This document shows positions 1 through 64,000 of a stretch of DNA of 64,000 nt, piece after piece. A program made the position numbers and the translations under genes. The stretch comes from Mesorhizobium japonicum MAFF 303099 (GTDB lineage Bacteria > Pseudomonadota > Alphaproteobacteria > Rhizobiales > Rhizobiaceae): NCBI RefSeq assembly GCF_000009625.1, contig NC_002678.2, forward strand, positions 1,612,001 to 1,676,000. The letters run 5' to 3'. The notes below the pieces were generated by a model, which was not told the origin of the DNA, made no database searches, and worked only from the letters and a program-made list of their open reading frames with translations. The stretch's first letter is position 1. The number at the start of each line of letters is the position of its first letter.

Positions 1-561
1 CTCGGGACGGTAGGAGCGGTAGCGGCTGAAGCAGGATTGGACGTGGTCGTCCGAAAGGTCCGCTGTCGCAACCAGCGGCGCCGCGCCGCCCTCGACATAG
101 CTGACTACGTCGGGCTGCTGCGCGGCCTGGCCGGCGTCGGCACTGGTTTCGAGATAGGGCGAGACGCAGGGGCGCTGCTGTCCGCTGTAGGACATGTAGC
201 TGTTGTCGTCTGGATTGTAGGAGCGGTAGCGGTCCGCGCACCAGCTGACATGAGCAGCCGGCAGCCTGGCCTGCTGCTCGTCCGCATCGGGCGCCACCGC
301 GCCTGTCTTGGTCGGGTCGACGGACTGCACCCTGGCGGCGGCGTCGGGTGCCGGGGCCTGCGCGGCGGCCACGCGCTCCAGGCCCGGCGCGGCCTTGTCC
401 ACGGGCTGTGCGTCCTTGGTCCACAGCTGCGAGACACTGTCGGCGGGCCTGGACTGATGCACCGGCTTGGCCAGTATCAGCCAGGCGGCGAAAGCCAGCC
501 CGCTGGCAAAGACCGCAAGGGTGAGGACGAAGCCTGCGACCAGTGCCAGAACCGCTTTCAT
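1..561 (-). CDS. BA14K-family exported protein, 3' end outside the window
   Basis: Reading the reverse strand from an ATG at 561 gives 187 open codons to the window edge, so the C-terminus is missing. An AAGGAG ribosome site lies 8 nt upstream. Residues 1-30 form a signal anchor (hydrophobic LALVAGFVLTLAVFASGLAF). A proline/alanine-rich linker follows. Two copies of the BA14K signature are visible: residues 108-132 (C-A-D-R-Y-R-S-Y ... R-P-C) and a second beginning at 173 (CFSRYRSYRPE) that runs off the edge. BA14K proteins were first described as a Brucella immunoreactive protein and are common in Rhizobiales; their molecular role is poorly defined. The tandem copy is unusual, since most members carry one. 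Confidence 0.8.
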   Translation of the reverse strand, partial: MKAVLALVAGFVLTLAVFASGLAFAAWLILAKPVHQSRPADSVSQLWTKDAQPVDKAAPGLERVAAAQAPAPDAAARVQSVDPTKTGAVAPDADEQQARLPAAHVSWCADRYRSYNPDDNSYMSYSGQQRPCVSPYLETSADAGQAAQQPDVVSYVEGGAAPLVATADLSDDHVQSCFSRYRSYRPE

Positions 562-684
562 CACACACTCCTTGCGTCCCCGCTAATAGAATGCGGAGCA
601 CCGGGACTGGTTCCGGCGAGCGAGCGTATTGCACGGTCAGCACTGGAGCGGCATGCGGATGCGCGAGGCGGCAGGCCTTGCTGC

Positions 685-1206
685 TCAAACCGGCAGTTGC
701 ACATCCACCGAAAACTGGTTCTCCACGGCCAGCAATGCCCTGGCCATTTCCTTGTCGCGCTGGCGCTTTTGCAGATACCCGGCCAGCAGCCAGTCCAGCG
801 AGAACCGGCCGGCGCCGACGGCGGCCAGCACGAACATGCCGCCTGATATGGCCAGGTCCTTTTCGAAATGCAGCAGCTCGTTCTGGCTGGCGAAGTTGGT
901 GTGGAACAGCAAGGCCGTGGCCAGGCAGAACAGGCCGAGCCCGATGCCGCCCAACCGCGTCAGCAGACCTGATGCCACCGAGAGCCCTGCCCCCAATTGC
1001 AGCGCGATGGTGGCGACGAACAGCGGCAGCCCGACGCCAAGTGCTGCCATCGCCCTGGCGGCGCCGTCGAAATGGGTGGCCAGCGTCACGCCCTCATGCA
1101 GGAAGATGAAGGACATGAGCAGGCGGCCGGCAAGCAGGGTGACGTCCCTGATGTGGTATTTCGTGGCGAGGCCGGAAAGCTTCGCGGCGATTTCGTTCGG
1201 TGTCAT
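685..1206 (-). CDS. DoxX-family inner-membrane protein
   Basis: 173 residues with four predicted membrane segments: roughly 25-45, 60-85, 90-110 and 125-145. The pattern is that of DoxX/DoxD membrane proteins (loop FLHEGVTLATHF after the first span, then GLLTRLGGIGLGLFCLATALL). I start it at 1206 because GGAGG lies 6 nt upstream; the longer open frame to 1425 reads through an intergenic palindrome. DoxX proteins are often linked to redox homeostasis, but no substrate can be inferred here. It lies downstream of, and in the same direction as, the TPR and metallo-hydrolase genes, 261 bp away, so it probably has its own promoter. Confidence 0.8.
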   Translation of the reverse strand: MTPNEIAAKLSGLATKYHIRDVTLLAGRLLMSFIFLHEGVTLATHFDGAARAMAALGVGLPLFVATIALQLGAGLSVASGLLTRLGGIGLGLFCLATALLFHTNFASQNELLHFEKDLAISGGMFVLAAVGAGRFSLDWLLAGYLQKRQRDKEMARALLAVENQFSVDVQLPV

Positions 1207-1406
1207 GGTCAGCCTCCAATTTTTGAGCACAGGCAAGCGCCGCCAGCCGTGGGGCGCGCGAAAACGGCGCCTGACGGCTGTGAGTTCGAAAAGGCCGGAG
1301 CCGGCTCGAGGGAGAGGCGCCGGCTCCGGCAATGGGCGCCAGCCACGAGCGCCCAAACTGGTGATGGTGGTGGTGGAGGATGGGTTAGCGCCAGCCCCCA
1401 CTCCGT

Positions 1407-1452
1407 CTCGGCTTCGCCGAGCCACCTCTCCCCCGCTTTGCGGAGGGAGAGG
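1407..1452. repeat. palindromic intergenic element (REP-like)
   Basis: Two adjacent hairpins: a 15-bp palindrome CTCGGCTTCGCCGAG at 1407-1421 and an inverted repeat with 8-bp arms CCTCTCCC/GGGAGAGG at 1425-1452. The same words recur in the larger elements at 3751-3924 and 61964-62109. It lies between two codirectional genes and may act as a transcript-end structure or be an inert mobile palindrome. Confidence 0.65.
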
Positions 1453-1467
1453 AATTGGGGCGCGGCT

Positions 1468-1947
1468 TTACTGCGTCACCTTGGTGTCGATGGCCTTCTG
1501 CAGGTCGGAAAGCTCCTCGCAGCCGGCGGGGCAGAGTTTCTGCAGCGAGGCCAGCTGCTCCTTGGCCTTGTTCATGTCGCCGGTCTCGACATAGAGCTCG
1601 CCCAGATATTCGCGGGCCGCCTTGTGGTCGGGCTTCAGCTCCAGCGCCTTGTTGTAATAGGTCAGCGCGGTGGTGACGTCGCCGGTCTTGCGCAGCGTGA
1701 AGCCGAGCAGATTATAGACGTCGGCCTGCTGGTTGTCCTGTGCGAGATCGCGCAGTTCGGCCAGCGCGCCCTTGTAATCCTTGGCGGCGATCTTGGCCTG
1801 GACGGCGGTGAGGTCGGGTGCGTCGGCGCCCTCTATATCATCCACCGCATAGGCCGGCATGATCGTTGCAACGGGAACGACGGTCAGCACGGCAATCGCA
1901 CCGAGCAGGCCGAACAGGGCGTTTCTGCCCAAAAGAAGCTGTTTCAT
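1468..1947 (-). CDS. exported tetratricopeptide-repeat protein
   Basis: 159 residues. A signal peptide spans about 1-34, ending in an AYA cleavage-like site. At least two TPR units follow: residues ~75-108 (VYNLLGFTLRKTGDVTTALT, YYNKALELKPDH) and ~109-140 (AAREYLGELYVETGDMNKAK). Two cysteines near the C-terminus (CPAGC) could form a disulfide, consistent with a periplasmic location. It lies 31 bp downstream of the Tat-exported metallo-hydrolase gene in the same direction, so the two are probably cotranscribed and it may scaffold that enzyme. That partnership is inference. Confidence 0.8.
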   Translation of the reverse strand: MKQLLLGRNALFGLLGAIAVLTVVPVATIMPAYAVDDIEGADAPDLTAVQAKIAAKDYKGALAELRDLAQDNQQADVYNLLGFTLRKTGDVTTALTYYNKALELKPDHKAAREYLGELYVETGDMNKAKEQLASLQKLCPAGCEELSDLQKAIDTKVTQ

Positions 1948-1978
1948 TGTCTTTCTCGCTTAGGTCTGAGTTACCCGT

Positions 1979-2950
1979 TCAAATCTGAACGGGAGAGAAG
2001 CCATAGGCATTGCCGTCTTTCACGAAGACGCCGGTGCCGGGGAACGGGAAATGCGACCCGGAAATGCGGATGTTGTCCGCGATCACCCGGTCGATGATCT
2101 TGTGGCGCGTGGCAATCGCGGTCGGCCCATCCTGGTCGTAGCTGCCCTGCCATTCCGGGTGCGGCGCCAGCAGCGCCGGCACATACATGGTGTCGGCCGA
2201 GATCATCAGCTGCTCCTTGCCGGAATTGGCGAGATACACCGAGTGGCCGGGCGTGTGGCCGGGCGCCGCGACAATCTGGATGCCGGGCGCCACTTCCGCG
2301 CCGTCCTCGACCAGCTTCCAGTTCTTCCATTTCGGGAAGTTCTCGGCGATCCGCTTGCCCGCCGGCTTGCGGCCCTCGGGCAGCTTGGCCAGCCGGCTCG
2401 GGTCTGTCCACCAATTGTATTCGGTGGCGTTGACGATCAGCTCGGCATTGGGGAACACCGGCGTGTTGGTGCCCTTTTCCATCAGGCCCCAGACATGGTC
2501 GGGGTGGAAATGCGAGATCATGATTGTGTCGATCGCCTTATAGTCGATGCCGGCGGCGGCCATGTTGGCCGGCAGATGCGTGGCATTGGCCTGCCACTGG
2601 CCGACGCCCGAGCCCGCATCCATCATGATCAGCTTGCCGCCCATCTTGAGCACGACGACGGTGAGCGGGATGGGCATGAAGTCGGTGGTCAGCCCCGCCT
2701 TGGCGAGGGCCGCCTTGGTGTCTTCGACCGAGACATCCTTGATGAAGGCCGGGTCGTGCGGCTTCTTCCAGATGCCGTCATAGATGGCGGTGACCTCGAT
2801 GTCGCCGACCGTGTATTTGTAGAAGCCGACGGTCGGCTCGACCGGTGTTTCGGCGAAAGCAGGGCGGGTGAATTCGAGTTTGCCGGCAAGGCCGAAAGCG
2901 GCAGCTGCGGCGGCGGATTGAAGCACTGTGCGGCGTGTCATGCTGAACAT
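1979..2950 (-). CDS. Tat-exported metallo-beta-lactamase-fold hydrolase
   Basis: 323 residues from an ATG with AGGAG 8 nt upstream. A twin-arginine leader (MTRRTVLQS then an alanine-rich core) directs it to the periplasm; cleavage is likely near AFA at 33. The zinc motif HFHPDH is at residues 147-152. Further metal and active-site positions appear in GHTPGHS and in ISADTM. The overall layout resembles lactonase or alkylsulfatase-like MBL proteins, but the substrate cannot be read from the sequence. It is the first gene of a likely two-gene unit with the TPR gene. Confidence 0.88.
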   Translation of the reverse strand: MFSMTRRTVLQSAAAAAAFGLAGKLEFTRPAFAETPVEPTVGFYKYTVGDIEVTAIYDGIWKKPHDPAFIKDVSVEDTKAALAKAGLTTDFMPIPLTVVVLKMGGKLIMMDAGSGVGQWQANATHLPANMAAAGIDYKAIDTIMISHFHPDHVWGLMEKGTNTPVFPNAELIVNATEYNWWTDPSRLAKLPEGRKPAGKRIAENFPKWKNWKLVEDGAEVAPGIQIVAAPGHTPGHSVYLANSGKEQLMISADTMYVPALLAPHPEWQGSYDQDGPTAIATRHKIIDRVIADNIRISGSHFPFPGTGVFVKDGNAYGFSPVQI

Positions 2951-3076
2951 TGTGGTCTCCTGTGGGTTGCGGTGGCGGCAAAAAATCGCGGTAGGAGCGA
3001 CGGAGGGCCACGCCACATGGCCCCCCGTCCTGATCGCGGACCGGGACGGGACCTCGAGGCTGTCCCACCCCTGAAC

Positions 3077-3298
3077 TCAGTTGCCCCAGATGCCCTGGCC
3101 TGGTTCGTCCGCCTCAGATTTCGTTGTCGCCCGGACACCGTGCCGGACCATGTCGGCCTTGCGGATCGAGGCGGTGTGGGTGTTGTCGACCGTGGCGGCC
3201 GTCTGGTTGGCGGTGCGGTCGTCAAAATGGTCGCTGCCGGCAAAGGCGCCGGTGGTGGCCACGAGGATGGCGGCGGCGGTGAGAGCGAGGGTTTTCAT
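3077..3298 (-). CDS. small secreted DUF680-like protein
   Basis: 73 residues: signal peptide MKTLALTAAAILVATTGAFA, then a short acidic/polar mature part starting GSDHFDD and ending GQGIWGN. This pattern (short signal, GSD-F, NQ-A-VD-T-ASI, terminal W-G) matches DUF680, a family I know mainly from Mesorhizobium; the assignment is by recall. Function unknown. It sits in tandem with a paralogue at 3352-3600. Confidence 0.75.
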   Translation of the reverse strand: MKTLALTAAAILVATTGAFAGSDHFDDRTANQTAATVDNTHTASIRKADMVRHGVRATTKSEADEPGQGIWGN

Positions 3299-3351
3299 GT
3301 CGATGCGTCCTGTTTGTGAGGTTTGAGAAGGCGTTCGAAGGTCGGGGGCGC

Positions 3352-3600
3352 TCAGCGGCCCCAGAGACTGTCCTCGTTGTGCCGGTTGATGATGTCCTGG
3401 ACCGACCCTTGGCTCGGCCCGGTCGTCACCTCGGTGTCGACGCCGGCCGGGTGCGCGGTGTGGGGGATCGAGGCGGTGGCATTGGTGTCGACGGAAGCGA
3501 CAGGCTGGTTGACATTGTCGCCGCCGAAATGGTCGCTGCCGGCAAAGGCGGCACTCGAGGCAAGCAACATCGCAGCCACGCTGAGAGCGAGCTTGGTCAT
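3352..3600 (-). CDS. small secreted DUF680-like protein, paralogue
   Basis: 82 residues starting MTKLALSVAAMLLASSAAFA, then GSDHFGG and NQPVASVDTNATASI, ending DSLWGR. It shares the signal, the GSDHF start of the mature protein and the W-G end with the neighbour at 3077-3298, so the two look like a tandem duplication. AAGGA lies about 9 nt before the ATG. A longer open frame to 3672 lacks a signal peptide at its start and is rejected. Function unknown. Confidence 0.75.
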   Translation of the reverse strand: MTKLALSVAAMLLASSAAFAGSDHFGGDNVNQPVASVDTNATASIPHTAHPAGVDTEVTTGPSQGSVQDIINRHNEDSLWGR

Positions 3601-3750
3601 TTCAGGTAAATCCTTGTTTCGTTTCTTCGCGTCGCGGGCCGGTTTGGCCCCGCTGAAGGGAAGACCCGGCAAGGCGGTGCTTTATTCCCGAGGGTGGTGA
3701 GCTTTTTTTGGAAGGGGCGGGTTCAAGGGGTCGCGGCCAGGCAGAACTTT

Positions 3751-3924
3751 GGTTCCTCGCCCCCACGAATGTGGGGGAGAGTGGCTCGGCGAAGCCGAGA
3801 CGGAGCGGGCGATGGCGCAGACCTGTGCCAGCTTATGTTCCTAGAGAGGTCGCGCTTTACGAAGGCCCCCTCTCCGACCGCTTCGCGGCCACCTCTCCCC
3901 CGCCTTTAACGGGGGCGAGGAACC
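3751..3924. repeat. MITE-like palindromic element, 174 bp
   Basis: Perfect 14-bp terminal inverted repeats GGTTCCTCGCCCCC (3751-3764) and GGGGGCGAGGAACC (3911-3924) enclose further palindromic blocks, including CTCGGCGAAGCCGAG. No open frame inside looks coding. It resembles the shorter element at 1407-1452 and the element at 61964-62109. Confidence 0.7.
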
Positions 3925-3949
3925 GGCTTTGCGCGGCTCTCCAGCCGCT

Positions 3950-4021
3950 CAGACACAATTCAGAAACAAGTTTCAACAATTCGGAAAAACTGGCGAAAAG
4001 ATCGGATGGCATAACCATCCT
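3950..4021. repeat. 72-bp dispersed repeat, copy 1
   Basis: This stretch aligns without gaps to 62121-62192, with about 12-13 differences by eye; the two start alike (CAGACACA) and end alike (ATAACCATCCT). In both places it follows a MITE-like palindrome by 10-25 bp, so palindrome and tail look like one compound repeat. It lies upstream of the synthetase gene and inside the spurious N-terminal extension of that frame. Confidence 0.65.
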
Positions 4022-4162
4022 GCGGGGGACTGCGTGGACTTCCTTTTCCGAAGCTTCGGTCCGCCATCGACAAGGGTCAAATTGCAGCGGCGGCACAGCC
4101 GAAAATGCCTGCTCGAACGGCGACATGAACAGCCGGGCGATACGCGGCCAGGACGAGAAAGT

Positions 4163-7100
4163 ATGGAAATGGATTACGGTGTCGATATCGTCGGCCTGGA
4201 CAGGGACGCGGCAAGCCAGGGCAATTCACCCGAGACTGGGCTGGCCCAAAACGGGCTGGCAAGCGTCGATGCGCTAGCTAGGCTCGCTCACGATTCGGCA
4301 TCGGCTGCTCGCAGCCAGATCCTGTTGGGCGCCGATTTCGCGCGGGCAGGCCAGCCCTACGAGCGGCTCGACGCGGTCTTCGAAGAGCTCGCTCAAACAT
4401 TCGCCACCTTGCCGGCGGTGATCTCCGACGGACGTGCCTGGACGTATCAGGAGCTGGACCGCCGCGCCAACCAGTTCGCCCGTGTGCTGATCAAGCGCGG
4501 CGTGCGGCCTGGCCACCGGGTCGGGCTCATTCTCGACCGCTCGGCGGAGACCTATATCGCCTTGCTCGCCGTGGTGAAGGCGGGCGCCGCCTTCGTGCCG
4601 CTGGCCACCGCCTTTCCGCAAGAGCGCATGGCGCTGATCATCGAAGACGCCGGCGTCAGCCTGATCGTCACCATCGCCACCTATGCGTCGCGGGCCGACC
4701 AGCTGCCGGTTCCCCATGTGCTGATCGACAGCGCCGCCGCCGAGATCTCCAAACAGTCCGGCGCGCCGCTGAAGCCGCAAGAGGCGCCGGCGGAAGACAT
4801 TTGCTACATCCTGTACACGTCGGGCACGACCGGCAGGCCGAAGGGCGTGGCCATCCGGCACCAGAGCTTCGTCAACTTCATCCGTGTCGCCGCCGCGTCC
4901 TACGGCTACAGGCCGGGCGATCGCGTCTACCAGGGCATGACGATTGCCTTCGACTTTTCCTCCGAGGAGATTTGGGTGCCGTTCGTCGCCGGCGCGACCG
5001 TGGTGCCCGCGCCCGGCCAGATGCCGCTCGTTGGCGAGGAGCTGGCGGATTTCCTGCGCCACCATGAAATCACCTGCATGGCCTGCAGCCCGACGCTTCT
5101 GTCGTCCATGACATCGGATGTGCCCAGCCTGCGCACACTCCTGGTCGGCGGCGAGGCCTGCCCGCACAATCTGGTGGTGCGCTGGTCGAAGCCGGGGCGG
5201 CAGATCCTCAACACCTATGGCCCGACCGAGGCGACCGTCACGGCAACGATGGGCGCGCTGACGCCGGACAAGCCGGTCACCATCGGCGTGCCGCTGCCCA
5301 CCTATTCCATCGTCATTCTCGATCCGTCGCTGCCGGAACTGGCCGAGCCCAGTGAACTGGGCGAGATCGGCATTGCCGGCATCGGGCTCGCCGTCGGTTA
5401 CCTGAACAGGCAAGACCTGACGGAACAGAAGTTCATCGCCGATTTCATCGGCCTGCCGAACAACCCGTCGCAGCGCATCTACCGCACCGGCGACCTTGGC
5501 CGGATCAACGGCGATGGCGAGATCGAATATGCCGGGCGCATCGACACCCAGGTGAAGATCCGCGGCTATCGTATCGAGCTCGGTGAGATCGAGGCGGTGC
5601 TGCTGGACCAGCCGGAGATCGCACAGGCTGCCGTCACCACCTGGGAGATCGAGCCCGGCCGCGTCGAACTCGTCGCCTATTACGCGCCCAAGGCCGGACA
5701 GCCGGCGCTCTCGCGCGCCGATCTCGCCCAGACGATGAAGCGGCGCCTGCCGGATTACATGGTGCCCTCCTATCTGGAGGAACTGCCCGCGATCCCGATG
5801 ACGGTCTCCAACAAGGTGGACCTTCGCCAGCTGCCGAAGCCGACAAGCGTGCGGCTTTCCGCCGACCGGGCGATGGTAGCGCCCGGCAATGACGACGAGC
5901 GCTTCCTGGCCGAGGCGCTGGGCGCGGTGCTGAAATTCGACGAGGTGTCGGTCGAGGACAATTTCTTCGACGATCTCGGCGCCAACTCGCTGCTGATGGC
6001 GCATTTCTGCGCGCGTGTGCGCACCCGCAAGGAATGGGCGACGACGTCCATGCGCGACATCTATCTCCATCCGACGGTGGCGCGCCTGGCCAAGCACCTC
6101 AGCGTCTCGGAAGATATGACGGCCGCCACCAACGAGCCTGTTCTCACCCGCCGGGCGTCGAATTTTGCCTACTGGACCTGCGGAATGGCGCAGTTGCTGT
6201 TCTACGGGGTCTACAGCTATGTCGGCCTGTGGGCGATCAACATCGGCCTCAACTGGATGTATGAAGCGCTCGACGATCCGCTGCAGCTCTATATCAGATG
6301 CGTGGCGCTCTCGTCCGGCGTGTTCTTCGGCATGACGGGCTTTGCCGTCCTGGCGAAATGGGTGCTCGTCGGCCGCTGGAAGGCCGAAACCTTCCCCATA
6401 TGGGGCCTGCGCTACTATCGCTTCTGGGTGGTCAAGACCTTGATCCGCACCGCCCCCGTCGTGCTGTTCCGCGGCAGCCCGCTCTACAGCCTCTATCTGC
6501 AGCTTCTCGGCACCAAACTCGGACACAACGCCGTCATCGAATCCAAATCCGTACCGGTCTGCACGGATCTGATCTCGATTGGCGCCAACACCATCCTGCG
6601 CAAGGAATCGATGATCCTCGGCTATCGGGCGCAGTCAGGCTATATCCACACCGGACCGCTGACCATCGGCCGCGATGCCTTCATCGGCGTGGGCTCCACG
6701 CTCGACATCGACACCTCTATTGGCGACGGCGGCCAGCTCGGCCATTCGTCCTCGCTGCAGCGCGGGCAAAGCATCCCGGACGGCGAACACTGGCATGGGT
6801 CACCGGCCGTGCCGACCACGGCGGACTATTGCAAGGTGCGCAATGTAAATCCTTACCAGGTCCGCCGCTTCCTCTATGAGGCCGTTCAGCTGGTGGTGCT
6901 GTTTGCCATCGTCACCCCACTGCCATTCCTGTTCCAGAGCTATTGGGAAAGCGTCGGCGACGACTACCAGGAGACGATCGGCCTTGTCGCGGTCGGCACC
7001 ACGGTCACGCTCTTTGGCTATATCGCCGTGGCCTTTCTCGTGGCGACGCTGGTGCCCCGCTTGACAAACCTGGTTCTGAAGCCAGGCCGCACCTACACGC

Positions 7101-8302
7101 TTTACGGTTTCCGCTACTGGCTGCAGACCGTCGCCGAATTCACCAGCAACTCGCGCGTGCTGGGGCTGCTGTTCGGCGACAGCTCGGCGATCGTGCATTA
7201 CATGCGCGCCATCGGCTGGAACCTCAACAAGGTGGTGCAGACCGGCTCCAATTTCGGCTCCAACCAGCAGCACGAAAACCCGCTTCTGTGCGAGATCGGC
7301 ACCGAGACCATGGTGTCGGACGGCCTGTTCATGATCAACATGCACAAATCCGCCTCGGCGTTCCGGCTCGAGCGGACGCGCATCGGCGAGCGCAACTATC
7401 TCGGCAACAACATCTATTATCCGCCGGATGGACGCACGGGCGACAACGTCCTGCTCGGCACCAAGGTGATGATCCCCATCGATGGGCCGGTGCGCGAGAA
7501 TGTCGGGCTCCTGGGTTCGCCTGCCTTTGAAATCCCCCGCATGGTCAACCGCGACAAGGAACTCATCGCCGGGGTCGACGAGGCGGACCGACGCCAGCGC
7601 ATCCCGAACAAGAACCGCCACAATCTGGTGACGATCCTTCTGTTCCTGGCCACGCAATGGGCGATGCTGTTCGCAACGCTGGCGATCTGGGATCGCGCGC
7701 TGAACTACTACACCGAATGGGCTGAGGTGGCGCTGTTCGTCGCCGTGCTCCTGACCTCGGCGATCACCATTCCGTTCTACATCCTGGTCGAACGGGCCAG
7801 CCTTGGCTTCGGCCGGCTGAAGCCGCAGATGACGACGATCTACGACGTCGCGTTCTGGCGCCACGAACGCCATTGGAAGCTTGCCGATTCGCCGATCGTG
7901 CGCCTGTTTGCCGGCACGCCGTTCCGGCCGATGATCCTGCGCATGCTAGGCGTCAAGGTCGGCAGCCGCGTCTATGATGGCGGAGCTAACCTGACCGAGC
8001 GCTCGCTGGTCGAGATCGGCGACGATGTCACGCTCAACGAAGGCTGCGTCATCCAGGCTCACTCGCTGGAGGAAGGCGCGTTCAAGTCCGACTATATCCG
8101 CATCGGCAAGGGCTGCACGCTCGGACCGTCCGCCTTTGTCCACTACGGCGTCGTGATGGGCGAAGGATCGGTGGCAGACACAGATTCCTTCGTCATGAAG
8201 GGCGAGGAGCTGGAACCCCACTCCATCTGGCGCGGCAACCCGGCCAAGCTGCATCGCTTCGTGATCCCGGTCACGGACGACGGTGCCAAGGCGTCGGCTT
8301 GA
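4163..8302 (+). CDS. Pls/PosA-type single-module NRPS: adenylation, carrier, six membrane spans, three C-terminal soluble domains
   Basis: 1379 residues from ATG 4163 (GGACGAG upstream); the frame upstream to 3929 crosses a repeat. Adenylation domain ~66-560: YTSGTTGRPKG at 218-228, TYGPTE 351-356, YRTGD 440-444, KIRGYR 465-470, and the lysine of NKVD at 551. Carrier domain ~580-650 with the phosphopantetheine serine at 609 (DDLGANSLL). Six hydrophobic spans near 673-695, 712-735, 905-925, 937-963, 1157-1177 and 1187-1209 alternate with three soluble domains (~775-885, ~1000-1125, ~1260-1368); the first and third have hexapeptide-like turns. No condensation or thioesterase domain. This is the layout of epsilon-poly-lysine synthetase and its relatives. 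Hand alignment to GrsA gives pocket D264 F265 E268 A307 L327 G329 T351 V359 T360; the acidic E268 would suit a basic amino acid. Substrate unproven. Confidence 0.93.
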   Translation: MEMDYGVDIVGLDRDAASQGNSPETGLAQNGLASVDALARLAHDSASAARSQILLGADFARAGQPYERLDAVFEELAQTFATLPAVISDGRAWTYQELDRRANQFARVLIKRGVRPGHRVGLILDRSAETYIALLAVVKAGAAFVPLATAFPQERMALIIEDAGVSLIVTIATYASRADQLPVPHVLIDSAAAEISKQSGAPLKPQEAPAEDICYILYTSGTTGRPKGVAIRHQSFVNFIRVAAASYGYRPGDRVYQGMTIAFDFSSEEIWVPFVAGATVVPAPGQMPLVGEELADFLRHHEITCMACSPTLLSSMTSDVPSLRTLLVGGEACPHNLVVRWSKPGRQILNTYGPTEATVTATMGALTPDKPVTIGVPLPTYSIVILDPSLPELAEPSELGEIGIAGIGLAVGYLNRQDLTEQKFIADFIGLPNNPSQRIYRTGDLGRINGDGEIEYAGRIDTQVKIRGYRIELGEIEAVLLDQPEIAQAAVTTWEIEPGRVELVAYYAPKAGQPALSRADLAQTMKRRLPDYMVPSYLEELPAIPMTVSNKVDLRQLPKPTSVRLSADRAMVAPGNDDERFLAEALGAVLKFDEVSVEDNFFDDLGANSLLMAHFCARVRTRKEWATTSMRDIYLHPTVARLAKHLSVSEDMTAATNEPVLTRRASNFAYWTCGMAQLLFYGVYSYVGLWAINIGLNWMYEALDDPLQLYIRCVALSSGVFFGMTGFAVLAKWVLVGRWKAETFPIWGLRYYRFWVVKTLIRTAPVVLFRGSPLYSLYLQLLGTKLGHNAVIESKSVPVCTDLISIGANTILRKESMILGYRAQSGYIHTGPLTIGRDAFIGVGSTLDIDTSIGDGGQLGHSSSLQRGQSIPDGEHWHGSPAVPTTADYCKVRNVNPYQVRRFLYEAVQLVVLFAIVTPLPFLFQSYWESVGDDYQETIGLVAVGTTVTLFGYIAVAFLVATLVPRLTNLVLKPGRTYTLYGFRYWLQTVAEFTSNSRVLGLLFGDSSAIVHYMRAIGWNLNKVVQTGSNFGSNQQHENPLLCEIGTETMVSDGLFMINMHKSASAFRLERTRIGERNYLGNNIYYPPDGRTGDNVLLGTKVMIPIDGPVRENVGLLGSPAFEIPRMVNRDKELIAGVDEADRRQRIPNKNRHNLVTILLFLATQWAMLFATLAIWDRALNYYTEWAEVALFVAVLLTSAITIPFYILVERASLGFGRLKPQMTTIYDVAFWRHERHWKLADSPIVRLFAGTPFRPMILRMLGVKVGSRVYDGGANLTERSLVEIGDDVTLNEGCVIQAHSLEEGAFKSDYIRIGKGCTLGPSAFVHYGVVMGEGSVADTDSFVMKGEELEPHSIWRGNPAKLHRFVIPVTDDGAKASA

Positions 8303-8754
8303 AGGCCGGAGAAATCCGCCTCGCCCCTGTGACCAAGGCCAATCGGGCCTTGGTCGCGTCGCTGGAACTGGCGCCGGAGCAAATGGATTTTGTCGCTGGC
8401 AATGAAGCCTCGCTGGAGGAGGCGCAATCCGACGAGGACGCGCGGCCACGTGTCATCATGGCCGGGGATCGTATCGTCGGTTTCCTCATGTACGACGCGC
8501 CGGATGATGACGACGAGGCGCGCATCTACCGCTTCATGATCGACCGCGCCTGGCAGGGCAGAGGCTACGGCAAGGCCGCGTTGCGCGAGGTGCTGCACGA
8601 GATCGGCGGGCTCGGTCACGTCAGGCACGTCTCGATCTGCTACGAACCGCAGAATGAAGCGGCACGCCAGCTCTATCGCACCGCCGGTTTCGTGGAAGAA
8701 GGGCTCGACGAGGATGGGGAAATGATCGCCGACCTCGTCCTGCCTAGAGGATGA
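8299..8754 (+). CDS. GNAT N-acetyltransferase resembling diamine/spermidine acetyltransferases
   Basis: 151 residues. The start is a TTG at 8299 that overlaps the synthetase stop (TTGA), implying translational coupling. Acetyl-CoA binding motif QGRGYG at 86-91, followed by the second GNAT half CYEPQNEAARQLYRTAGF (114-131). The order of motifs and the acidic N-terminal half resemble BltD/PaiA-type polyamine acetyltransferases; family placement is from memory. Between the synthetase and the PPTase, the likely job is acetylating the product or its amine building block, as tailoring or self-protection. Any amine acceptor is possible. Confidence 0.85.
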   Translation: MKAGEIRLAPVTKANRALVASLELAPEQMDFVAGNEASLEEAQSDEDARPRVIMAGDRIVGFLMYDAPDDDDEARIYRFMIDRAWQGRGYGKAALREVLHEIGGLGHVRHVSICYEPQNEAARQLYRTAGFVEEGLDEDGEMIADLVLPRG

Positions 8755-8760
8755 TCGTCA

Positions 8761-9396
8761 ATGCGGCCACCCTCCCCTGAAGCCGCGTTGACCGAGGCGA
8801 TGGCGGCAATCGCGCCGCAAGGTGTCCGGACCGGATGCCGGGTGATAGGCGACGCGGACGAGGCCCACCTGCTGCCCGAGGAAGCGCGTTCCATCCCTGC
8901 GCGCCAGCCGGCCATGCGCCGCGCCAGCGGTGCCGCCCGCTGGGTCGCGCACCGGCTGCTGGCCGATACCGGCATCAGCGACCTCGCCATTCCGCGCGCC
9001 CCATCCGGCGCCCCGCTCTGGCCGAACGGGATAGTTGGCTCGCTCGCCCATGACGACGACATGGCCGTGGCGGCGGTCGCGCCTGTCGGCGGTATCGTCT
9101 CTCTCGGCATTGACGTCGAGCCCGCCGAACCCTTGCCGGACGACATTTTCGCGATCGTTGCAACCGGCGCGGATCGCACCGGCGCGGCGGACCCGCGGCT
9201 AGCCGGCCGCATCCTGTTTGCCGCCAAGGAGGCGGTCTACAAGGCGGCCTACCCGCTCGATCGCGAGGTGCTGGGCTACGAGGACATCGCCGTGGACCTC
9301 GATGCCGGCCGCGCGACGACGAAGACCGGCCGCAAGGTCAGCCTCGCCTACTGCATCGCCCCGCGTGTGGTCGTGTTGGCGTTTGTCGGCAAATAG
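8761..9396 (+). CDS. EntD/Sfp-type 4'-phosphopantetheinyl transferase
   Basis: 211 residues. It transfers the phosphopantetheine arm of CoA to a carrier-protein serine. Visible motifs: GSLAHDDD (93-100), the magnesium-binding GIDVEP (D118, E120), and the helix KEAVYKA (156-162). The start follows the GNAT stop by 6 bp with GAGGA upstream, so it belongs to the same transcript as the synthetase. Serine 609 of the synthetase is the obvious target. Length fits EntD-type enzymes. Confidence 0.9.
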   Translation: MRPPSPEAALTEAMAAIAPQGVRTGCRVIGDADEAHLLPEEARSIPARQPAMRRASGAARWVAHRLLADTGISDLAIPRAPSGAPLWPNGIVGSLAHDDDMAVAAVAPVGGIVSLGIDVEPAEPLPDDIFAIVATGADRTGAADPRLAGRILFAAKEAVYKAAYPLDREVLGYEDIAVDLDAGRATTKTGRKVSLAYCIAPRVVVLAFVGK

Positions 9397-9402
9397 CGCA
9401 GC

Positions 9403-10506
9403 CTATTCGCCCACAATCTCCCGATAGGTCCTCATCGCGCCGTCCTGGCCGCGTATCCGCCAGGTGTCCCCTTCGCGGCCCTCGATAGGACACGGCCCGA
9501 GCGGCACCTTGCCGCCGCCTTCCGGCAAGTCGAGCACATAGACGGGATTGCAGATGCCGGACAGGCGCGCCCTCAGCGCTTCCACCAGCGCCTGGCCTTG
9601 CGCGATCGTGGTGCGCCGATGCGCCATGCCGCGCGCGAGGTCGCCGTGGTGCAGGTAATAGGGTTTTACTCCCAGCCGGTACATCAGCTCGCGGCAGAGC
9701 TCCTCCAATACCTCGACCGTATCGTTGACGCCCTTGAGCAGAACGCTCTGGTTGAGCAGCACGAAGCCCGCCTGCCGCATGGTGCGGCACGCCACCTCGG
9801 TCGCGGGCGTGATCTCCCGCGCGTGGTTGAAATGCGTGACGACGGTCACCATCAGCCGGCCCTGCAGCGCGGCGACCAGCCCGGATGTGATGCGCGACGG
9901 CAGCGCGACTGGCACGCGGGTGTGGATGCGCAGCAGCCGCACATGCGGGATCGCCTCGATGCGCGCGACGATTTCGGCCAGCGCCTTGTCGGGCAGCGAG
10001 AGCGGGTCGCCGCCGGTCAGGATCACCTCGCGGATCTCAGGATGATCCGCGATATAGGCCAGCGCCGGCTCGAGCGCCTCGCGCGTATAGCCGCGGCCGA
10101 TCGAGGTCAGCGATTCCTTGCGGAAGCAGAACCGGCAATAGACCGCGCATTGATAGGTCGGGAACAGCAGCACCCGGTCGGTATGGCGATGCGTCAGTCG
10201 CGGCACCGGGCTGAAGTCATGGTCGGCGATCGGATCGCCCAGCTCGCCCTCCGCCTCCTCCAATTCGTCCGGCGACGGGATGACCTGCGCGCGGATCGGA
10301 TCGGCCGGGTCGTTCCAGTCGATCAGGTCGAGATAGGCTTTTGGCGCACGCACCTTGTGGTGCGCGGCAGCAGCTTGGGCGGCGGCGCGCTCGACCGGCG
10401 ACAGCGGCAGGCGGTCGAGATCGCGCACATGCCGCACGCCCTGGCGGACATCGTCCTGCCAGGTGGTGTCGGGGGCGGCGCGGGTTGCATCTTTGAGGTC
10501 GGTCAT
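9403..10506 (-). CDS. lysine 2,3-aminomutase-like radical SAM/PLP enzyme (KamA/EpmB family)
   Basis: 367 residues. The iron-sulfur cluster motif is C120-A-V-Y-C124-R-F-C127. The PLP lysine is K333 in PEGGGKVP. The two aspartates that bind the lysine side-chain amine in Clostridium KamA (D293, D330) have counterparts D289 and D326 with identical spacing to each other and to the PLP lysine, so lysine is a credible substrate. Length is nearer EpmB (342) than KamA (416). It converges on the PPTase gene with only 6 bp between stops. Two readings: EpmB-like, making (R)-beta-lysine for elongation factor P, or a supplier of beta-lysine to the neighbouring synthetase. No epmA or efp gene is in the window. 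Confidence 0.9.
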   Translation of the reverse strand: MTDLKDATRAAPDTTWQDDVRQGVRHVRDLDRLPLSPVERAAAQAAAAHHKVRAPKAYLDLIDWNDPADPIRAQVIPSPDELEEAEGELGDPIADHDFSPVPRLTHRHTDRVLLFPTYQCAVYCRFCFRKESLTSIGRGYTREALEPALAYIADHPEIREVILTGGDPLSLPDKALAEIVARIEAIPHVRLLRIHTRVPVALPSRITSGLVAALQGRLMVTVVTHFNHAREITPATEVACRTMRQAGFVLLNQSVLLKGVNDTVEVLEELCRELMYRLGVKPYYLHHGDLARGMAHRRTTIAQGQALVEALRARLSGICNPVYVLDLPEGGGKVPLGPCPIEGREGDTWRIRGQDGAMRTYREIVGE

Positions 10507-10557
10507 GGCAGGTCTCGGAGTGGTCGCGCGGACCTATCGACCGGATGGACGACGCGG

Positions 10558-10770
10558 TCAACCGTCACTGGAAGCCAACGGCGCAAGCCGCGCCCGTAGA
10601 GCACCGGCCCTGCCAAGCAGCCAAACCTCACCCTCCAGGCCAATGTCCTTCAGGCGGCGGTCGGAAAACCGCGAAATCCGGCGCAACGCGCGGCGACGCT
10701 CAAATGCCGCCGTGCTGCGTATGGCAAGGCCGCTCATCGCGGCGCCAATGGGTCCAAGGGTCAAGGTCAT
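10558..10770 (-). CDS. DUF1127 small protein
   Basis: 70 residues with the DUF1127 core near the middle (RRALRRISRFSDRRLKDIGL). AGGAG sits 7 nt before the ATG. DUF1127 proteins are short, arginine-rich and abundant in Rhizobiales; some affect small-RNA turnover or phosphate and carbon responses, but no role can be assigned here. It lies just upstream of the aminomutase gene in the same direction (51 bp gap) and divergent from a LysR gene. Confidence 0.8.
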   Translation of the reverse strand: MTLTLGPIGAAMSGLAIRSTAAFERRRALRRISRFSDRRLKDIGLEGEVWLLGRAGALRARLAPLASSDG

Positions 10771-10953
10771 GTCAGTCTCCTATTCGCTGGGCGCAAGCGT
10801 GCCGGTGCCGCCCATCGGGCGAGCATGACGATTGCTCACACTATGTCAGGTCATCAGGCGCTTCGACGGAAGGAAACTTGATGTCTGCGCGCCGGTACGC
10901 CCTGATATTGGGCATTTCTGGGCTGGACGACAAACCACTCTTTGTGCAGGATT

Positions 10954-10970
10954 TGTGAGCAATGCTCACA
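10954..10970. promoter_or_regulatory. perfect palindrome, likely LysR operator
   Basis: TGTGAGC-AAT-GCTCACA is a 17-bp perfect inverted repeat (7-bp arms) ending 10 nt before the LysR start at 10981. One arm, GCTCACA, recurs alone at 10834-10840, nearer the divergent DUF1127 gene. Dyad symmetry in the divergent spacer is the expected place for LysR autoregulation. Confidence 0.55.
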
Positions 10971-10980
10971 GGTCGAGATC

Positions 10981-11892
10981 ATGCCGCGAAGATTGCCGCC
11001 CCTCACCGCCCTGCCCGCTTTCGACGCCGCCGCAAGGCATCTGAGCTTCTCCAGGGCGGCGGACGAGCTCAACCTTACCCATGGCGCGGTCAGCCGCGCC
11101 ATCCGCAACATCGAAGACAGGCTCGGCATCCAGCTTTTCGATCGGGGAACGCGATCCGTGCGCCTGACCGCCGTCGGCGCGGCCTATGCGGTCGAGGTCG
11201 GCAAGGCGCTCGACCAGATCGCCGCCGCCACCATCGCCGCCACGCCCGACCGCTCGACGCGCATCCTGAACGTCTCGACGTCGGACGGCTTCGCCGGCCG
11301 CTGGCTGGTGCCGAGGCTGCATCGCTTCCACCGCGCCAATGCCGATATCGACGTGCGACTGGCGACCTCGGGTGTGCTGGCCGATTTCGTCAGCGACGGC
11401 ATCGACATCGCCATCCGCTATGGCAAGGGCGGCTACACCGGCGTGACGGCGGAATTTCTCGCTGACGAGGAGGTCTTCCCGGTCTGCAGCCCGGAACTGC
11501 TGCAAGGTGAACATCCGCTGCGCCTGCCCGGGGATCTCAGGCACCACAAATTGATCCATGACGCCTTTCGCATCGACTGGGCGACATGGCTGCAACAGGC
11601 CGGCGTCGATGGCATCGACCCCAAGCGCGGTGTGCGCTTCGATTCCGCCACCTTCGCGGTCGAGGCCGCCGTGCATGGCGAAGGCGTGCTGCTCGGCCGC
11701 AGCGCGCTGGTCTCCGCCGACCTCGCGGCGGGACGGCTGGTGCGGCCCTTCGACCTCGCGCTGAAATCGGCGGCCAGCTACTACCTCGTCTATCCCGACG
11801 GCGCGTTGCGGCAGAAGAAGATCAGGGCGTTCCGTGACTGGCTGTTTGCCGAGGTGGCGGCTGACTGGGTCGGGATGTCTCGGAGGGATTGA
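10981..11892 (+). CDS. LysR-family regulator, GcvA-like
   Basis: 303 residues starting MPRRLPPLTALPAFDAAARH. Winged helix-turn-helix at ~5-64 (LSFSRAADELNLTHGAVSRA), effector domain ~90-300. The N-terminal words are typical of the GcvA/AmpR-like LysR branch. I prefer ATG 10981 (AGGTCGAG upstream) to the frame start at 10942, which would translate through the palindrome at 10954-10970. It is divergent from the DUF1127/aminomutase pair and convergent with the SDR gene; its target is probably one of these. Confidence 0.87.
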   Translation: MPRRLPPLTALPAFDAAARHLSFSRAADELNLTHGAVSRAIRNIEDRLGIQLFDRGTRSVRLTAVGAAYAVEVGKALDQIAAATIAATPDRSTRILNVSTSDGFAGRWLVPRLHRFHRANADIDVRLATSGVLADFVSDGIDIAIRYGKGGYTGVTAEFLADEEVFPVCSPELLQGEHPLRLPGDLRHHKLIHDAFRIDWATWLQQAGVDGIDPKRGVRFDSATFAVEAAVHGEGVLLGRSALVSADLAAGRLVRPFDLALKSAASYYLVYPDGALRQKKIRAFRDWLFAEVAADWVGMSRRD

Positions 11893-11906
11893 GGCGAACC
11901 ACCCGC

Positions 11907-12947
11907 CTACGCTTTTGACCCACCCACCAACCCCAGCCGCAACAAACTCTCGGCCGTGGCGACGATAGCCTCCTCGGCCGGGCGCGGCGTCCAGCCAAGC
12001 AGACGCGTCGCCTTTTCGCTGGTGGCGTCCATCATCACGCCGAGATGCCTGGCCAGCATCTTCGTCGTCGGATCGCCACGCAGCGCCAGCAGGCGGATCA
12101 TCCAATTGGGAATCTCCCTGGTCGGCACCTTGGCTGCTGCCGCGCCCATCCTGCGCCGCAGCACTTTCGCAACATCCGCCATCCACAGGCTGTGGCCCGA
12201 AATACCGATGAAGCGCTCGCCCTTGGCCGCAGGACTGGTCATCGCCAGCAGATGCAGATCGGCCAGGTCGCGCACGTCGACATAGCCTGAGTTGACCCGG
12301 GGACAACCGGGCATGCCGTCCATCAGCCGCTTGATCAGCCCGATCGAATGCGAGAAATCAGCGGCGAGCACCGGGCCGAGCACGGCGACCGGATTGACGA
12401 CGGAGAGTTCGAGGCCGCCGCCCTCGCGAGCGATGAAATCCCAGGCGGCGCGCTCCGACAGCGTCTTCGATCTCTGGTAGGGCGCGACGGCACCGCTGAG
12501 GTCGGACCAGTCGGTCTCGTTGAACGGCCGTGTCTGCGGCGCATGCCCCATAGCGACAGCACCGATGGCCGAAGTCAGCACCACGCGTTTTATGCCGGCA
12601 TCGCGCGCGGCCTTGAGCACCCGCAGCACGCCGTCGACGGCGGGCCTCACCCAATCCTCCTCGCGCGTCTGGCTGCCGGACGGCGTCGGCGATGCGCCAT
12701 GCATGACATAGGCGCAGCCGGCGACCGCCTCCGCCCAGCCGGCGTCCGCGGTCAGGTCGGCGGCGACGAAGGACAGCCGATCGCCGGGCTCGGCGCCGCC
12801 TTCCCTGAGCATCGCGCGCACCTCGGCTTCGCGCTCGAGCGAACGCACCGTCGTGCGCAGGCGATAACCGGCGTCGAGCAGCTTCAGCATGCAGTGCGAT
12901 GCAATGAAGCCTGAGCCTCCGGTCACCAGCACCAGTTCGTCGTTCAT
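11907..12947 (-). CDS. extended short-chain dehydrogenase (NAD-dependent epimerase / dihydroflavonol-reductase-like)
   Basis: 346 residues from an ATG with AGGAG 8 nt upstream. N-terminal nucleotide fold with VTGGSGFIASHCM (residues ~6-18), catalytic serine in VLTSAIGAV, and catalytic YQRSK (Y-x-x-x-K). These are the marks of extended SDRs related to dihydroflavonol 4-reductase and cinnamoyl-CoA reductase. Substrate unknown. The gene is divergent from the AraC regulator at 13042, which probably controls it. Confidence 0.87.
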   Translation of the reverse strand: MNDELVLVTGGSGFIASHCMLKLLDAGYRLRTTVRSLEREAEVRAMLREGGAEPGDRLSFVAADLTADAGWAEAVAGCAYVMHGASPTPSGSQTREEDWVRPAVDGVLRVLKAARDAGIKRVVLTSAIGAVAMGHAPQTRPFNETDWSDLSGAVAPYQRSKTLSERAAWDFIAREGGGLELSVVNPVAVLGPVLAADFSHSIGLIKRLMDGMPGCPRVNSGYVDVRDLADLHLLAMTSPAAKGERFIGISGHSLWMADVAKVLRRRMGAAAAKVPTREIPNWMIRLLALRGDPTTKMLARHLGVMMDATSEKATRLLGWTPRPAEEAIVATAESLLRLGLVGGSKA

Positions 12948-13041
12948 GTCAGTCTCCTGATGTTCATTGGCCATCAGCTAGGCGCACCAGATCGGATTGT
13001 GAATGCTTGAAAATCCGCATAAGTTGCGCGAAAGTACGAAA

Positions 13042-13998
13042 ATGACCGACGATCCTTTCTCCGACATCCTCAAATTCACCAGCGCGCAAACCATGGTTAC
13101 AGGCGGCTTCACCGCCGGCGAGCCATGGGCGCTGCGCTTTCCGGCGCCCGAAAAAATCAAATTCTTCGCCGTGGTGAAGGGCAGTTGCTGGATCCGCCTC
13201 GAGGGCGAGGAGGAGCCGGTGCATGCGAAAACTGGAGACGTGCTGCTTTTGGCATCGCGGCGCTCCTTCATCCTCGCCAGCGACCTGTCCGTGCCGCCGC
13301 TCGACGCCATGGCGGTGTTCTCCGGTTGCAGGATCGCCCAACTCGGCGACGGCAAGGATTTTACGCATATTGGCGGCCACGTGCTGCTCGACCAGGCGAG
13401 CGGGCGGCTGCTGGCCGACGTCTTGCCGCCATGGATCCACATCCACGCCTCGTCGCCGCAAGCGACAATCCTGCGCTGGATCCTTGACCAGCTGGTGCGC
13501 GAGCAGGCGGATGGCCAGCCGGGCGCCAGCCTTGCCTCGGCGCAGCTCGCGCAATTGCTGTTTATCCAGGTATTGCGGGCGCATCTGCAGACATCGAGTC
13601 TTATGCCCGCCGGCTGGCTGCGCGCGCTCGCCGACCCGCGCCTGGCGCCGGCGCTGCGGCTGATGCATGGCGACCCTGGCCGCGACTGGCATCTGGAGGA
13701 ACTCGCCAGAGCCGCCGCCATGTCGCGCACCAGTTTTGCCTTCCATTTCAGGCAAACCGCCGGCGTCGCGCCGCTGACCTACCTGACGCAATGGCGCATG
13801 CATCTGGCCGAGCGCGCCTTGCGCGAGGAAGATACGCCGGTGGCGGTGCTTGCCCGCTCCCTTGGCTACACCTCGGAAAGCGCCTTCAGCAATGCCTTCA
13901 AGCGCGCCACCGGCACCGCGCCCAAGCGGTATCGAACCGCGGGGAAAGCCGAACGGTCGGGTGACGCCGAAGCGCGGTCGCTGAGCCTGGTATCTTGA
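13042..13998 (+). CDS. AraC-family regulator with cupin-type sensor domain
   Basis: 318 residues from MTDDPFSDILKF; an in-frame ATG at 13003 is possible and neither has a strong ribosome site. Residues ~10-180 form a cupin-like ligand domain (KIKFFAVVKGSCWIRLEG, then a DVLLLASRRSF strand). The C-terminal ~100 residues hold two helix-turn-helix units of the AraC type (LEELARAAAMSRTSFAFHF and VLARSLGYTSESAFSNAFKR). It is divergent from the SDR at 11907-12947, the classic arrangement for an activator and its target. Confidence 0.87.
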   Translation: MTDDPFSDILKFTSAQTMVTGGFTAGEPWALRFPAPEKIKFFAVVKGSCWIRLEGEEEPVHAKTGDVLLLASRRSFILASDLSVPPLDAMAVFSGCRIAQLGDGKDFTHIGGHVLLDQASGRLLADVLPPWIHIHASSPQATILRWILDQLVREQADGQPGASLASAQLAQLLFIQVLRAHLQTSSLMPAGWLRALADPRLAPALRLMHGDPGRDWHLEELARAAAMSRTSFAFHFRQTAGVAPLTYLTQWRMHLAERALREEDTPVAVLARSLGYTSESAFSNAFKRATGTAPKRYRTAGKAERSGDAEARSLSLVS

Positions 13999-14195
13999 AA
14001 AATCAGGGAAGGCGGAGGCCCGAGACAGGTGGCCAGATCGGGACTGTCCAGCTGTCTCGGGCCTGATGCATGCCGCCCGAAAAGGGGGCATCGATTTTCA
14101 GGGAACCGACATGCATTGAAGGGCTCCGCGCACAGAGTGGACGTTGGTATCAGCGGCACCAGTCGTCATATGAGGGGTGTCGACCAGGACCTGCG

Positions 14196-14408
14196 CTACT
14201 CCTTGGCGCGATAGGCTTCCGGTATGACGAACACTTCGTCGGCCCGGCCATAGCCGCCGTCGGCGACCTCCTCGACCAGCACCATGGTGGTGGGCCGCAC
14301 GCCTTCGCCGAAAAAGTCGACGAACATGGCTGTGGTCCGATGGATGAGGTCTTCTTTCTGCGCCTTGGAGAGAGCGGCCTGCGGCAGCTTGATGTTGGCG
14401 AATGGCAT
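14196..14408 (-). CDS. 4-oxalocrotonate tautomerase-family protein
   Basis: 70 residues, MPFANIKLPQAALSKAQK at the N-terminus: the proline directly after the start Met is the catalytic base of the family once Met is removed. The middle carries TTMVLVEEV, typical of the second strand. AAGGAAA lies 5 nt before the ATG. It is the last gene of an apparent operon behind two SDR genes (31 bp gap). Longer open frames through this region read the same strand but lack the Pro-1 start. Confidence 0.88.
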   Translation of the reverse strand: MPFANIKLPQAALSKAQKEDLIHRTTAMFVDFFGEGVRPTTMVLVEEVADGGYGRADEVFVIPEAYRAKE

Positions 14409-14439
14409 GATGGTTTCCTTTTCTGTTGGGGTTGGGTTT

Positions 14440-15333
14440 TCAGGCTTTGGGATGGAGCAGGTCGGCAAGGCCGATCCGCTCCAGGAGTTGCGCGCGCACG
14501 CGGTCGGCAACGCCGTTGACGATCGCGGCGCCATCGTCGGAGGGATCGATATGAACGCGCAGCGGGCGGCTGCCATGCGGCATGGCGACGAGGTCGACGA
14601 TTGCCTCGGCGACCTCGGCCGGATCGGCATCCGCCGGTTCCAGCGACGCCAGCCCCTTCAGCGCCTGCTGGTCGGCACCGGCATAGGGACCGGACCAATA
14701 GGCGCCGGCGCGCTCGGCATCGGCGGGTGCCGCCGCGTGGTGGAAATGCTCCGTGCCCTTGGTGAAGGCGCCCGGCACCACGATCGTCGTTTCGATGCCG
14801 AAGCGGGCGAGTTCCAGCGCATAGCTCTGCGCCAGCGCGTCCATGCCGGCCTTGGCCGCGAAATAGGGGGCCAGGAAGGGCGGCGTGCCGCCGCGCGTGC
14901 TGCTCGAACCGACCCAGATCATCTGCGCCCGGCCGAGAGACCGCATATGCGGCAGGGCAGCCCGATTGACGCGCTGCGTGCCGACGACATTGACGTCATA
15001 GAGCTGCGTCAGCTGTTCGGGCGAAAACGCCTCGGCCGGCCCGAACCCCATATGCCCGGCATTGTGGATCAGCACGTCGAGCCGGCCGGCTTCGCCGAGG
15101 ATCCGCCGGATCGCCGCTTCTGCAGAGCCATCGGAGGTGACGTCGAGCGCGATGGGCTTGAGCACCACGCCCTCGTCACGCGCAAGCGCCTCCATTTCGG
15201 CTGCCGCCGCACCACCGCGTGCCGAGGGATCACGCATCGAGGCAAAGACTGTGTGGCCGGCTCTTGCGAGCGCCCGCGCAGTCATCGCGCCAAAACCGCT
15301 GGAGGCGCCGGTGATCAGGATTGTCCGTTTCAT
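14440..15333 (-). CDS. classical short-chain dehydrogenase
   Basis: 297 residues. TGASSGFG cofactor motif at residues 8-15, LIHNAGHMGFG (NAG motif), active serine in WVGSSST and YFAAK catalytic pair. GGGAGG lies 6 nt upstream of the ATG. Middle gene of the SDR-SDR-tautomerase operon, 11 bp after the upstream SDR stop. The C-terminal extension past the Rossmann core (~60 residues) resembles the retinol-dehydrogenase-like SDR group. Substrate unknown. Confidence 0.87.
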   Translation of the reverse strand: MKRTILITGASSGFGAMTARALARAGHTVFASMRDPSARGGAAAAEMEALARDEGVVLKPIALDVTSDGSAEAAIRRILGEAGRLDVLIHNAGHMGFGPAEAFSPEQLTQLYDVNVVGTQRVNRAALPHMRSLGRAQMIWVGSSSTRGGTPPFLAPYFAAKAGMDALAQSYALELARFGIETTIVVPGAFTKGTEHFHHAAAPADAERAGAYWSGPYAGADQQALKGLASLEPADADPAEVAEAIVDLVAMPHGSRPLRVHIDPSDDGAAIVNGVADRVRAQLLERIGLADLLHPKA

Positions 15334-15344
15334 CTCGGCCTCCC

Positions 15345-16121
15345 TCAGATCACGCCGCCATTGGCGCGGATGATCTGTCCGTTGACCCAGCCACTGTCCG
15401 GCCCGGCCAGGAACGACACGACGCCGGCAATGTCGTCGGGCTGGCCGAGCCGGCCGAGCGGGATCATCTTGCCGATGGCCTCGATCTGCGTCGCGCTCTT
15501 GCCGTCCATGAACAGCGCGGTCTCGACCGGCCCGGGCGCCACCGCATTGACGGTGACGCGGCGCGCGCCAAGCTCCTTCGCCAGGATATGCGTCATCGCC
15601 TCGACCGCCGCCTTGGTGGCGGCGTAGACGCCGTAGCCCGGCTGATAGAGGCCGACGACGCTGCTCGAGAAATTGACGATGCGGCCGCCGTCGCGAAGGC
15701 GTTTCGCGCCCTCGCGCGTGCCCCGGAACACGCCGCCGAGATTGACCGCGATCTGCGCGTCGAAGGAGGCGTCGTCGGTCCCGGCGATGGGCGACAGCTT
15801 CATGATGCCGGCATTGTTGACAAGGATATCGACGCCGCCGAACGCCTTCTCGCCGGCATCGAAAAGGGTGGCAATACCGGTGGGATCGGCGATGTCGGCC
15901 TGCACGGCGATCGCCTTGCCGCCTCCGGCCTCGATCGCGCCGCGGACCGCGTCGGCCTCGGCGCGGCCCCGTGCATAATTGACGACGACGGCCAAACCGT
16001 CGCGGGCAAGCCGCTGCGCGATCGCCGCACCAATGCCCTTGGAGGCGCCGGTCACGATCGCGGTTCTGATTGGATTGCCCGTGCTTGTCTGCTGGCCCGT
16101 ACTTGTCTGCTGGTTTGTCAT
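15345..16121 (-). CDS. classical short-chain dehydrogenase, FabG-like
   Basis: 258 residues. VTGASKGIGAAIA cofactor motif, NNAGIM, and YGVYAATKAAVEAM catalytic region. First gene of the operon with a GGAGAG ribosome site. The N-terminus carries a tandem six-residue duplication, QQTSTG QQTSTG, reflected in the DNA as two 18-bp near-copies at about 16076-16111. The tail lies before the Rossmann fold, so the duplication is probably neutral. Confidence 0.87.
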   Translation of the reverse strand: MTNQQTSTGQQTSTGNPIRTAIVTGASKGIGAAIAQRLARDGLAVVVNYARGRAEADAVRGAIEAGGGKAIAVQADIADPTGIATLFDAGEKAFGGVDILVNNAGIMKLSPIAGTDDASFDAQIAVNLGGVFRGTREGAKRLRDGGRIVNFSSSVVGLYQPGYGVYAATKAAVEAMTHILAKELGARRVTVNAVAPGPVETALFMDGKSATQIEAIGKMIPLGRLGQPDDIAGVVSFLAGPDSGWVNGQIIRANGGVI

Positions 16122-16224
16122 GGAAGTCTCTCCGAATTGCTGGTGACGCGGATATAGACGCAGCGAGCCGCCGGATAATCAGCCGTGCCTTGACATCACT
16201 ATTCGGAAACTGCGAACAAAGAGC

Positions 16225-17118
16225 ATGGATCGCCTGGACACGATGCGGCTCTTCGTTCGCGTGCTGGAGCGGCGCAGTTTCACCGCTGCCGCCGCCGATC
16301 TCGGACTGCCGCGCTCAACCGCGACGGAAGCGATCCGCCGGCTCGAGGAACATCTCGGCGCACGCCTGCTGGAGCGGACGACGCGGCAGGTGAACGCCAC
16401 GCAGGACGGCGAGGCCTATTACCGGCGCTGCCTGCCGATCCTGGCCGAGATCGAGGACGCGGAAGCCGCCTTCCGCAACGCCGAGCCCTTCGGCCTGCTG
16501 CGCATCGACGCCAGCACGCTGCTCACCCGCACCTTCCTGCTGCCGCGCCTCCCGGAATTCCTCGCACGCTATTCGCGCATCGACCTGCAGATCGGCCAGA
16601 GCGATCGGCTGGTCGATCTCGTGCGCGAAGGCGTCGATTGCGTCATCCGCGTCGGCGAGCCGCCCGACAGCGGCATGATCATGCGCCGGCTGGGGATGAT
16701 CCGCGAGATGACCTGCGCCAGCCCCGCCTATCTCTCTCGCCACGGCACACCCGCCTCCCCCGACGCGCTCGACGGCCACCAGGCGGTTGGCTTCGTCTCG
16801 TCGCGCACCGGCGAGGTGCTGCCCTTCGAATTCACCGTCAACGGCAAGACCCGCGAGATCCGGCTGCCGGGCCGCGTCGCCGCCAACAATTCCGACACCG
16901 CCGCCGATCTGGCGCGGCTCGGCCTCGGCCTCATCCAGGCGCCGCGCTATCGCTTCGAGAAGGACCTTGCTCAGGGCATGCTGGTCGAGGTGCTGGCCGA
17001 CTACCCGCCCTCGCCGACGCCGCTATCGGCGCTCTACCCGCAGAACCGCCAGCTCTCGCCGCGCCTGCGCGTCTTCCTCGACTGGGCCGCGCGCATCTTC
17101 GCCGAGGCCAACCTGTAG
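16225..17118 (+). CDS. LysR-family regulator
   Basis: 297 residues. N-terminal winged helix-turn-helix (MDRLDTMRLFVRVLERRSFT, then LGLPRSTATEAIRRLEEHLG), followed by the effector fold ~88-295. The start and recognition-helix pattern belong to the large CrgA/AaeR-like LysR group, which often controls divergent oxidoreductases. It lies 103 bp from, and divergent to, the SDR-SDR-tautomerase operon, which is the probable target. Confidence 0.88.
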   Translation: MDRLDTMRLFVRVLERRSFTAAAADLGLPRSTATEAIRRLEEHLGARLLERTTRQVNATQDGEAYYRRCLPILAEIEDAEAAFRNAEPFGLLRIDASTLLTRTFLLPRLPEFLARYSRIDLQIGQSDRLVDLVREGVDCVIRVGEPPDSGMIMRRLGMIREMTCASPAYLSRHGTPASPDALDGHQAVGFVSSRTGEVLPFEFTVNGKTREIRLPGRVAANNSDTAADLARLGLGLIQAPRYRFEKDLAQGMLVEVLADYPPSPTPLSALYPQNRQLSPRLRVFLDWAARIFAEANL

Positions 17119-17236
17119 GGATGCAGCCGCTGCTCGTCATGGGTATCTCGCCGTCATCGACCCCATCGCCGACGAACCCTAGGTATTGAAGCAAAATGGC
17201 ACTATTCTACGCAATCTGGGGTCTTGGGGTACGCGG

Positions 17237-18172
17237 ATGGATTTCAGCACGGGCCATGGCTACCTCCTCATCGGCGGCCTTATCCTGGTCGGCACCGGGC
17301 TGCTCATCCTGTCGCTGATCGTCAATCTTCGCGTCGCTCACAGCGTGCGCCACGACGTGCGCCATCGCGAAAAGCTGCTTGAATATTATCGCAACATCTT
17401 TTCACAGTTGGGCGTGATCCTGATCGGCATCGGCGTGTCGCTGTTCATCTTCTTCTTCCAGCAGAACTATCAGGACCAGCGCCGGCGCGAGACGGAGTTG
17501 CAGCAGGTGCTCGCCAAACTCGCCGCGCGCATTGCCCGCGGCGCGCCGGTCATGCAGTCGCTGGAAGAATTCGACGAGCTCTTGGATGAAGGCGGCCCCT
17601 ATCTCAGCCCACAACTCGGCGGCAAGAACACCGCCGTCAGTCTCAACGGGACAGAGCTCGGCAAGCAGGCGGCCAGGATCCTGCTGGTCGAGCGCGACGT
17701 CGATCTGGGCGACTTCGAGGTGCTGAACCTGTCGCGCGATTTCGAATCCTCTTTCGTCGTCAACGAGCTCGATTCCAGGCTATGGTTCGACATCGTGGGC
17801 GACGAGAGCGAGATCAAATACGCCACCACCCAGCTCGCCCTCGACTACAAGGACCTGCGGGACACGATCGGTGGCGATCCGGCGGAGGCAGCGGTCGCCG
17901 ACCCGGAAAAGGAGCGCCGCGTCAAGCGGGAGGTGCTCGACATCTTCTACGATGCCGATCTGCTGCGCCAGCGCTCCAGGCGGCATCTGGCCCGCGCCTG
18001 CTGGCTGTTCAGCCAAGGGCGCGGCTTCGTCGGCGCGGCCCCGGTCAATGCGATCGAGGCCGATGCCAGGTCGCACCAGGAATGGCTCGACCGCTCGAAG
18101 CCGGTGTTATCGCAGGCGAAGTCGGGCAGCGGCGACTGCTTCAAACTGCTCCGGTACGGCCAGGGGTCGTGA
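17237..18172 (+). CDS. unknown two-span membrane protein with cytosolic C-terminal domain
   Basis: 311 residues from ATG 17237 (a TTG at 17186 is the alternative). Two hydrophobic spans at ~8-32 (LLIGGLILVGTGLLILSLIV) and ~58-75 (VILIGIGVSLFIFFF), with a short basic loop between them. The remaining ~230 residues are charged and soluble, with coiled-coil-like QDQRRRETELQQVLAKLAAR after span 2. No catalytic motif recognised. The last ~38 codons belong to a DNA segment repeated at 25001-25172, so the C-terminus may have been acquired with, or be the source of, that repeat. Start has no strong ribosome site. Confidence 0.7.
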   Translation: MDFSTGHGYLLIGGLILVGTGLLILSLIVNLRVAHSVRHDVRHREKLLEYYRNIFSQLGVILIGIGVSLFIFFFQQNYQDQRRRETELQQVLAKLAARIARGAPVMQSLEEFDELLDEGGPYLSPQLGGKNTAVSLNGTELGKQAARILLVERDVDLGDFEVLNLSRDFESSFVVNELDSRLWFDIVGDESEIKYATTQLALDYKDLRDTIGGDPAEAAVADPEKERRVKREVLDIFYDADLLRQRSRRHLARACWLFSQGRGFVGAAPVNAIEADARSHQEWLDRSKPVLSQAKSGSGDCFKLLRYGQGS

Positions 18173-18242
18173 GCCGGGAGCGAGCGGGCAAGGTCCCCCT
18201 GCTCCGGTGACAAAGCCAAACACCTTCAAAGACCGGGTTGGC
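18059..18242 (+). repeat. direct repeat, copy A (3' end of membrane-protein gene plus downstream DNA)
   Basis: 184 bp matching 25001-25172 in the same orientation. The first ~113 bp are about nine-tenths identical by eye. After a more diverged middle, similarity returns over ACAAAGCCAAACAC and TTCAAAGACCGGGTTGGC. The repeat covers the last 38 codons of the gene at 17237-18172 and about 70 bp beyond its stop. Confidence 0.8.
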
Positions 18243-18475
18243 CGGGAGACACATTCATAGTGGTCCGAGCGTTGGTGCCGGACTTCGACAATGGCGCCCC
18301 AGATTCCAAAGGAGTAGGCTTCACTCTGTACATAAACCTCTTGGCTGGTCGAACGAGGTATTCGATGAAACCCCCTTCGACGGCCCCCATTCTCATCCAG
18401 TTCAGTGCTCGCAAAATTGGAGGTAGACCAAAGCGAGGGGTTCGTGAGTGGGACAGCCTCGACCTTCTTGCTACG
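18243..18475. other. no supported gene; possible coding remnant
   Basis: A 75-codon frame (18260-18487, GTG start) is open here but has no recognisable domain or good ribosome site. It is less GC-rich than its surroundings. I treat it as non-coding or a remnant. Confidence 0.4.
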
Positions 18476-18691
18476 TCACGAGGATAAGATCACCGTTGCC
18501 GCCGCAAGGGCCGCGAGGACCTGCTGGTAGGTCTCGGCGACAAGTGTGAACGTGCCATTTTCCGCAATGATAGCGCAATGACCGGTTTTCGTTTCATGTA
18601 CTTCGACAATGGCGTCAGCATTGAACCACGTAGGAATTGAAGCCTTCCCACCCACAAATAGGCGAAAAGTCACAATTCTTGCCTGGGTCAT
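18476..18691 (-). CDS. small hypothetical protein
   Basis: 71 residues beginning MTQARIVTFRLFVGG. The alternation of short strands (IVTFRLFVGG, AIVEVHETKTGHCAIIAENG, TFTLVAETYQQVLAAL) looks like a compact beta-sheet with a C-terminal helix, somewhat like FlbD-type small proteins, but this is only a resemblance. No ribosome site is visible. It lies alone in AT-richer DNA inside the segment bounded by the direct repeats. Confidence 0.45.
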   Translation of the reverse strand: MTQARIVTFRLFVGGKASIPTWFNADAIVEVHETKTGHCAIIAENGTFTLVAETYQQVLAALAAATVILSS

Positions 18692-19087
18692 TATTCGCGC
18701 GGCGATAACTTCTGCCGTCTCGGCCGTTTCATCGCTCCAATTGCTACAAATTATGCTAGTCCCCGACTTTTAAGTATGTCTGTCGACATACAAAAGCTGA
18801 ACCAAATTTCTAGGATTCAAAGACGACGTGAGCCCGTCGCTGTTTACGAATTCGATCATCGTTTCCTCCCTCGCAATTTGCTACATTGATCGCTTACCCC
18901 TATGTAGTCAACAAGTATTCAAATCACACTGCGCAATTGGTCAGCTTTACTTAAGTACGGAAATGACATGGATCGCCCCATACGCCGAGACCGATGCTGC
19001 CGGGCATGTCTGGGAAGCGGCTCCGACTCTTCAGACTAGTTGTCTGAAGTGGGCCGGAAGCGGACTGTCCGTTTCCGACCCCGCCAG
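18692..19087. other. AT-rich spacer with two perfect inverted repeats
   Basis: About 400 bp noticeably richer in A+T than the flanks and without a credible gene. GTATGTC-TGTC-GACATAC at 18774-18791 is a perfect dyad of operator size. CTTCAGAC-TAGTT-GTCTGAAG at 19029-19049 is a perfect 8-bp-arm hairpin 39 bp past the stop of the binding-protein gene, where it could terminate that transcript although no T-run follows. Confidence 0.5.
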
Positions 19088-20206
19088 TCACCTTAGTTCG
19101 TCGCTAAGCGCGCGCTCGTTGGGATCGATCGAACCCAAATTCTTGGCAACCCGGAATCGACCGCCCTGCGCCTGCGCGATGTACATGTTCATGCGAACAT
19201 GGTGCTGGCCGGGGACCATTTCGGCCGGTCCACCCGGTCCCTCGCTGATGCGGGCGTGATCGAGAGCCCGGATGACCGCGTCCCGCTCAGCACTGCCCGC
19301 TTCCTTCACCGCCGCTTCCCACATCTTGATCGCCCGGTAGTGCCCGGTGCATCCGCTGCCCGCAGTCAAGGTAGCCCCACCAGGGAACCGTTCACCGTAG
19401 CGGCGCAACAGCGCGCGACCGAACGGTTCGTCGAGTTCCTGGTAGTAGTCGAGGCAGCTGTAGAGGCCTTCAATCTGATCGGACGGCACGAGATTGAAGA
19501 AGTTCTCGTCGAAGTAGGTACAGACGATCTTGCCGCCGCGTTTGCCGAAACCGGCCTTGTGCAACTCTTCGAGGAACGGCGTCAGGCCCGGCGGGACGAT
19601 GGTGTTGAAAACCACATCGGTGCGGCTCGCCATGATCTGCTGCACCGTCCGCCGGAAATCGACGGTGTCCAGCGGAAAATACTCCTCGCCGACGATCTCG
19701 CCGCCATTGGCCCGCACCGCCCGGCTCGCCGCCTTGTTCAGCAAATGGGGCCAGATGTAATCGGCCGACGGCAAATAGAACCGCTTCGCGCCGGTGCTGT
19801 TCATGAGCCATGGTATCAGCGGCTCGACCTGCTGCGCGGGCACAGGCCCTGTGCAGAAGATCAGGGGATCGTTTTCCTGTCCCTCATACTGCTCGGTGTA
19901 GATGTAGAGCGTCTTGCCCCGCGTGACCGCCTCGCTCTTGATGGCCAGGCGGGTCGAACTGTAGATGCCGCCGACCACCACGTCGACCTTGTCGACGTCG
20001 ACGAGTTTCGCGGCCTTTGCCTTGGCAGCGCTGTCTGTGGTCTCGCCATCCTCGATGACGAGTTCCACCGGCCGGCCGAGGAGGCCGCCTTTGGCGTTGA
20101 TGTCGTCGACGAGCATGGTGGTGAGGTTCGCATTTGCGACGCCCATGAAAGACAATGGGCCGGTGAGTTCGGCGACAAGGCCGATCTTGATGGGTTTCGG
20201 ATCCAT
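19088..20206 (-). CDS. AmiC/urea-type ligand-binding protein lacking a signal peptide
   Basis: 372 residues of the type I periplasmic-binding fold: IKIGLVAELTGPLSFMG at the N-terminus, the hinge block VVVGGIYSSTRLAI, then YTEQYEG and LPSADYIWPHLL. These match branched-chain/urea/amide-binding relatives. The chain starts at the first strand of the fold with no leader, and TGGAGAAA sits at correct spacing before this ATG, so the start is well supported. AmiC of Pseudomonas is likewise a cytosolic amide sensor. No permease or ATPase gene is adjacent. Last gene of a likely operon with the ABM-like and HD-GYP/LuxR genes, so a sensory rather than transport role is attractive. Confidence 0.82.
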   Translation of the reverse strand: MDPKPIKIGLVAELTGPLSFMGVANANLTTMLVDDINAKGGLLGRPVELVIEDGETTDSAAKAKAAKLVDVDKVDVVVGGIYSSTRLAIKSEAVTRGKTLYIYTEQYEGQENDPLIFCTGPVPAQQVEPLIPWLMNSTGAKRFYLPSADYIWPHLLNKAASRAVRANGGEIVGEEYFPLDTVDFRRTVQQIMASRTDVVFNTIVPPGLTPFLEELHKAGFGKRGGKIVCTYFDENFFNLVPSDQIEGLYSCLDYYQELDEPFGRALLRRYGERFPGGATLTAGSGCTGHYRAIKMWEAAVKEAGSAERDAVIRALDHARISEGPGGPAEMVPGQHHVRMNMYIAQAQGGRFRVAKNLGSIDPNERALSDELR

Positions 20207-20279
20207 TTGATTTCTCCAAATCTGGGGGTTCGTCGGGGCGCGCCGCCGCCGGGCGGCAGGCGGCGCTCAGCGCGGGACC

Positions 20280-20552
20280 TCAGGCCTCGTAGTGGCCGAG
20301 CAGCAGTGCCGCCTGCGGCTTGCCGACATGGCCGGCTTCCTGCAGGATCGCTGGCACCTCCGGATCGGACACGAAATTCTTCCAGCCCTCGGCGTCCCAG
20401 TCGAAGATCGCCCAGACGCGATCGGGCTCGCTGGGGTCGCGGAAGACGGTCGCGCCGTTCGAGCCGTGCAGCCGGCGCTTGTCAGCGCCCTTGGTCGAAA
20501 AGATACGGATGAAGTGGTCGATATCAGCCACTTTGGTCGTTGCGAGAAGCAT
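20280..20552 (-). CDS. small dimeric alpha/beta-barrel-like protein
   Basis: 90 residues, MLLATTKVADIDHFIRIFST then VFRDPSEPDRVWAIFDWD. The pattern of a strand, an amphipathic helix, and later strands with V-W-x-I-F-D-W suggests a ferredoxin-like dimeric barrel as in antibiotic-biosynthesis-monooxygenase or EthD-like proteins; no catalytic residue is obvious. A strong AGGAGG ribosome site precedes the ATG. It lies between the HD-GYP/LuxR gene and the AmiC-like gene, all in one direction. Confidence 0.7.
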   Translation of the reverse strand: MLLATTKVADIDHFIRIFSTKGADKRRLHGSNGATVFRDPSEPDRVWAIFDWDAEGWKNFVSDPEVPAILQEAGHVGKPQAALLLGHYEA

Positions 20553-20643
20553 CTTGATTTCCTCCTGTCGGTCACGGCCATCATTGGTCCGTCGACAGGA
20601 TCACGATGCGCGCCTCGCTGCAGGCGCGCATGGGGTGGATTCC

Positions 20644-22221
20644 CTATGCTCGCGTTTCGCCAGGTCGGACAAGGCCGTGCTCCACCGCGTAGAGCGCGGC
20701 CGCGGCACGGGTGGTCACGCCGATCTTGGAATAGACGCTCTCGATATGGTGGTCCGCGGTCTTGGGCGAGATATCAAGCTTTCGGGCCACCTCCTTCGCC
20801 GTGAGTCCGGTGGCGATCAGGCGTAGCACCTCGATCTCGCGCGGCGTCATGCCGGCAAGCGCTTGCGGCCCGGCCCGCCGCGATGGCTGCCCGGCGAAGG
20901 ACAATACGGCCTCCGCGGCGTCGGGGCAGATACAGCCGTCACGCACGGCGGCGCGCAGCTGGGTCGCCGCCGCCTCGCTGGACAGCGCCTTGCGGTGCGG
21001 ACGTTCCTCTCGCGACGTCTGGAAGGCTTCGGCAGCGGCCAGGATCCTTGCCGCCGGCGACAGGTCCGAGCCGCCGACCTTGCGGTGATAACCCGAGCCA
21101 TCCAGGCGCTCGTGATGGCGAAGCACGAGGGCGGCCATCGCCTCGCCCTCGCGGCCGAACGAGGCCAGGGCCCGCTCGCCGTAATAGGCGTGCAGCTGTG
21201 CCGCGTCGCGTTCGCGCACCGACAGCGGGCCGTTGCGCATCCAGGTCGCCACCGGCACCACGAGTTCGCCAATGTCGTGGATGCAGCCCGACCAGCGCAG
21301 CGCGCGAACGTCAGGCTCGGGCAGTCCGATCCGTTTGCCCGCACCCGCGGCCAGTTCCGACACCATCCTCGAATGGCCCTGCGTAAACGGCATGCGCATG
21401 TCGATCATGTCGGCTATGGCGAGGAACGCCTCGTCGCAAGCCCCCTCGTCCAGCGTCGCCGGCGGATCCGGCTCGAGCGCCAAGATGGTGTCGCGGTCGA
21501 CGGTCGCGCCAATGCCCTCCATCAGGGCCGCCGCGTTGGCCGAGACGAGCCGGGCCAGACCGGCTTCGTATGGACCATCGCCGCGGCTGGCGACGGTTTC
21601 GGCCATCCCGTCGATGCCGACGGCATCGCTGAGCGCAATCGCATCCTGCGCCAATGTGATCAGGCGCACGGCGGGCAGCACGTCCTCGCCACTCAGCCCG
21701 CGCGGCAGGCCCTTGCCGTCCCAGCGTTCGTAGATCTGCCCGAGATTGCGCCGGATCTCGTCGGACAGGCCGAGCCGCGCGCCGATCCGCTGCGCGACCT
21801 CGCAATGCGCTGTGAGCACCGGACGCGCCACCGCGAGCGCCTGCGACATCGCGGCCTCGATCGCCCTGGCCTGCGCGTCAGGCTCGAGATCGTAGTAGAA
21901 CCGCTTGAAGGCCTGCACGAAGACCCTGCCCAGTTCCGCACGGTTGCCCATGTCGAGACCGACAAGATCCTGGCGCAGGGCGATTTCGTCGCCGAACGTG
22001 GCCGACAGAAGGTCCGTGTCGGCATTGCAGCCGACATAGCGCAGCATCGACTGATGGTAGGCGTTGCGCCGAACCTCATCGGAAACACCCGCAAGCTCGG
22101 CGATCCGCATTGCAAGCACGCAGGATTTCAGCGCGAAGTCGCGAGAATGGCCAGTGGCGAGATCCGAGGCATAGGCCAGGACCATCATGAAGTCAGCCCG
22201 GCGTATCGAGACATCTGTCAT
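20644..22221 (-). CDS. HD-GYP-like phosphohydrolase fused to a LuxR DNA-binding domain
   Basis: 525 residues. An N-terminal degenerate HD-like half covers ~130-200 (HCEVAQRIG, then RWDGKGLPRGL). A second half at ~280-400 has GHSRMVSELA, the metal pair HDIGE, HHERLDGSGYHRK (the GYP-region equivalent) and AARILAAAEAFQ. A LuxR helix-turn-helix occupies the last ~65 residues (LTPREIEVLRLIATGLTAKE). Fusion of an HD-GYP domain to LuxR would couple a nucleotide or small-molecule signal to transcription. First gene of the unit ending with the AmiC-like protein. Whether c-di-GMP is cleaved is unclear, since the canonical GYP loop is altered. Confidence 0.85.
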   Translation of the reverse strand: MTDVSIRRADFMMVLAYASDLATGHSRDFALKSCVLAMRIAELAGVSDEVRRNAYHQSMLRYVGCNADTDLLSATFGDEIALRQDLVGLDMGNRAELGRVFVQAFKRFYYDLEPDAQARAIEAAMSQALAVARPVLTAHCEVAQRIGARLGLSDEIRRNLGQIYERWDGKGLPRGLSGEDVLPAVRLITLAQDAIALSDAVGIDGMAETVASRGDGPYEAGLARLVSANAAALMEGIGATVDRDTILALEPDPPATLDEGACDEAFLAIADMIDMRMPFTQGHSRMVSELAAGAGKRIGLPEPDVRALRWSGCIHDIGELVVPVATWMRNGPLSVRERDAAQLHAYYGERALASFGREGEAMAALVLRHHERLDGSGYHRKVGGSDLSPAARILAAAEAFQTSREERPHRKALSSEAAATQLRAAVRDGCICPDAAEAVLSFAGQPSRRAGPQALAGMTPREIEVLRLIATGLTAKEVARKLDISPKTADHHIESVYSKIGVTTRAAAALYAVEHGLVRPGETRA

Positions 22222-22578
22222 CGCACACCCCCAGTGACCCGTATGCTAGCCCCGTGTGCCGTCAATACCTAGGGGAAAATCCCAAGGCCGGATGTAGAAG
22301 AAACAGAGCGTTCTGTTTTGGACCGGAATGCGGAATGGCAGCTTTACGCTGGGAATAGTCAGAAGTGGACGTTTAGGCATCCTGACTACATCGATTGTCC
22401 GAAGCGGACGAGAGAAACCGCTATCGCCAGGCATTCTAGAGGGCCGCGAACTGCGGCGCAATGTGGTGGGCAGGCGGGAATGGATGCGCCTCGCGTTGCC
22501 TTGACTGTCGAGCGCTTCCCGCGACGCGTCCGACGCAGGCGCGGGAAGTCTCCGTGTCATGACTGATCCGTCCCGGAC
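22222..22578. other. 357-bp spacer without a gene, carrying inverted repeats
   Basis: AAACAGA-GCGT-TCTGTTT at 22301-22318 is a perfect dyad about 80 bp upstream of the HD-GYP/LuxR start, a candidate operator. CTTCCCGCG (22515-22523) and CGCGGGAAG (22540-22548) are inverted 9-bp arms just past the stop of the NmrA-like gene, and could form a transcript-end hairpin, though no T-run follows. Confidence 0.45.
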
Positions 22579-23451
22579 CTAGGCCTTGGCGGCGTTGTGT
22601 GCAGCCTCGAATACATCGCGCGCAGAGGTCGTACCCGCTACGTGCTCCGTACCCCCGACTCCGAGGTCCATCCATCCTGCATTCACGGCCTCGAACATTT
22701 CTTCGGCAGGTCCGGTGTGGCCCTTCGGGATGCCGAATTGCTCGAACGCTTCCGCCCACCCCGCACGCGGGATTGCAAAGGCTTCCACGTCGAGATTCAG
22801 GACTTCACCCAATTGCTTCGCGACGTCATCGGCGGTGACCATCGAACCAATTTCGACGATGCGCTGCCCCGACCACGCGGGCCCGGTCAAAAGGGTTGCG
22901 ACCTCCGCGCCGATGTCGTTCGTCGCGACCATGGTCGATTTCCGGTTTGTCGGATTGTAGTGGACCGGTAGCGTTCCGCCCTGCGCGACCTGCAAGCCGT
23001 AAAGAAAATTTTCGAAGAATCCGCCTGCGCGCACAAATGCGATTGGCGATATCAGGTCGCGAAAACCTTGCTCCAGAAGCGACAAGGCCGTGATCACCCC
23101 GTGCCCGCTGGTTCTGTTCGCACCCATCGACGAAAGTGCAACCACTCGCGGCGGCGCTGCCTTGGTGAGCGCCTCGATGTAGTTTGCAATCACGCCCTTT
23201 GCTTCTTTGTAATCGGGCGACGGCGCCCAGACAGAGGGCAACATCACGAACGCGCCTTCGACGCCTTTGAGCGCTTGCTCGATGGCTGCCGGATCATTCC
23301 AATCGCCGTCTACCAGTTCCACGCCCCGGCTCGCCCAGTGAGCCGCCTTCTCGCGATTGCGGACGAGCGCGCGTACCTCCTTGCCGTGCGCCAACAGATG
23401 TTCTGCCGTTGCGCCGCCAACTTTTCCCGTGATTCCCATGACTAAAAACAT
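22579..23451 (-). CDS. NmrA-like NAD(P)-binding protein
   Basis: 290 residues. Atypical SDR: MGITGKVGGATAEHLLAHGK is the nucleotide-binding loop, and VVALSSMGANR follows the expected fourth strand. There is no Y-x-x-x-K pair. Members of this group are redox sensors or NAD(P)H:quinone reductases. AGGAG sits 7 nt before the ATG. It lies downstream of the DoxX-like gene (42-bp gap), and both are divergent from the LysR gene at 24036. Confidence 0.87.
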   Translation of the reverse strand: MFLVMGITGKVGGATAEHLLAHGKEVRALVRNREKAAHWASRGVELVDGDWNDPAAIEQALKGVEGAFVMLPSVWAPSPDYKEAKGVIANYIEALTKAAPPRVVALSSMGANRTSGHGVITALSLLEQGFRDLISPIAFVRAGGFFENFLYGLQVAQGGTLPVHYNPTNRKSTMVATNDIGAEVATLLTGPAWSGQRIVEIGSMVTADDVAKQLGEVLNLDVEAFAIPRAGWAEAFEQFGIPKGHTGPAEEMFEAVNAGWMDLGVGGTEHVAGTTSARDVFEAAHNAAKA

Positions 23452-23493
23452 GTGTTTTCTCCTGTTGAGGGACAGAGCACTGCCCCGGTTGGT

Positions 23494-23916
23494 TCAATGG
23501 ATGAGCGGTAGAATGGCCCGGAGACGGGGATCGCGCAGATAGAGGCCGCCCCATGTCATCGCGCCCAGAAGCAGGGAAACGATTTCCGGCGGCGACCCCA
23601 ACTCACCAATGCGGACATGGGCGCAGATGGCACTTCCCAAAAAGCCCGTCACCAGGATGGCGCCGAGGACGGCGGTGGCCGGGATGGCGTAAAGGATGGC
23701 GCAGGCGAGTATGATCGGACCCACGATACGGGTCAGGTCCATCGCGAACCCGGTTTCCTGCGACATGCTCGCGATCTGTGCCGGCGCGAAAAGCTGAATA
23801 GTGCCGTCTGCCGCCAGAGCGACAACGACAAACGCGCTCACTATCCGACCGGCCCACCGGGCGCGATGCAAGGTCACAGTTTCAGGCGTCTGATGCAGGT
23901 TCATAATTTCGGACAC
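23494..23916 (-). CDS. DoxX-like four-span membrane protein
   Basis: 140 residues with four hydrophobic stretches: ~24-45, ~67-85, ~88-105 and ~112-128. The Y-A-I-P-x-T-A-V-L-G-A-I-L turn between spans 2 and 3 is typical of the DoxX-like (DUF4267/DoxX_2) group. The start is GTG at 23916, chosen because GGAG lies at proper spacing; ATG at 23904 is the alternative. First gene of a two-gene unit with the NmrA-like protein; the combination suggests quinone or redox homeostasis, unproven. Confidence 0.8.
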   Translation of the reverse strand: MSEIMNLHQTPETVTLHRARWAGRIVSAFVVVALAADGTIQLFAPAQIASMSQETGFAMDLTRIVGPIILACAILYAIPATAVLGAILVTGFLGSAICAHVRIGELGSPPEIVSLLLGAMTWGGLYLRDPRLRAILPLIH

Positions 23917-24035
23917 TTGTCATTCTCCGATGGGGCGATCCCATATTCGAAGCTTACTGTGCCTCTTAGGTGTGATAAACACCAAGGAAACGAACCAACT
24001 GTTCTCTTTTCGGGAAACAATATCGGGGCACGAAA

Positions 24036-24941
24036 ATGCAGAATCTCGAACCCATCCTCATCTTCATAACGGTAGCGGAAATGGGGAGCTTCACCCGCGC
24101 GGCCGATAGCCTGGGCATCCAAAAAGGGAGGGCCTCAACGGCCGTCCGGAAGCTGGAGGAAGATGTCGGTGTCAGGCTCCTGCACCGGACGACGCGCAGC
24201 GTGCAGTTGACGGAGGACGGACGCGCATTTCACGCCCGTGCGCGCGATCTGCTTGCTGACGTCGATGATCTGCACTCGATGTTCGCAAGCGATCGCGTCG
24301 CACTTCGCGGGCGTTTACGGGTCGATCTTCCGACCGAGGTGGCGCGCACAACGATCGTGCCGGCCTTGCCGGATTTCATGGCGACACATCCCGAGTTGGA
24401 ACTGGAGGTGTCGAGTACGGATCGGCAGGTTGATCTGGTTCAAGAGGGGTTCGACTGCGTGTTGCGACTTGGCCCCATAAGGGACGAGACGCTGATTGCC
24501 CGCCCGCTGGGCCTGTTGCGCATGGTCAATGCCGCCAGTCCCGCCTATCTGGCGCGCTATGGCGTCCCTCGATCGCTGGAAGATCTCAAGCGTCAGGAAC
24601 ATCGGACAATTCATTTTTCGACGATTCTGGGCGCAAGACCCCATGGATGGGAATATCCGGACGGCGACAACTACGCGACGCTTCAATTACCAGGTGCGCT
24701 GCACGTCAACAGCGCTCAGACCTACGAAGCCGCTGCCCTCGCCGGCCTTGGCCTGATTCAGGCTCCACTCTTGGGGGTTGGCCAATACTTGGAGAGTGGA
24801 GCGCTGGTGGAGATCATACCCGATTTTCGTCGCCGTGCGCTCGCCGTGTCCCTCGTCGTGGCACATCGGAGCAATCTGTCGCGCCGAGTCCGCGCTTTCA
24901 TGAAATGGATCGAAGATGTGCTGACGCCGTATCTGGAATAG
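24036..24941 (+). CDS. LysR-family regulator
   Basis: 301 residues. Helix-turn-helix at ~5-62 (MGSFTRAADSLGIQKGRAST), effector domain ~88-300 ending PYLE. It is of the same CrgA-like type as the regulator at 16225-17118. It is divergent from the DoxX-like/NmrA pair (119 bp apart), the expected target. The 3' end lies 59 bp before the second direct-repeat copy. Confidence 0.87.
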   Translation: MQNLEPILIFITVAEMGSFTRAADSLGIQKGRASTAVRKLEEDVGVRLLHRTTRSVQLTEDGRAFHARARDLLADVDDLHSMFASDRVALRGRLRVDLPTEVARTTIVPALPDFMATHPELELEVSSTDRQVDLVQEGFDCVLRLGPIRDETLIARPLGLLRMVNAASPAYLARYGVPRSLEDLKRQEHRTIHFSTILGARPHGWEYPDGDNYATLQLPGALHVNSAQTYEAAALAGLGLIQAPLLGVGQYLESGALVEIIPDFRRRALAVSLVVAHRSNLSRRVRAFMKWIEDVLTPYLE

Positions 24942-25000
24942 CCAAACGCAGCTTTCCGGTGATGAGCCCGACCGCGTGAACGTCGACGCCGCCCGTCGAA

Positions 25001-25172
25001 GCCGATGCCAGGCACACCAGGAATGGCTCGACCGCTCGAAATCGGTGTTATCGCAGGCGAAGTCTGGCAGCGGCGATTGCTTCAAACTGCTCCGGTACGG
25101 CCAAGGGTCGTGCGATAAGGCAAGGCCCGCCGCTCTGCTGACAAAGCCAAACACTTCAAAGACCGGGTTGGC
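25001..25172 (+). repeat. direct repeat, copy B (gene-fragment remnant)
   Basis: Copy of 18059-18242. Its open frame (24976-25197) reproduces QEWLDRSK-VLSQAKSGSGD and CFKLLRYGQGS of the membrane protein's C-terminus, but the stop codon is lost (TGA to TGC) and the upstream gene body is absent, so it cannot encode that protein. It is a duplicated or cut-off gene end. Confidence 0.75.
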
Positions 25173-25339
25173 GCCGGATGCGGACAGGCCGCCTTAGGCT
25201 GGAACACACGGGAGCGGACATTCAGGTCATCCGCGAACACCGTGGTGACCTGACCCAATCCGGTCGTTCGGGGGGCGAACGTCTCGAATGGGATTCGAAA
25301 CTGGCATTGGATCGTTGACGTTCGCCCGCAGCGATGAAC

Positions 25340-26545
25340 TCACTCGGGGTAGCCCCCAACGTCCTCCGGCCCCGGCTTGTTGAAAAGGACAAATACCAAG
25401 GGATTGCCGGGCTCGGACATTGCATCGCTGCGCAGGCCCGATATCTCTCCAGCCACGCCGCTTGCGTACTCCGCAACCACTTCGCCGAAGCTATCGCGCT
25501 GTATGGCCAGCTTCTGTCCGGCTTCGACCTTGTCGTTGAGCTTCACCAGATGCTCGACGAGCCCGCCGGCGGTAGCCAGGATCGGGAAAGCACTGTTGCC
25601 GACAAAGACGTGCACGTCCTTGCCCGTACGTCCCATCGGGCCGGCAACGATGCCGTGATGCTTGAGGACGTTCATCGTGCCTTCCACGAACAGGGAGATC
25701 ATCTCGAGGTCCAGGACACGTGCAGCGCCGATCTCCGGACAAAAGGACGGAATGCCCGCGGCGATGAACGCGTTATGCAGGACACTGGGATACACATGAT
25801 TGTCGAAGATCTGGCCGACCGGGTAAAGCTCCAGCATTGCCTTGATCTCGGGCACATCCATGCCGCCAATATTGAAAGCCGCGACATCGAATCCGGTTGT
25901 CCCGGTATGGAAATCGATCGCGAAGTCGGCGTTCGGCCGGAGCAGCCGGTTGAACAGGAGCCCTGCTTGCCGGCTGGCCGCGGTGACACCGTTCTCGTTC
26001 CCGGGCCATTCGCGATTCATGTCGATCAAGTCAGTGCCCCTGCCGAAATTGGGCCATCTGCGCTGCATGCCTTCCATGGCCGGGCGGGAGACGTCCGTGA
26101 CCGCCATCACGGTGCCCGACATCTGCGCCGGGTCGAGCTGGCTCATCACGGTCTGGATCGTATGCACGGAACTCATCTCGTCGCCATGCACGCCACTCAC
26201 CAGCACGCCGCGCTTGCCCGGCTTTGCTCCCTTGGCGACGGTCACGGACACATGCCAGTGCTGTCCGGTGGGCATCTCCACGCCCTGGAAATACAGAAGG
26301 TGCTTCTTGCCGGGTTCCAGGTCGCTGACGTCGAGCGTGCTGACGACTTTCTTCCCCTGGATCACATCGCCGACATAAATCGTCGCCGATGGCGCACTCG
26401 CCGCCGGAGCGGACGAGGAAGTCGCCGAGTCCTCGGCGTTCGCCGAGCCGGCGTTGGCCGCCAAGGCGGCAGCGGCGCCGACCGTTGCAATGGATGCCAT
26501 TAAAAGATCGCGGCGATCAATGCCCTTTGCAGATTTGTCCGACAT
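25340..26545 (-). CDS. Tat-exported succinylglutamate desuccinylase/aspartoacylase-family zinc hydrolase
   Basis: 401 residues. Twin-arginine leader (DRRDLLMASIATVGAAAAL) with cleavage likely near ANA, then a serine/alanine-rich linker. The M14-like zinc site is VSGVHGDEMSS (H and E ligands, ~118-125) with a later DFHTG. An AEGLY-like C-terminal beta domain follows (~310-401, GKDVHVFVGNSAF). The family hydrolyses N-acyl amino acids or amides; a periplasmic member with a Tat leader is less common than the cytosolic AstE/Aspa type. It stands alone between the direct repeat and a spacer. Confidence 0.85.
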   Translation of the reverse strand: MSDKSAKGIDRRDLLMASIATVGAAAALAANAGSANAEDSATSSSAPAASAPSATIYVGDVIQGKKVVSTLDVSDLEPGKKHLLYFQGVEMPTGQHWHVSVTVAKGAKPGKRGVLVSGVHGDEMSSVHTIQTVMSQLDPAQMSGTVMAVTDVSRPAMEGMQRRWPNFGRGTDLIDMNREWPGNENGVTAASRQAGLLFNRLLRPNADFAIDFHTGTTGFDVAAFNIGGMDVPEIKAMLELYPVGQIFDNHVYPSVLHNAFIAAGIPSFCPEIGAARVLDLEMISLFVEGTMNVLKHHGIVAGPMGRTGKDVHVFVGNSAFPILATAGGLVEHLVKLNDKVEAGQKLAIQRDSFGEVVAEYASGVAGEISGLRSDAMSEPGNPLVFVLFNKPGPEDVGGYPE

Positions 26546-26846
26546 GATGGGGCCCCTTTGCAGAAATCCCCCGCGACTTCAAAATACTGACATGCCGCCG
26601 AACAGGCAAGCTTGCATGATTTCCGTGTCGCAAGCACAGGATGCTTGCCGTGCGCGCCACAACAAGGAGAGCTATCTTGACATCGTCATGGTCGGCGCCG
26701 TCGGCCCCTGGTGGCGCTGGTCGCGTTCGGCTCCTTCTGGGGCGAAGACCACCCGGACCCCGGCCTGCTCAGAAGTTATTCCCTTGACAATACGCTTTTC
26801 GAGGAAATGATTCCGTGGAAACCAAAGCAACGTCACGGAGAGTTCC
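26546..26846. other. 301-bp spacer, promoter-like sequence only
   Basis: No gene supported. TTGACA at 26784-26789 lies about 60 bp upstream of the small secreted-protein start and could be a -35 box, but the -10 region at proper distance is poor. Confidence 0.3.
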
Positions 26847-27152
26847 ATGCCTCGTGCCTTGTTTGCTTGCCTGGGTCTCGTTCTCAGTCTTGTCGTGCCC
26901 CTGGCTCTGCCGGCGCCCGCCCATGCCGTCACGGTCAACATCAATATCGGCACCAGCCTCAACAATGGCCGGGCGATCACATGCCGAGACGGCGAGAGGC
27001 TGCTGCGCAGCCGTGGTTTTTGGGACGTCCGCCGCGTGGATTGCCGCGGGCGCCTTTTCACCTACAGGGCACGCCGCGCCACCGCTCTGTTTGAAATCGG
27101 GTTGAACGCGCGCAATGGCCGTGTCGTAGACCTGCGCCGCATCAGGCGGTGA
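26847..27152 (+). CDS. small secreted basic protein
   Basis: 101 residues: signal peptide ~1-27 (LFACLGLVLSLVVPLALPAP, cleavage near AHA), then VTVNINIGTSLNNGR and a basic domain with two cysteines (ITCRDGERLLRSRGFWDVRRV-D-C) that may pair. The mature part is arginine-rich and has the strand/helix rhythm of PepSY-like small proteins, but no family is certain. GGAGAG precedes the ATG. It is followed 100 bp later by the glycine-betaine-type operon. Confidence 0.7.
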   Translation: MPRALFACLGLVLSLVVPLALPAPAHAVTVNINIGTSLNNGRAITCRDGERLLRSRGFWDVRRVDCRGRLFTYRARRATALFEIGLNARNGRVVDLRRIRR

Positions 27153-27252
27153 GCGCGTTGCGGGTCCGGCCGCCGCGGCCAATCGCGTGAGGCGCCCGTC
27201 GCAAGCAGCGATCACGTCCTGGCGCGAGCGGCAAGATGTAGAGGATTACCTG

Positions 27253-28221
27253 ATGGCCGATTTGGTGAAACTGGCATTGAAGGTGGCGCTGGCGGCCTCG
27301 GTGCTCGTGCTTGGCGGCATTCGTACCCATGCCGCCGATCTGGTTATTGCAATGCCGAACTGGTCGTCGGGCCAGGCGACGGCCAACATCCTGAAGGTGG
27401 GTCTCAAGAAGGAGTTCGGCCTCGATGCGGAGGTGGTGGAGATGGGCACCATGATCGCGTTCGCCGGCCTCGACTCCGGCCAGGTCGACATCCATCCGGA
27501 AGTGTGGCTGCCGAACCTCGACACCCTGGTCAAGAAGTATGTCACCCAGGCCGGTACGGTCGCGATCAGCCCGATCGGGGTTCCGGCCTGGCAAGGCATC
27601 TGCGCCAACCGGACAGCGGCGGACAAATACGGCTTCAAGGACATTTCCGACCTCAGTGATCCGAAGAAGACCGAGGCGCTCGACACGGACGGAGACGGCA
27701 AGGGCGAGATGTGGATTGGCGCCCAGACGTGGTCGTCGACCACGATCGAGCGCATCCGCGCCAACAGCTACGGCTATGCCAGGAACCTGACGCTGCTGGA
27801 GATGCCGGAAGATGTGGGCATGGCGGCCGTCGATGCGGCGGAGGCCTCGGATCGGCCGATGGTCTTCGCTTGCTACGCGCCGCATGTGGTCTTCAAATTG
27901 CACGACATCGTTCGGCTGACCGAACCACCATACGATGCCGCCAAATGGAAGATCGTCCTGCCGACGGAAGATCCGCAATGGCTTGCGAAATCGCAGGCCG
28001 CCGTTGGCTGGGACACGGCCCATTACCACATCGCCTACGCGACTTCGCTGCGCAAGAAACATCCGGAGGTGGTTCGCTTCCTGGAGCACGTCGACTTCAA
28101 GCCGGAGGAGGCGATCGCCATGAGCTATGCGCTGCAGGTCGAGCGACAGGCGCCCTATGCATACGCCGAGCAATGGGTGGCCACTAACGCGGCGCGCGTC
28201 GAAGGATGGGCCAAGCAATGA
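27253..28221 (+). CDS. glycine betaine/proline-type ABC substrate-binding protein (ProX/OpuAC-like)
   Basis: 322 residues from ATG 27253 with AGAGGA upstream. Signal peptide ~1-26 (VALAASVLVLGGIRTHA). The mature fold shows the OpuAC words NWSSGQATANILKVGLKKEF, IHPEVWLPN, AWQGICANR and a Ca-like DTDGDGKGE loop. ProX-like proteins bind quaternary amines through a tryptophan cage; several tryptophans are present (W30, W79 region, W112 region). No permease or ATPase gene is near. Its stop overlaps the L,D-transpeptidase start (ATGA). Confidence 0.87.
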   Translation: MADLVKLALKVALAASVLVLGGIRTHAADLVIAMPNWSSGQATANILKVGLKKEFGLDAEVVEMGTMIAFAGLDSGQVDIHPEVWLPNLDTLVKKYVTQAGTVAISPIGVPAWQGICANRTAADKYGFKDISDLSDPKKTEALDTDGDGKGEMWIGAQTWSSTTIERIRANSYGYARNLTLLEMPEDVGMAAVDAAEASDRPMVFACYAPHVVFKLHDIVRLTEPPYDAAKWKIVLPTEDPQWLAKSQAAVGWDTAHYHIAYATSLRKKHPEVVRFLEHVDFKPEEAIAMSYALQVERQAPYAYAEQWVATNAARVEGWAKQ

Positions 28222-28934
28222 CCAGACGCTCGAAGACGAGGTTCGGCACGGACGAACGGGCAAGGGGAACCGGCGGCAGGCACGCGGCAGGTCTGGCGGT
28301 TGTGCTGGCGCTGGGGCTGGTTTTTTCCACCGCCGCGTCCCTTGCCGCCGGGACCCAGGTCTACGATCCCAAGACACGTCAGTGGACGGACTACAATCGC
28401 ACCAAGGCCTACCAGTATTACAAGCTGCACAAGCAGGTCCCGGAATCCTTCCGTCCGCAACTGGTCAAGTTCCGGACCGCCGAGCAGCCCGGCACCATCA
28501 TCATCGATGGCAACCAGCATTTCCTCTATCTCGTCCAGCCCGGCCAGCAAGCGATCCGCTACGGCATCGGCGTCGGCAGGGACGGCTTCGGATGGGCCGG
28601 TATCGTCAAGGTCGGGCGCATGGCGGAGTGGCCGACCTGGACACCGCCGGCCGAAATGGTTGCCCGGGATCCAAAAGCCCGGCCCTGGGCCAATGGCATG
28701 CCCGGGGGACCCGACAATCCGCTCGGCGCGCGGGCGCTCTACCTCTATGAAGGCGACCACGACACGATCTACCGAATCCACGGCACGCCCGAACCGTGGA
28801 CGATCGGTCTGGACGTGTCTTCCGGCTGTATCCGCATGAACAATGGCGACATCATCGACCTGCATTCCCGTATCAAGGTCGGGGCGAAGGTCATCGTGCT
28901 GATGCAGGGGGCTGCCCTCTACAAGGGCGTCTGA
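28218..28934 (+). CDS. L,D-transpeptidase (YkuD domain)
   Basis: 238 residues. N-terminal signal/anchor ~20-43. The catalytic YkuD motif reads HGTPEPWT (H188-G-T) followed by SSGCIRMNNGDI with the active cysteine C204. The enzyme cross-links peptidoglycan stem peptides (3-3 links) or attaches proteins to it, in the periplasm. The ATG overlaps the preceding binding-protein stop, so the two are translationally coupled, an unusual pairing. A start four codons upstream (28206) is possible. Confidence 0.88.
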   Translation: MTRRSKTRFGTDERARGTGGRHAAGLAVVLALGLVFSTAASLAAGTQVYDPKTRQWTDYNRTKAYQYYKLHKQVPESFRPQLVKFRTAEQPGTIIIDGNQHFLYLVQPGQQAIRYGIGVGRDGFGWAGIVKVGRMAEWPTWTPPAEMVARDPKARPWANGMPGGPDNPLGARALYLYEGDHDTIYRIHGTPEPWTIGLDVSSGCIRMNNGDIIDLHSRIKVGAKVIVLMQGAALYKGV

Positions 28935-28988
28935 CACAAGGGCGTCTGATCGAGGACGGGCGTACAGTTCGACAATGGGGATAAGACA

Positions 28989-29324
28989 ATGGCTATGGTG
29001 ACCCGCAGGCAGTTCCGGATGAGGCACTGGACCATTCACGGATCAGCCTCGATTGTCATCGCGACGGTTCTTGGGGCATGCCAGAGCGCCCCGACACCCG
29101 ACAAGATGTCGAGGACCACAGTCGAAACCGCACCTGCCGATCTCCAGCTTCTTTGTGCCGGTGAGGCGGCCAAAGCGAGCGGGGTCGATAGCAGCAAGGC
29201 GTTGCCGACCAGTTCGCGCAAGCTCGATTCCAAGAGCTACCAGGTCGAACTCAACGTCGCGGGAAAGCCAACGAGTTGCATCGTCGATACCGACGGCAAA
29301 GTGGCTTCGGTTCAACCGGCCTAA
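28989..29324 (+). CDS. small lipoprotein
   Basis: 111 residues. The leader ends with the lipobox VLGAC (cysteine ~31), preceded by the twin-arginine-like TRRQFRMRHW. The mature part contains a second and third cysteine (LLCAGEA, TSCIVD) and an SKSYQVELNVAGKPTSCIVD strand pattern. GGGGATAAG precedes the ATG. It follows the transpeptidase by 54 bp and may be cotranscribed. Function unknown. Confidence 0.75.
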   Translation: MAMVTRRQFRMRHWTIHGSASIVIATVLGACQSAPTPDKMSRTTVETAPADLQLLCAGEAAKASGVDSSKALPTSSRKLDSKSYQVELNVAGKPTSCIVDTDGKVASVQPA

Positions 29325-29623
29325 CGGAAGAAGAACGCAAATGCGTTGAAGCGGTGGCGCCGATGCTTTCACTCGCTGGGCGGATGCGACCATGATCGCC
29401 GGAGTCGTCACCAGTGATGTCTGCTTTCAGGTATCGGCAAAGCCAATCCTTACGGCAGGCATAGGCGCTTTCCCGACAGGCAGCTTTGGGCCGATTCCGG
29501 TCAGGCGGCTTTCGGGAACTGCCCTGCGAAAGCAGACGCTAACCGGTAGAGCGCCTCGTTCCGACATGCGGGCTTTTGTGACTTGTCTTCGCCGTCAACT
29601 CGGGTCGGGCGTTTCAGAAGGCC
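29325..29623. other. 299-bp spacer, no gene seen
   Basis: An 81-codon frame (29392-29637) is open but lacks a ribosome site and any recognisable domain. I see no strong hairpin or operator. Confidence 0.4.
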
Positions 29624-31063
29624 TCAGTCGCGCCTAGCCAGTTGCTGGGCGGCGTGGCGAATGGCATGCACCGCGTCGGGGTTGGTTACGGGATAGCAGG
29701 TGATGAAGCGTTCGACCGAAAAGTCCGCGAATTCGGTTTTCAAGCGGGCTTCGATCCTGGCCGCCTCGGCGGCCTCGCCCACGGACGTATGCGCCAGCGC
29801 CAAAAACAACAGCACATTCGGAGAATTTAGCGTGCTTCTGCACAGCGCCGCAATGGCTTCCCTGTGCCTGCCGAGGGTGAACAGGATGCGGCCCAGCATG
29901 CCGAAATACCAAGGTGGGGCCAGCGGATTGAGGTGCATGGCGCGCTCGATGAGCGGCATCGCCTCGGCTGGATCGCCTGCGACTAGCGCCTTGCTGCCGG
30001 CAAGCATCGCCAGTGTATCGGCATGGTTGGAGCCATATTCGAAGGCGCGGCGATACGCGCGCTCTGCTCCTTCGAGATCTCCGAGACATCCCCTGAGATC
30101 GCCAAGGCAATTGCAGGCAACACTGTCCATCGGATCGAGCAGAATCGCGTTTTCAACCGCGGTCCGCCAGTTCTCGATCGAGACCTGAGCATCGTCGCCG
30201 AAGCCGTTGGCGCCCTCGATCGAATAGGCATAGGCAAGCGCGGTCCAGGCCCTGACCAGGGTGGGGTCAAGTTCCAGCGCGCGCGAAAACAGGCGTATCG
30301 CTTCCGCGATGCCAGCGCGGCTGAATGTGTCCTGCTGTTCAACGCCAAGCAGATAGCAGTCGTAGGCCCGCAGACTGGCGGGCGGTTTGCGGCGAATGGC
30401 TTTGCGGCCGACCGTGGCTAGCGCGCCGTAGCTGCCGGCGATCACATTGATGACGGTTTCGGTCAGGCTGTCCTGCAGCGCAAAAATATCCTCGACCTGG
30501 CGGTCATAGCGCTCGCTCCACAGGCTGACGCCGTTGTCCGCGTCGGCGAGTTCTATTGATAACCGAACCCGCCGCTCGTCGGCGCGCAGTTGACCCGACA
30601 CGACATAGGTGGCGCCAAGCGCCTTGCCGTCGGCGGCGAAGTCGGCTGGCTTGCTGCCCAGAGATTTCATGGTGTGGAAGGCGATAACCGGCAGGTCCGC
30701 GTAGCGCGCCAGGTCGATGGTGATGTCCGACGACAGGCCGTCGGCAAAGCGGCGCCATCGCTCTTCCGACGTCTGGCATTCGATGGGGAATATGGCGAGC
30801 ACCGGAGAGGCGCCTGGCAAACGCGGCGGCCCGTCCATGCCCGCGCCGATAGCTCCATTGATGTGAGAGGCCAGCGCGACTTTGTTGCGCACGCCGAGCT
30901 TGTCGTAGATCGAGGCGAGATGCGTGCGCACCGTCGAGGGGGCGATGAACAGCGCCTCGCCGATCTCGCGATAAGTCAGTCCGGCGGCGAATTTTTCAGC
31001 CACCGCGCGCTCCCGATCGGACAGCGCGTCGTGACCCGGCGAAGATGTCGCGATGCGGCTCAT
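29624..31063 (-). CDS. LuxR-type regulator with TolB-like and TPR domains
   Basis: 479 residues from ATG 31063 (GTG 31081 possible). LuxR helix-turn-helix comes first (LSDRERAVAEKFAAGLTYRE, then STVRTHLASIYDKLGVRNK, ~15-70). A TolB-amino-terminal-like domain follows (~85-220: RRFADGLSSDITIDLARYAD, GATYVVSGQLR, LWSERYDRQVEDIFALQDSL). TPR repeats occupy ~240-450. It has the same sensor half as the regulator at 45539-47089, joined to a different DNA-binding domain. Both resemble the adenylate-cyclase-like TPR proteins common in rhizobia. Confidence 0.87.
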   Translation of the reverse strand: MSRIATSSPGHDALSDRERAVAEKFAAGLTYREIGEALFIAPSTVRTHLASIYDKLGVRNKVALASHINGAIGAGMDGPPRLPGASPVLAIFPIECQTSEERWRRFADGLSSDITIDLARYADLPVIAFHTMKSLGSKPADFAADGKALGATYVVSGQLRADERRVRLSIELADADNGVSLWSERYDRQVEDIFALQDSLTETVINVIAGSYGALATVGRKAIRRKPPASLRAYDCYLLGVEQQDTFSRAGIAEAIRLFSRALELDPTLVRAWTALAYAYSIEGANGFGDDAQVSIENWRTAVENAILLDPMDSVACNCLGDLRGCLGDLEGAERAYRRAFEYGSNHADTLAMLAGSKALVAGDPAEAMPLIERAMHLNPLAPPWYFGMLGRILFTLGRHREAIAALCRSTLNSPNVLLFLALAHTSVGEAAEAARIEARLKTEFADFSVERFITCYPVTNPDAVHAIRHAAQQLARRD

Positions 31064-31216
31064 GGCAGACCCGATCGGCACGGTTTCAGCTGTTGCCGGG
31101 GCAAAATACTACAAATGCAGGAACTCGAATACAGCATCTGCCCGATCCCAACGCAGGCGCACGCAATGCAAGCTCCTTACCGCAAAATTGGTTGCAATGG
31201 GCCAAGGGAGACTCTC

Positions 31217-31510
31217 ATGCGCGTTGTTTCGATTGGGCTGGTATTCGCGGTTCTGGGTTTGTCCGCAGCATCGACGCCGTCATTCGCAAGCGGATGCAGG
31301 CAACTGCTGGAGTCGGACGTGAAAATCGCCAGCATGCGCCTCTATGCCGACATGTTGGCCAATGCCGCCCGTAGGGGCTGGAACTACGCGCCTGAATGGA
31401 TCGTCAGTGGCTCAAAGCGGCATTTCGACGAGTTGAAACTCCGATTAATCGACCTCGGCTACGAGATCGTACCGGTCGGTCGCCGACTTCAATGCGACAT
31501 CGAAGGCTGA
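31217..31510 (+). CDS. small secreted hypothetical protein
   Basis: 97 residues from ATG 31217 with AAGGGAG 7 nt upstream; the much longer frame from 30590 is antisense to the LuxR/TPR gene and rejected. Signal peptide ~1-24 (VVSIGLVFAVLGLSAAST, cleavage near FAS). Two cysteines in the mature part (CRQLLESD and QCDIEG) frame a helical middle. No family recognised. Divergent from the LuxR/TPR gene, 153 bp away. Confidence 0.7.
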   Translation: MRVVSIGLVFAVLGLSAASTPSFASGCRQLLESDVKIASMRLYADMLANAARRGWNYAPEWIVSGSKRHFDELKLRLIDLGYEIVPVGRRLQCDIEG

Positions 31511-31887
31511 TCGCCAAGTAGTGCTGGTACTCGGTTTCAGGATTGATGACATGTCATTCCGCAGCCTTGCCCAGTCGGCATCAACGAAGCAAAGCCGCGA
31601 GTGAGTGATTCTCTTCCTCGAACTGGGCAGGCTCTCGTATGGCGAAAAACCTCGCGGACAAAAACGTAGACCTGAAGCCTCCATGGATGACGTCTCTTTT
31701 GGGCAACAGCCAAGATATTCTTAATGACCAGTATGCGGCGCAAAGCGGACGTCGTGTTGTGGCAGCGCGACGCTGTGAACCGTCGCATCGATCTTTGCGA
31801 CGATCCGACATGGGGCAAGTATGTCTGGAACGATGAGCTGCGGCACAAGACGCGTGCCCCGACGCCGCTCGTTACCCCTGTCAGCCG
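31511..31887. other. 377-bp spacer, no gene seen
   Basis: A 65-codon frame (31639-31836) has neither ribosome site nor recognisable content. The DNA is AT-richer than the flanks, which hints at old insertion or a decayed gene. Confidence 0.4.
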
Positions 31888-33444
31888 CTAATCGCCCACA
31901 CGCCGCAACGTACCGAGATGATTGTCGTCGAGGAAACCAATGGTCATGGCCGATGCCTTGCCGTCCGGGCCGACGACGAAGCTCACGCCGGTTGGCCTGT
32001 CCGGCGTCTCGGCGTCGGGATAGGTCAGGAAAAGATCGCCATCGAAATGCGCCAGGGAATAGGACCGGGCGCCGTGCGGGCCGACCTTGAGCACGAGGCC
32101 GTCTCCCGCACTCGCCACGACCGCGTCGCCGAAGAAGTCGTTGGCGTAGCGGCCGGCATAGGCACTTGCCGGCCTGGCCGGCCGTGCCGGAGATGGCGGC
32201 GCGGCATAGGTGGCCTTGGCCGCCTCGACTACCGGGCCGAACATTCCGGCATAGATTCCGTCCCATGCCTTAACCCAGTCCTTCTGAACCGAACCGTCGA
32301 AGACGAGGTCCGCGAAACTGTCGGACAATCCCTCCGGCACGCCTGTCGGGAAGGCGTTGGCGATGATGACGATGCCAAGCTTATCCTGCGGGAAGATCGT
32401 CACCAGCGTGCGTGCGCCGACGCTGAAGGCACCGGCATGGCCCCAGCTCAGGCCATGCCGGCCGAATTCGACATTCCAGCCGAGGCCGTAGAAGGACTCG
32501 CCGCCGGAGACAGGATTCTTGCCGCGCGTCATCAGCGGCACATGCGTCTGATCCAGCGCATCGGCGGCAATCAGCGTCTTGCCGGCATAGACCCCGTTGC
32601 CAAGAATGAGGCGCACCCATTGCGAGAGATCGCGCGCGGTGGAACTGACGCCGCCCGCGGGCGCCTGCGCATCCGGATCGCGCTCTATCTTGGCGGCCCA
32701 GGCGCCATCGACCTTGATGTGCAGCGCGGCACGATCGGCGTGCTTGACGAAATCCGAATGACGGGAACTAGTCGAGGCCATGCCGAGCGGACGGTAGAGC
32801 TTCTCCTGCGCGACCTCCTCCCAGGACTTGCCTGTCGGCATTGCGGCCGCGACGGCGCCCTCGGTCAGTCCGAAATTGCTGTAGGAGTAGCCGGCACGGA
32901 AGCTCGACGATGGCGGCACGAACCGCAAGCGATGCAGGATCTCGGCGCGGTCGTAGCCTATGTCCTCGAGGTCGTCTCCGGCGGTGCCGGGCAGTCCGCT
33001 GCGGTGCGAAAACAGGTCGCGGACGGTGAGTTGGCTGGTCGGATAGGGATCGGCCAGCCGGAAGGCGGGATCGAGGTCGGCGACCTTCGAATCCCAGGAC
33101 ACGATCCCGTCGCTCACCAGCGCCGCCACGACGGTGGCGGAGACCGGCTTGGAAAGCGAGGCGATCTGGAACACCGTGTCGGCGTCGACCGCCTCAGGCT
33201 TGCCCGCCTCGCGATGGCCGAAACCTCTGAGGAAGATCACCTCATCGTCGTGCACCACCGCGATGGCAAGACCGGGCACGCCTCCGTCCGCGACCGCGCC
33301 TTGGGCGAGCGCGTCGAGCTTCGACAGGGCGTCTGCGATGCGCTCCGGCGTGATGGTGTCGGCCGACGCGGCACGCGGCCAAAGCGCCAGTACGGCGATG
33401 CAGACCCAGATTCGCCAATGCCAGGGGTTCCGATCCAGCCGCAC
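31888..33444 (-). CDS. class C beta-lactamase-like serine hydrolase
   Basis: 518 residues from a GTG with a strong AGGAGG at 7 nt. Signal peptide 1-28. Penicillin-binding-protein fold: S96-L-S-K99 nucleophile motif, Y188-S-N190, and H336-A-G338 replacing the KTG triad, as in many AmpC-like esterases and D-aminopeptidases. A C-terminal beta domain (~415-518) follows, as in DUF3471-type extensions. Likely periplasmic peptidase or esterase rather than a resistance enzyme. Divergent from the acyl-CoA synthetase. Confidence 0.87.
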   Translation of the reverse strand: MRLDRNPWHWRIWVCIAVLALWPRAASADTITPERIADALSKLDALAQGAVADGGVPGLAIAVVHDDEVIFLRGFGHREAGKPEAVDADTVFQIASLSKPVSATVVAALVSDGIVSWDSKVADLDPAFRLADPYPTSQLTVRDLFSHRSGLPGTAGDDLEDIGYDRAEILHRLRFVPPSSSFRAGYSYSNFGLTEGAVAAAMPTGKSWEEVAQEKLYRPLGMASTSSRHSDFVKHADRAALHIKVDGAWAAKIERDPDAQAPAGGVSSTARDLSQWVRLILGNGVYAGKTLIAADALDQTHVPLMTRGKNPVSGGESFYGLGWNVEFGRHGLSWGHAGAFSVGARTLVTIFPQDKLGIVIIANAFPTGVPEGLSDSFADLVFDGSVQKDWVKAWDGIYAGMFGPVVEAAKATYAAPPSPARPARPASAYAGRYANDFFGDAVVASAGDGLVLKVGPHGARSYSLAHFDGDLFLTYPDAETPDRPTGVSFVVGPDGKASAMTIGFLDDNHLGTLRRVGD

Positions 33445-33621
33445 GCTCGAGCCTCCTCTCCTGCATTATTCACCTGGCTATGATACAGGCCGGCGCAAAC
33501 GAGGCCAATGCCTGCCGCCCCGCTGTCCACCTTCGTCGCAATCGACCATGACCACGATTTCGGGCAATCTGACAGATGATGGCGCCCCATGGGGAGATGG
33601 GCGCCACCAGGGAGGACTGAC

Positions 33622-35268
33622 ATGACCGGCTTGCCACGCTACGAGGACGCCGTTGCGCGCTTCCGCATCGAGGATGAGATCGCCAGGCTCGATGGCGATC
33701 CCCTCACCGGCATCAACGGCTATGTCGAATGCTGCGGCCGCCACACCGGGCAGAACCGGCTGGCGCTGCGCGCGATCTCGGCCGGGGGCGAACTCCGGCT
33801 GTTCAGCTTCGACGACCTCGCTGATATGTCGGGCCGCGTCGGCAACCTGCTCAAGGATGCAGGCGTCGGGCCCGGCGATGTCGTCGCCGGCATGCTGCCG
33901 CGCATTCCCGAACTCATAGCGCTCATCCTCGGCACCTGGCGCATCGGCGCCATCTACCAGCCGCTGTTCACCGCTTTCGGCCCGAAGGCGATCGAGCATC
34001 GGCTCGGCTATAGCGGCGCGAAATTGGTGGTGACCAATCCGGCCAATCGCGGCAAGCTCGACGAGATGAAGACCTGCCCGCCGATCGCCACCATTCTTGG
34101 CCCCGGCGATCCCCTGCCCGCTGGCGACATCGACTTCCGCGCCGCGCTTGCCGCCGCCTCCCCTGACTGCGAACCCGTGATGCGCAAAGGCGAGGACCTG
34201 TTCATGATGATGTCGACCTCGGGCACGACGGGCCTGCCCAAGGGCGTGCCGGTGCCGCTCAACGCGCTGCTCTCCTTCGGCGCCTATATACGCGATGCGA
34301 TCGGGCTGCGCCCCGACGACGTCTTCTGGAATATCGCCGATCCCGGCTGGGCCTATGGCCTCTACTACGCCATCACTGGCCCGCTGCTGCTCGGCATCGC
34401 CACCACCTTCAACGAGGGCGCCTTCAACGCTGGGAACACCTATGACGTCATCGAGCGGCTCGGCGTCACCAGCCTTGCCGGCTCGCCCACCGCCTTCCGC
34501 CTGCTGCTCGCCGAAGGGCCTGAGGCCGCTGCCCGCATCAAGGGCCGGCTGCGCGTGGTGAGCAGCGCCGGCGAGCCGCTCAACCCGGAAGTGATCCGCT
34601 GGTTCGACGCTCATCTCGCCGCGCCCATTCACGACCATTACGGCCAGACCGAGAACGGCATGATGGTCAACAACCACCATGGCCTCGCGCATGCCGTCCG
34701 CGCGGGCTCGGCCGGCTTTGCCATGCCGGGTTATCGCATGGTGGTGCTGGACGATGAAGGCAACGAGCTCGGCCTCAATCAGCCCGGCATCCTCGCCGTC
34801 GATGTCGCCAATTCGCCGCTGCGCTGGTTCGACGGCTACCACCAGGCCGAGACGCCGGCGATCGCAGGCGGCTACTACCGCACCGGCGACACGGTGGAAT
34901 ACGAGCCCGACGGCTCGGTCTCCTTTATCGGCCGCGCCGACGATGTCATCACCTCGTCGGGCTACCGCATCGGCCCCTTCGACGTCGAAAGCGCGCTGAT
35001 CGAACATCCCGCGGTCAACGAGGCGGCGGTGGTCGGCGTGCCCGACCCGCAGCGCACCGAGATCGTCAAGGCCTTCGTCATCCTGGCGCCGGCCTACCAG
35101 GGCAGCACGGAACTCGCCGAAGAACTGGCGCAGCATGTCCGCAAGCGGCTCTCGGCCCACGCCTACCCGCGCGAGATCGATTTCGTCGCCGAATTGCCGA
35201 AGACGCCGAGCGGCAAGATCCAGCGGTTCCTGCTGCGGCAGGCGGAGGTGGAGAAGCGGAAGGGGTAG
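33622..35268 (+). CDS. AMP-binding acyl-CoA synthetase
   Basis: 548 residues from ATG 33622 (GGAGGA upstream). Adenylate-forming enzyme: P-loop MSTSGTTGLPKGVPVP (~197-212), DHYGQTENGMM (the A5 region), YYRTGDTVE, the hinge SGYRIGPFDVESAL and the catalytic lysine in TPSGKIQRFLLR. Motifs and length fit medium-chain or acetate-type acyl-CoA synthetases, which first make an acyl-AMP and then the CoA thioester. No carrier-protein domain is present, unlike the synthetase at 4163. Substrate chain length is not readable. Confidence 0.88.
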   Translation: MTGLPRYEDAVARFRIEDEIARLDGDPLTGINGYVECCGRHTGQNRLALRAISAGGELRLFSFDDLADMSGRVGNLLKDAGVGPGDVVAGMLPRIPELIALILGTWRIGAIYQPLFTAFGPKAIEHRLGYSGAKLVVTNPANRGKLDEMKTCPPIATILGPGDPLPAGDIDFRAALAAASPDCEPVMRKGEDLFMMMSTSGTTGLPKGVPVPLNALLSFGAYIRDAIGLRPDDVFWNIADPGWAYGLYYAITGPLLLGIATTFNEGAFNAGNTYDVIERLGVTSLAGSPTAFRLLLAEGPEAAARIKGRLRVVSSAGEPLNPEVIRWFDAHLAAPIHDHYGQTENGMMVNNHHGLAHAVRAGSAGFAMPGYRMVVLDDEGNELGLNQPGILAVDVANSPLRWFDGYHQAETPAIAGGYYRTGDTVEYEPDGSVSFIGRADDVITSSGYRIGPFDVESALIEHPAVNEAAVVGVPDPQRTEIVKAFVILAPAYQGSTELAEELAQHVRKRLSAHAYPREIDFVAELPKTPSGKIQRFLLRQAEVEKRKG

Positions 35269-35341
35269 CGGGCCGCTCATACCGGACCAACCCGGGCGAC
35301 GACGTTGGTGCAGCGCCGTATGCCGTGGTGCAGGTTTGGCG

Positions 35342-36175
35342 CTATCTAATCGCTGTGACCCTGCCCGCAGCGTCGAGGCGACAACCGACCTGCGCTTGCC
35401 GGACTTCGATGCCACCGCGTCCTGCATAGTCTATTCGCACCTGGATCGGCGCCGTCAGCGCACCCCCACGTCGACGCAAGGCACCTGCGCTGACCGCGCG
35501 GACACGAACGGCGCCAAGCGGCTTGGCGGCGGACATGATCGCGGCGCGACAGGCCAGCACGACCGCGGCTGGCGTGCCGGGTTTGGCTTTCAGCGCTTCC
35601 AGGGGTGCAAAGGGATATCCCCTGGCGAGGTCGCCCTGACCGGCTTTGGTGGGCCTGAGGACGGTCGGCAGGGCGATCGATTGCCTGGCGGTCTTGGCAG
35701 TGGCAGTCGTGGCAGTGGCCGTCGCGGCAGAGCCTGTCGCGGCAGAGCCTGTCGTGGCAGAACCGCTGGCTGTCGCGGCGGCGGCCGAACCACCGGAAGC
35801 GGCCACCGATCCGGTTTCGGCGGACGGATCGGCGCCCAGGCCGACACCTGTCGAAAGGCCTCCGCCTGTGGCGCCAACGTTGCCGCCGGCACTGACGCCT
35901 GCGGAGCCGACATTGCCGCTGGCACTGACGCCTGCGTTGCCAACATTGCCGCTGGCGTCGACGCCTGCGTTGCCTGCGCCGACCGAAGCGCCGACGTTTG
36001 CTCCGCCGACACCGCCGACGCTCGCGCCCACCCCTACGGATGCGCCTTTCGAGCCGGCGCTCACTCCAGCACCGAGCCCGAGGCCGCCGACCTTGCCGCC
36101 TACGCCTGCATCGAGAGCCGACGCAGGCCCGATCGCGATGCCGATCGTCAATGCGGCCGCGACGCATTTTTTCAC
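35342..36175 (-). CDS. secreted glycine/alanine-rich protein with repeats
   Basis: 277 residues if the GTG at 36175 is used: GGGAGG lies 9 nt before it, whereas the ATGs at 36181 and 36184 are too close to that site. Signal peptide MKKCVAAALTIGIAIGPASA. Residues ~20-110 are low-complexity, built from ~12-residue units such as GNVGNAGVSAS and GNVGSAGVSAG. An Ala/Thr-rich stretch comes next, then a non-repetitive C-terminal domain (~160-277) with two cysteines (VVLACRA, QVGCRLD). Probably cell-surface or periplasmic. It lies 43 bp downstream of the coiled-coil gene in the same direction. Confidence 0.75.
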   Translation of the reverse strand: MKKCVAAALTIGIAIGPASALDAGVGGKVGGLGLGAGVSAGSKGASVGVGASVGGVGGANVGASVGAGNAGVDASGNVGNAGVSASGNVGSAGVSAGGNVGATGGGLSTGVGLGADPSAETGSVAASGGSAAAATASGSATTGSAATGSAATATATTATAKTARQSIALPTVLRPTKAGQGDLARGYPFAPLEALKAKPGTPAAVVLACRAAIMSAAKPLGAVRVRAVSAGALRRRGGALTAPIQVRIDYAGRGGIEVRQAQVGCRLDAAGRVTAIR

Positions 36176-36218
36176 TGTCATCATCCTCCCTGCGCCATGC
36201 ATTTCGCTCACCTGTCTT

Positions 36219-37592
36219 TCACTGCGAAAGTGGTCGGGTTGGCAGCAATGCGGGGGGAAGAGCGAAGGTTGCCAGCAGGACAGGTTGCGGTGACCTTGGA
36301 CCCTTCACCTTCCGTTTTTTCGGCACGCCCGGTTTACGGGCCGCGACCGGACGCGACGGCGAACTTGCAAGCGCGGTCTTGGAGGCCTTGGGCGCGCGCA
36401 CCACGGCCGCGGTCCGACGTTTTTCCTTGGTGCCGTCGATCTTGGCGCTGTCGATTTCCTCGCGCGCGGCACTGAGGCTGCGTGCCAGGCCGTTGGCCCT
36501 TTCACGCTCCTGGTCCAGCGCCGCGCTCAAGTCCATCGAGCTCTGTTTCAAGGCGTCGCTTTCCCTATGCGCACTATCGAGGTCACGCATGGCTGTATCT
36601 GCCCGTTGACGTTCCAGTTCGAGCGCATTTCGAGCCTGGTTTGCAGCGGCGTCGGCCACTTGCCTGTCCTTCACGGCCTTGGCCTGCTCCGCTGCGGCCA
36701 GATTTGCGCCTGTCTTGAGCGCATCGATCGTCTGGCGAGCCGTGGCGAGTTCCTGTTCCTTGAGCTCGACTTTATGGCGCTCCCCATCCAGCGCCTGCGT
36801 CGCGGCGGCGTCGGCCGCTTGCTGGTCCTTCACCACCTTGGCCTGCTCCGCTGCAGCCAGATTTGCGCCTGTCTTGAAAGCTTCGATCGTCTGACGAGCC
36901 GTGGCGAGTTCCTGTTCCAGGAGCTCGACTTTACGGCGCTCCTCATCCAGCGCCTGCTTCGCGGCGGCGTCGGCCGTTTGCTGGTCCTTCACGACCTTGG
37001 CCTGCTCAGAGACGGCCAGATTTGCGCCTGTCTTGAGAGCATCGATCGTCTGGCGGGCCGTGGCGAGTTCCTGTTCCAGGCGCTCCACTTTATGCCGCTC
37101 CTCATCCGGCGCCTGCTTCGCGGCGGCCTGGGAGGCATCCGGGGGTGCTTCAGGCTTCGCGCCTTTCTTGCTGTCCCAGAGACTGGCTTCCGCCCTGAAA
37201 TTTTCGATGGCTCGCTGCGCCGTCTCCAGATTGAGCGTGAGCGATTCGTCCGTCAGCTTCTGCTCTTTCAGGGCCTGCGCTTGCCTGGCCAATTCAGCCC
37301 GTGCCGCGGCCAGTTCGCGACGTAAGGCCTGCTCATCATCGCCTCTCGCAATATCGGTGCGCTCCGAAACCGCGACCGGCGAACGGTCATTGGCTGCAGT
37401 CGCGGACGCATCCGGCGCCAGCTGGCTGTTTGCCGGAGATGCCAACAGCAGAACGAGGATTGACGAAACGAGGGACGGCACAGCGTTCCACCCGCTGCCA
37501 GATATCCCGTGAAGGAAGATCGAAGGCCGTCGTTTGGTAAAGGTGAAGTCAAGGCGCAGACATTTGGACCTGGTACCCTGCAAATGATTCAT
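36219..37592 (-). CDS. coiled-coil protein with three tandem 53-residue repeats
   Basis: 457 residues from ATG 37592 (GGTGGAG 7 nt upstream); the open frame further upstream to 38087 is antisense to the nucleoside hydrolase. N-terminal hydrophobic segment ~37-57 (VPSLVSSILVLLLASPANS) is a signal or anchor. Residues ~75-400 are charged alpha-helical coiled coil. Three near-identical units at 161-213, 214-266 and 267-319 each carry LEQELATARQTI or KEQELATARQTI and KTGANLA. The C-terminus is very basic and proline-rich (VAARKPGVPKKRKVKG). A periplasmic or envelope structural role is plausible, not shown. Confidence 0.78.
   Translation of the reverse strand: MNHLQGTRSKCLRLDFTFTKRRPSIFLHGISGSGWNAVPSLVSSILVLLLASPANSQLAPDASATAANDRSPVAVSERTDIARGDDEQALRRELAAARAELARQAQALKEQKLTDESLTLNLETAQRAIENFRAEASLWDSKKGAKPEAPPDASQAAAKQAPDEERHKVERLEQELATARQTIDALKTGANLAVSEQAKVVKDQQTADAAAKQALDEERRKVELLEQELATARQTIEAFKTGANLAAAEQAKVVKDQQAADAAATQALDGERHKVELKEQELATARQTIDALKTGANLAAAEQAKAVKDRQVADAAANQARNALELERQRADTAMRDLDSAHRESDALKQSSMDLSAALDQERERANGLARSLSAAREEIDSAKIDGTKEKRRTAAVVRAPKASKTALASSPSRPVAARKPGVPKKRKVKGPRSPQPVLLATFALPPALLPTRPLSQ
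36636..37112. repeat. three tandem repeats of 159 bp
   Basis: Period confirmed from shared words: GCGTCGGCC starts at 36649, 36808 and 36967. The unit is 53 codons long, so copy-number change keeps the frame. It lies inside the coiled-coil gene. Confidence 0.85.
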
Positions 37593-37929
37593 CACTTGAC
37601 TCCACCTGGCGCGACCCTCACCGCGATCGTATTCTCCACTCAGTTCGAGCCACGGCGCTGGATGCCGCGTCACCTGGACGCTACCTCCTATTTCGCTGCT
37701 TGTTGTCATTCGAACGAACGAATGGAGTTTTCCTCTGCTCCATGCTGCAAAGACGGCTCCGTTTGAATCAGCAACGGTGATGCACCGGCGGGTGGCCTCG
37801 ATAAGAGACTTGGCCATCCGGACCCAAGCGGGAAGCTGGCTCTGGAGTGGTCGAGCACCAAAACCTTGACTGCCCGCGCGTGCCAGCCTCTTGTGCCCAT
37901 AGGTTCGGCCAACAAGGGAGGTGCCCACC
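37593..37929. other. 337-bp divergent spacer, no gene seen
   Basis: Lies between the coiled-coil gene and the nucleoside hydrolase and must hold both promoters. No clear -35/-10 pair or operator-size dyad stood out. Confidence 0.35.
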
Positions 37930-38904
37930 ATGGAAAAGATCATCCTGGACTGCGACCCTGGGCACGACGATGCCATCGCCATTCTGCTCGCGGCCGGAAA
38001 CCCGAAGATCGACCTCCTCGGCATCACCACGGTTTCGGGCAACCACAATGTCGAGAACACCACGCGCAATGCGCTTTCCGTGTGCACCGCCTATGGCATC
38101 AAGGTGCCGGTGGCGAAGGGCTCTCCCGGCCCGCTTATCATCGATCAGGTGCTGGCCGTCGAGATTCACGGCGATACCGGGCTCGACGGCCCCGTGCTGC
38201 CGCCCGCCTCGTTCGAGCTCGACAGGCGGCATGCCGTCGACTTCATCATCGACACGGTCATGGCGCATGAGCCGAAGACGGTGACGCTGGTGCCGGTCGG
38301 TCCCTACACCAACATCGCGCTTGCCGTGCGCAAGGACCCGCGCATCGTCGAACGGGTGAAGCGGGTCGTCGCGATGGGCGGCAGTTTTACCCGCGGCAAC
38401 ATCACGCCGGCGGCGGAGTTCAACGTCTATGCCGACCCGGAAGCCGCCGACGTGGTGTTCCGCGCCGGCTGGGACGTGACCATGGTGGGGCTCGACCTCA
38501 CCCACCAGGCGCTGGCCACCCCCGACCTGCAGGATCGCGTGCGCGCCGTCGGCGGCCCGATGGCCAAGTTCATCCTCGATATCTGGGCGTTCATCGCGAC
38601 CACGCATGGCGGCCTGCTGCAGATCGAGTTTCCCGCCATCCATGACGCCTGCTGCGTCGCGGCCATGATCGACGGAAGCGTCTTCACCACCGAGAAGGCC
38701 GACATCCGCGTCGAAATTGCCGGCCGGTGGACCAAGGGGATGACGGTCTGCAATTTCGAGAAGATGGGCGGCATGCGCCATTTCGGCGGCACGGCGAGCG
38801 AGCAGACCGACTTCCGCCACACCGTGGCGATGAAGCTCGACCATGCGAAGTTCTGTGACCTGATCGTGGACGCGCTGGAGCGGCTAACCAGGCAGAAGGC
38901 GTGA
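37930..38904 (+). CDS. nucleoside hydrolase
   Basis: 324 residues from ATG 37930 with GGGAGGTG 6 nt upstream. The calcium-binding DCDPGHDDA motif (residues 7-15) defines the inosine-uridine nucleoside hydrolase family, which cleaves ribonucleosides to base and ribose. Further family words: GNHNVENTTRNA, LVPVGPYTNIAL, AVRKDP and MGGSF. A late catalytic histidine may be in FPAIHDACC. Cytosolic. Preference for purine or pyrimidine nucleosides cannot be told. No transporter neighbours. Confidence 0.9.
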   Translation: MEKIILDCDPGHDDAIAILLAAGNPKIDLLGITTVSGNHNVENTTRNALSVCTAYGIKVPVAKGSPGPLIIDQVLAVEIHGDTGLDGPVLPPASFELDRRHAVDFIIDTVMAHEPKTVTLVPVGPYTNIALAVRKDPRIVERVKRVVAMGGSFTRGNITPAAEFNVYADPEAADVVFRAGWDVTMVGLDLTHQALATPDLQDRVRAVGGPMAKFILDIWAFIATTHGGLLQIEFPAIHDACCVAAMIDGSVFTTEKADIRVEIAGRWTKGMTVCNFEKMGGMRHFGGTASEQTDFRHTVAMKLDHAKFCDLIVDALERLTRQKA

Positions 38905-38935
38905 TCCAGGCCACCGCTTGGCCCGACCTTCTTTC

Positions 38936-39133
38936 TTAGCTTTGGTCCAGCTTCGTCCGGATTTCGCCGATGGCATTCACGATCGCGTCGCCGGCCTGGC
39001 GATCAATCGCGATCTCAACAATGCCCTCGGTCGTCTGGATCGAGAGGATACCGAGCGTACCCCTGTCATCCTCGACGGTGCCAACGTGGATTTCAGTTGG
39101 CACGAAAGGCCGTGCCTTGTCCTTACGCTTCAT
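38936..39133 (-). CDS. small hypothetical protein
   Basis: 65 residues, MKRKDKARPFVPTEIHVGTV and then GILSIQTTEGIVEIAIDRQ, ending in a helix (AIVNAIGEIRTKL). A basic N-terminus precedes a beta-rich core. No ribosome site is strong, but composition looks coding and neighbouring frames are worse. It converges on the nucleoside hydrolase. Confidence 0.5.
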   Translation of the reverse strand: MKRKDKARPFVPTEIHVGTVEDDRGTLGILSIQTTEGIVEIAIDRQAGDAIVNAIGEIRTKLDQS

Positions 39134-39414
39134 CGGATACCCACATCATCAAACAACCGACAATCGTGCAACTTTCCAACACATACAAGCTCGCTCAGGT
39201 TGAAATCTCGCCTGGTGTGAAGATCCCCGTTTGACCCTTCGCGCGGCCGGACGCTTCATGGCCCTCGGTGCCGTCCAAGCATTGGCCTGGACGTTGATCC
39301 AGAGCCATTCGCGCAGTTCGCACCTACGGGGCCGTTGCGCCTGTCACAGCACATTCATTGTTGACGGCTATCTTTGATGGGACGTCGTTTTCGGCTGCAA
39401 TGCAGGGAAGCGCC

Positions 39415-40380
39415 ATGCTTGTTCACCCTCAGTATGATAGCAATTGCCCCAAAACCTCCGTGGAAGTGTCGGAGGGTTTTGGAGGTTGGTTTGCCCGCAT
39501 ATGCGAGGACGACCAGGAAACTTTCCATCAATTCAGGCGTGAGCGCGATGCGATTGCCTTCGCGGACACCCAACGCATGCGCCTTGGGCTGCCCTGTCCG
39601 CCGTTGGAGCGGACGGCATCTAGCGGCCATAAGGCGATCAGAAAGATCAACCAAATAGCAGATGTACTAAGAACCAGGGGGCTCGGTCGGTTCCTCCAGT
39701 TGTCGACGCTATCGTTAAGCGAGCCAATCAGGTCGCAAAGGCTCCGGTATCGCGTCGCCAGTGATGCAAGGCAGGCATTGTCCAAGATCAAGGCGGCAAG
39801 CCGACATCGCGGATTGTTTATCGATTGCGGATCAAACATCGGCCAGGCATATAAATTCTTTTCTCGGTACTACACGCCCGATTACTATGACTACGTTCTT
39901 GTAGAGCCCAACAAGAATTGTTTGGAACACCTTCATAGTTTGCGCTCGGAAAACGTAGCTATTGAGGTTGTGGCCAAGGCTGCGAGCGTGAAAGATGGTT
40001 ATGCCGAATTCCTTGGTCCCCCAGGGCGGTCGGACCTTACCTACGAAGGTTGCTCCATAGTTCCAAGCCACAACGGAGGCTTGTATCCGTCGCAGCGATT
40101 TACGCCGGAGCTTGTCGAAACGTTTTCGCTGTCACAGATGATCCAGGCCAAGCGTGGCCTGTATGAAGTCATTGTTCTCAAACTCGATGTCGAAGGGGCG
40201 GAGTACGAGATCCTGGACGACTTAATCCGTTCGGGGCTCCATCGCGATCTCCACGCAACGTATGTCGAGTTCCATTCCCTCTACATGAGGAACTCAGAAG
40301 GGCGCAAGACTGCCGTGGTGGAACGCAAGATTGTTGATGAGTTCCAGCAGGCAGGCACTCATATAAGCAGATGGATATAG
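39415..40380 (+). CDS. FkbM-family methyltransferase with an extra N-terminal module
   Basis: 321 residues from ATG 39415 (AGGGAAG upstream; a TTG at 39358 is the alternative). The FkbM SAM-binding fold lies in the C-terminal two thirds: FIDCGSNIGQAYKFF (motif I), YVLVEPNKNCLEHL, VLKLDVEGAEYEIL, and VEFHSLYM near the end. Residues ~1-60 carry a small module (SVEVSEGFGGWFARICEDDQ then RRERDAIAFADTQRMRLG) that looks like a separate short rhizobial protein joined to the enzyme. The gene is visibly less GC-rich than its flanks, a sign of transfer. FkbM enzymes methylate O or N groups of sugars and secondary metabolites; the target here is unknown. Confidence 0.8.
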   Translation: MLVHPQYDSNCPKTSVEVSEGFGGWFARICEDDQETFHQFRRERDAIAFADTQRMRLGLPCPPLERTASSGHKAIRKINQIADVLRTRGLGRFLQLSTLSLSEPIRSQRLRYRVASDARQALSKIKAASRHRGLFIDCGSNIGQAYKFFSRYYTPDYYDYVLVEPNKNCLEHLHSLRSENVAIEVVAKAASVKDGYAEFLGPPGRSDLTYEGCSIVPSHNGGLYPSQRFTPELVETFSLSQMIQAKRGLYEVIVLKLDVEGAEYEILDDLIRSGLHRDLHATYVEFHSLYMRNSEGRKTAVVERKIVDEFQQAGTHISRWI

Positions 40381-40490
40381 CGTCTGCCATCGGAATGGAC
40401 TTTGTCTTCGGCGCTTCTCGGCGCCCGCCTGCCTGACGCAGAACAGGGTTCAGTGATTGATCAACGCATCATCGGCGCCGGGATCTAGGT

Positions 40491-40799
40491 ATGGGACGGA
40501 ACATAGACATCGGCGATGAAGTGGCATTGACGGCGACTATCCTGATGGTTCGTCGCAGTGGCCGAGCGTGTGTGAACATTGCAAGTCACAGCCTCCCAGT
40601 TGCCATTGAGCCTCCGCGGAAAGCAAAGCCCGGCGACCAGGTGGCGATAACGGGGCACGTGACGCGCGTCGATGATGAGGCCGGTAAGATAACTGTCAAG
40701 ATAAGCGCTCGGGTCGTCGTCGAGATCGACACCGCAACGGCCCACCGAAAATTGCACCCATCCGAACGACAGAAATCGTTTCGCGAGAGATGGTCATGA
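40491..40799 (+). CDS. hypothetical beta-rich protein
   Basis: 102 residues beginning MGRNIDIGDEVALTATILMV. Short strands with PGDQVAITGHVTRVDDEAGK suggest an OB-like or small beta-barrel fold. Ends RKLHPSERQKSFRERWS, a basic tail. It lies in the AT-richer stretch after the FkbM gene. Its stop overlaps the ATG of the next frame (ATGA at 40796). Confidence 0.5.
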   Translation: MGRNIDIGDEVALTATILMVRRSGRACVNIASHSLPVAIEPPRKAKPGDQVAITGHVTRVDDEAGKITVKISARVVVEIDTATAHRKLHPSERQKSFRERWS

Positions 40800-41026
40800 A
40801 CCCCGCACAGGCCAGAGGCCGCACGGATCGTGCTCTATTTCTGGCGTCTGGTGTCACGAGACATCATTTTTCCGACGATCCTATTATCGCCGACGATATC
40901 GCTGACAGGGTTTCAAAGGCGGCCGGGACCAATACGATCCAGCGATTTCCTGGGAAATCAGTGCGCCACGCCATCCGATGCGTGCAGCAGCCTCCAGGCC
41001 AAGCCGAGACGACCGTGGAATTGTGA
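40796..41026 (+). CDS. possible small ORF coupled to the preceding gene
   Basis: 76 codons beginning MNPAQARGRTDRALFL. The start overlaps the previous stop as ATGA, which favours translation. No family recognised. Its last 69 bp overlap the convergent ORF at 40958-41239 on the other strand, so one of the two may be spurious. Confidence 0.3.
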   Translation: MNPAQARGRTDRALFLASGVTRHHFSDDPIIADDIADRVSKAAGTNTIQRFPGKSVRHAIRCVQQPPGQAETTVEL

Positions 41027-41239
41027 AACACACTGCTCCGCGGCCACATCCTCCAGGCCGTCATCGACCAGCGCCTCGATGCTTCGCCGCATCAAGGCGA
41101 GCTGCATCTGCCTGGCGTGTTCCAAATTGGCCTCTCGCATGATTTCCGTGACGTGGTAGGCGACGACGGGCTGGCCGAGGCAAGACATGAGCGCGTTGGC
41201 CTCGGCTGTTACAGCGGTCACTGCGTCTTCGATCTTCAT
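40958..41239 (-). CDS. small hypothetical helical protein
   Basis: 93 residues from ATG 41239 with GAGGGT 8 nt upstream: MKIEDAVTAVTAEANALMSC, then a helical stretch with EHARQMQLALMRRSIEALVD. Composition looks coding. No domain recognised. Convergent and overlapping with the small ORF at 40796-41026. Confidence 0.5.
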   Translation of the reverse strand: MKIEDAVTAVTAEANALMSCLGQPVVAYHVTEIMREANLEHARQMQLALMRRSIEALVDDGLEDVAAEQCVSQFHGRLGLAWRLLHASDGVAH

Positions 41240-41579
41240 TCTGGCGACCCTCATCAAGAATGATGCTGACGCCTCCCCGCAAGGCGACGGTGGTCCGTCG
41301 CTTCTTTTGATTTCAGCCTGCCGCGCGCGACCGAAAGTGGCGCGCCAAGCTTATGATTGCTGTCTTCTCCGGCCTCTCGAGCAGCCTCGTTTGGCCTGGA
41401 AAGAGTATCCGTCAAATTTGATTCAAAGGCGACCGGATAGTTAACTGATGGTTAATGGCGGCACTTGCCATGCCTCCCCGATCGGGATGTTTCGCCTCGG
41501 CGTTTTCTGCCGCGCAATAGCCGCAAAGCTGCCCGATGGCTGCCTGGCCTGTTGATCCGCCACGAAGAAAGGTTCTGTC
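41240..41579. other. 340-bp spacer, no gene seen
   Basis: No frame with a ribosome site or domain. It marks the return from AT-richer DNA (39.1-41.3 kb) to the GC-rich background. Confidence 0.4.
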
Positions 41580-42464
41580 ATGCGGTTGGTCTGGACGGTC
41601 ATGTTTGCACTGGCGAGCAGTGCTGCCTTCGCGGCCTCGCCCGAGGACGATTATATCGCCGCGCGCGACAAGGCGATTGCCGACATCGCGGCGATGGAGA
41701 GCACGAACGCATCGGTGGAGACGCTCGATGCGGCCAATGAAAAGGCCCGCGCCGATCTTGAAAAGCGCCTTTCCGCCCTGCTCGGCCCCTTCACGGTCAA
41801 GGATTTTCCGGCCGCCGGCAAGATCAACATCGAAAGCCTCAGTTCCTCCGATGTCGGCTTCGGCATGCTAGACGGGCTGCGCCACGGCACCGAGGATGGT
41901 CCCAGCATCGTGGCCTCGACACGCGGGCTGGTCGAGCACTGGCTGCAGTCTCGCGCCGCCGAGACGGACGCCGATCTCAAACTGCCCACCAGCTTCGACG
42001 CGGCGCTCAAGCTCGATGCCTTTTACACCCAGGCCATCGGCAGCGACGCCGCCTTCACCGGCACGCTCGACTTCGCGGTGAAGAAGCCCGACGGCGCCGA
42101 CATGGCGATCGCCCGCCTCGGCGGGTGGGCACAGGATATCGGACCGAACTCCGACCAGGAGGTCGTCGTCACGGTCGTCAAGGGCAACAGCGTCCTGATC
42201 GCCGAAGCGCCCGCTTCACCGCCCGTCCCGAAGATCGCGGCCTGCGACGCCGCATGGACCGCCGCCGACGCCGCCGCCCAGAAATTGGCCAAGCAGGCCA
42301 CCGACGACAGCGACGAAAACACATCCGACGCCGCCAACGCCGCCTGGACGAAAGGCGACAACGACTTCCGCGCCTGCATGGGCAAGAGCCTGCCGGACAC
42401 CCCGACCTATCAGGCGCTGCTTGCCCAGGCGCAGGCGCTGGCGGATCACATGGCGGGGAAGTAG
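41580..42464 (+). CDS. periplasmic hypothetical protein
   Basis: 294 residues: signal peptide 1-19 (MRLVWTVMFALASSAAFAA), then a helical N-terminal part (~25-65), a central domain of alternating strands and helices ending near 210, and an alanine-rich C-terminal helix pair with two cysteines (IAACDAAW, FRACMGKSL) that may pair. AAAGG precedes the ATG. No enzyme motif or known family is visible. It lies upstream of htpG in the same direction, separated by a weak hairpin. Confidence 0.75.
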   Translation: MRLVWTVMFALASSAAFAASPEDDYIAARDKAIADIAAMESTNASVETLDAANEKARADLEKRLSALLGPFTVKDFPAAGKINIESLSSSDVGFGMLDGLRHGTEDGPSIVASTRGLVEHWLQSRAAETDADLKLPTSFDAALKLDAFYTQAIGSDAAFTGTLDFAVKKPDGADMAIARLGGWAQDIGPNSDQEVVVTVVKGNSVLIAEAPASPPVPKIAACDAAWTAADAAAQKLAKQATDDSDENTSDAANAAWTKGDNDFRACMGKSLPDTPTYQALLAQAQALADHMAGK

Positions 42465-42474
42465 GGACGCAAAA

Positions 42475-42495
42475 AGGGCGCGGCGCCGACGCCCT
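42475..42495 (+). terminator. weak hairpin after the periplasmic-protein gene
   Basis: AGGGCG (42475-42480) and CGCCCT (42490-42495) pair around a GC-rich loop; only a short TT follows. It may attenuate rather than stop transcription into htpG. Confidence 0.4.
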
Positions 42496-42637
42496 CTTGT
42501 CACCTTCGCACCCCACCACCATATCGTCGGCGCGCTGGCACACTGAACGCAGTTGCCAGCACCGCAAAAAATGGTTGAAAGGAAAGTCCCGAACGCGCCC
42601 GGCGCGGCGGGCGGATGAACAGCGTGGGAAAATCTGA

Positions 42638-44524
42638 ATGACGACGGACACGAAAGCGACGGAAACCAGGGCATTCGAGGCGGATGTTTCGCGGCTGCTG
42701 CACATGATGGTGCATTCGGTCTATTCCGATAAGGACGTGTTCCTGCGCGAGCTGATTTCCAACGCCGCCGACGCCTGCGAAAAGCTGCGCTTCGAGGCCG
42801 TCAGCCGTCCCGAATTGCTGGGCGACGATCCCAAGCCGCGCATTTCGATTTCGGCCGATCCGGACAACAAGGAGATCACCGTCGAGGACAACGGCATCGG
42901 CATGAGCCGCGACGACATGGCCGAGGCCCTGGGCACGATCGCCCGCTCGGGCACGCGCGCCTTCATCGAGCGCGTCGGCTCAGGCACGGAGGACACGCAG
43001 CTCATCGGCCAGTTCGGCGTCGGCTTCTATTCCGCCTTCATGGTCGCCGACCGCGTCGATGTCATCAGCCGCCTGGCCGGAAGCGAAGAGGCCTGGCGCT
43101 GGTCCTCCGACGGCAAGGGTTCCTACGAAATCGCCCCCGCCCCTCTCGAAGCAGCACCCAGGCGCGGCACCCGCGTCGTGCTCCATCTGATGGACGACGC
43201 CGTTTCCTACACCGGCTCCTACCGGCTCGAGCAGTTGGCCAAGTCGCAGTCGGGCCATGTGCCGGTGCCGATCACGCTCATCGAAAAACCCGGCGCCGAG
43301 GCGCGCGACATTGCCGATGGCACGGCACTCTGGGTGCGACCGAAGAGCGAGATCAAGCCCGAGGAATATACCGACTTCTACCGCAGCGTCGCCGGCCAGT
43401 ATGACGAGCCGGCCGCCACCATCCATTTCCGCGCCGAGGGCCGGCAGGAATACTCCGTGCTTGCCTTCGTGCCCGGCTCGCGCCCGTTCGATCTGTTCGA
43501 CCAGGACCGCAAGGGCCGCATGAAGCTCTATGTGCGCCGCGTCTTCATCACCGACGATGCCGACCTGCTGCCGCGCTATCTGCGCTTCGTGCGCGGCCTG
43601 GTCGATTCCGCCGACCTGCCGCTCAACGTCTCGCGCGAAATGATCCAGGAAAGCCCGCTGCTGGCCTCGATCCGCAAGGGCCTGACCAACCGCGTGCTGG
43701 GCGACCTCGCCAAGCTGGCGGAGAACGAGGCCGAGGCCTATGCCAAGGTCTGGGAGAATTTCGGCGTCGTCCTGAAGGAAGGGCTCTACGAGGATTACGA
43801 GCGGCGCGAGCAATTGCTGAAGCTCGCCCGCTTCCACTCGACCGCCTCGGGCGAAGGCTGGCGCGGCCTGGCCGACTATGTCGCGGCGATGAAGGAAGGC
43901 CAGAAGGCGATCTTCTTCATGGCCGGCGACGACCGCGCCAGGCTCGAAGCCTCGCCGCAGCTCGAAGGTTTCAAGGCGCGCGGCATCGAGGTGCTGCTGC
44001 TCACCGACCCGGTCGACAGTTTCTGGGTGACGATGGCGCCGGACTTCGACGGCAAGCCGTTCAAGTCGGTGACGCAAGGCGTCGCCGAACTGTCCGACAT
44101 TCCGCTGCTCGACGACGCAAAGAAGCCGGATACGGCTGCAGCGCCGGAGGTCGACGGCTTCCTGGCCTTCGTCAAATCGGCGCTTGGCGATGCCGTCTCG
44201 GATGTGAAGGCCTCCGACCGCCTGACCGAGAGCGCCGTCTGCCTGGTCGCGCCCGAACATGGCCCCGACCGGCAGTTCGAGCGGCTGATGAACGCCGCCG
44301 GCCGCCTCGACAAGGCGGCCAAGCCCATCCTCGAAATCAACCCGCGCCACGAGCGCGTGCTGGCGCTCGCCGGCCTCGGCGACGAGGACCAGGCCTTCAA
44401 GGATGACGCGGCCCATCTCCTCTACGACGAGGCGCGCGTGCTCGACGGCGACAAGCCGGCCGACGCCAGGGCATTCTCGGAGCGTCTGGCGCGGCTGATC
44501 GCACGCGGCATCGCGAAGGGCTGA
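42638..44524 (+). CDS. htpG: molecular chaperone HtpG (Hsp90 family)
   Basis: 628 residues, full length. GHKL ATPase domain: FLRELISNAADACEKLR (E and N of the N-box), DNGIGMS, and GQFGVGFYSAFMV lid/ATP loop. The middle domain carries YVRRVFITDD and RGLVDSADLPLNVSREMIQ (with the catalytic-loop arginine). A C-terminal dimerisation domain completes it. HtpG folds and protects client proteins in the cytosol in an ATP-driven cycle. Single gene, ended by the strong terminator at 44601-44634. Confidence 0.97.
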   Translation: MTTDTKATETRAFEADVSRLLHMMVHSVYSDKDVFLRELISNAADACEKLRFEAVSRPELLGDDPKPRISISADPDNKEITVEDNGIGMSRDDMAEALGTIARSGTRAFIERVGSGTEDTQLIGQFGVGFYSAFMVADRVDVISRLAGSEEAWRWSSDGKGSYEIAPAPLEAAPRRGTRVVLHLMDDAVSYTGSYRLEQLAKSQSGHVPVPITLIEKPGAEARDIADGTALWVRPKSEIKPEEYTDFYRSVAGQYDEPAATIHFRAEGRQEYSVLAFVPGSRPFDLFDQDRKGRMKLYVRRVFITDDADLLPRYLRFVRGLVDSADLPLNVSREMIQESPLLASIRKGLTNRVLGDLAKLAENEAEAYAKVWENFGVVLKEGLYEDYERREQLLKLARFHSTASGEGWRGLADYVAAMKEGQKAIFFMAGDDRARLEASPQLEGFKARGIEVLLLTDPVDSFWVTMAPDFDGKPFKSVTQGVAELSDIPLLDDAKKPDTAAAPEVDGFLAFVKSALGDAVSDVKASDRLTESAVCLVAPEHGPDRQFERLMNAAGRLDKAAKPILEINPRHERVLALAGLGDEDQAFKDDAAHLLYDEARVLDGDKPADARAFSERLARLIARGIAKG

Positions 44525-44600
44525 GCGCAGGCCGATTCTGGTAAAATCGACGCCGATCGCCCCGGACGCTCCGGCGACGTTTCGCCTCCAGCGAGTGCTA

Positions 44601-44634
44601 AAAAGCCTGGGTGCCGCCAAGCACCCAGGCTTTT
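44601..44634. terminator. bidirectional rho-independent terminator
   Basis: Perfect 14-bp arms AAAAGCCTGGGTGC and GCACCCAGGCTTTT around a 6-nt loop. The A-run on one side and T-run on the other let it work on both strands, fitting the convergent htpG and alpha/beta hydrolase genes. Confidence 0.93.
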
Positions 44635-44650
44635 CTGCGATGATGCCTTC

Positions 44651-45352
44651 TCAGTTCTTGCCGACGCTGGCGGCGGCCTGTTCGATGAGCTTGGCGACCG
44701 CAGCCGGATCGGAGACATAGACCGCGTGACTGCCGGGCACTTCCACCGTCGTCGCGCCGGCCCGGCTCGCCATCTGGCGCTGTGCCGGCGGCGGGATCAT
44801 GTGATCGTCGGTGGCGACCAGATACCAGCTCGGCTTCACTCTCCAGGCCGGCTTGGTGACCTTGCCTTCGAGTGCGGCCACGCCCCACGGCACCTGCGAG
44901 TCCGCCATGAAGGAGGCGAGCGAGGGGCGCACATCCGCGGCGAACGAGGCGGCGAACTTGGCCTTGTCGAGCATCAGGAAGCCGTCGACGGGCGGCAGGA
45001 TCGGCGGTACCGAAGCGCCGGGAGGGGGGTTGGCGATGAGGGTCGAGACCGACTCGCCGGCATCCGCCGCGAAGGCCGCGATATAGACGACACCAGCCAC
45101 CTTGGGATCGGTGCCGGCTTCCGACACCACGACGCCGCCATAGGAGTGGCCGACCAGGATGACATTGCCGGGAGCGGCTGCGATGGCGCGCCTGGTGACA
45201 GCGACATCGTCGGCGAGCGAGGTGGTCGGGTTCTGGACGATGGTGACGTCGTAGCCATCCTTCTTGAGCTGGTGGTAGACCCCTTCCCAGCCGGAGCCAT
45301 CGACGAAGCCACCATGAACGAGGACGACGGAATTTGCTGCGTTCTTGGACAT
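44651..45352 (-). CDS. alpha/beta hydrolase
   Basis: 233 residues from ATG 45352 with AAGGAG 8 nt upstream; the 751-codon open frame upstream of this is a shadow of the regulator on the other strand. Fold words: VLVHGGFVDGSGW (oxyanion loop HGG), nucleophile elbow GHSYGG, acid in ATDDHMIPP and histidine in VPGSHAVYV. These match the esterase/methylesterase-like subgroup close to plant salicylate-binding and hydroxynitrile-lyase-like proteins, which includes many rhizobial members. Divergent from the CadC-like regulator, which probably controls it. Confidence 0.9.
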   Translation of the reverse strand: MSKNAANSVVLVHGGFVDGSGWEGVYHQLKKDGYDVTIVQNPTTSLADDVAVTRRAIAAAPGNVILVGHSYGGVVVSEAGTDPKVAGVVYIAAFAADAGESVSTLIANPPPGASVPPILPPVDGFLMLDKAKFAASFAADVRPSLASFMADSQVPWGVAALEGKVTKPAWRVKPSWYLVATDDHMIPPPAQRQMASRAGATTVEVPGSHAVYVSDPAAVAKLIEQAAASVGKN

Positions 45353-45538
45353 TTGAGTTCTCCTTTTCAAAGTGTTGTTTGCGTTGGTTGCAGGAGGACT
45401 ATGCGACGCAGCCGCCGCGCTCGCTTTGAGGCGGCCTTCAGGACCTCTTGATTTTCCCTTGAGATGGCTTTGATTTTGCGGCCACCACACGGCTACAGTG
45501 TCCGGAATCGTTATTGGCCGGGTTCCGGAGCCAGCAAT

Positions 45539-47089
45539 TTGCCATATCTTTTCGAGGATTTCGCCCTGGACGGCGACCGGCGCGAACTGCGTCGCGGCAA
45601 CAGCCTGATCGCCGTCGAGCCACAAGTGTTCGACCTTTTGCAATATCTCATCCGCAATCGCGAGCGGGTGGTGAGCAAGGACGACCTGGTCGATGCGGTC
45701 TGGCAGGGACGCATCGTCTCGGACGCCACGCTGGCCAGCCGCGTCAACGCCGCGCGCAGCGCGCTTCAGGACAATGGCGAGCAACAGCGCCTTGTCCGCA
45801 CCTTTCCGCGCCGGGGCTTTCGGTTCGTCGGCACCGTGCACGAGGAGGCCGGCGCCGAGGCGACAGCACCGGTCGAGCCGGCGAAGCCTGGCCTTGGCAT
45901 CCCCGCCCGCCCTTCCATCGCCGTGCTGCCTTTCGTGAACCTGAGCGGCGATCCGGATCAGGACTATTTCGCCGACGGCATGGTCGAGGACATCATCACC
46001 GGCCTGTCGCGGATCCGCTGGCTGTTCGTGATCGCGCGGAACTCCTCCTTCACCTACAAGGGCCGCGCGGTTGATATGAAGCAGGTCGGACAAGAGCTTG
46101 GCGTGCGCTATGTGCTGGAAGGCAGCGTGCGCAAGGTGGGAAGCCGCGTGCGCATCACCGGCCAGTTGATCGACACCGAGGATGGCGGCCATCTCTGGGC
46201 CGAACGCTACGACCGCGAGCTGACCGACGTGTTCGCGCTGCAGGACGAGATCACCATCAGCGTGGTCGCGGCCATCGAGCCCAATCTGCGGCGGGCCGAG
46301 ATCGAGCGCGTCAAGCGTCAGCGGCCCGACAGTCTCGACGCCTACGATCTTTTCCTGCGCGCGCTGCCCGACGTCTACACCTTCATGCCGCAAGGTGCCG
46401 CCAGGGGTCTGCCGCTGCTCGATCAGGCGCTGGCCATCGAGCCGAGCTATGCCCTTGTCCACGGCTTTGCCGCCTGGGCGCATCAAACCCTTTTCATTCG
46501 CGGCGGCATGCAGGCGGAGCATAGCGGGAAGGCGTCCCGCCATGCCCATGCGGCGATCGAGCACGGCTCGGGCGACGCCATGGCGCTGGCGCTGGCCGGC
46601 TTCACCATCGGCCTGGTCGAGCATGACCGCAAGCTCGCCGACGAGGCGTTTTCGCAGGCGCTTTCGCTCAGCGCATCCTGTGCCTTCGTCTATGCCTTCG
46701 GCTGCGTGCCGGTGGCCTATGGCGGCGATGCGACACGCGCCATCGACTGGGGCGAGCAGGCGTTGCGGTTGAACCCGCTGGACGCCATGAACTGCGTGCC
46801 GCAAGGCATGATCGGCTTCGGCAACTTTCTCGCCGGTAGGCACGAACAGGCCATTGCTGCCGGACGGCGGGCGGTGGAGATGAACCCCGGCTTCAGCATC
46901 CTGCACGGATGGCTGGCCGCACCCCTTGCCCGGCTCGGACGGATCGAGGAAGCAAAGGCTGCGGGATCACGGTTGATGGCGCTCGACCCGCATTTCACCA
47001 TCGGCCGCTGGTCCGCCGCCGTCGGTCTCGCGCCTGCTATCATCGACGACGTCACCGAGGCCATGCGGCTGGCCGGCCTGCCGGCATAG
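45539..47089 (+). CDS. CadC-like winged-helix regulator with TolB-like and TPR domains
   Basis: 516 residues from a TTG at 45539, chosen because GGAG lies 9 nt upstream and the family begins at YLFEDFALD; ATG 45464 is the alternative. OmpR-type winged helix ~1-95 (RNRERVVSKDDLVDAVWQGR, then RRGFRFVG). A TolB-like domain occupies ~115-260 (PSIAVLPFVNLSGDPDQDYF, YVLEGSVRKVG, ERYDRELTDVFALQDEIT). TPR repeats follow to ~510. Same sensor architecture as 29624-31063. Divergent from the alpha/beta hydrolase. Confidence 0.88.
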   Translation: MPYLFEDFALDGDRRELRRGNSLIAVEPQVFDLLQYLIRNRERVVSKDDLVDAVWQGRIVSDATLASRVNAARSALQDNGEQQRLVRTFPRRGFRFVGTVHEEAGAEATAPVEPAKPGLGIPARPSIAVLPFVNLSGDPDQDYFADGMVEDIITGLSRIRWLFVIARNSSFTYKGRAVDMKQVGQELGVRYVLEGSVRKVGSRVRITGQLIDTEDGGHLWAERYDRELTDVFALQDEITISVVAAIEPNLRRAEIERVKRQRPDSLDAYDLFLRALPDVYTFMPQGAARGLPLLDQALAIEPSYALVHGFAAWAHQTLFIRGGMQAEHSGKASRHAHAAIEHGSGDAMALALAGFTIGLVEHDRKLADEAFSQALSLSASCAFVYAFGCVPVAYGGDATRAIDWGEQALRLNPLDAMNCVPQGMIGFGNFLAGRHEQAIAAGRRAVEMNPGFSILHGWLAAPLARLGRIEEAKAAGSRLMALDPHFTIGRWSAAVGLAPAIIDDVTEAMRLAGLPA

Positions 47090-47294
47090 AAGCCGCCGGC
47101 AAATTCAACCTACCAGATCGAACGGCCATGCCGGCGCCGCCGCGATGCCGTCCGCCGACACGGCGTCCATCGCAGCCGGCGACGCGCCCGATGTCCGCTG
47201 GCTCAATCGCCTGGTGTAGACATCGGGCCACCAATCACCCAATCTTGGCCCCGGGAACAAAACAGGCGCTTCAAAGAAAGCGCACCGGGTGCTC

Positions 47295-48173
47295 ATGAAA
47301 CGACAATGGACATTGTATGATCCACGGCTGGCGTGGCTGCTGGTCGCGCCGGTGCTCCTGCTGCTGATCTTCTTCCTGGTGCTGCCGATCGCCGTGATGG
47401 CCGCCTACACCTTCTTCACCTTCGTCACCGCAGGCGTTGAAACCAGCGCGCTGACGACGGCGAACTGGCACGAATTCCTGACCGACAGCTATTATGCCGG
47501 CTTCCTTTTGAAGACGCTGCGGGTCGGCGCCATCACCGCGCTGCTTTGCGGGGTGCTGGGTTATTTCCCGGCCTATTTCATCTGGGCGACGACCTTCAAG
47601 CACAAATGGCTGCTGCTTCTCCTGCTCATCGTGCCGTTCTGGATCAGCTTCACCATCCGCACCTTTTCGTGGATCAACATCCTGGGCGAACAGGGCGTCA
47701 TCAATGTCGCGCTGCTGAAGATGGGCATCATCAGCGAGCCGTTGCCGATGCTCTACAATGAGGGCGCGGTCATCCTGGGCATGCTGCACTTCCTGCTGCC
47801 CTACATGATCCTCAACGTCTATGTCAGCCTCGAGGGCATCGACCGTACCCTGATTTCGGCCGCGCGCTCGATGGGTTGCACCAGCGCACAGGCGTTCCGC
47901 GAAGTCACGCTTCCGCTTTCGCTGCCGGGCCTGGCGGCAGGCCTGCTGCTCTGCTTCGTGCTGGCCGCCGGCAGCTATGTCACGCCGCAACTGCTCGGCT
48001 CCGGCCGCGACGCGCTGTTCGGCAATCTGATCTACGACACCATCATGGGCGAGCTGAACTGGCCGATGGGCGCCACGCTTTCGATCGTGCTGTTCCTCGT
48101 GCTCGGCTCCTTCGCCGCCATCTACACACGCTTCATGGGCATGTCGCAGATCGTCAAGGGACTGGGCGGATGA
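47295..48173 (+). CDS. polyamine-type ABC transporter permease (PotB-like)
   Basis: 292 residues (GTG 47289 or ATG 47295 start). Six membrane spans. The EAA loop that contacts the ATPase reads SAARSMGCTSAQAFREVTLPLSL (A-x-x-x-G). Other PotB-like words are PFWISFTIRTFSWINILGEQG and GRDALFGNLI. First gene of a permease-permease-binding protein-ATPase operon; its stop overlaps the next start (ATGA). Confidence 0.9.
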   Translation: MKRQWTLYDPRLAWLLVAPVLLLLIFFLVLPIAVMAAYTFFTFVTAGVETSALTTANWHEFLTDSYYAGFLLKTLRVGAITALLCGVLGYFPAYFIWATTFKHKWLLLLLLIVPFWISFTIRTFSWINILGEQGVINVALLKMGIISEPLPMLYNEGAVILGMLHFLLPYMILNVYVSLEGIDRTLISAARSMGCTSAQAFREVTLPLSLPGLAAGLLLCFVLAAGSYVTPQLLGSGRDALFGNLIYDTIMGELNWPMGATLSIVLFLVLGSFAAIYTRFMGMSQIVKGLGG

Positions 48174-49009
48174 AGGCGCGGCGGAAACACGAAGGCAGAT
48201 GGGCCTGGCGGCTGACCGGCTTCGTCACGGTCTGCGTCTACATCTTCATGTTCGCGCCGATCGTAGCGACGGTGATCCTGTCGTTCAACGCCTCGATGTT
48301 CGGCGGCTTCCCGATGACCGGCTTCAGCCTGCAATGGTACGGCAAGCTGATGGCCAACGAGCCGGTGCTGGCCGCCTTCCGCACCTCGCTGTGGATCGCG
48401 CTGGTCACATCAGCCGTCACCACGGCAATCGGCGTCGTCACCTCGTTTGCGCTGGTGCGCTTCGAATTCCGCGGCAAGCAGGCGCTGAGCACGCTGGTGA
48501 TCCTGCCGGCGCTGGTGCCCGAGACCATTCTCGGCGTCGGCCTCCTGGTGCTGATCAAGGCGGTCGACCAGCCGCGGACCATGCTTCTCCTGGTGCTCGG
48601 CCATATACTGCTCGCCGTACCCTATGTGGTGCTGATCACCCAGGCGCGCATGGTCGGTATCCGCCGCGTCTATGAGGAGGCGGCGCTCTCGCTCGGCGCC
48701 TCGCGCTTCTCGTCCTTCCGCGAGATCACGCTGCCGCTGCTCATCCCCGCCGTCGTCGGCGGCGCGCTGCTCGCCTTCACCATCTCGTTCGACAACACGT
48801 CGGCCAGCTTGTTCTGGCGGCCGGCGGGCGTCGAGACCATGCCCACCCAGATCCTTTCGATGCTCAAGATCTCGATCAGCCCGGAGATCAACGCGCTCGG
48901 CACCGTGATGATCCTGGTGACCGTCGGCATCCCGCTGCTCGGCGGCCTGATCCTGCAAAGCCTGACCAGATTGAAACGACGCGGTGAACCAAAGGAGCAA
49001 GCACGATGA
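48170..49009 (+). CDS. polyamine-type ABC transporter permease (PotC-like)
   Basis: 279 residues. A basic N-terminus then a first span (FVTVCVYIFMFAPIVATVIL), four further spans and the EAA loop EEAALSLGASRFSSFREITL. Typical PotC-like end ETMPTQILSMLKISISPEIN. The ATG overlaps the previous stop, and its own stop overlaps the binding-protein start, so translation of all three is coupled. Confidence 0.9.
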   Translation: MKARRKHEGRWAWRLTGFVTVCVYIFMFAPIVATVILSFNASMFGGFPMTGFSLQWYGKLMANEPVLAAFRTSLWIALVTSAVTTAIGVVTSFALVRFEFRGKQALSTLVILPALVPETILGVGLLVLIKAVDQPRTMLLLVLGHILLAVPYVVLITQARMVGIRRVYEEAALSLGASRFSSFREITLPLLIPAVVGGALLAFTISFDNTSASLFWRPAGVETMPTQILSMLKISISPEINALGTVMILVTVGIPLLGGLILQSLTRLKRRGEPKEQAR

Positions 49010-50148
49010 AACTGTCCAACGGCAAGCGGCTTGAACGGCTGCACGATAGATATCAAAACGGCGATCTCAGCCGCCGCACTTTCCTGACGCTGACCGCCGC
49101 CGCGGCCGCCGCGGTCGGCCTCGACATGCCCTGGATGCGGCAGGCGCTCGCCGCGGTCGAGGAGGTTCGCTTCGACGGCTGGGGCGGCACGGTGCAGGAC
49201 GCGATCGACAAATACGCCTTCAAGCCCTACACGGCCAAGACCAAGATCAAGGTGGTCCAGGGCACGTTCGGCGACGAGGACGAGATCATCACCAAGATCA
49301 AGACCGCCAAGCCCGGCGACTACCAGGTCATCCATTCCTCCGGCGTCAACTACTACATCAAATATGTGAATGGCGGCCTGACCTCGGAGATCAACGAGGC
49401 CAACATTCCCAACATGGCCAATGTGCTGCAGCCGATGATCGATCCGTTCCGCAAGCTGACGCCGAAACTCTCGGCCGTGCCTTACGACTACGGCACGACA
49501 GGCATCGCCTACAACACCAAGGTGATCTCGCCCGAGGAGGCCAAGGAAAAGGGCGCCGCCCTTCTGCTCGACAAGAAATACGCCGGCAAGGTCGGCGGCT
49601 ATTCCGACATGACCACTCGCGTCTGGTACGCCGCGCTCGCCACCGGGCAGGATCCCAACAACCTCAAGGACATGGATGCGATCTGGGCCAAGGTGCGCGA
49701 GACGCGCGACCTCGCCAAAAAGTTCTGGAGCTCCGGCGCGGAGCTGATGGACCTGCTTTCCAAGGGCGAGATCGTGGTGACCGACGCCTGGTCGGGCCGC
49801 GTCGCCGCCTTGCAGGACCAGGGCCATCCGATCGGCTATCTCGACCCGGCCGGTTCCTATGCCTGGATGGAGGACATGCTGATCCTGAAAGGCTCGCCAA
49901 TGGCCGAGTGCGAGGAGTTGATCAACTTCATGCTCGACCCGGCGACCGCCATCGCGGTCGCCGAAGGCCAGAGCTATCCGCCGTCGCTCGATCCGACAAA
50001 GGTCAAGCTCACCGAGAAGATCGAGAAGCTGCCGGCCTTCGACAAGACCGGCACGATGAAGTCGCTGACCTTTGCCGACCCGGTCTACTGGGCGACCAAC
50101 GAGGACGCCTGGACCAAGCAGTGGAACAGGATCTCGAAAGGTGCCTGA
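49006..50148 (+). CDS. Tat-exported polyamine-type ABC substrate-binding protein (PotD/PotF-like)
   Basis: 380 residues. Twin-arginine leader SRRTFLTLTAAAAAAVGL with cleavage near ALA. The mature fold shows the PotD pattern: RFDGWGGTVQDAI, the ligand-site words SAVPYDYGTTGIAYNT and VVTDAWSGRV. An AEGQSYPPSLD end-region is typical of this group. Ligand may be a polyamine or another amine. Overlaps the permease before it and the ATPase after it. Confidence 0.9.
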   Translation: MKLSNGKRLERLHDRYQNGDLSRRTFLTLTAAAAAAVGLDMPWMRQALAAVEEVRFDGWGGTVQDAIDKYAFKPYTAKTKIKVVQGTFGDEDEIITKIKTAKPGDYQVIHSSGVNYYIKYVNGGLTSEINEANIPNMANVLQPMIDPFRKLTPKLSAVPYDYGTTGIAYNTKVISPEEAKEKGAALLLDKKYAGKVGGYSDMTTRVWYAALATGQDPNNLKDMDAIWAKVRETRDLAKKFWSSGAELMDLLSKGEIVVTDAWSGRVAALQDQGHPIGYLDPAGSYAWMEDMLILKGSPMAECEELINFMLDPATAIAVAEGQSYPPSLDPTKVKLTEKIEKLPAFDKTGTMKSLTFADPVYWATNEDAWTKQWNRISKGA

Positions 50149-51317
50149 CAGAAACGACCTTTCAGAAGTGCCCCGGCCGGAAGCGGCCGGGGTGGCAAGG
50201 CCCGGCGCGGGCGCACCCGCTCCGAGCGGCGCCGGGACCGGCCAGCCGGCGGTCGAGTTCCGCGACATCGACATCGCCTATGGCAAGTTCGTCGCCGTGC
50301 GCGATTTCTCGCTCTCCATCGCCAAGGGCAGCTTCGTCACGTTGCTCGGGCCTTCGGGCTGCGGCAAGACGACGATCCTGCGCTCCATCGCCGGCCTCGT
50401 CGACATTTCGGGCGGCCAGATCATGATCGACGGGCGCCGGGTGGACGATGTGCCGATCTACAAGCGCAATATCGGCCTGGTCTTCCAGAGCTATGCGCTG
50501 TTCCCGCACAAGAACGTCTTCGACAACGTCGCCTTCGGCCTGAAGTACCGCAACGTGCCGAAGCCCGAGATCGTGCGCAAGGTGCCAGGCGCTCGAAATG
50601 GTGCGGCTGCCGGGCAGCGAGAAGAAGCTGCCGTCGCAGCTGTCGGGCGGGCAGCAGCAGCGCATCGCGCTTGCCCGCGCCATCGTCTTCGAGCCGCAGG
50701 TGCTGCTGCTCGACGAGCCGCTGTCGGCGCTGGACGCGAACATGCGCGAGGAGATGCGCGTCGAGATCAAGAAGATCCAGAAGGAAACCGGCATCACCGC
50801 CATCTTCGTCACCCACGACCAGGAGGAAGCGCTCTCCATGTCGGATCGCATCGTGGTGATGAACGCCGGCGCTGTGGAGCAGATCGGAACCCCGCAGGAG
50901 GTCTATGAAACGCCCGCCACGGCCTTCGTCGCCGACTTCCTCGGCAAGGCCAACATGCTGGCCGGCACCGTGAGCCGGTCCGGCCAGGCAATGGCGGTGA
51001 CGCTTGCCACTGGCCAGACGGTCGAGGTCGCCTGTCCAAGGCCGCCTGCACAGGGCAGCAAGGTCACAGTCGTGCTGCGGCCGCAGAAACTGTCGATCGG
51101 CGCGGCGGCAGGCCCCAACAGGCTGTCCGGCCGTGTCGTCTCGGCCTCGTATCTGGGCGGCAGCGCCATCTATGAGGTCGACATCGGCGGCAAGACCGTC
51201 ATCCGCGCCAACGCGCCGATCACCGGCCGCGTCCTTCGCGAAGGCGAGGCGATCGACCTCGGATTCGATCCCGAAGGCTGCGTTCTGCTCGATGAGGACG
51301 GTCAGCGCATTTCGTGA
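50141..51317 (+). pseudogene. polyamine-type ABC transporter ATPase (PotA-like) broken by a frameshift
   Basis: A GTG at 50141 opens a frame with an N-terminal extension, Walker A LLGPSGCGKTTIL and Q-loop VFQSYALFPH, then [13 protein letters not shown]. At 50582-50588 the expected frame is lost: GTG C CAG GCG CTC GAA ATG needs one base fewer or two more. From 50586 the other frame resumes the same protein: EMVRLPG, signature [14 protein letters not shown], Walker B VLLLDEP, H-loop [10 protein letters not shown], and a TOBE-like end to 51317. Joined, the parts make a normal ~390-residue ATPase. As read, neither half can hydrolyse ATP, so the transporter lacks an engine unless this is a sequencing error or another ATPase substitutes. 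Confidence 0.9.
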
Positions 51318-51368
51318 CGCAAGTCGCCCAGGAGCCGGCCCGGCTCGAGCGGCGCTACGCGGCCGGCT

Positions 51369-52349
51369 TCATTGCCCCGCCGAGACGCTCGCCAGGCGGT
51401 TGGGATGCCTGAGATGGGTTGGCGTGATGCCGGTCTGCTGGCGGAAGACGCGGCTGAAATGGCCGGCATTGGTGAAGCCGCAGCGATAGGCGATGTCACC
51501 GATCTGCAGGTCGCTGCCTTCGAGCAGCGACTTGGCATGATGCACTCTCAGCGCCAGATAGGCCGCCATCGGACCGATGCCGAGTTCGGTGCCGAAAAGC
51601 CGCTCGAGCTGGCGCCGTGAGCAATTCAGGCGGGTTGCGATCTCGGCGACCGACAGCGTCTCCTGCAGGTTGCTCTCCATCAACAGCAAGGCACGCTTGA
51701 CCGACCGGCTCGACGCTGCCGGAAACAGGTCACCGACGGGCTGCACGTCCCGGCTGCTCCTGATGCGGTCGAGCACCAGGATCTTGGCGGCCTTTTCCGC
51801 CGCCTTCTGGCCGATGAACTGGGACACGAAATAGCCGGCAAGGTCGGCCGCACCCGTGCCGCCGGCGCAGGTCGAGCGGCCGCGGTCGACGGAAAACAGG
51901 CTGTCGGCATGCGCGTTGACATCGGGGAACTGGCTACGGAAATCCTTGATGTGGAACCAGCTGACGGCCGCGGCGTAGCCGTCGAGCAGGCCGTAGCGCG
52001 CCAGCACGAAGCTTCCCGTGCACAGCGCCGTCAGCGGCACCCCCTTCTCGGCCGCCCGCAACAGGAAGACCTCCTTGTCGGAACTCAGGCTGCGGTTGGT
52101 GTCGAGCAGGCCGCCGACCACCACGATGTTGTCGAAATCCTCAGGATTGCCGATCCCCTTGGTGGGCAGCAATTCGACACCGCAACTCGCCCGGATCGGC
52201 AGGCCGCGTTCGCCGACGATCTCCCAGTCGAACTCGATCCTGCGGCTGCGATCGCCCTCGTCACCCGCCAGCCGCAGCGTGTCGATGAACAGTGACAGCG
52301 GCGACAGCGTGAAGTCGCGCACCAGGAGAAACGCAAACCGTCTTGCCAT
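51369..52349 (-). CDS. GlxA-type AraC regulator with DJ-1/PfpI domain
   Basis: 326 residues. Class I glutaminase-like N-terminal domain ~1-190, with the cysteine elbow ALCTGSFVLA. C-terminal AraC double helix-turn-helix (VAEIATRLNCSRRQLERLFG and IGDIAYRCGFTNAGHFSRVF). This subgroup often senses quaternary amines or amino acids (GbdR/CdhR-like). It converges on the transporter operon, 51 bp past the ATPase stop, so it may regulate it. No strong ribosome site is visible. Confidence 0.9.
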   Translation of the reverse strand: MARRFAFLLVRDFTLSPLSLFIDTLRLAGDEGDRSRRIEFDWEIVGERGLPIRASCGVELLPTKGIGNPEDFDNIVVVGGLLDTNRSLSSDKEVFLLRAAEKGVPLTALCTGSFVLARYGLLDGYAAAVSWFHIKDFRSQFPDVNAHADSLFSVDRGRSTCAGGTGAADLAGYFVSQFIGQKAAEKAAKILVLDRIRSSRDVQPVGDLFPAASSRSVKRALLLMESNLQETLSVAEIATRLNCSRRQLERLFGTELGIGPMAAYLALRVHHAKSLLEGSDLQIGDIAYRCGFTNAGHFSRVFRQQTGITPTHLRHPNRLASVSAGQ

Positions 52350-52480
52350 TATACTTCCGCAACTCGTTCGCCCGCCTTAGCCGATGCCGCAACTTACCAC
52401 CAGCCTGGAAGGGCAAATTTAAGCGTTTTCTACTACAGTCGTTCGATGAGCTACAGTTCAGGAAAGGTATCCGGGTCGAA

Positions 52481-55114
52481 TTGGCCATCACTGGATTCAG
52501 CCTCGGCCGCGTGAGACGGGCCGTTTTTTCTTCCGCCAACTTGCCGGCGGCGATCGCTTTCGTCGTGCTTCTGGTCTGCTCAATCGTCGCCGACCAGCAG
52601 AACAGAAGGGTCTCCGACCAACTGGCGCGCGCCGACGTGCTGGCAAAGGTCAACATCATCCGCGCCAAGCTCGAAGGCAACATCAACGGCAATCTTCAGC
52701 TTGTTCAGGGGTTGGTCTCGGCCATCGATACGGAACCCTATATGGGCCAGCAGCGATTTGCCTCGCTTGCCGGAAATCTGTTCCAGCAGAAATCGCAGTT
52801 ACGCAACATTGCCGGCGCGCCCGACCTGGTCATCTCGCTGATGTACCCGATGGAAGGCAACGAGAAGGCGATCGGGCTCGATTACCGCAAGAACGAAGCG
52901 CAGCGGACGGCGGCGCTGCGGGCGCGCGACCATCGGGTGCTGGTGTTCGCCGGCCCGGTCGACCTTGCCCAGGGCGGGCGCGGCTTCATCGGCCGCATTC
53001 CGGTCTTTGTTCCGACCGCGGGCGGCGGCGACCGTTTCTGGGGCATCGTCTCGGCGGTGGTCGATGTCGACCGGCTCTACGCGGCGAGCGGGCTGACCGA
53101 CCCTGATCTCGACATCGATGTCGCGCTCACCGGCAAGGATGCGCTGGGCGGCGCCGGCGAACGCTTTTTCGGCGCCGGCCAGGTCATCGCAGGAAATCCC
53201 GTATCGGCCGCTGTGCAGCTGCCATCGGGTTCCTGGCAGATTTCGGCCATCCCCAAGGGCGGCTGGCCGGCGGCTCCGAAAAACGAGTGGGCCTTGCGGT
53301 CGCTCATGTTGCTCGCCGGAGCGCTGGTGGTGCTGCCGATCATGGTGGCCGGCCGGCTGTTCGGCGAGAGGCAGAAAAACTACGCCGAGCTGAGGCGCCT
53401 GTCCGGGCGCCTGGAGCTGGCGCTGGAAGCCTCTGGTATCGGCGTTTGGGAACACGATCTCACCACCAACGAAATGGTGTGGGATGACCGCGTCAACGAG
53501 ATCTACGGCAAGTCAGCCGACGGCAAGCCGCGCGGCTATGATGACTGGGCGCAGGCGATCCATCCTGAAGATCTCGCGCGGGCGAGACAGGACTTCGATC
53601 TCGCCGCGGCCAAACAAGGCCCCTATTCCTCACAATACCGGCTCCTACGCCCCGACGGCACCGTCCGCCATGTGCGCACGCGCGCGACCTACTTCCAGGA
53701 CATCGGCGGAACGCCCAAGCTGATCGGCGCCGAATGGGACGTGACCAGCGACGTGCTGCTCAACGAAAACCTCATTCGCGAACGCCAGTTGACGGAATCG
53801 AAGAACGCCGAGCTCAATCTCGCCAAGGCACATATCGAATATGCGGCGCTGCACGATTCGCTGACCGGCCTGCCCAACCGCCGCTATCTCGATGAACTTC
53901 TGGCCGAGAACGGCAAACCGGACCGGCGCACGGCACTGCTGCACCTGGACCTCGACCGCTTCAAGCAGATCAACGATACGCTCGGCCACGCTGCGGGCGA
54001 TGCCATGCTGGTGCATGCCTCCAAGGTTATCCAGGCCAATGTGGGCCGTGACGATTTCGTTGCGCGCATCGGCGGCGACGAGTTCGTCGTGGTGAGCCAT
54101 GGGCTTGACGACGACGGACTGTCGGCACTTGCCCACCGCATCATCGAGGACATGCGCCAACCTGTCGATTATCGCGGTCATCCGTGCCGTTTCGGGGTCA
54201 GCATCGGCATTGCCGCCAACAACGGCGTCGACGTGAAACAGTTGCTGGTCAACGCCGATCTCGCGCTCTATCGGGCCAAAAGCCGTGGGCGCAACCGTTA
54301 CGAGTTCTTCAACGAGGAGCTGCAGAGCGAGATCGTGCGGACCAAGCAGATCGCCGACGAGATCCTGGGAGGGTTGGAGCGGAACGAATTCGTCGCCTAC
54401 TATCAGCCGCAGTTCGACGCCAGCACGCTCGAGATCGTCGGCGTCGAGGCGTTGTCGCGCTGGAAGCACCCGCGACGCGGCATCCTGGCCCCCGACGCCT
54501 ATCTCAAGGTGGCCGAAGAACTCAATGTCGTGGCGCTGATCGATCGAATCGTCCTCAAACACGCGCTGGAGAATTTCGAGCGTTGGTCGCGCAGCCATCT
54601 CAACATCCCGCGCGTGTCGGTCAACGTCTCGGCCAGGCGGCTGGAGGACAGGGACCTGATCGAGGGTCTGCGCAAGCTCGCCATCAAGGCGGGAACGGTG
54701 TCGTTCGAACTGGTGGAGTCTATTTTCCTCGATGAAAACGACGACCTGGTCACGTGGAATATCGACCACATCAAGGAACTCGGCATAGACATCGAGATCG
54801 ACGATTTCGGCACCGGCCACGCCTCGATCGTCTCGTTGCTCAAATTGCGTCCGCGCCGCCTCAAGATCGACCGCCAACTGATCACACCCATCACCGGCTC
54901 AATGGCGCAACGGCATCTGGTGGCGTCGATCATTGAGATCGGCAAATCGCTCGGCATCGAAGTGGTCGCCGAGGGCGTCGAGACGATGGAGCATGCGCGC
55001 ATCCTCAAGGAACTTGGCTGCGATATCCTGCAGGGCTACCTTTTTGGCCGCCCGATGGAGGCCAAGGCCTTCAAGGCCTTCGCCCTGTCGCGTAAATGGC
55101 TGGCCGCGAGCTAG
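52481..55114 (+). CDS. membrane GGDEF-EAL c-di-GMP enzyme with extracytoplasmic sensor and PAS
   Basis: 877 residues if TTG 52481 is the start; the frame reaches back to 52343, but that part overlaps the promoter of the GlxA-type gene. First span ~21-36 (AAIAFVVLLVCSIVAD), periplasmic CHASE-like domain ~45-265, second span ~273-295, PAS ~315-435, then GGDEF at 531-535 (IGGDEFVV) and EAL at 656-658 (GVEALSRWKHP). The second domain retains FELVESIF, IEIDDFGTG and KIDRQLI, so both diguanylate cyclase and phosphodiesterase motifs look intact. It would adjust c-di-GMP in response to an external ligand. Start is the main doubt. Confidence 0.88.
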   Translation: MAITGFSLGRVRRAVFSSANLPAAIAFVVLLVCSIVADQQNRRVSDQLARADVLAKVNIIRAKLEGNINGNLQLVQGLVSAIDTEPYMGQQRFASLAGNLFQQKSQLRNIAGAPDLVISLMYPMEGNEKAIGLDYRKNEAQRTAALRARDHRVLVFAGPVDLAQGGRGFIGRIPVFVPTAGGGDRFWGIVSAVVDVDRLYAASGLTDPDLDIDVALTGKDALGGAGERFFGAGQVIAGNPVSAAVQLPSGSWQISAIPKGGWPAAPKNEWALRSLMLLAGALVVLPIMVAGRLFGERQKNYAELRRLSGRLELALEASGIGVWEHDLTTNEMVWDDRVNEIYGKSADGKPRGYDDWAQAIHPEDLARARQDFDLAAAKQGPYSSQYRLLRPDGTVRHVRTRATYFQDIGGTPKLIGAEWDVTSDVLLNENLIRERQLTESKNAELNLAKAHIEYAALHDSLTGLPNRRYLDELLAENGKPDRRTALLHLDLDRFKQINDTLGHAAGDAMLVHASKVIQANVGRDDFVARIGGDEFVVVSHGLDDDGLSALAHRIIEDMRQPVDYRGHPCRFGVSIGIAANNGVDVKQLLVNADLALYRAKSRGRNRYEFFNEELQSEIVRTKQIADEILGGLERNEFVAYYQPQFDASTLEIVGVEALSRWKHPRRGILAPDAYLKVAEELNVVALIDRIVLKHALENFERWSRSHLNIPRVSVNVSARRLEDRDLIEGLRKLAIKAGTVSFELVESIFLDENDDLVTWNIDHIKELGIDIEIDDFGTGHASIVSLLKLRPRRLKIDRQLITPITGSMAQRHLVASIIEIGKSLGIEVVAEGVETMEHARILKELGCDILQGYLFGRPMEAKAFKAFALSRKWLAAS

Positions 55115-55377
55115 ATTGCCCCTAACCAATGGCGTTGCCTTTGACCGCCGACGTGCCCGTTGCGGATCGATCGCCACATCGCTATATGGCTCCTGTCGGA
55201 AAAGGCAGGGTTGGTTTGGTAAGCCCAACTCCTCTCGGTAACGAGAGCTCTGGTCTTTGGCTTCGTGCACGAGATCCCCACGACGAACATCGGACGCTGA
55301 TCGAGCGTCCAATCGTTCGTCCGTGTGGCTCCCAACGCGAGGAACGCTCCGGTCGAACATCGACCAAGGAGCAGTTC

Positions 55378-56943
55378 ATGCACAGCCACCACCCAATTTC
55401 CCATGATGTCGTCATCTCCGGCGCCGGCCCGGTCGGCCTGTTTCTCGCTTGCGAGTTGCGTTTGGCAGGCCTCTCGGTCCTGATACTGGAAAAGGCCGAA
55501 GATCCCCGTTCGCCGCTGAAGCGGCTGCCCTTCGGCATGCGCGGTCTCTCGGCACCCACTATAGAGGCCTTCCATCGACGCGACCTGCTGGACGCCATTG
55601 CGCCGCCGACGACGAAGGATGGCTCGGGCAAATTGGTCGCCGCGCACTGGATGCAGCAGCCGCGCCGCCCGGGCGGCCATTTCGCCGGCATCCAGTTCCA
55701 TCTCGACGCCGTCGACAGTTCGAAATGGCCCTATCGCCTGCCAGGCCCGGCGGGCACCAGCATGGCGGTCGAGATGGAGCAGTTGGAAACCATGCTCGCC
55801 ACCCGCGCGACCGCCATGGGCGTCGAGATCAGGCGCGGCCTTGGCGTCGAAATCTTCGACCAGTCGGACGAGGACGTGACGATCCGCGCCGGTGGCGAGA
55901 TTTTTCGCGCCCGCTGGCTCGTCGGTTGCGATGGCGGCCGCAGCACGGTCCGCAAGCTTGGCGGCTTTGCCTTCACCGGCACGGATGCCGAGTTCACCGG
56001 CTATTCCGTTGAGGTCGAAATAGCCGATCCGGACGCGCTCAGCCCCGGCCGCCACTACACGCCGACGGGCATGTATACCTACTCACGGCCAGGAACCATC
56101 GCGATGGTCGAGTTCGACGGCGCAACTTTCCACCGGACAGAGCCGATCACACTGGAGCATGTGCAGGCCGTGCTGCGCCGCGTGTCCGGAACCGACGTCA
56201 CCCTGACGGCGCTGCGCCTCGCCACGACCTGGACCGATCGCGCCTACCAGGCATCCGCCTATCGCAACGGGCGGGTGCTGCTCGCCGGCGACGCCGCGCA
56301 TATCCATTCGCCGCTCGGTGGCCAGGGGCTCAACCTTGGGATTGGCGATGCGATGAACCTCGGCTGGAAGCTCGCCGCCACCATCCGTGGCGACGCGCCG
56401 GCCGGCCTGCTCGACAGCTATTTCGATGAACGCCATCCGGTGGGAGCGCAAATTCTCGACTGGTCGCGCGCCCAGGTCGCGTTGATGCGGCCAAGCCGCA
56501 GTTCACGCGCGCTCGAAGCCATCATCCGCGACCTCATCGACACGCGCGACGGCGCGACCTACTTCGCCGAGCGCGTCTGGGGCGTGTCGCTGCGCTACGA
56601 CGTCGGCGGCAGCCACCCACTGGTGGGCCGCAGCGCGCCCGATTTCGAACTGGCCGACGGAACGAGACCCGGCGAACGCTTGAGGACCGGCCAAGCCCTG
56701 CTGCTGGACTTCGCTGCCCGCCCTGCCCTCCAGGCGCTTGCAAGCCGCTGGAGCGGGCGGATCGCCTATGTCGCCGAGGACGCCAGGGAGCGCCTGGGCC
56801 TGAGCGCCCTGCTCGTGCGCCCCGATGGTGTCGTCGCCTGGGCCGCTGATGGTGAGCCTGATCTGGAGGGCGCCGCTCAGGCCGCGTCGCGATGGTTCGG
56901 CGAACCCGGACAGGTGGCTGCGTATGCCAAAGGAACTGTTTGA
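55378..56943 (+). CDS. FAD-dependent aromatic monooxygenase (PHBH superfamily)
   Basis: 521 residues from ATG 55378 (AAGGAG 6 nt upstream). FAD fold: VISGAGPVGLFLACELRLAG (GxGxxG), the middle DG motif VGCDGGRSTVRKLGG, and the second FAD motif LAGDAAHIHSPLGGQGLNLG. A thioredoxin-like C-terminal domain (~410-521) follows, as in PheA/TfdB/MhpA-type and rifampicin-monooxygenase-like enzymes. It hydroxylates an aromatic substrate using NAD(P)H and oxygen; the substrate is unknown. Stands alone. Confidence 0.88.
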   Translation: MHSHHPISHDVVISGAGPVGLFLACELRLAGLSVLILEKAEDPRSPLKRLPFGMRGLSAPTIEAFHRRDLLDAIAPPTTKDGSGKLVAAHWMQQPRRPGGHFAGIQFHLDAVDSSKWPYRLPGPAGTSMAVEMEQLETMLATRATAMGVEIRRGLGVEIFDQSDEDVTIRAGGEIFRARWLVGCDGGRSTVRKLGGFAFTGTDAEFTGYSVEVEIADPDALSPGRHYTPTGMYTYSRPGTIAMVEFDGATFHRTEPITLEHVQAVLRRVSGTDVTLTALRLATTWTDRAYQASAYRNGRVLLAGDAAHIHSPLGGQGLNLGIGDAMNLGWKLAATIRGDAPAGLLDSYFDERHPVGAQILDWSRAQVALMRPSRSSRALEAIIRDLIDTRDGATYFAERVWGVSLRYDVGGSHPLVGRSAPDFELADGTRPGERLRTGQALLLDFAARPALQALASRWSGRIAYVAEDARERLGLSALLVRPDGVVAWAADGEPDLEGAAQAASRWFGEPGQVAAYAKGTV

Positions 56944-57011
56944 GCCTGATTTCGGTTGTCTGCTGTGCGAAGTGTCGTTTCACGAAGGCACCTGACGAGC
57001 GAACATGAAAC

Positions 57012-57728
57012 ATGGCAGACAAGAAGCGCGATTCCTTGCGAAAGGTCCTGGGTGGCATCGTCGCGGCAATTGCCGGCGCGCCTGATCGCACATCCGAGCA
57101 AGGCGTGAGCACCGCTAAAGCGTCAGTAGTCGCCGAATGGCCGCTGCCGCCATCGGCAACACTTGGCTCCGCCTTGCGCCTGAAGGGGATCGAACGCGAA
57201 ATTCGAGCCCGTCTGCCGTGGGCTGTAAGGAAATTTGCCAAGGCTGAGACGGGCCGCATCGTCTTGCGCATGTTGAAAACCGACGCGGATGCCTTCCAGG
57301 CGGCCTCGGCAACCATCTCCAGGACACTGGAAGGGATCGAAGCCCTGGCCGTGCTTCCGCGCGAGGCAGAGGACATTCTCACCATCTCCGCCCGCGAGCG
57401 CCACAAATGGCTGAAGGACGGCCGCTTGAGGAGCATCGGCACCCGCACCGTCAAGATGCGCGGGCGATCCAAGGCCGTGACCTTCCATGTCTTCGATCCA
57501 CGCCACATCGAGGATGTTCTCGATCGCGACCTGGCGAGCGCCTGGCGGGAGGAAGATGCGCAAGAAGCGTCCGAAAACAGACGGCGCGGTGCCGGCAAGG
57601 CCGCCCTGACACGCGCAGGAAAACGACAGCGCAAGGCGCGCAGCGCCAGGACTTCGGGAAAGGATGACGCTCCACCGCCGAAGCTGGAGGGCTGGGACAC
57701 ATTCGAAGCGGAAGGCCTGCTGCGCTGA
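57012..57728 (+). CDS. unknown basic protein with a possible helix-turn-helix
   Basis: 238 residues. Helical throughout. Residues ~115-165 (VLPREAEDILTISARERHKW, then LRSIGTRTVKMRG and FDPRHIEDVLDRD) have the rhythm of a MerR/excisionase-like helix-turn-helix with a wing, but the match is loose. The C-terminal ~55 residues are strongly basic (NRRRGAGKAALTRAGKRQRK) and end in a short acidic/aromatic tag. DNA or RNA binding is a reasonable guess. No neighbours give a clue. Confidence 0.65.
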   Translation: MADKKRDSLRKVLGGIVAAIAGAPDRTSEQGVSTAKASVVAEWPLPPSATLGSALRLKGIEREIRARLPWAVRKFAKAETGRIVLRMLKTDADAFQAASATISRTLEGIEALAVLPREAEDILTISARERHKWLKDGRLRSIGTRTVKMRGRSKAVTFHVFDPRHIEDVLDRDLASAWREEDAQEASENRRRGAGKAALTRAGKRQRKARSARTSGKDDAPPPKLEGWDTFEAEGLLR

Positions 57729-57861
57729 GCCGAGGACGCATTCAACCAGTCCGAACCGTTAAATCCCGTGGTCCGGAAAAACCAGGCGGTTGTCGGGAAT
57801 CGCCCCGGCCGTTCGTCCTTTGGGTGCAACCAAGAACCGAACCAACCACCCGGAGCCTCCC

Positions 57862-58503
57862 ATGATCCCCACCATCACCGCCTTCGAACGCTCGCCCGAT
57901 GGCGGCAAGGGACTGGCGCGCGATACACGTGTTCGCTGGGCGCTCGAAGAAGTGGGGCAGCCCTATGAGGTTCGTCTTGTTTCCTTTGCCGGGATGAAGG
58001 CGCCTGACCATCTGGCCATCCATCCGTTCGGCCAGATCCCCACCTATGAGGAAGGTTCTCTGTGCCTGTTCGAGACCGGCTCGATCGTCTTTCACCTTGC
58101 CGAGCAGCATGCGGGCCTGCTGCCCAGGGATCGTGATGCCCGCGCCCGCGCCATCACCTGGATGTTTGCCGCCCTCAACACCGTGGAGCCACCGATCCTC
58201 GAATTGACGACGGCGAGAATATTCGAAGCCGACAGGTCCTGGAGCGAGCAGCGCCTGCCATTGGTCAAGGACCGTGTTCGCGCCCGGCTGGACCAGCTCT
58301 CGGCCTATCTGGGCGCCGCCGAGTGGCTCGATGGTGCGTTCAGCGCCGGCGATCTGCTGATGGTGTCGGTGCTGCTTCGACTACGCATGTCGGGCATTCT
58401 GGACGAATATCAAAACCTGGCTGCCTATGTGGCGCGCGGGGAAGCCCGGCCCGCTTATGCCAGGGCCTTCGCCGCGCAATTTGCGGTCAACGCCGCATCA
58501 TAA
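57862..58503 (+). CDS. glutathione S-transferase
   Basis: 213 residues from ATG 57862 with CGGAG upstream; the frame from 57790 lacks a ribosome site. N-terminal thioredoxin-like domain with NPF-like HPFGQIPTYEEG (cis-proline) and LFETGSIVFHLAE (the glutathione-binding E-S/T-G motif). The helical C-terminal domain carries LDGAFSAGDLLMVSVL, the conserved N-capping box. Conjugates glutathione to electrophiles in the cytosol; no specific substrate is implied. Confidence 0.9.
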   Translation: MIPTITAFERSPDGGKGLARDTRVRWALEEVGQPYEVRLVSFAGMKAPDHLAIHPFGQIPTYEEGSLCLFETGSIVFHLAEQHAGLLPRDRDARARAITWMFAALNTVEPPILELTTARIFEADRSWSEQRLPLVKDRVRARLDQLSAYLGAAEWLDGAFSAGDLLMVSVLLRLRMSGILDEYQNLAAYVARGEARPAYARAFAAQFAVNAAS

Positions 58504-58561
58504 AGCTGACGCAGCAAGGCGCGGCGCTTCCAGCTTGACCGCATGCCCCAGGCGGCGACAG

Positions 58562-58924
58562 CTACGGATAGTTCGCCCTTGCGACCACCGGGCTCAAATC
58601 GCCCTGCAGTTCCTTCGGCAAAGGCAGGCTCGAGCATTGCAGGTGCACGTCGCGGGCGTAAAGCTTTCGCTGCTTCTGCTCGGCCTCCTTGGTGGCCGCG
58701 ATGATGCCTAACCCGTACGGGCCAAGGGCGACGAATTCCCAGCCCGGGTGCTGTTTTTCGCGCGCCGCGTAGGCCGCAGCCGCCGCGCGGGCCTGCTGGC
58801 ATGCTGGCGACGCCCATTTCGGATCCTGCGGCGAAAGCGACGCGCCATAATCGACGGGAGAAGTCGCGCATCCAGCCACAGTCGCGGCCAATGCGGACAT
58901 TGCAATCGCCATCGCAATTCTCAT
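58562..58924 (-). CDS. small lipoprotein
   Basis: 120 residues. The leader ends in the lipobox VAGC (cysteine 19). The mature part is alanine-rich with one further cysteine pair candidate (CQQARAAAAAYAARE, LQCSSLPLP). GGGAAGGG precedes the ATG. Convergent with the GST gene. Function unknown. Confidence 0.75.
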   Translation of the reverse strand: MRIAMAIAMSALAATVAGCATSPVDYGASLSPQDPKWASPACQQARAAAAAYAAREKQHPGWEFVALGPYGLGIIAATKEAEQKQRKLYARDVHLQCSSLPLPKELQGDLSPVVARANYP

Positions 58925-59194
58925 CCCCAGCCCTTCCCGTGAATTGCATCATCCTGAATTCCGCGCGCGTGGCGAAATGGCGCCCCGTATCTGGCGGAAC
59001 CCGCCGGCCAATCACGTGTACGCGATGTCCAGCCCCTTGCGCTTGCCATAGGCCTCGGTTCGTGTCGATCTTCCCGCGGCCAGATTCAGGCCGCGTGCCT
59101 GGAACTAAATGACGGGCGAGACTGTTCCGTTGTAACTTTAACACAGCGCTGACGCGCCAGGCCGCGCAAGCGGCGACCTCCAGGAGTTCCAAGC

Positions 59195-59635
59195 ATGAAT
59201 ATTTCGTCCGGATTTCGTAGAATCGCGGTTGCCGCCATCGCCACCGCGGGCATCGGCTTTACCAGCGCCGCGCATGCCGACAGCGGCACGATCCGCTTTG
59301 CCGTCTACAAGGCGGCCTTCTTCGTCGGCGGCTCCGGCGGCGAAGGCACGTTCACTTTCCACGGCAAAACCTATCCCATCTCGATCGGCGGCGTCTCGGG
59401 CGGCCTCGCCTTCGGCGTTTCCAAGACCTATTTCCACGGCACCGTTCGCCATGTCAGGCGCGCCCGCGATGTGACGGGGGTCTACGGTGCGGCTGGCGGC
59501 GGCGGTACGCTCGGCAAAGGCGCCCAGGTGATCGTCATGACCAATGACAAGGGCGCCCAGCTTGAATTGACTGGCAAGCAGGTCGGCCTGCAGGTCAACG
59601 CCGATCTCAGCGGCTTGGCCATCTCGCTGAGGTAA
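59195..59635 (+). CDS. secreted beta-rich protein, DUF1134/EipA-like
   Basis: 146 residues: signal peptide ~1-28 (cleavage near AHA), then GGSGGEGTFTFHGKTYPISI and GGVSGGLAFGVSKTYFHGTV, ending NADLSGLAISLR. The glycine-rich strands and the GL-x-x-x-x-DLSGL end resemble the EipA/DUF1134 envelope proteins of Rhizobiales; assignment is tentative and the protein is shorter than EipA. AGGAG precedes the ATG. A hairpin terminator follows. Confidence 0.7.
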   Translation: MNISSGFRRIAVAAIATAGIGFTSAAHADSGTIRFAVYKAAFFVGGSGGEGTFTFHGKTYPISIGGVSGGLAFGVSKTYFHGTVRHVRRARDVTGVYGAAGGGGTLGKGAQVIVMTNDKGAQLELTGKQVGLQVNADLSGLAISLR

Positions 59636-59680
59636 GGGGGCCTATTCCTTCGACGGTAAGAGGTCGGACGGGAAATCCAG

Positions 59681-59712
59681 AAGGCGGCGTCGGCTCGACA
59701 GCCGCCTTTTCC
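59681..59712 (+). terminator. rho-independent terminator
   Basis: AAGGCGGC (59681-59688) and GCCGCCTT (59701-59708) form perfect 8-bp arms around a 12-nt loop and are followed by TTCC. It ends the secreted-protein gene and precedes the VOC gene by about 50 bp. Confidence 0.75.
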
Positions 59713-59759
59713 TTGGCCGAAGACCGACACGCTTTTGATCCAGACACGAGGTTGGACAC

Positions 59760-60197
59760 ATGGCGCTCAAACGGATGGACAATGTCGGAATCGTCGTCGA
59801 TGACCTCGAAGAGACGATTGATTTCTTTCGCGAGCTCGGCCTTGAGCTCGAAGGGCAGGCCACGATCGAAGGTGAATGGGCCGGACGTGTCACCGGACTG
59901 GGCGATCAGCACGTCGAGATTGCCATGATGCGTACGCCGGACGGTCACAGCCGGCTCGAACTGTCCCGCTTCCTCACGCCGCCGGTCGTCGCGGACCACC
60001 GTGACGACCCGGTCAACGCTCTGGGGTACCTCCGCGTCATGTTCACCGTGGACGATATCGACGATACGCTTGAAAGGCTCCGCAAGCGCGGCGCGCGGCT
60101 CGCAGGCGAGGTCGTCCAGTACAAGGACGTGTATCGGCTCTGCTACATTCGCGGACCCGGAGGGCTTCTCATCGGCCTCGCCCAGGAGCTCGGCTGA
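59760..60197 (+). CDS. VOC-superfamily (glyoxalase/dioxygenase-fold) protein
   Basis: 145 residues with two beta-alpha-beta-beta-beta modules: MDNVGIVVDDLEETIDFFRE and GYLRVMFTVDDIDDTLERLR. Metal ligands are not fully conserved (no histidine at the usual first position), so it may bind rather than transform its ligand, or use a different metal site. ACGAGG precedes the ATG. Convergent with the ABC-F gene. Confidence 0.85.
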   Translation: MALKRMDNVGIVVDDLEETIDFFRELGLELEGQATIEGEWAGRVTGLGDQHVEIAMMRTPDGHSRLELSRFLTPPVVADHRDDPVNALGYLRVMFTVDDIDDTLERLRKRGARLAGEVVQYKDVYRLCYIRGPGGLLIGLAQELG

Positions 60198-60233
60198 GCG
60201 CATACGACGCCGATGTCAGCGAGCGCGTCTCCG

Positions 60234-61856
60234 TTAGCTCCGCAGCCCCGGCGCTTCCTGCCCCGTGCGCTCGACATATTCGGTATAGCCGCCGCCATAA
60301 GTGTGGATGCCTTCCGGCGTCAGCTCCAGCACACGGTTCGACAGCGCTGCCAGAAAATGCCGGTCGTGCGAGACGAACAGCATAGTGCCCTCATACTGCG
60401 ACAGCGCCTCGATCAGCATCTGCTTGGTGGCGATGTCTAGGTGGTTGGTCGGCTCGTCCAGAACCAGAAGGTTGGGCGGATCGAACAGCATCAGCGCCAT
60501 CACCAGCCGCGCCTTCTCGCCGCCTGACAGCACGCGGCACTTCTTCTCGATCTCGTCGCCGGAAAAGCCGAAGCAGCCGGCAAGTGCGCGAAGCGGCGCC
60601 TGGCCGGCCTGCGGGAAATTATCTTCGAGCGTCTGGAACACGGTGCGCTCGCCTTCGAGCAGCTCCATGGCGTGCTGGGCGAAATAGCCCATTTTCACGC
60701 TCGGCCCGCGCGCCACCGTGCCGGTGTCGGGGTCGGAGGCGCCTGCCACCAGCTTCAGCAGCGTCGACTTGCCGGCGCCGTTGACGCCCATGATGCACCA
60801 GCGCTCGCGGCGGCGGACCTGGAAGTCGAGCCCCTCATAGATGCTGCGGCTGCCATAGGCCTTGTGGACATTCTTCAAGGTGACGACATCCTCGCCGCAG
60901 CGTGGCGCCGGCTGGAACTCGAAATTCACCACCTGGCGGCGCTTGGGCGGCTCGACGCGGTCGATCTTGTCGAGCTTCTTCACCCGGCTCTGCACCTGCG
61001 CCGCGTGCGAAGCGCGCGCCTTGAAGCGCTCGATGAAGGCGATCTCCTTGGCAAGCATGGCCTGCTGGCGCTCGAACTGCGCCTGCTGCTGCTTGTCGGC
61101 TATCGCCCGCTGCTGCTGGTAGAATTCGTAATTGCCGGAGTAAGCGGTGAGCGAGCCGGCATCGATCTCGACGATCTTGTTGACGATGCGGTTCATGAAC
61201 TCGCGGTCATGCGAGGTCATCAGCAGCGCGCCGTCATAACCCTTCAGGAATTGCTCCAGCCAGATCAGGCTTTCGAGATCCAGATGGTTGGACGGTTCGT
61301 CGAGCAGCATGACATCGGGCCGCATCAAAAGGATGCGCGCCAGCGCCACGCGCATCTTCCAGCCGCCGGAGAGTTTTCCGACATCGCCGTCCATCATCTC
61401 CTGGCTGAAACCGAGGCCATCCAGCACCTCGCGGGCGCGGCCGTCCAGCGCATAGCCGTCGAGCTCCTCGAAGCGATGCTGCGCCTCGCCATATTTCTCG
61501 ATGATCTCGTCCATCCGGTCGGCCTGGTCGGGATCGGCCATCGCCGCTTCCAGTTCAGCCATCTCTGCCGCCACGTCGCTGACCGGCCCGGCGCCGTTCA
61601 TCACTTCGGCGACGGCGCTGTGGCCCGCCATGTCGCCGACATCCTGGCTGAAATAGCCGATGGTGACGCCGCGATCGACCTGCACCTGGCCCTCGTCCGG
61701 CTGCTCCTGGCTGGTGATCATGCGAAACAAGGTCGTCTTGCCGGCGCCGTTCGGCCCGACAAGGCCGACCTTCTCGCCCTTCTGCAAGGAAGCCGACGCC
61801 TCGATGAAGACAAGCTGACGGCCGTTCTGCTTGCTGATGCTTTCAAGTCTGATCAT
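60234..61856 (-). CDS. ABC-F family ATPase
   Basis: 540 residues from ATG 61856; the frame upstream to 62057 crosses the MITE-like element. Two ATPase domains: Walker A GPNGAGKTT and GVNGAGKST, signatures LSGGWKMRVALARIL and LSGGEKARLVMALML, Walker B MLLDEPSNHLDLE and VLDEPTNHLDIA. They are joined by a charged helical linker (P-site tip region, ~240-325). No membrane domain. ABC-F proteins act on ribosomes; the YbiT/Uup-like layout suggests a housekeeping translation factor rather than a resistance protein. Confidence 0.92.
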   Translation of the reverse strand: MIRLESISKQNGRQLVFIEASASLQKGEKVGLVGPNGAGKTTLFRMITSQEQPDEGQVQVDRGVTIGYFSQDVGDMAGHSAVAEVMNGAGPVSDVAAEMAELEAAMADPDQADRMDEIIEKYGEAQHRFEELDGYALDGRAREVLDGLGFSQEMMDGDVGKLSGGWKMRVALARILLMRPDVMLLDEPSNHLDLESLIWLEQFLKGYDGALLMTSHDREFMNRIVNKIVEIDAGSLTAYSGNYEFYQQQRAIADKQQQAQFERQQAMLAKEIAFIERFKARASHAAQVQSRVKKLDKIDRVEPPKRRQVVNFEFQPAPRCGEDVVTLKNVHKAYGSRSIYEGLDFQVRRRERWCIMGVNGAGKSTLLKLVAGASDPDTGTVARGPSVKMGYFAQHAMELLEGERTVFQTLEDNFPQAGQAPLRALAGCFGFSGDEIEKKCRVLSGGEKARLVMALMLFDPPNLLVLDEPTNHLDIATKQMLIEALSQYEGTMLFVSHDRHFLAALSNRVLELTPEGIHTYGGGYTEYVERTGQEAPGLRS

Positions 61857-61963
61857 GCGGTTTCCGAAGGAATTGGAACTTGGGAGGATTTTCCCCGGGC
61901 CATACGCGATGGCGAGCGCCAGAGGAAGAGGCGCAAGCGCCGCAGACAGCCGCGGCGCTTCTT

Positions 61964-62109
61964 CCTTCCCCCTTGTGGGGAAGGTGGATCGGCGAGCAGC
62001 GCCGAGACCGATGAGGGGTGCTCCAGCGGAAGGAGACGTTGGCGTTCCCTGGAGCACCCCTCATCCGACCTCGCTTCGCGAGGCCACCTTCTCCCACAAG
62101 GGGAGAAGG
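61964..62109. repeat. MITE-like palindromic element
   Basis: Outer imperfect inverted arms (61964-61987 with 62084-62109, sharing CTTGTGGG/CCCACAAG) enclose a perfect 17-bp inverted pair, GATGAGGGGTGCTCCAG (62010-62026) and CTGGAGCACCCCTCATC (62049-62065). Same style as 3751-3924. Lies upstream of the ABC-F gene and overlaps only spurious frames. Confidence 0.75.
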
Positions 62110-62120
62110 GAAAACCCTGC

Positions 62121-62192
62121 CAGACACACTTCAGAAACAAGATTCAACATGCGGGAAAAACTGAAGAAAAGATCGTCTGCGATAACCATCCT
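62121..62192. repeat. 72-bp dispersed repeat, copy 2
   Basis: Gapless match to 3950-4021 (about 12-13 differences by eye). It follows the MITE-like element by 11 bp, as copy 1 follows its element by 25 bp. Confidence 0.65.
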
Positions 62193-62243
62193 CGTAGCAA
62201 CCGGACAGCGGTCGCCACATAACGCGAAGGGATGGTCCCGACA

Positions 62244-62555
62244 ATGCAACGACGTTCGACCGGATGGATGGGTGCCCTCGCAGGCATTTCGCTCTCCATG
62301 CTTGCGGTCGCGCCATCGGGTGCGGAAGCGGCGGTTACCCGGAGCGAATATTGCAGCCGGCTCGGTTCTCAACTCGACGGAGCCATCCGGACCAAGGCCG
62401 AACCCGGTGCCAGTGCGAGCCAGATCGCCACGGCAACGGCACTGCAGGACAAGGCAAACCGGTTTTGTGCCGAGCGCAAGGAGGCGCAAGGCATCCGGAC
62501 CTACGCCAACGCCCTGAAACTTCTTGGAGTGACACCGGTCGACCTCGACCAGTGA
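62244..62555 (+). CDS. small exported hypothetical protein
   Basis: 103 residues from ATG 62244 (GGGATGG upstream; ATG 62232 lacks spacing). Signal peptide ~1-30 (MGALAGISLSMLAVAPSG, cleavage near AEA). The mature part is helical with two cysteines (EYCSRLGSQL and ANRFCAERKEAQG), a two-helix pattern often joined by a disulfide. No family recognised. Followed after 26 bp by the histidine/lysine-rich protein in the same direction. Confidence 0.7.
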   Translation: MQRRSTGWMGALAGISLSMLAVAPSGAEAAVTRSEYCSRLGSQLDGAIRTKAEPGASASQIATATALQDKANRFCAERKEAQGIRTYANALKLLGVTPVDLDQ

Positions 62556-62581
62556 CAGCAGCCATCAAAGGAAAGCCTATC

Positions 62582-62929
62582 ATGAACAAGCCCCTCCTCT
62601 GCGCCCTTGGTTTCGCCATCGCGCTCGGTCTGGCTATGCCGGTTGTCGGCACCGCCACGGCCAATGCGGCCGCCACCACCACCGCTGCGCCGACCACGGC
62701 TCCGGCTCCCGCCGCGCCGACCACGGCTCCCGCCGCCGCTGCGTCGACTACGGCTCCCGCTGCCACGGCCAAGCCGGCCCAGGCTGCCGCGCACAAGCAC
62801 GTCAAGAAGCATGTCAGGCACGGCAAGAAGCACCACCGGCATCTGAGGAAGCACGGCCACCGGCACGTCGCCAAGAAGCACACCCTCAAGCGTACCCACA
62901 AGAAGCACGGCCACGCCAAGGCGGCTTGA
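62582..62929 (+). CDS. exported protein with a histidine/lysine-rich tail
   Basis: 115 residues from ATG 62582 (AAAGGAAAG upstream). Signal peptide ~1-29 (LLCALGFAIALGLAMPVVG, then ATANA). An Ala/Pro/Thr-rich linker (~30-70, with AAPTTAPAPAAPTTAP) comes next, then a C-terminal half of almost only His, Lys, Arg and Ala (HKHVKKHVRHGKKHHRHLRK). It may bind metal or polyanions at the envelope. Cotranscribed with the previous small gene and ended by a good terminator. Confidence 0.75.
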   Translation: MNKPLLCALGFAIALGLAMPVVGTATANAAATTTAAPTTAPAPAAPTTAPAAAASTTAPAATAKPAQAAAHKHVKKHVRHGKKHHRHLRKHGHRHVAKKHTLKRTHKKHGHAKAA

Positions 62930-62960
62930 TCGCCAGCTTTCTTTCTGACTTCCTCCCGGG

Positions 62961-62999
62961 AAAAGGCCGCCATTCGCTGAAAAGCGCGGGCGGCTTTTT
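62961..62999 (+). terminator. rho-independent terminator
   Basis: GCCGCC (62966-62971) and GGCGGC (62989-62994) pair around a loop and are followed by five Ts, with a run of As on the other side. Ends the two-gene exported-protein transcript. Confidence 0.75.
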
Positions 63000-63087
63000 C
63001 TTGCCTGCAGCAAGGCAAGTCAGATCCGCTGAAAGTTCGTCAAAACAGAAACTTACGGCAATTCCACGATTCAGATCGTGAACCGCC

Positions 63088-63717
63088 TCAAGCCACACCG
63101 AGTGCGGCCCGAACCTGCGGCCCGCTCATGCCGCTGTCGAAGACTGATGTGCCGGGATCGAAGCGGCGGCCCTGCGACAGCGGTCCGACCACGACCGGGT
63201 CGAAGCCGGCATCGCCCACCAGCCGCGCCGCGAGCGCAATAGCCTCATCGTCATCGCCGGCAAGCGGGATGCCGACCCTGTCGCCGGCGCGATGTGCCTG
63301 CGATTGCAGCGTCGTCCACATGACCGTGCTGAAAGCGCGAACCAGTTTCGCGCGCGGCAGCAGCAGGGCGACCGCGAAAGCCACGCCGTCTTTGCGGGCA
63401 AGTGCGGCGTCGCCGAAGGCGCCGTCACGCGGCGGGTCGGGCACCGTGGCGTCGAGCAGCACCTTGTCGCCGAGCGCGGCCGCGATCTCGGCCGCGACAC
63501 CGGGCCAGGCCCGAAACGGGATGGCGGCCAGCACGGCATCCGCGCCGGCAACGGCATCGAGGGCCGATCCCGCCGTGGCCTTGCCGCCAAGGCCGGAAAG
63601 CATCGAACGCAGCCGTTCGGGATGCCGCACGCCAAAGCTCACCTCATGTCCAGCCTGCGCCCACAGCCGTCCGACCGTGCCGCCGATCATGCCGGCGCCC
63701 AGAATTCCAACTCTCAT
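63088..63717 (-). CDS. NADPH-dependent F420-reductase-like oxidoreductase
   Basis: 209 residues from ATG 63717 with AGGAGG 6 nt upstream. N-terminal Rossmann fold MRVGILGAGMIGGTVGRLWA, then SFGVRHPERL (typical NADP-phosphate contact region) and VLLDATVPDP. The family (NADP oxidoreductase, coenzyme F420-dependent type) in bacteria without F420 acts on other acceptors. It follows the partial SDR gene in the same direction with 17 bp between stop and start, so the two are probably cotranscribed. Confidence 0.87.
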   Translation of the reverse strand: MRVGILGAGMIGGTVGRLWAQAGHEVSFGVRHPERLRSMLSGLGGKATAGSALDAVAGADAVLAAIPFRAWPGVAAEIAAALGDKVLLDATVPDPPRDGAFGDAALARKDGVAFAVALLLPRAKLVRAFSTVMWTTLQSQAHRAGDRVGIPLAGDDDEAIALAARLVGDAGFDPVVVGPLSQGRRFDPGTSVFDSGMSGPQVRAALGVA

Positions 63718-63734
63718 CGTCGCCTCCTGTTCGC

Positions 63735-64000
63735 TCACCACGGCAGTTTCTTGCCGTCGCGGAAAAAGCCGCCGGTCGGGCCGTCATCAGGCAAGGTGGC
63801 GGCCCAGACGATGCCGGCCGCCCCTTGCGCCACCGGGCGTCCGCCCGCCCCGCCCATGTCGGTGGCGACCCAGCCGGGGCAGATGGCATTGACCAGCACG
63901 CCGGAGCCGCGCAGTTCCGCCGCCAAAACGCAGGTCAGCGCATTGAGCGTCGCCTTCGATGTCGAATAGGCTGGCGCCCCCGCTCCCATCGAGGCCAGCG
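63735..64000 (-). CDS. short-chain dehydrogenase, 5' end outside the window
   Basis: The reverse frame is open to the window edge, so only the C-terminal ~87 residues are seen. The catalytic YSTSK pair is present, followed by [12 protein letters not shown] and the [13 protein letters not shown] loop (P-G motif) typical of classical SDRs. An internal ATG at 63989 is not the start. It is upstream of the F420-reductase-like gene and probably forms an operon with it. Confidence 0.87.

Follow-up and report, generated by a model that had tools for sequence, protein, structure and literature searches.

A compact unit of three genes, coding for a Pls/PosA-family single-module synthetase, a GNAT acetyltransferase and a 4'-phosphopantetheinyl transferase (PPTase), was identified in the window, the whole 64,000-nucleotide stretch of Mesorhizobium DNA that was analysed. 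Judged from its sequence, the chance is about even that this unit builds a short, cationic, isopeptide-linked homopolymer whose monomer is a short diamino acid, with L-2,4-diaminobutyrate (Dab) the likeliest one, and that the KamA-family radical SAM protein encoded beside it (KAM) is uninvolved.

All four open reading frames lay where the preliminary description had placed them. The synthetase gene (4163..8302, plus strand, 1379 aa) was followed by the GNAT gene (8299..8754, plus strand), which begins with TTG inside the synthetase stop, and after a gap of 6 bp by the PPTase gene (8761..9396, plus strand), whose product contained 4PPT_N plus ACPS (Pfam) and was matched by the PptT and Npt models below cut-off. 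The KAM gene (9403..10506, minus strand) was convergent with the PPTase gene, the two stops being 6 bp apart. Between 3600 and 10700, no promoter was found by consensus (1.2 expected), and 8 terminator-like sites were counted versus 3.9 expected, which were not used as evidence.

The synthetase is a clear member of the Pls/PosA family. It reached 983.9 bits with TIGR02353 (cut-off 423.1) over the full model length in residues 672-1361, and was the sole match over this cut-off in its own genome; in NCBI, such proteins are annotated as 'Pls/PosA family non-ribosomal peptide synthetase'. Pfam matches were AMP-binding (73-414) and AMP-binding_C (475-551) in the adenylation domain (4379..5836) and PP-binding (581-646) in the thiolation (carrier) domain (5903..6100), where the attachment serine, Ser609 in LGANSL, was invariant in 20 aligned sequences. 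Models for condensation or thioesterase domains were absent from the Pfam matches. The C-terminal polymerisation domain (6176..8245), defined by TIGR02353 and hydropathy, would consist of three pairs of membrane helices and three soluble parts interspersed among them. Five membrane-like segments (713-737, 906-924, 942-960, 1155-1173 and 1191-1209) and a weaker sixth one near 678-696 (score 1.42) gave the six helices in three pairs of Pls and PosA by hydropathy alone; the hydrophobic peaks at 132-150 and 156-174 lie within the A domain and were left out of the count. The Pls-like architecture described earlier was thus confirmed in its A and T domains, its domain order and the lack of C and TE domains, with five of the six claimed membrane spans clear and one weaker. 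One Hexapep match was found (1312-1337, Pfam); for PosA, three left-handed beta-helices have been modelled (PMC10522769). By analogy with characterised relatives, the product is probably a cationic isopeptide-linked polymer.

The synthetase was present in 21 of 37 Mesorhizobium genomes. The partner genes were tested in 35 of these, with G007 and G024 (86 and 90% complete, without a synthetase match) left out. GNAT and PPTase each occurred in 21/21 synthetase-positive and 0/14 synthetase-negative genomes (Fisher p 4e-10), the three genes were together in the same 21/21 versus 0/14, and the order synthetase-GNAT-PPTase was the same in the 20/20 other positive genomes. Since this order recurs and the family score is far above the curated cut-off, a chance match is no issue. 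One partial PPTase match (33%) in a synthetase-negative genome was set aside; weaker second PPTase homologues (36-40%) occurred in G000, G031 and G034, and G005 and G018 each had a weak additional GNAT match (35%). The PPTase homologue stood at the locus in all 21 positive genomes and none of the 14 negative ones, which bears out its description as an enzyme dedicated to the synthetase. The unit was patchy within the genus and lay at different sites, and it appears to have moved or often been lost. Self-contained transfer, as proposed earlier, is therefore upheld for the three genes, with a tied PPTase and a patchy distribution at different sites, and not for KAM as a member. AraC-like and metH-like genes, named by eye, were seen at the empty sites.

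It is quite improbable that the unit is decayed or yields a small capped aminoacyl product instead of a polymer. A synthetase split over two frames in G005 (L050; open frame of 990 codons) would fit this, but the open frame had at least 1367 codons in the 20 other positive genomes of the genus, and many positions were invariant over the 20 aligned sequences.

The pocket code of the synthetase was read as DFEALGTVTK (residues 264, 265, 268, 307, 327, 329, 351, 359, 360 and 551) by aligning the protein with PosA (8g95) and Pls (7wew) along a stretch of about 108 residues. Phe occupied code position 2 in 115/115 proteins over 1200 aa, these being 115 of 121 proteins made up of the best 120 listed matches and the protein of the window. 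In PDAP and PDAB enzymes this position is also Phe, in lysine enzymes it is Ala and in the beta-lysine enzyme Gly (PMC10522769), so Phe indicates a short diamino acid. From 7wew, the Pls code was read as DAESIGTVV(K), and lysine was rejected as monomer, with Phe265 where the lysine type has Ala. Beta-lysine was rejected likewise, its published code being DGESISVVNK (PMC10522769). The suggestion that the polymer might contain beta-lysine is thus contradicted by the code, and as KAM is outside the unit, beta-lysine is an unlikely constituent of the product. No paper was found on the code DFEALGTVTK, which may stand in the supplementary code table of PMC10522769.

A wide set of 112 non-redundant loci (23 + 80 + 20 fetched, minus 8 without the C-terminal domain and 3 duplicates) was then compared by code. 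Its members were picked in part with two peptide patterns and in part by choosing 20 order-level matches, so its code frequencies are not natural, and 22 of its 27 DFEA-code loci come from this genus. A GNAT homologue was within 4 kb in 26/27 DFEA-code loci (the exception, L209, had no detectable GNAT) versus 0/82 with another readable code, and a PPTase in 27/27 versus 1/82. Besides these two, no further conserved gene was seen near the DFEA loci, where shared neighbours looked lineage-specific by eye. In the midpoint-rooted synthetase tree, the 28 sequences of the DFEA branch grouped with support 1.0, and together with the DFEC.S.VTK sequences they formed a group of 44 with support 0.96; supports were viewed neither for the inner nodes of this tree nor for the KAM tree.

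The DFEC.S loci had a Dab-transaminase-like neighbour in 12/17 and an aspartate-kinase-like one in 6/17. Six of these transaminases were scanned, of which 6/6 were over the TIGR00709 cut-off and 4/6 also over that of EctB, and the single kinase scanned was an aspartate kinase. We infer that the DFEC.S branch may consist of poly-Dab synthetases. Because the branch of the window groups with enzymes so often flanked by a Dab transaminase, Dab would be the first choice and most likely monomer, with ornithine and diaminopropionate remaining as candidates. Counting against Dab, a Dab-transaminase homologue was near 0/27 DFEA-code loci and missing near 5/17 DFEC.S loci, and the window's code departs from DFECLSVVTK at three positions; near four other DFE-code loci (L136, L148, L154 and L163), no precursor gene was recognised by eye among few ORFs. 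A TIGR00709 match over cut-off was present in 12/21 synthetase-positive and 10/14 negative Mesorhizobium genomes, showing no co-occurrence with the unit, which is therefore not linked to this route of Dab supply.

L-ornithine, giving a delta-poly-ornithine like that of PosA, is an unlikely monomer for the three-gene unit. Code positions 6-8 (GTV) and 10 match PosA (DMEHNGTVSK; PMC10522769), the order-level relatives L210 and L213 carry DMEHNGTVTK and so have the last five letters of the window's code in an ornithine-type pocket, and the absence of a monomer-supply gene from the unit would be expected, none being needed. Against this, the same GTV and the same letter at position 10 stand in the lysine code, only 6/10 letters equal those of PosA, Phe and not Met is at the chain-length position, and the branch groups with the DFEC.S enzymes instead of the DMEHN branch. 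L-2,3-diaminopropionate (PDAP type) is also unlikely: the published PDAP synthetase, compared at code position 2, shares Phe there (PMC10522769), and PDAP precursor genes are described as not close to the synthetase (PMC4668381), but the branch nearest in the tree is linked to the transaminase, and in the window's own genome, which alone was searched, no SbnA match was over cut-off (best 246.8 versus 349.95).

For KAM, TIGR00238 was over cut-off (284.8), while TIGR03822 (355.8), lysine aminomutase (AblA, 309.9 versus 525.4) and EpmB (276.9 versus 369.3) were below. Judged from sequence and distribution, it is probably the EpmB of elongation factor P (EF-P), acting in EF-P beta-lysylation, and an unrelated housekeeping neighbour. 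It mostly co-occurs with EpmA, as EpmB would, although it scores higher with lysine 2,3-aminomutase than with the EpmB equivalog. KAM and EpmA were concordant in 39/44 genomes (Fisher p 0.0009), and of the 34 genomes having both, 31 belong to one genus; their matches were neighbours in G041, 71 bp apart on one strand, and G006 and G013 had EpmA without KAM. In the window's own genome, the only one in which EF-P was examined, EpmA was beside EF-P.

The preliminary description had put KAM into a four-gene pathway, supplying beta-lysine for a polymer of the epsilon-poly-beta-lysine type. KAM was indeed adjacent or close to the unit in 12/13 genomes of the window's type, the window included, its only solved relative in the search was L-lysine 2,3-aminomutase 2a5h (7e-83), and it was a lysine-2,3-aminomutase gene adjoining a Pls homologue that led to epsilon-poly-beta-lysine (PMC10522769). 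This pathway is nevertheless highly improbable. KAM was in 20/21 synthetase-positive and also 12/14 synthetase-negative genomes of the genus, it was away from the synthetase in 8/8 positive genomes of the other type, its adjacency was restricted to one clade, and the sole non-redundant locus of this analysis with a beta-lysine-like code (DGESVSVVNK) has a different aminomutase alongside. The adjacent KAM is thus not a lysine 2,3-aminomutase dedicated to the synthetase, and being present with or without it, adjacent in one clade and largely following epmA, it was rejected as a pathway member. In the survey of the proposed four-gene neighbourhood, then, three genes travelled together and KAM did not belong.

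In the three-gene reading, the PPTase would arm Ser609 of the synthetase, and the A domain, from its motifs and pocket, would adenylate the diamino acid and load the T domain. As in characterised relatives, the membrane-embedded C-terminal domain would link the monomers from side-chain amine to carboxyl and deliver the chain at the membrane or to its other side. The nearest solved chains of the GNAT were the spermine/spermidine acetyltransferases 9dsb (7.2e-15) and 2fl4 (1.5e-14). In the cytosol, this polyamine-type enzyme might acetylate free amines of the product, either to protect the producer or to cap the chain end. Its substrate is guessed from distant relatives, and this is the weakest step; no paper was found that describes a Pls unit with an acetyltransferase gene. 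KAM would serve as the EpmB of the genome with no part in the pathway. Tentatively, and at clearly less than even confidence, we propose that the rhizobial branch left the Dab-type pocket and gained an obligate polyamine-type acetyltransferase, giving an N-acetyl-capped or partly acetylated isopeptide or else self-protection, that is, a biosynthesis-plus-immunity cassette absent from the other sampled branches.

According to PMC10522769, all bacterial reports of cationic homo-polyamino acids before PosA came from Actinomycetes, and PMC9606270 describes their biological significance as unclear. With a pocket of its own and an acetyltransferase partner, the uniform branch found in Mesorhizobium and relatives offers a compact, genetically tractable test case for asking what polymer is made, which role it has in the soil or around roots, and by what means a producer withstands its polycation. 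Possible product acetylation, for self-protection or capping, is the most interesting point of the unit, and the KamA-like neighbour should not serve to predict beta-lysine at this locus.

Compared with known systems, the GNAT resembles the spermine/spermidine acetyltransferases over residues 3-144 (9dsb) and 5-144 (2fl4) of 151, but it is distant in sequence and within the genus occurs only in synthetase-positive genomes. The epsilon-poly-beta-lysine synthetase loci, with DGESISVVNK and an adjacent lysine aminomutase (PMC10522769), likewise have a KamA-superfamily gene adjoining the synthetase, but their code is another one, and here the KamA-like gene is common across the genus whether or not the synthetase is there. 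The Dab-type branch (DFEC.S.VTK) is closest in the tree and has Phe at position 2, the window's code sharing 7/10 letters with DFECLSVVTK; here C is changed to A, S to G and V to T, and a GNAT and PPTase are present with no adjacent transaminase. Pls (epsilon-poly-L-lysine) and PosA (delta-poly-L-ornithine) have the same A-T region followed by a C-terminal membrane domain, without C or TE, and code positions 1 and 3 keep the Asp and Glu (here D264 and E268) that bind the two amines in this family; a GNAT and PPTase are coupled here, whereas none were found near loci with Pls or PosA codes. Pls/PosA members from Rhizobia, with another code, have already been mentioned in print (PMC10522769). 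The enzyme family is thus already described, and this branch of it differs by a distinct substrate pocket and by an acetyltransferase gene that accompanies it almost without exception.

All four genes that the preliminary description had joined into one pathway were present, namely a Pls-like synthetase (4163-8302, forward strand), a GNAT (8299-8754, forward), a PPTase (8761-9396, forward) and a KamA-like gene (KAM, 9403-10506, reverse). The synthetase has 1379 aa with AMP-binding, AMP-binding_C and carrier domains, and the reported lack of condensation and thioesterase domains agreed with the Pfam matches. It matched TIGR02353 ('Pls/PosA family non-ribosomal peptide synthetase') with 983.9 bits against a cut-off of 423.1, which bears out its assignment as Pls-like, and was the sole match above the cut-off in its own genome. 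Upstream, a long imperfect inverted repeat (3751-3924) with 27-nt arms 120 nt apart was observed, and a search of the window for one of its 21-mers (3879-3899), allowing 3 mismatches at most, gave a single occurrence.

The synthetase was found in 24 of the 61 genomes searched, 21 of them among the 37 Mesorhizobium genomes, and a Pls/PosA family member existed in 48 of 297 sampled genomes of the order. Among the matches listed, the C-terminal part of Mesorhizobium-named homologues was at most 92% identical to the window synthetase. The last 600 residues were identical between the synthetases of genome G022 and Mesorhizobium sp. ES1-4 (L040, L119). In G005 the synthetase was broken across two frames (L050, 7953-11938), and neither a KamA-like nor an EpmA match was found in that genome.

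The unit consists of three genes, synthetase, GNAT and PPTase. From the proposed four-gene neighbourhood these three were kept, in the same order, in all 20 other synthetase-positive Mesorhizobium genomes, while KAM stood beside the unit in one synthetase type only. When 35 genomes of the genus were searched for each partner, the GNAT (at least 61% identical at the locus) was present in 21/21 positive and 0/14 negative genomes; the PPTase (at least 47% identical at the locus) was present in 21/21 positive ones, and the single match in a negative genome (G001, 33%, partial) was set aside. Across 112 non-redundant loci, a GNAT homologue lay within 4 kb at 26 of the 27 loci with a DFEA pocket code and at none of the 82 with other readable codes, a PPTase homologue at 27/27 and 1/82, respectively. 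Twenty-two of these 27 loci belong to Mesorhizobium, and the five others carried the GNAT in four cases and the PPTase in all. Codes were unreadable at three further loci, including the split gene of G005, which had both partners. The closest solved chains of the GNAT were spermine/spermidine acetyltransferases 9dsb (7.2e-15) and 2fl4 (1.5e-14), and some JGI records label its homologues diamine N-acetyltransferase. Acetylation of leaked product or of the chain end would be the simplest role for so constant a partner.

KAM is a neighbour of the unit, not a member. Its proposed part in the pathway was not upheld, as homologues at least 82% identical occurred in 20/21 positive and 12/14 negative Mesorhizobium genomes, and adjacency marked one clade. 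Of 13 genomes with the window's synthetase type, 12 had KAM next to the PPTase or close by (with a gap of 1.6-1.9 kb in two of the 12), against none of 8 with the second type. When 32 KamA-like genes were placed in a tree, read by topology, the 12 unit-adjacent copies formed one clade. In synthetase-negative G035, DUF680, metallo-hydrolase, TPR and DoxX genes flanked KAM on the same side as in the window, and an AraC-like ORF (named by eye) occupied the site of the unit; the corresponding site of G008 had a metH-like gene (also named by eye).

EpmA was found in 37/44 genomes and agreed with KAM in 39 (34 with both, 5 with neither), the exceptions being KAM only in G014 and G038 and EpmA only in G006, G013 and G046; the weight of this concordance comes from relatives outside Mesorhizobium, because nearly every genome of that genus has both genes and it supplies 31 of the 34 double positives. 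The KAM and EpmA matches of G041 were 71 bp apart on the same strand. In the window's own genome EpmA adjoins an EF-P gene carrying a PGKG loop, whose lysine we take to be the modified one. Against an EpmB identity, KAM scored 276.9 with the EpmB model (cut-off 369.3) and, higher, 309.9 with the lysine 2,3-aminomutase model (cut-off 525.4), below the cut-off in both. EpmB is the best reading of KAM, though not proven; the independence of KAM from the synthetase is firmer. A second KamA-family gene, 39% identical to KAM, exists in the same genome (L109, G000:C1:4832462-4833496), about 24 kb from a Dab-transaminase homologue (4807203-4808447).

For the monomer, the adenylation-domain code was DFEALGTVTK. 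PMC10522769 has the two amines bound by Asp (position 1) and Glu (position 3), and proposes that position 2 sets chain length: lysine enzymes have Ala there, PosA Met and PDAP/PDAB types Phe. Among proteins over 1200 aa from the best 120 listed matches plus the window protein, Phe occupied position 2 in 115/115, the window's included, and 89 of the 115 had the identical code. Diaminopropionate is an unlikely monomer and ranks slightly below ornithine. In a midpoint-rooted tree of 109 sequences the DFEA branch comprised 28 sequences (support 1.0) and grouped with DFEC.S.VTK sequences (44 in all, support 0.96); L052, L216 and L218, three loci of the alphaproteobacterial order whose code begins DFEC, branched closest to it. 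Transaminase and aspartate-kinase homologues were near the synthetase at 12 and 6 of 17 DFEC.S loci, and six transaminases scanned there all exceeded the Dab-transaminase family cut-off, four of them the EctB cut-off too. This grouping, with Dab-transaminase neighbours in DFEC.S loci, makes it probable that the DFEA branch descended from a poly-Dab synthetase, and Dab itself has about an even chance of being the monomer. Against Dab, no Dab transaminase lay near any of the 27 DFEA-code loci, TIGR00709 matches above the cut-off were not tied to the synthetase (12/21 positive, 10/14 negative genomes), and three pocket letters differ from the DFEC.S type to give GTV at positions 6-8. Ornithine and lysine codes have the same GTV. 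Ornithine ranks second to Dab, as an unlikely monomer.

Several other loci had distinct features. A Pls homologue of Bacterium MnTg02 (Hyphomicrobiales; L132/L053, G038; 5414-9451) had the code DGESVSVVNK, similar to DGESISVVNK of the beta-lysine enzyme in PMC10522769, and lies beside a lysine-aminomutase-like gene (3885-4907; TIGR03820 259.5, below cut-off); this locus is a stronger candidate than the window for making epsilon-poly-beta-lysine. In Pseudonocardia alaniniphila (L130), a second protein clustering with synthetases (13692-16307), by eye with carrier and C-terminal parts and no adenylation domain, followed a DFECLSVVTK synthetase. Eight synthetases of the order (L217, L219-L225) had the code DLED(I/L)G(T/S)VVK; PMC10522769 reports such a code in Rhizobia and Methylobacterium, with substrate unknown.

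Our literature search found neither the code DFEALGTVTK nor an acetyltransferase coupled to a Pls-type unit; the Pls/PosA family, its domain logic and its members in Rhizobia were already known. By analogy with Pls, PDAP synthetase (PMC4668381) and PosA, and from sequence features here, the PPTase would arm the T domain, the A domain would load a diamino acid, and the membrane domain would polymerise it through the side-chain amine.
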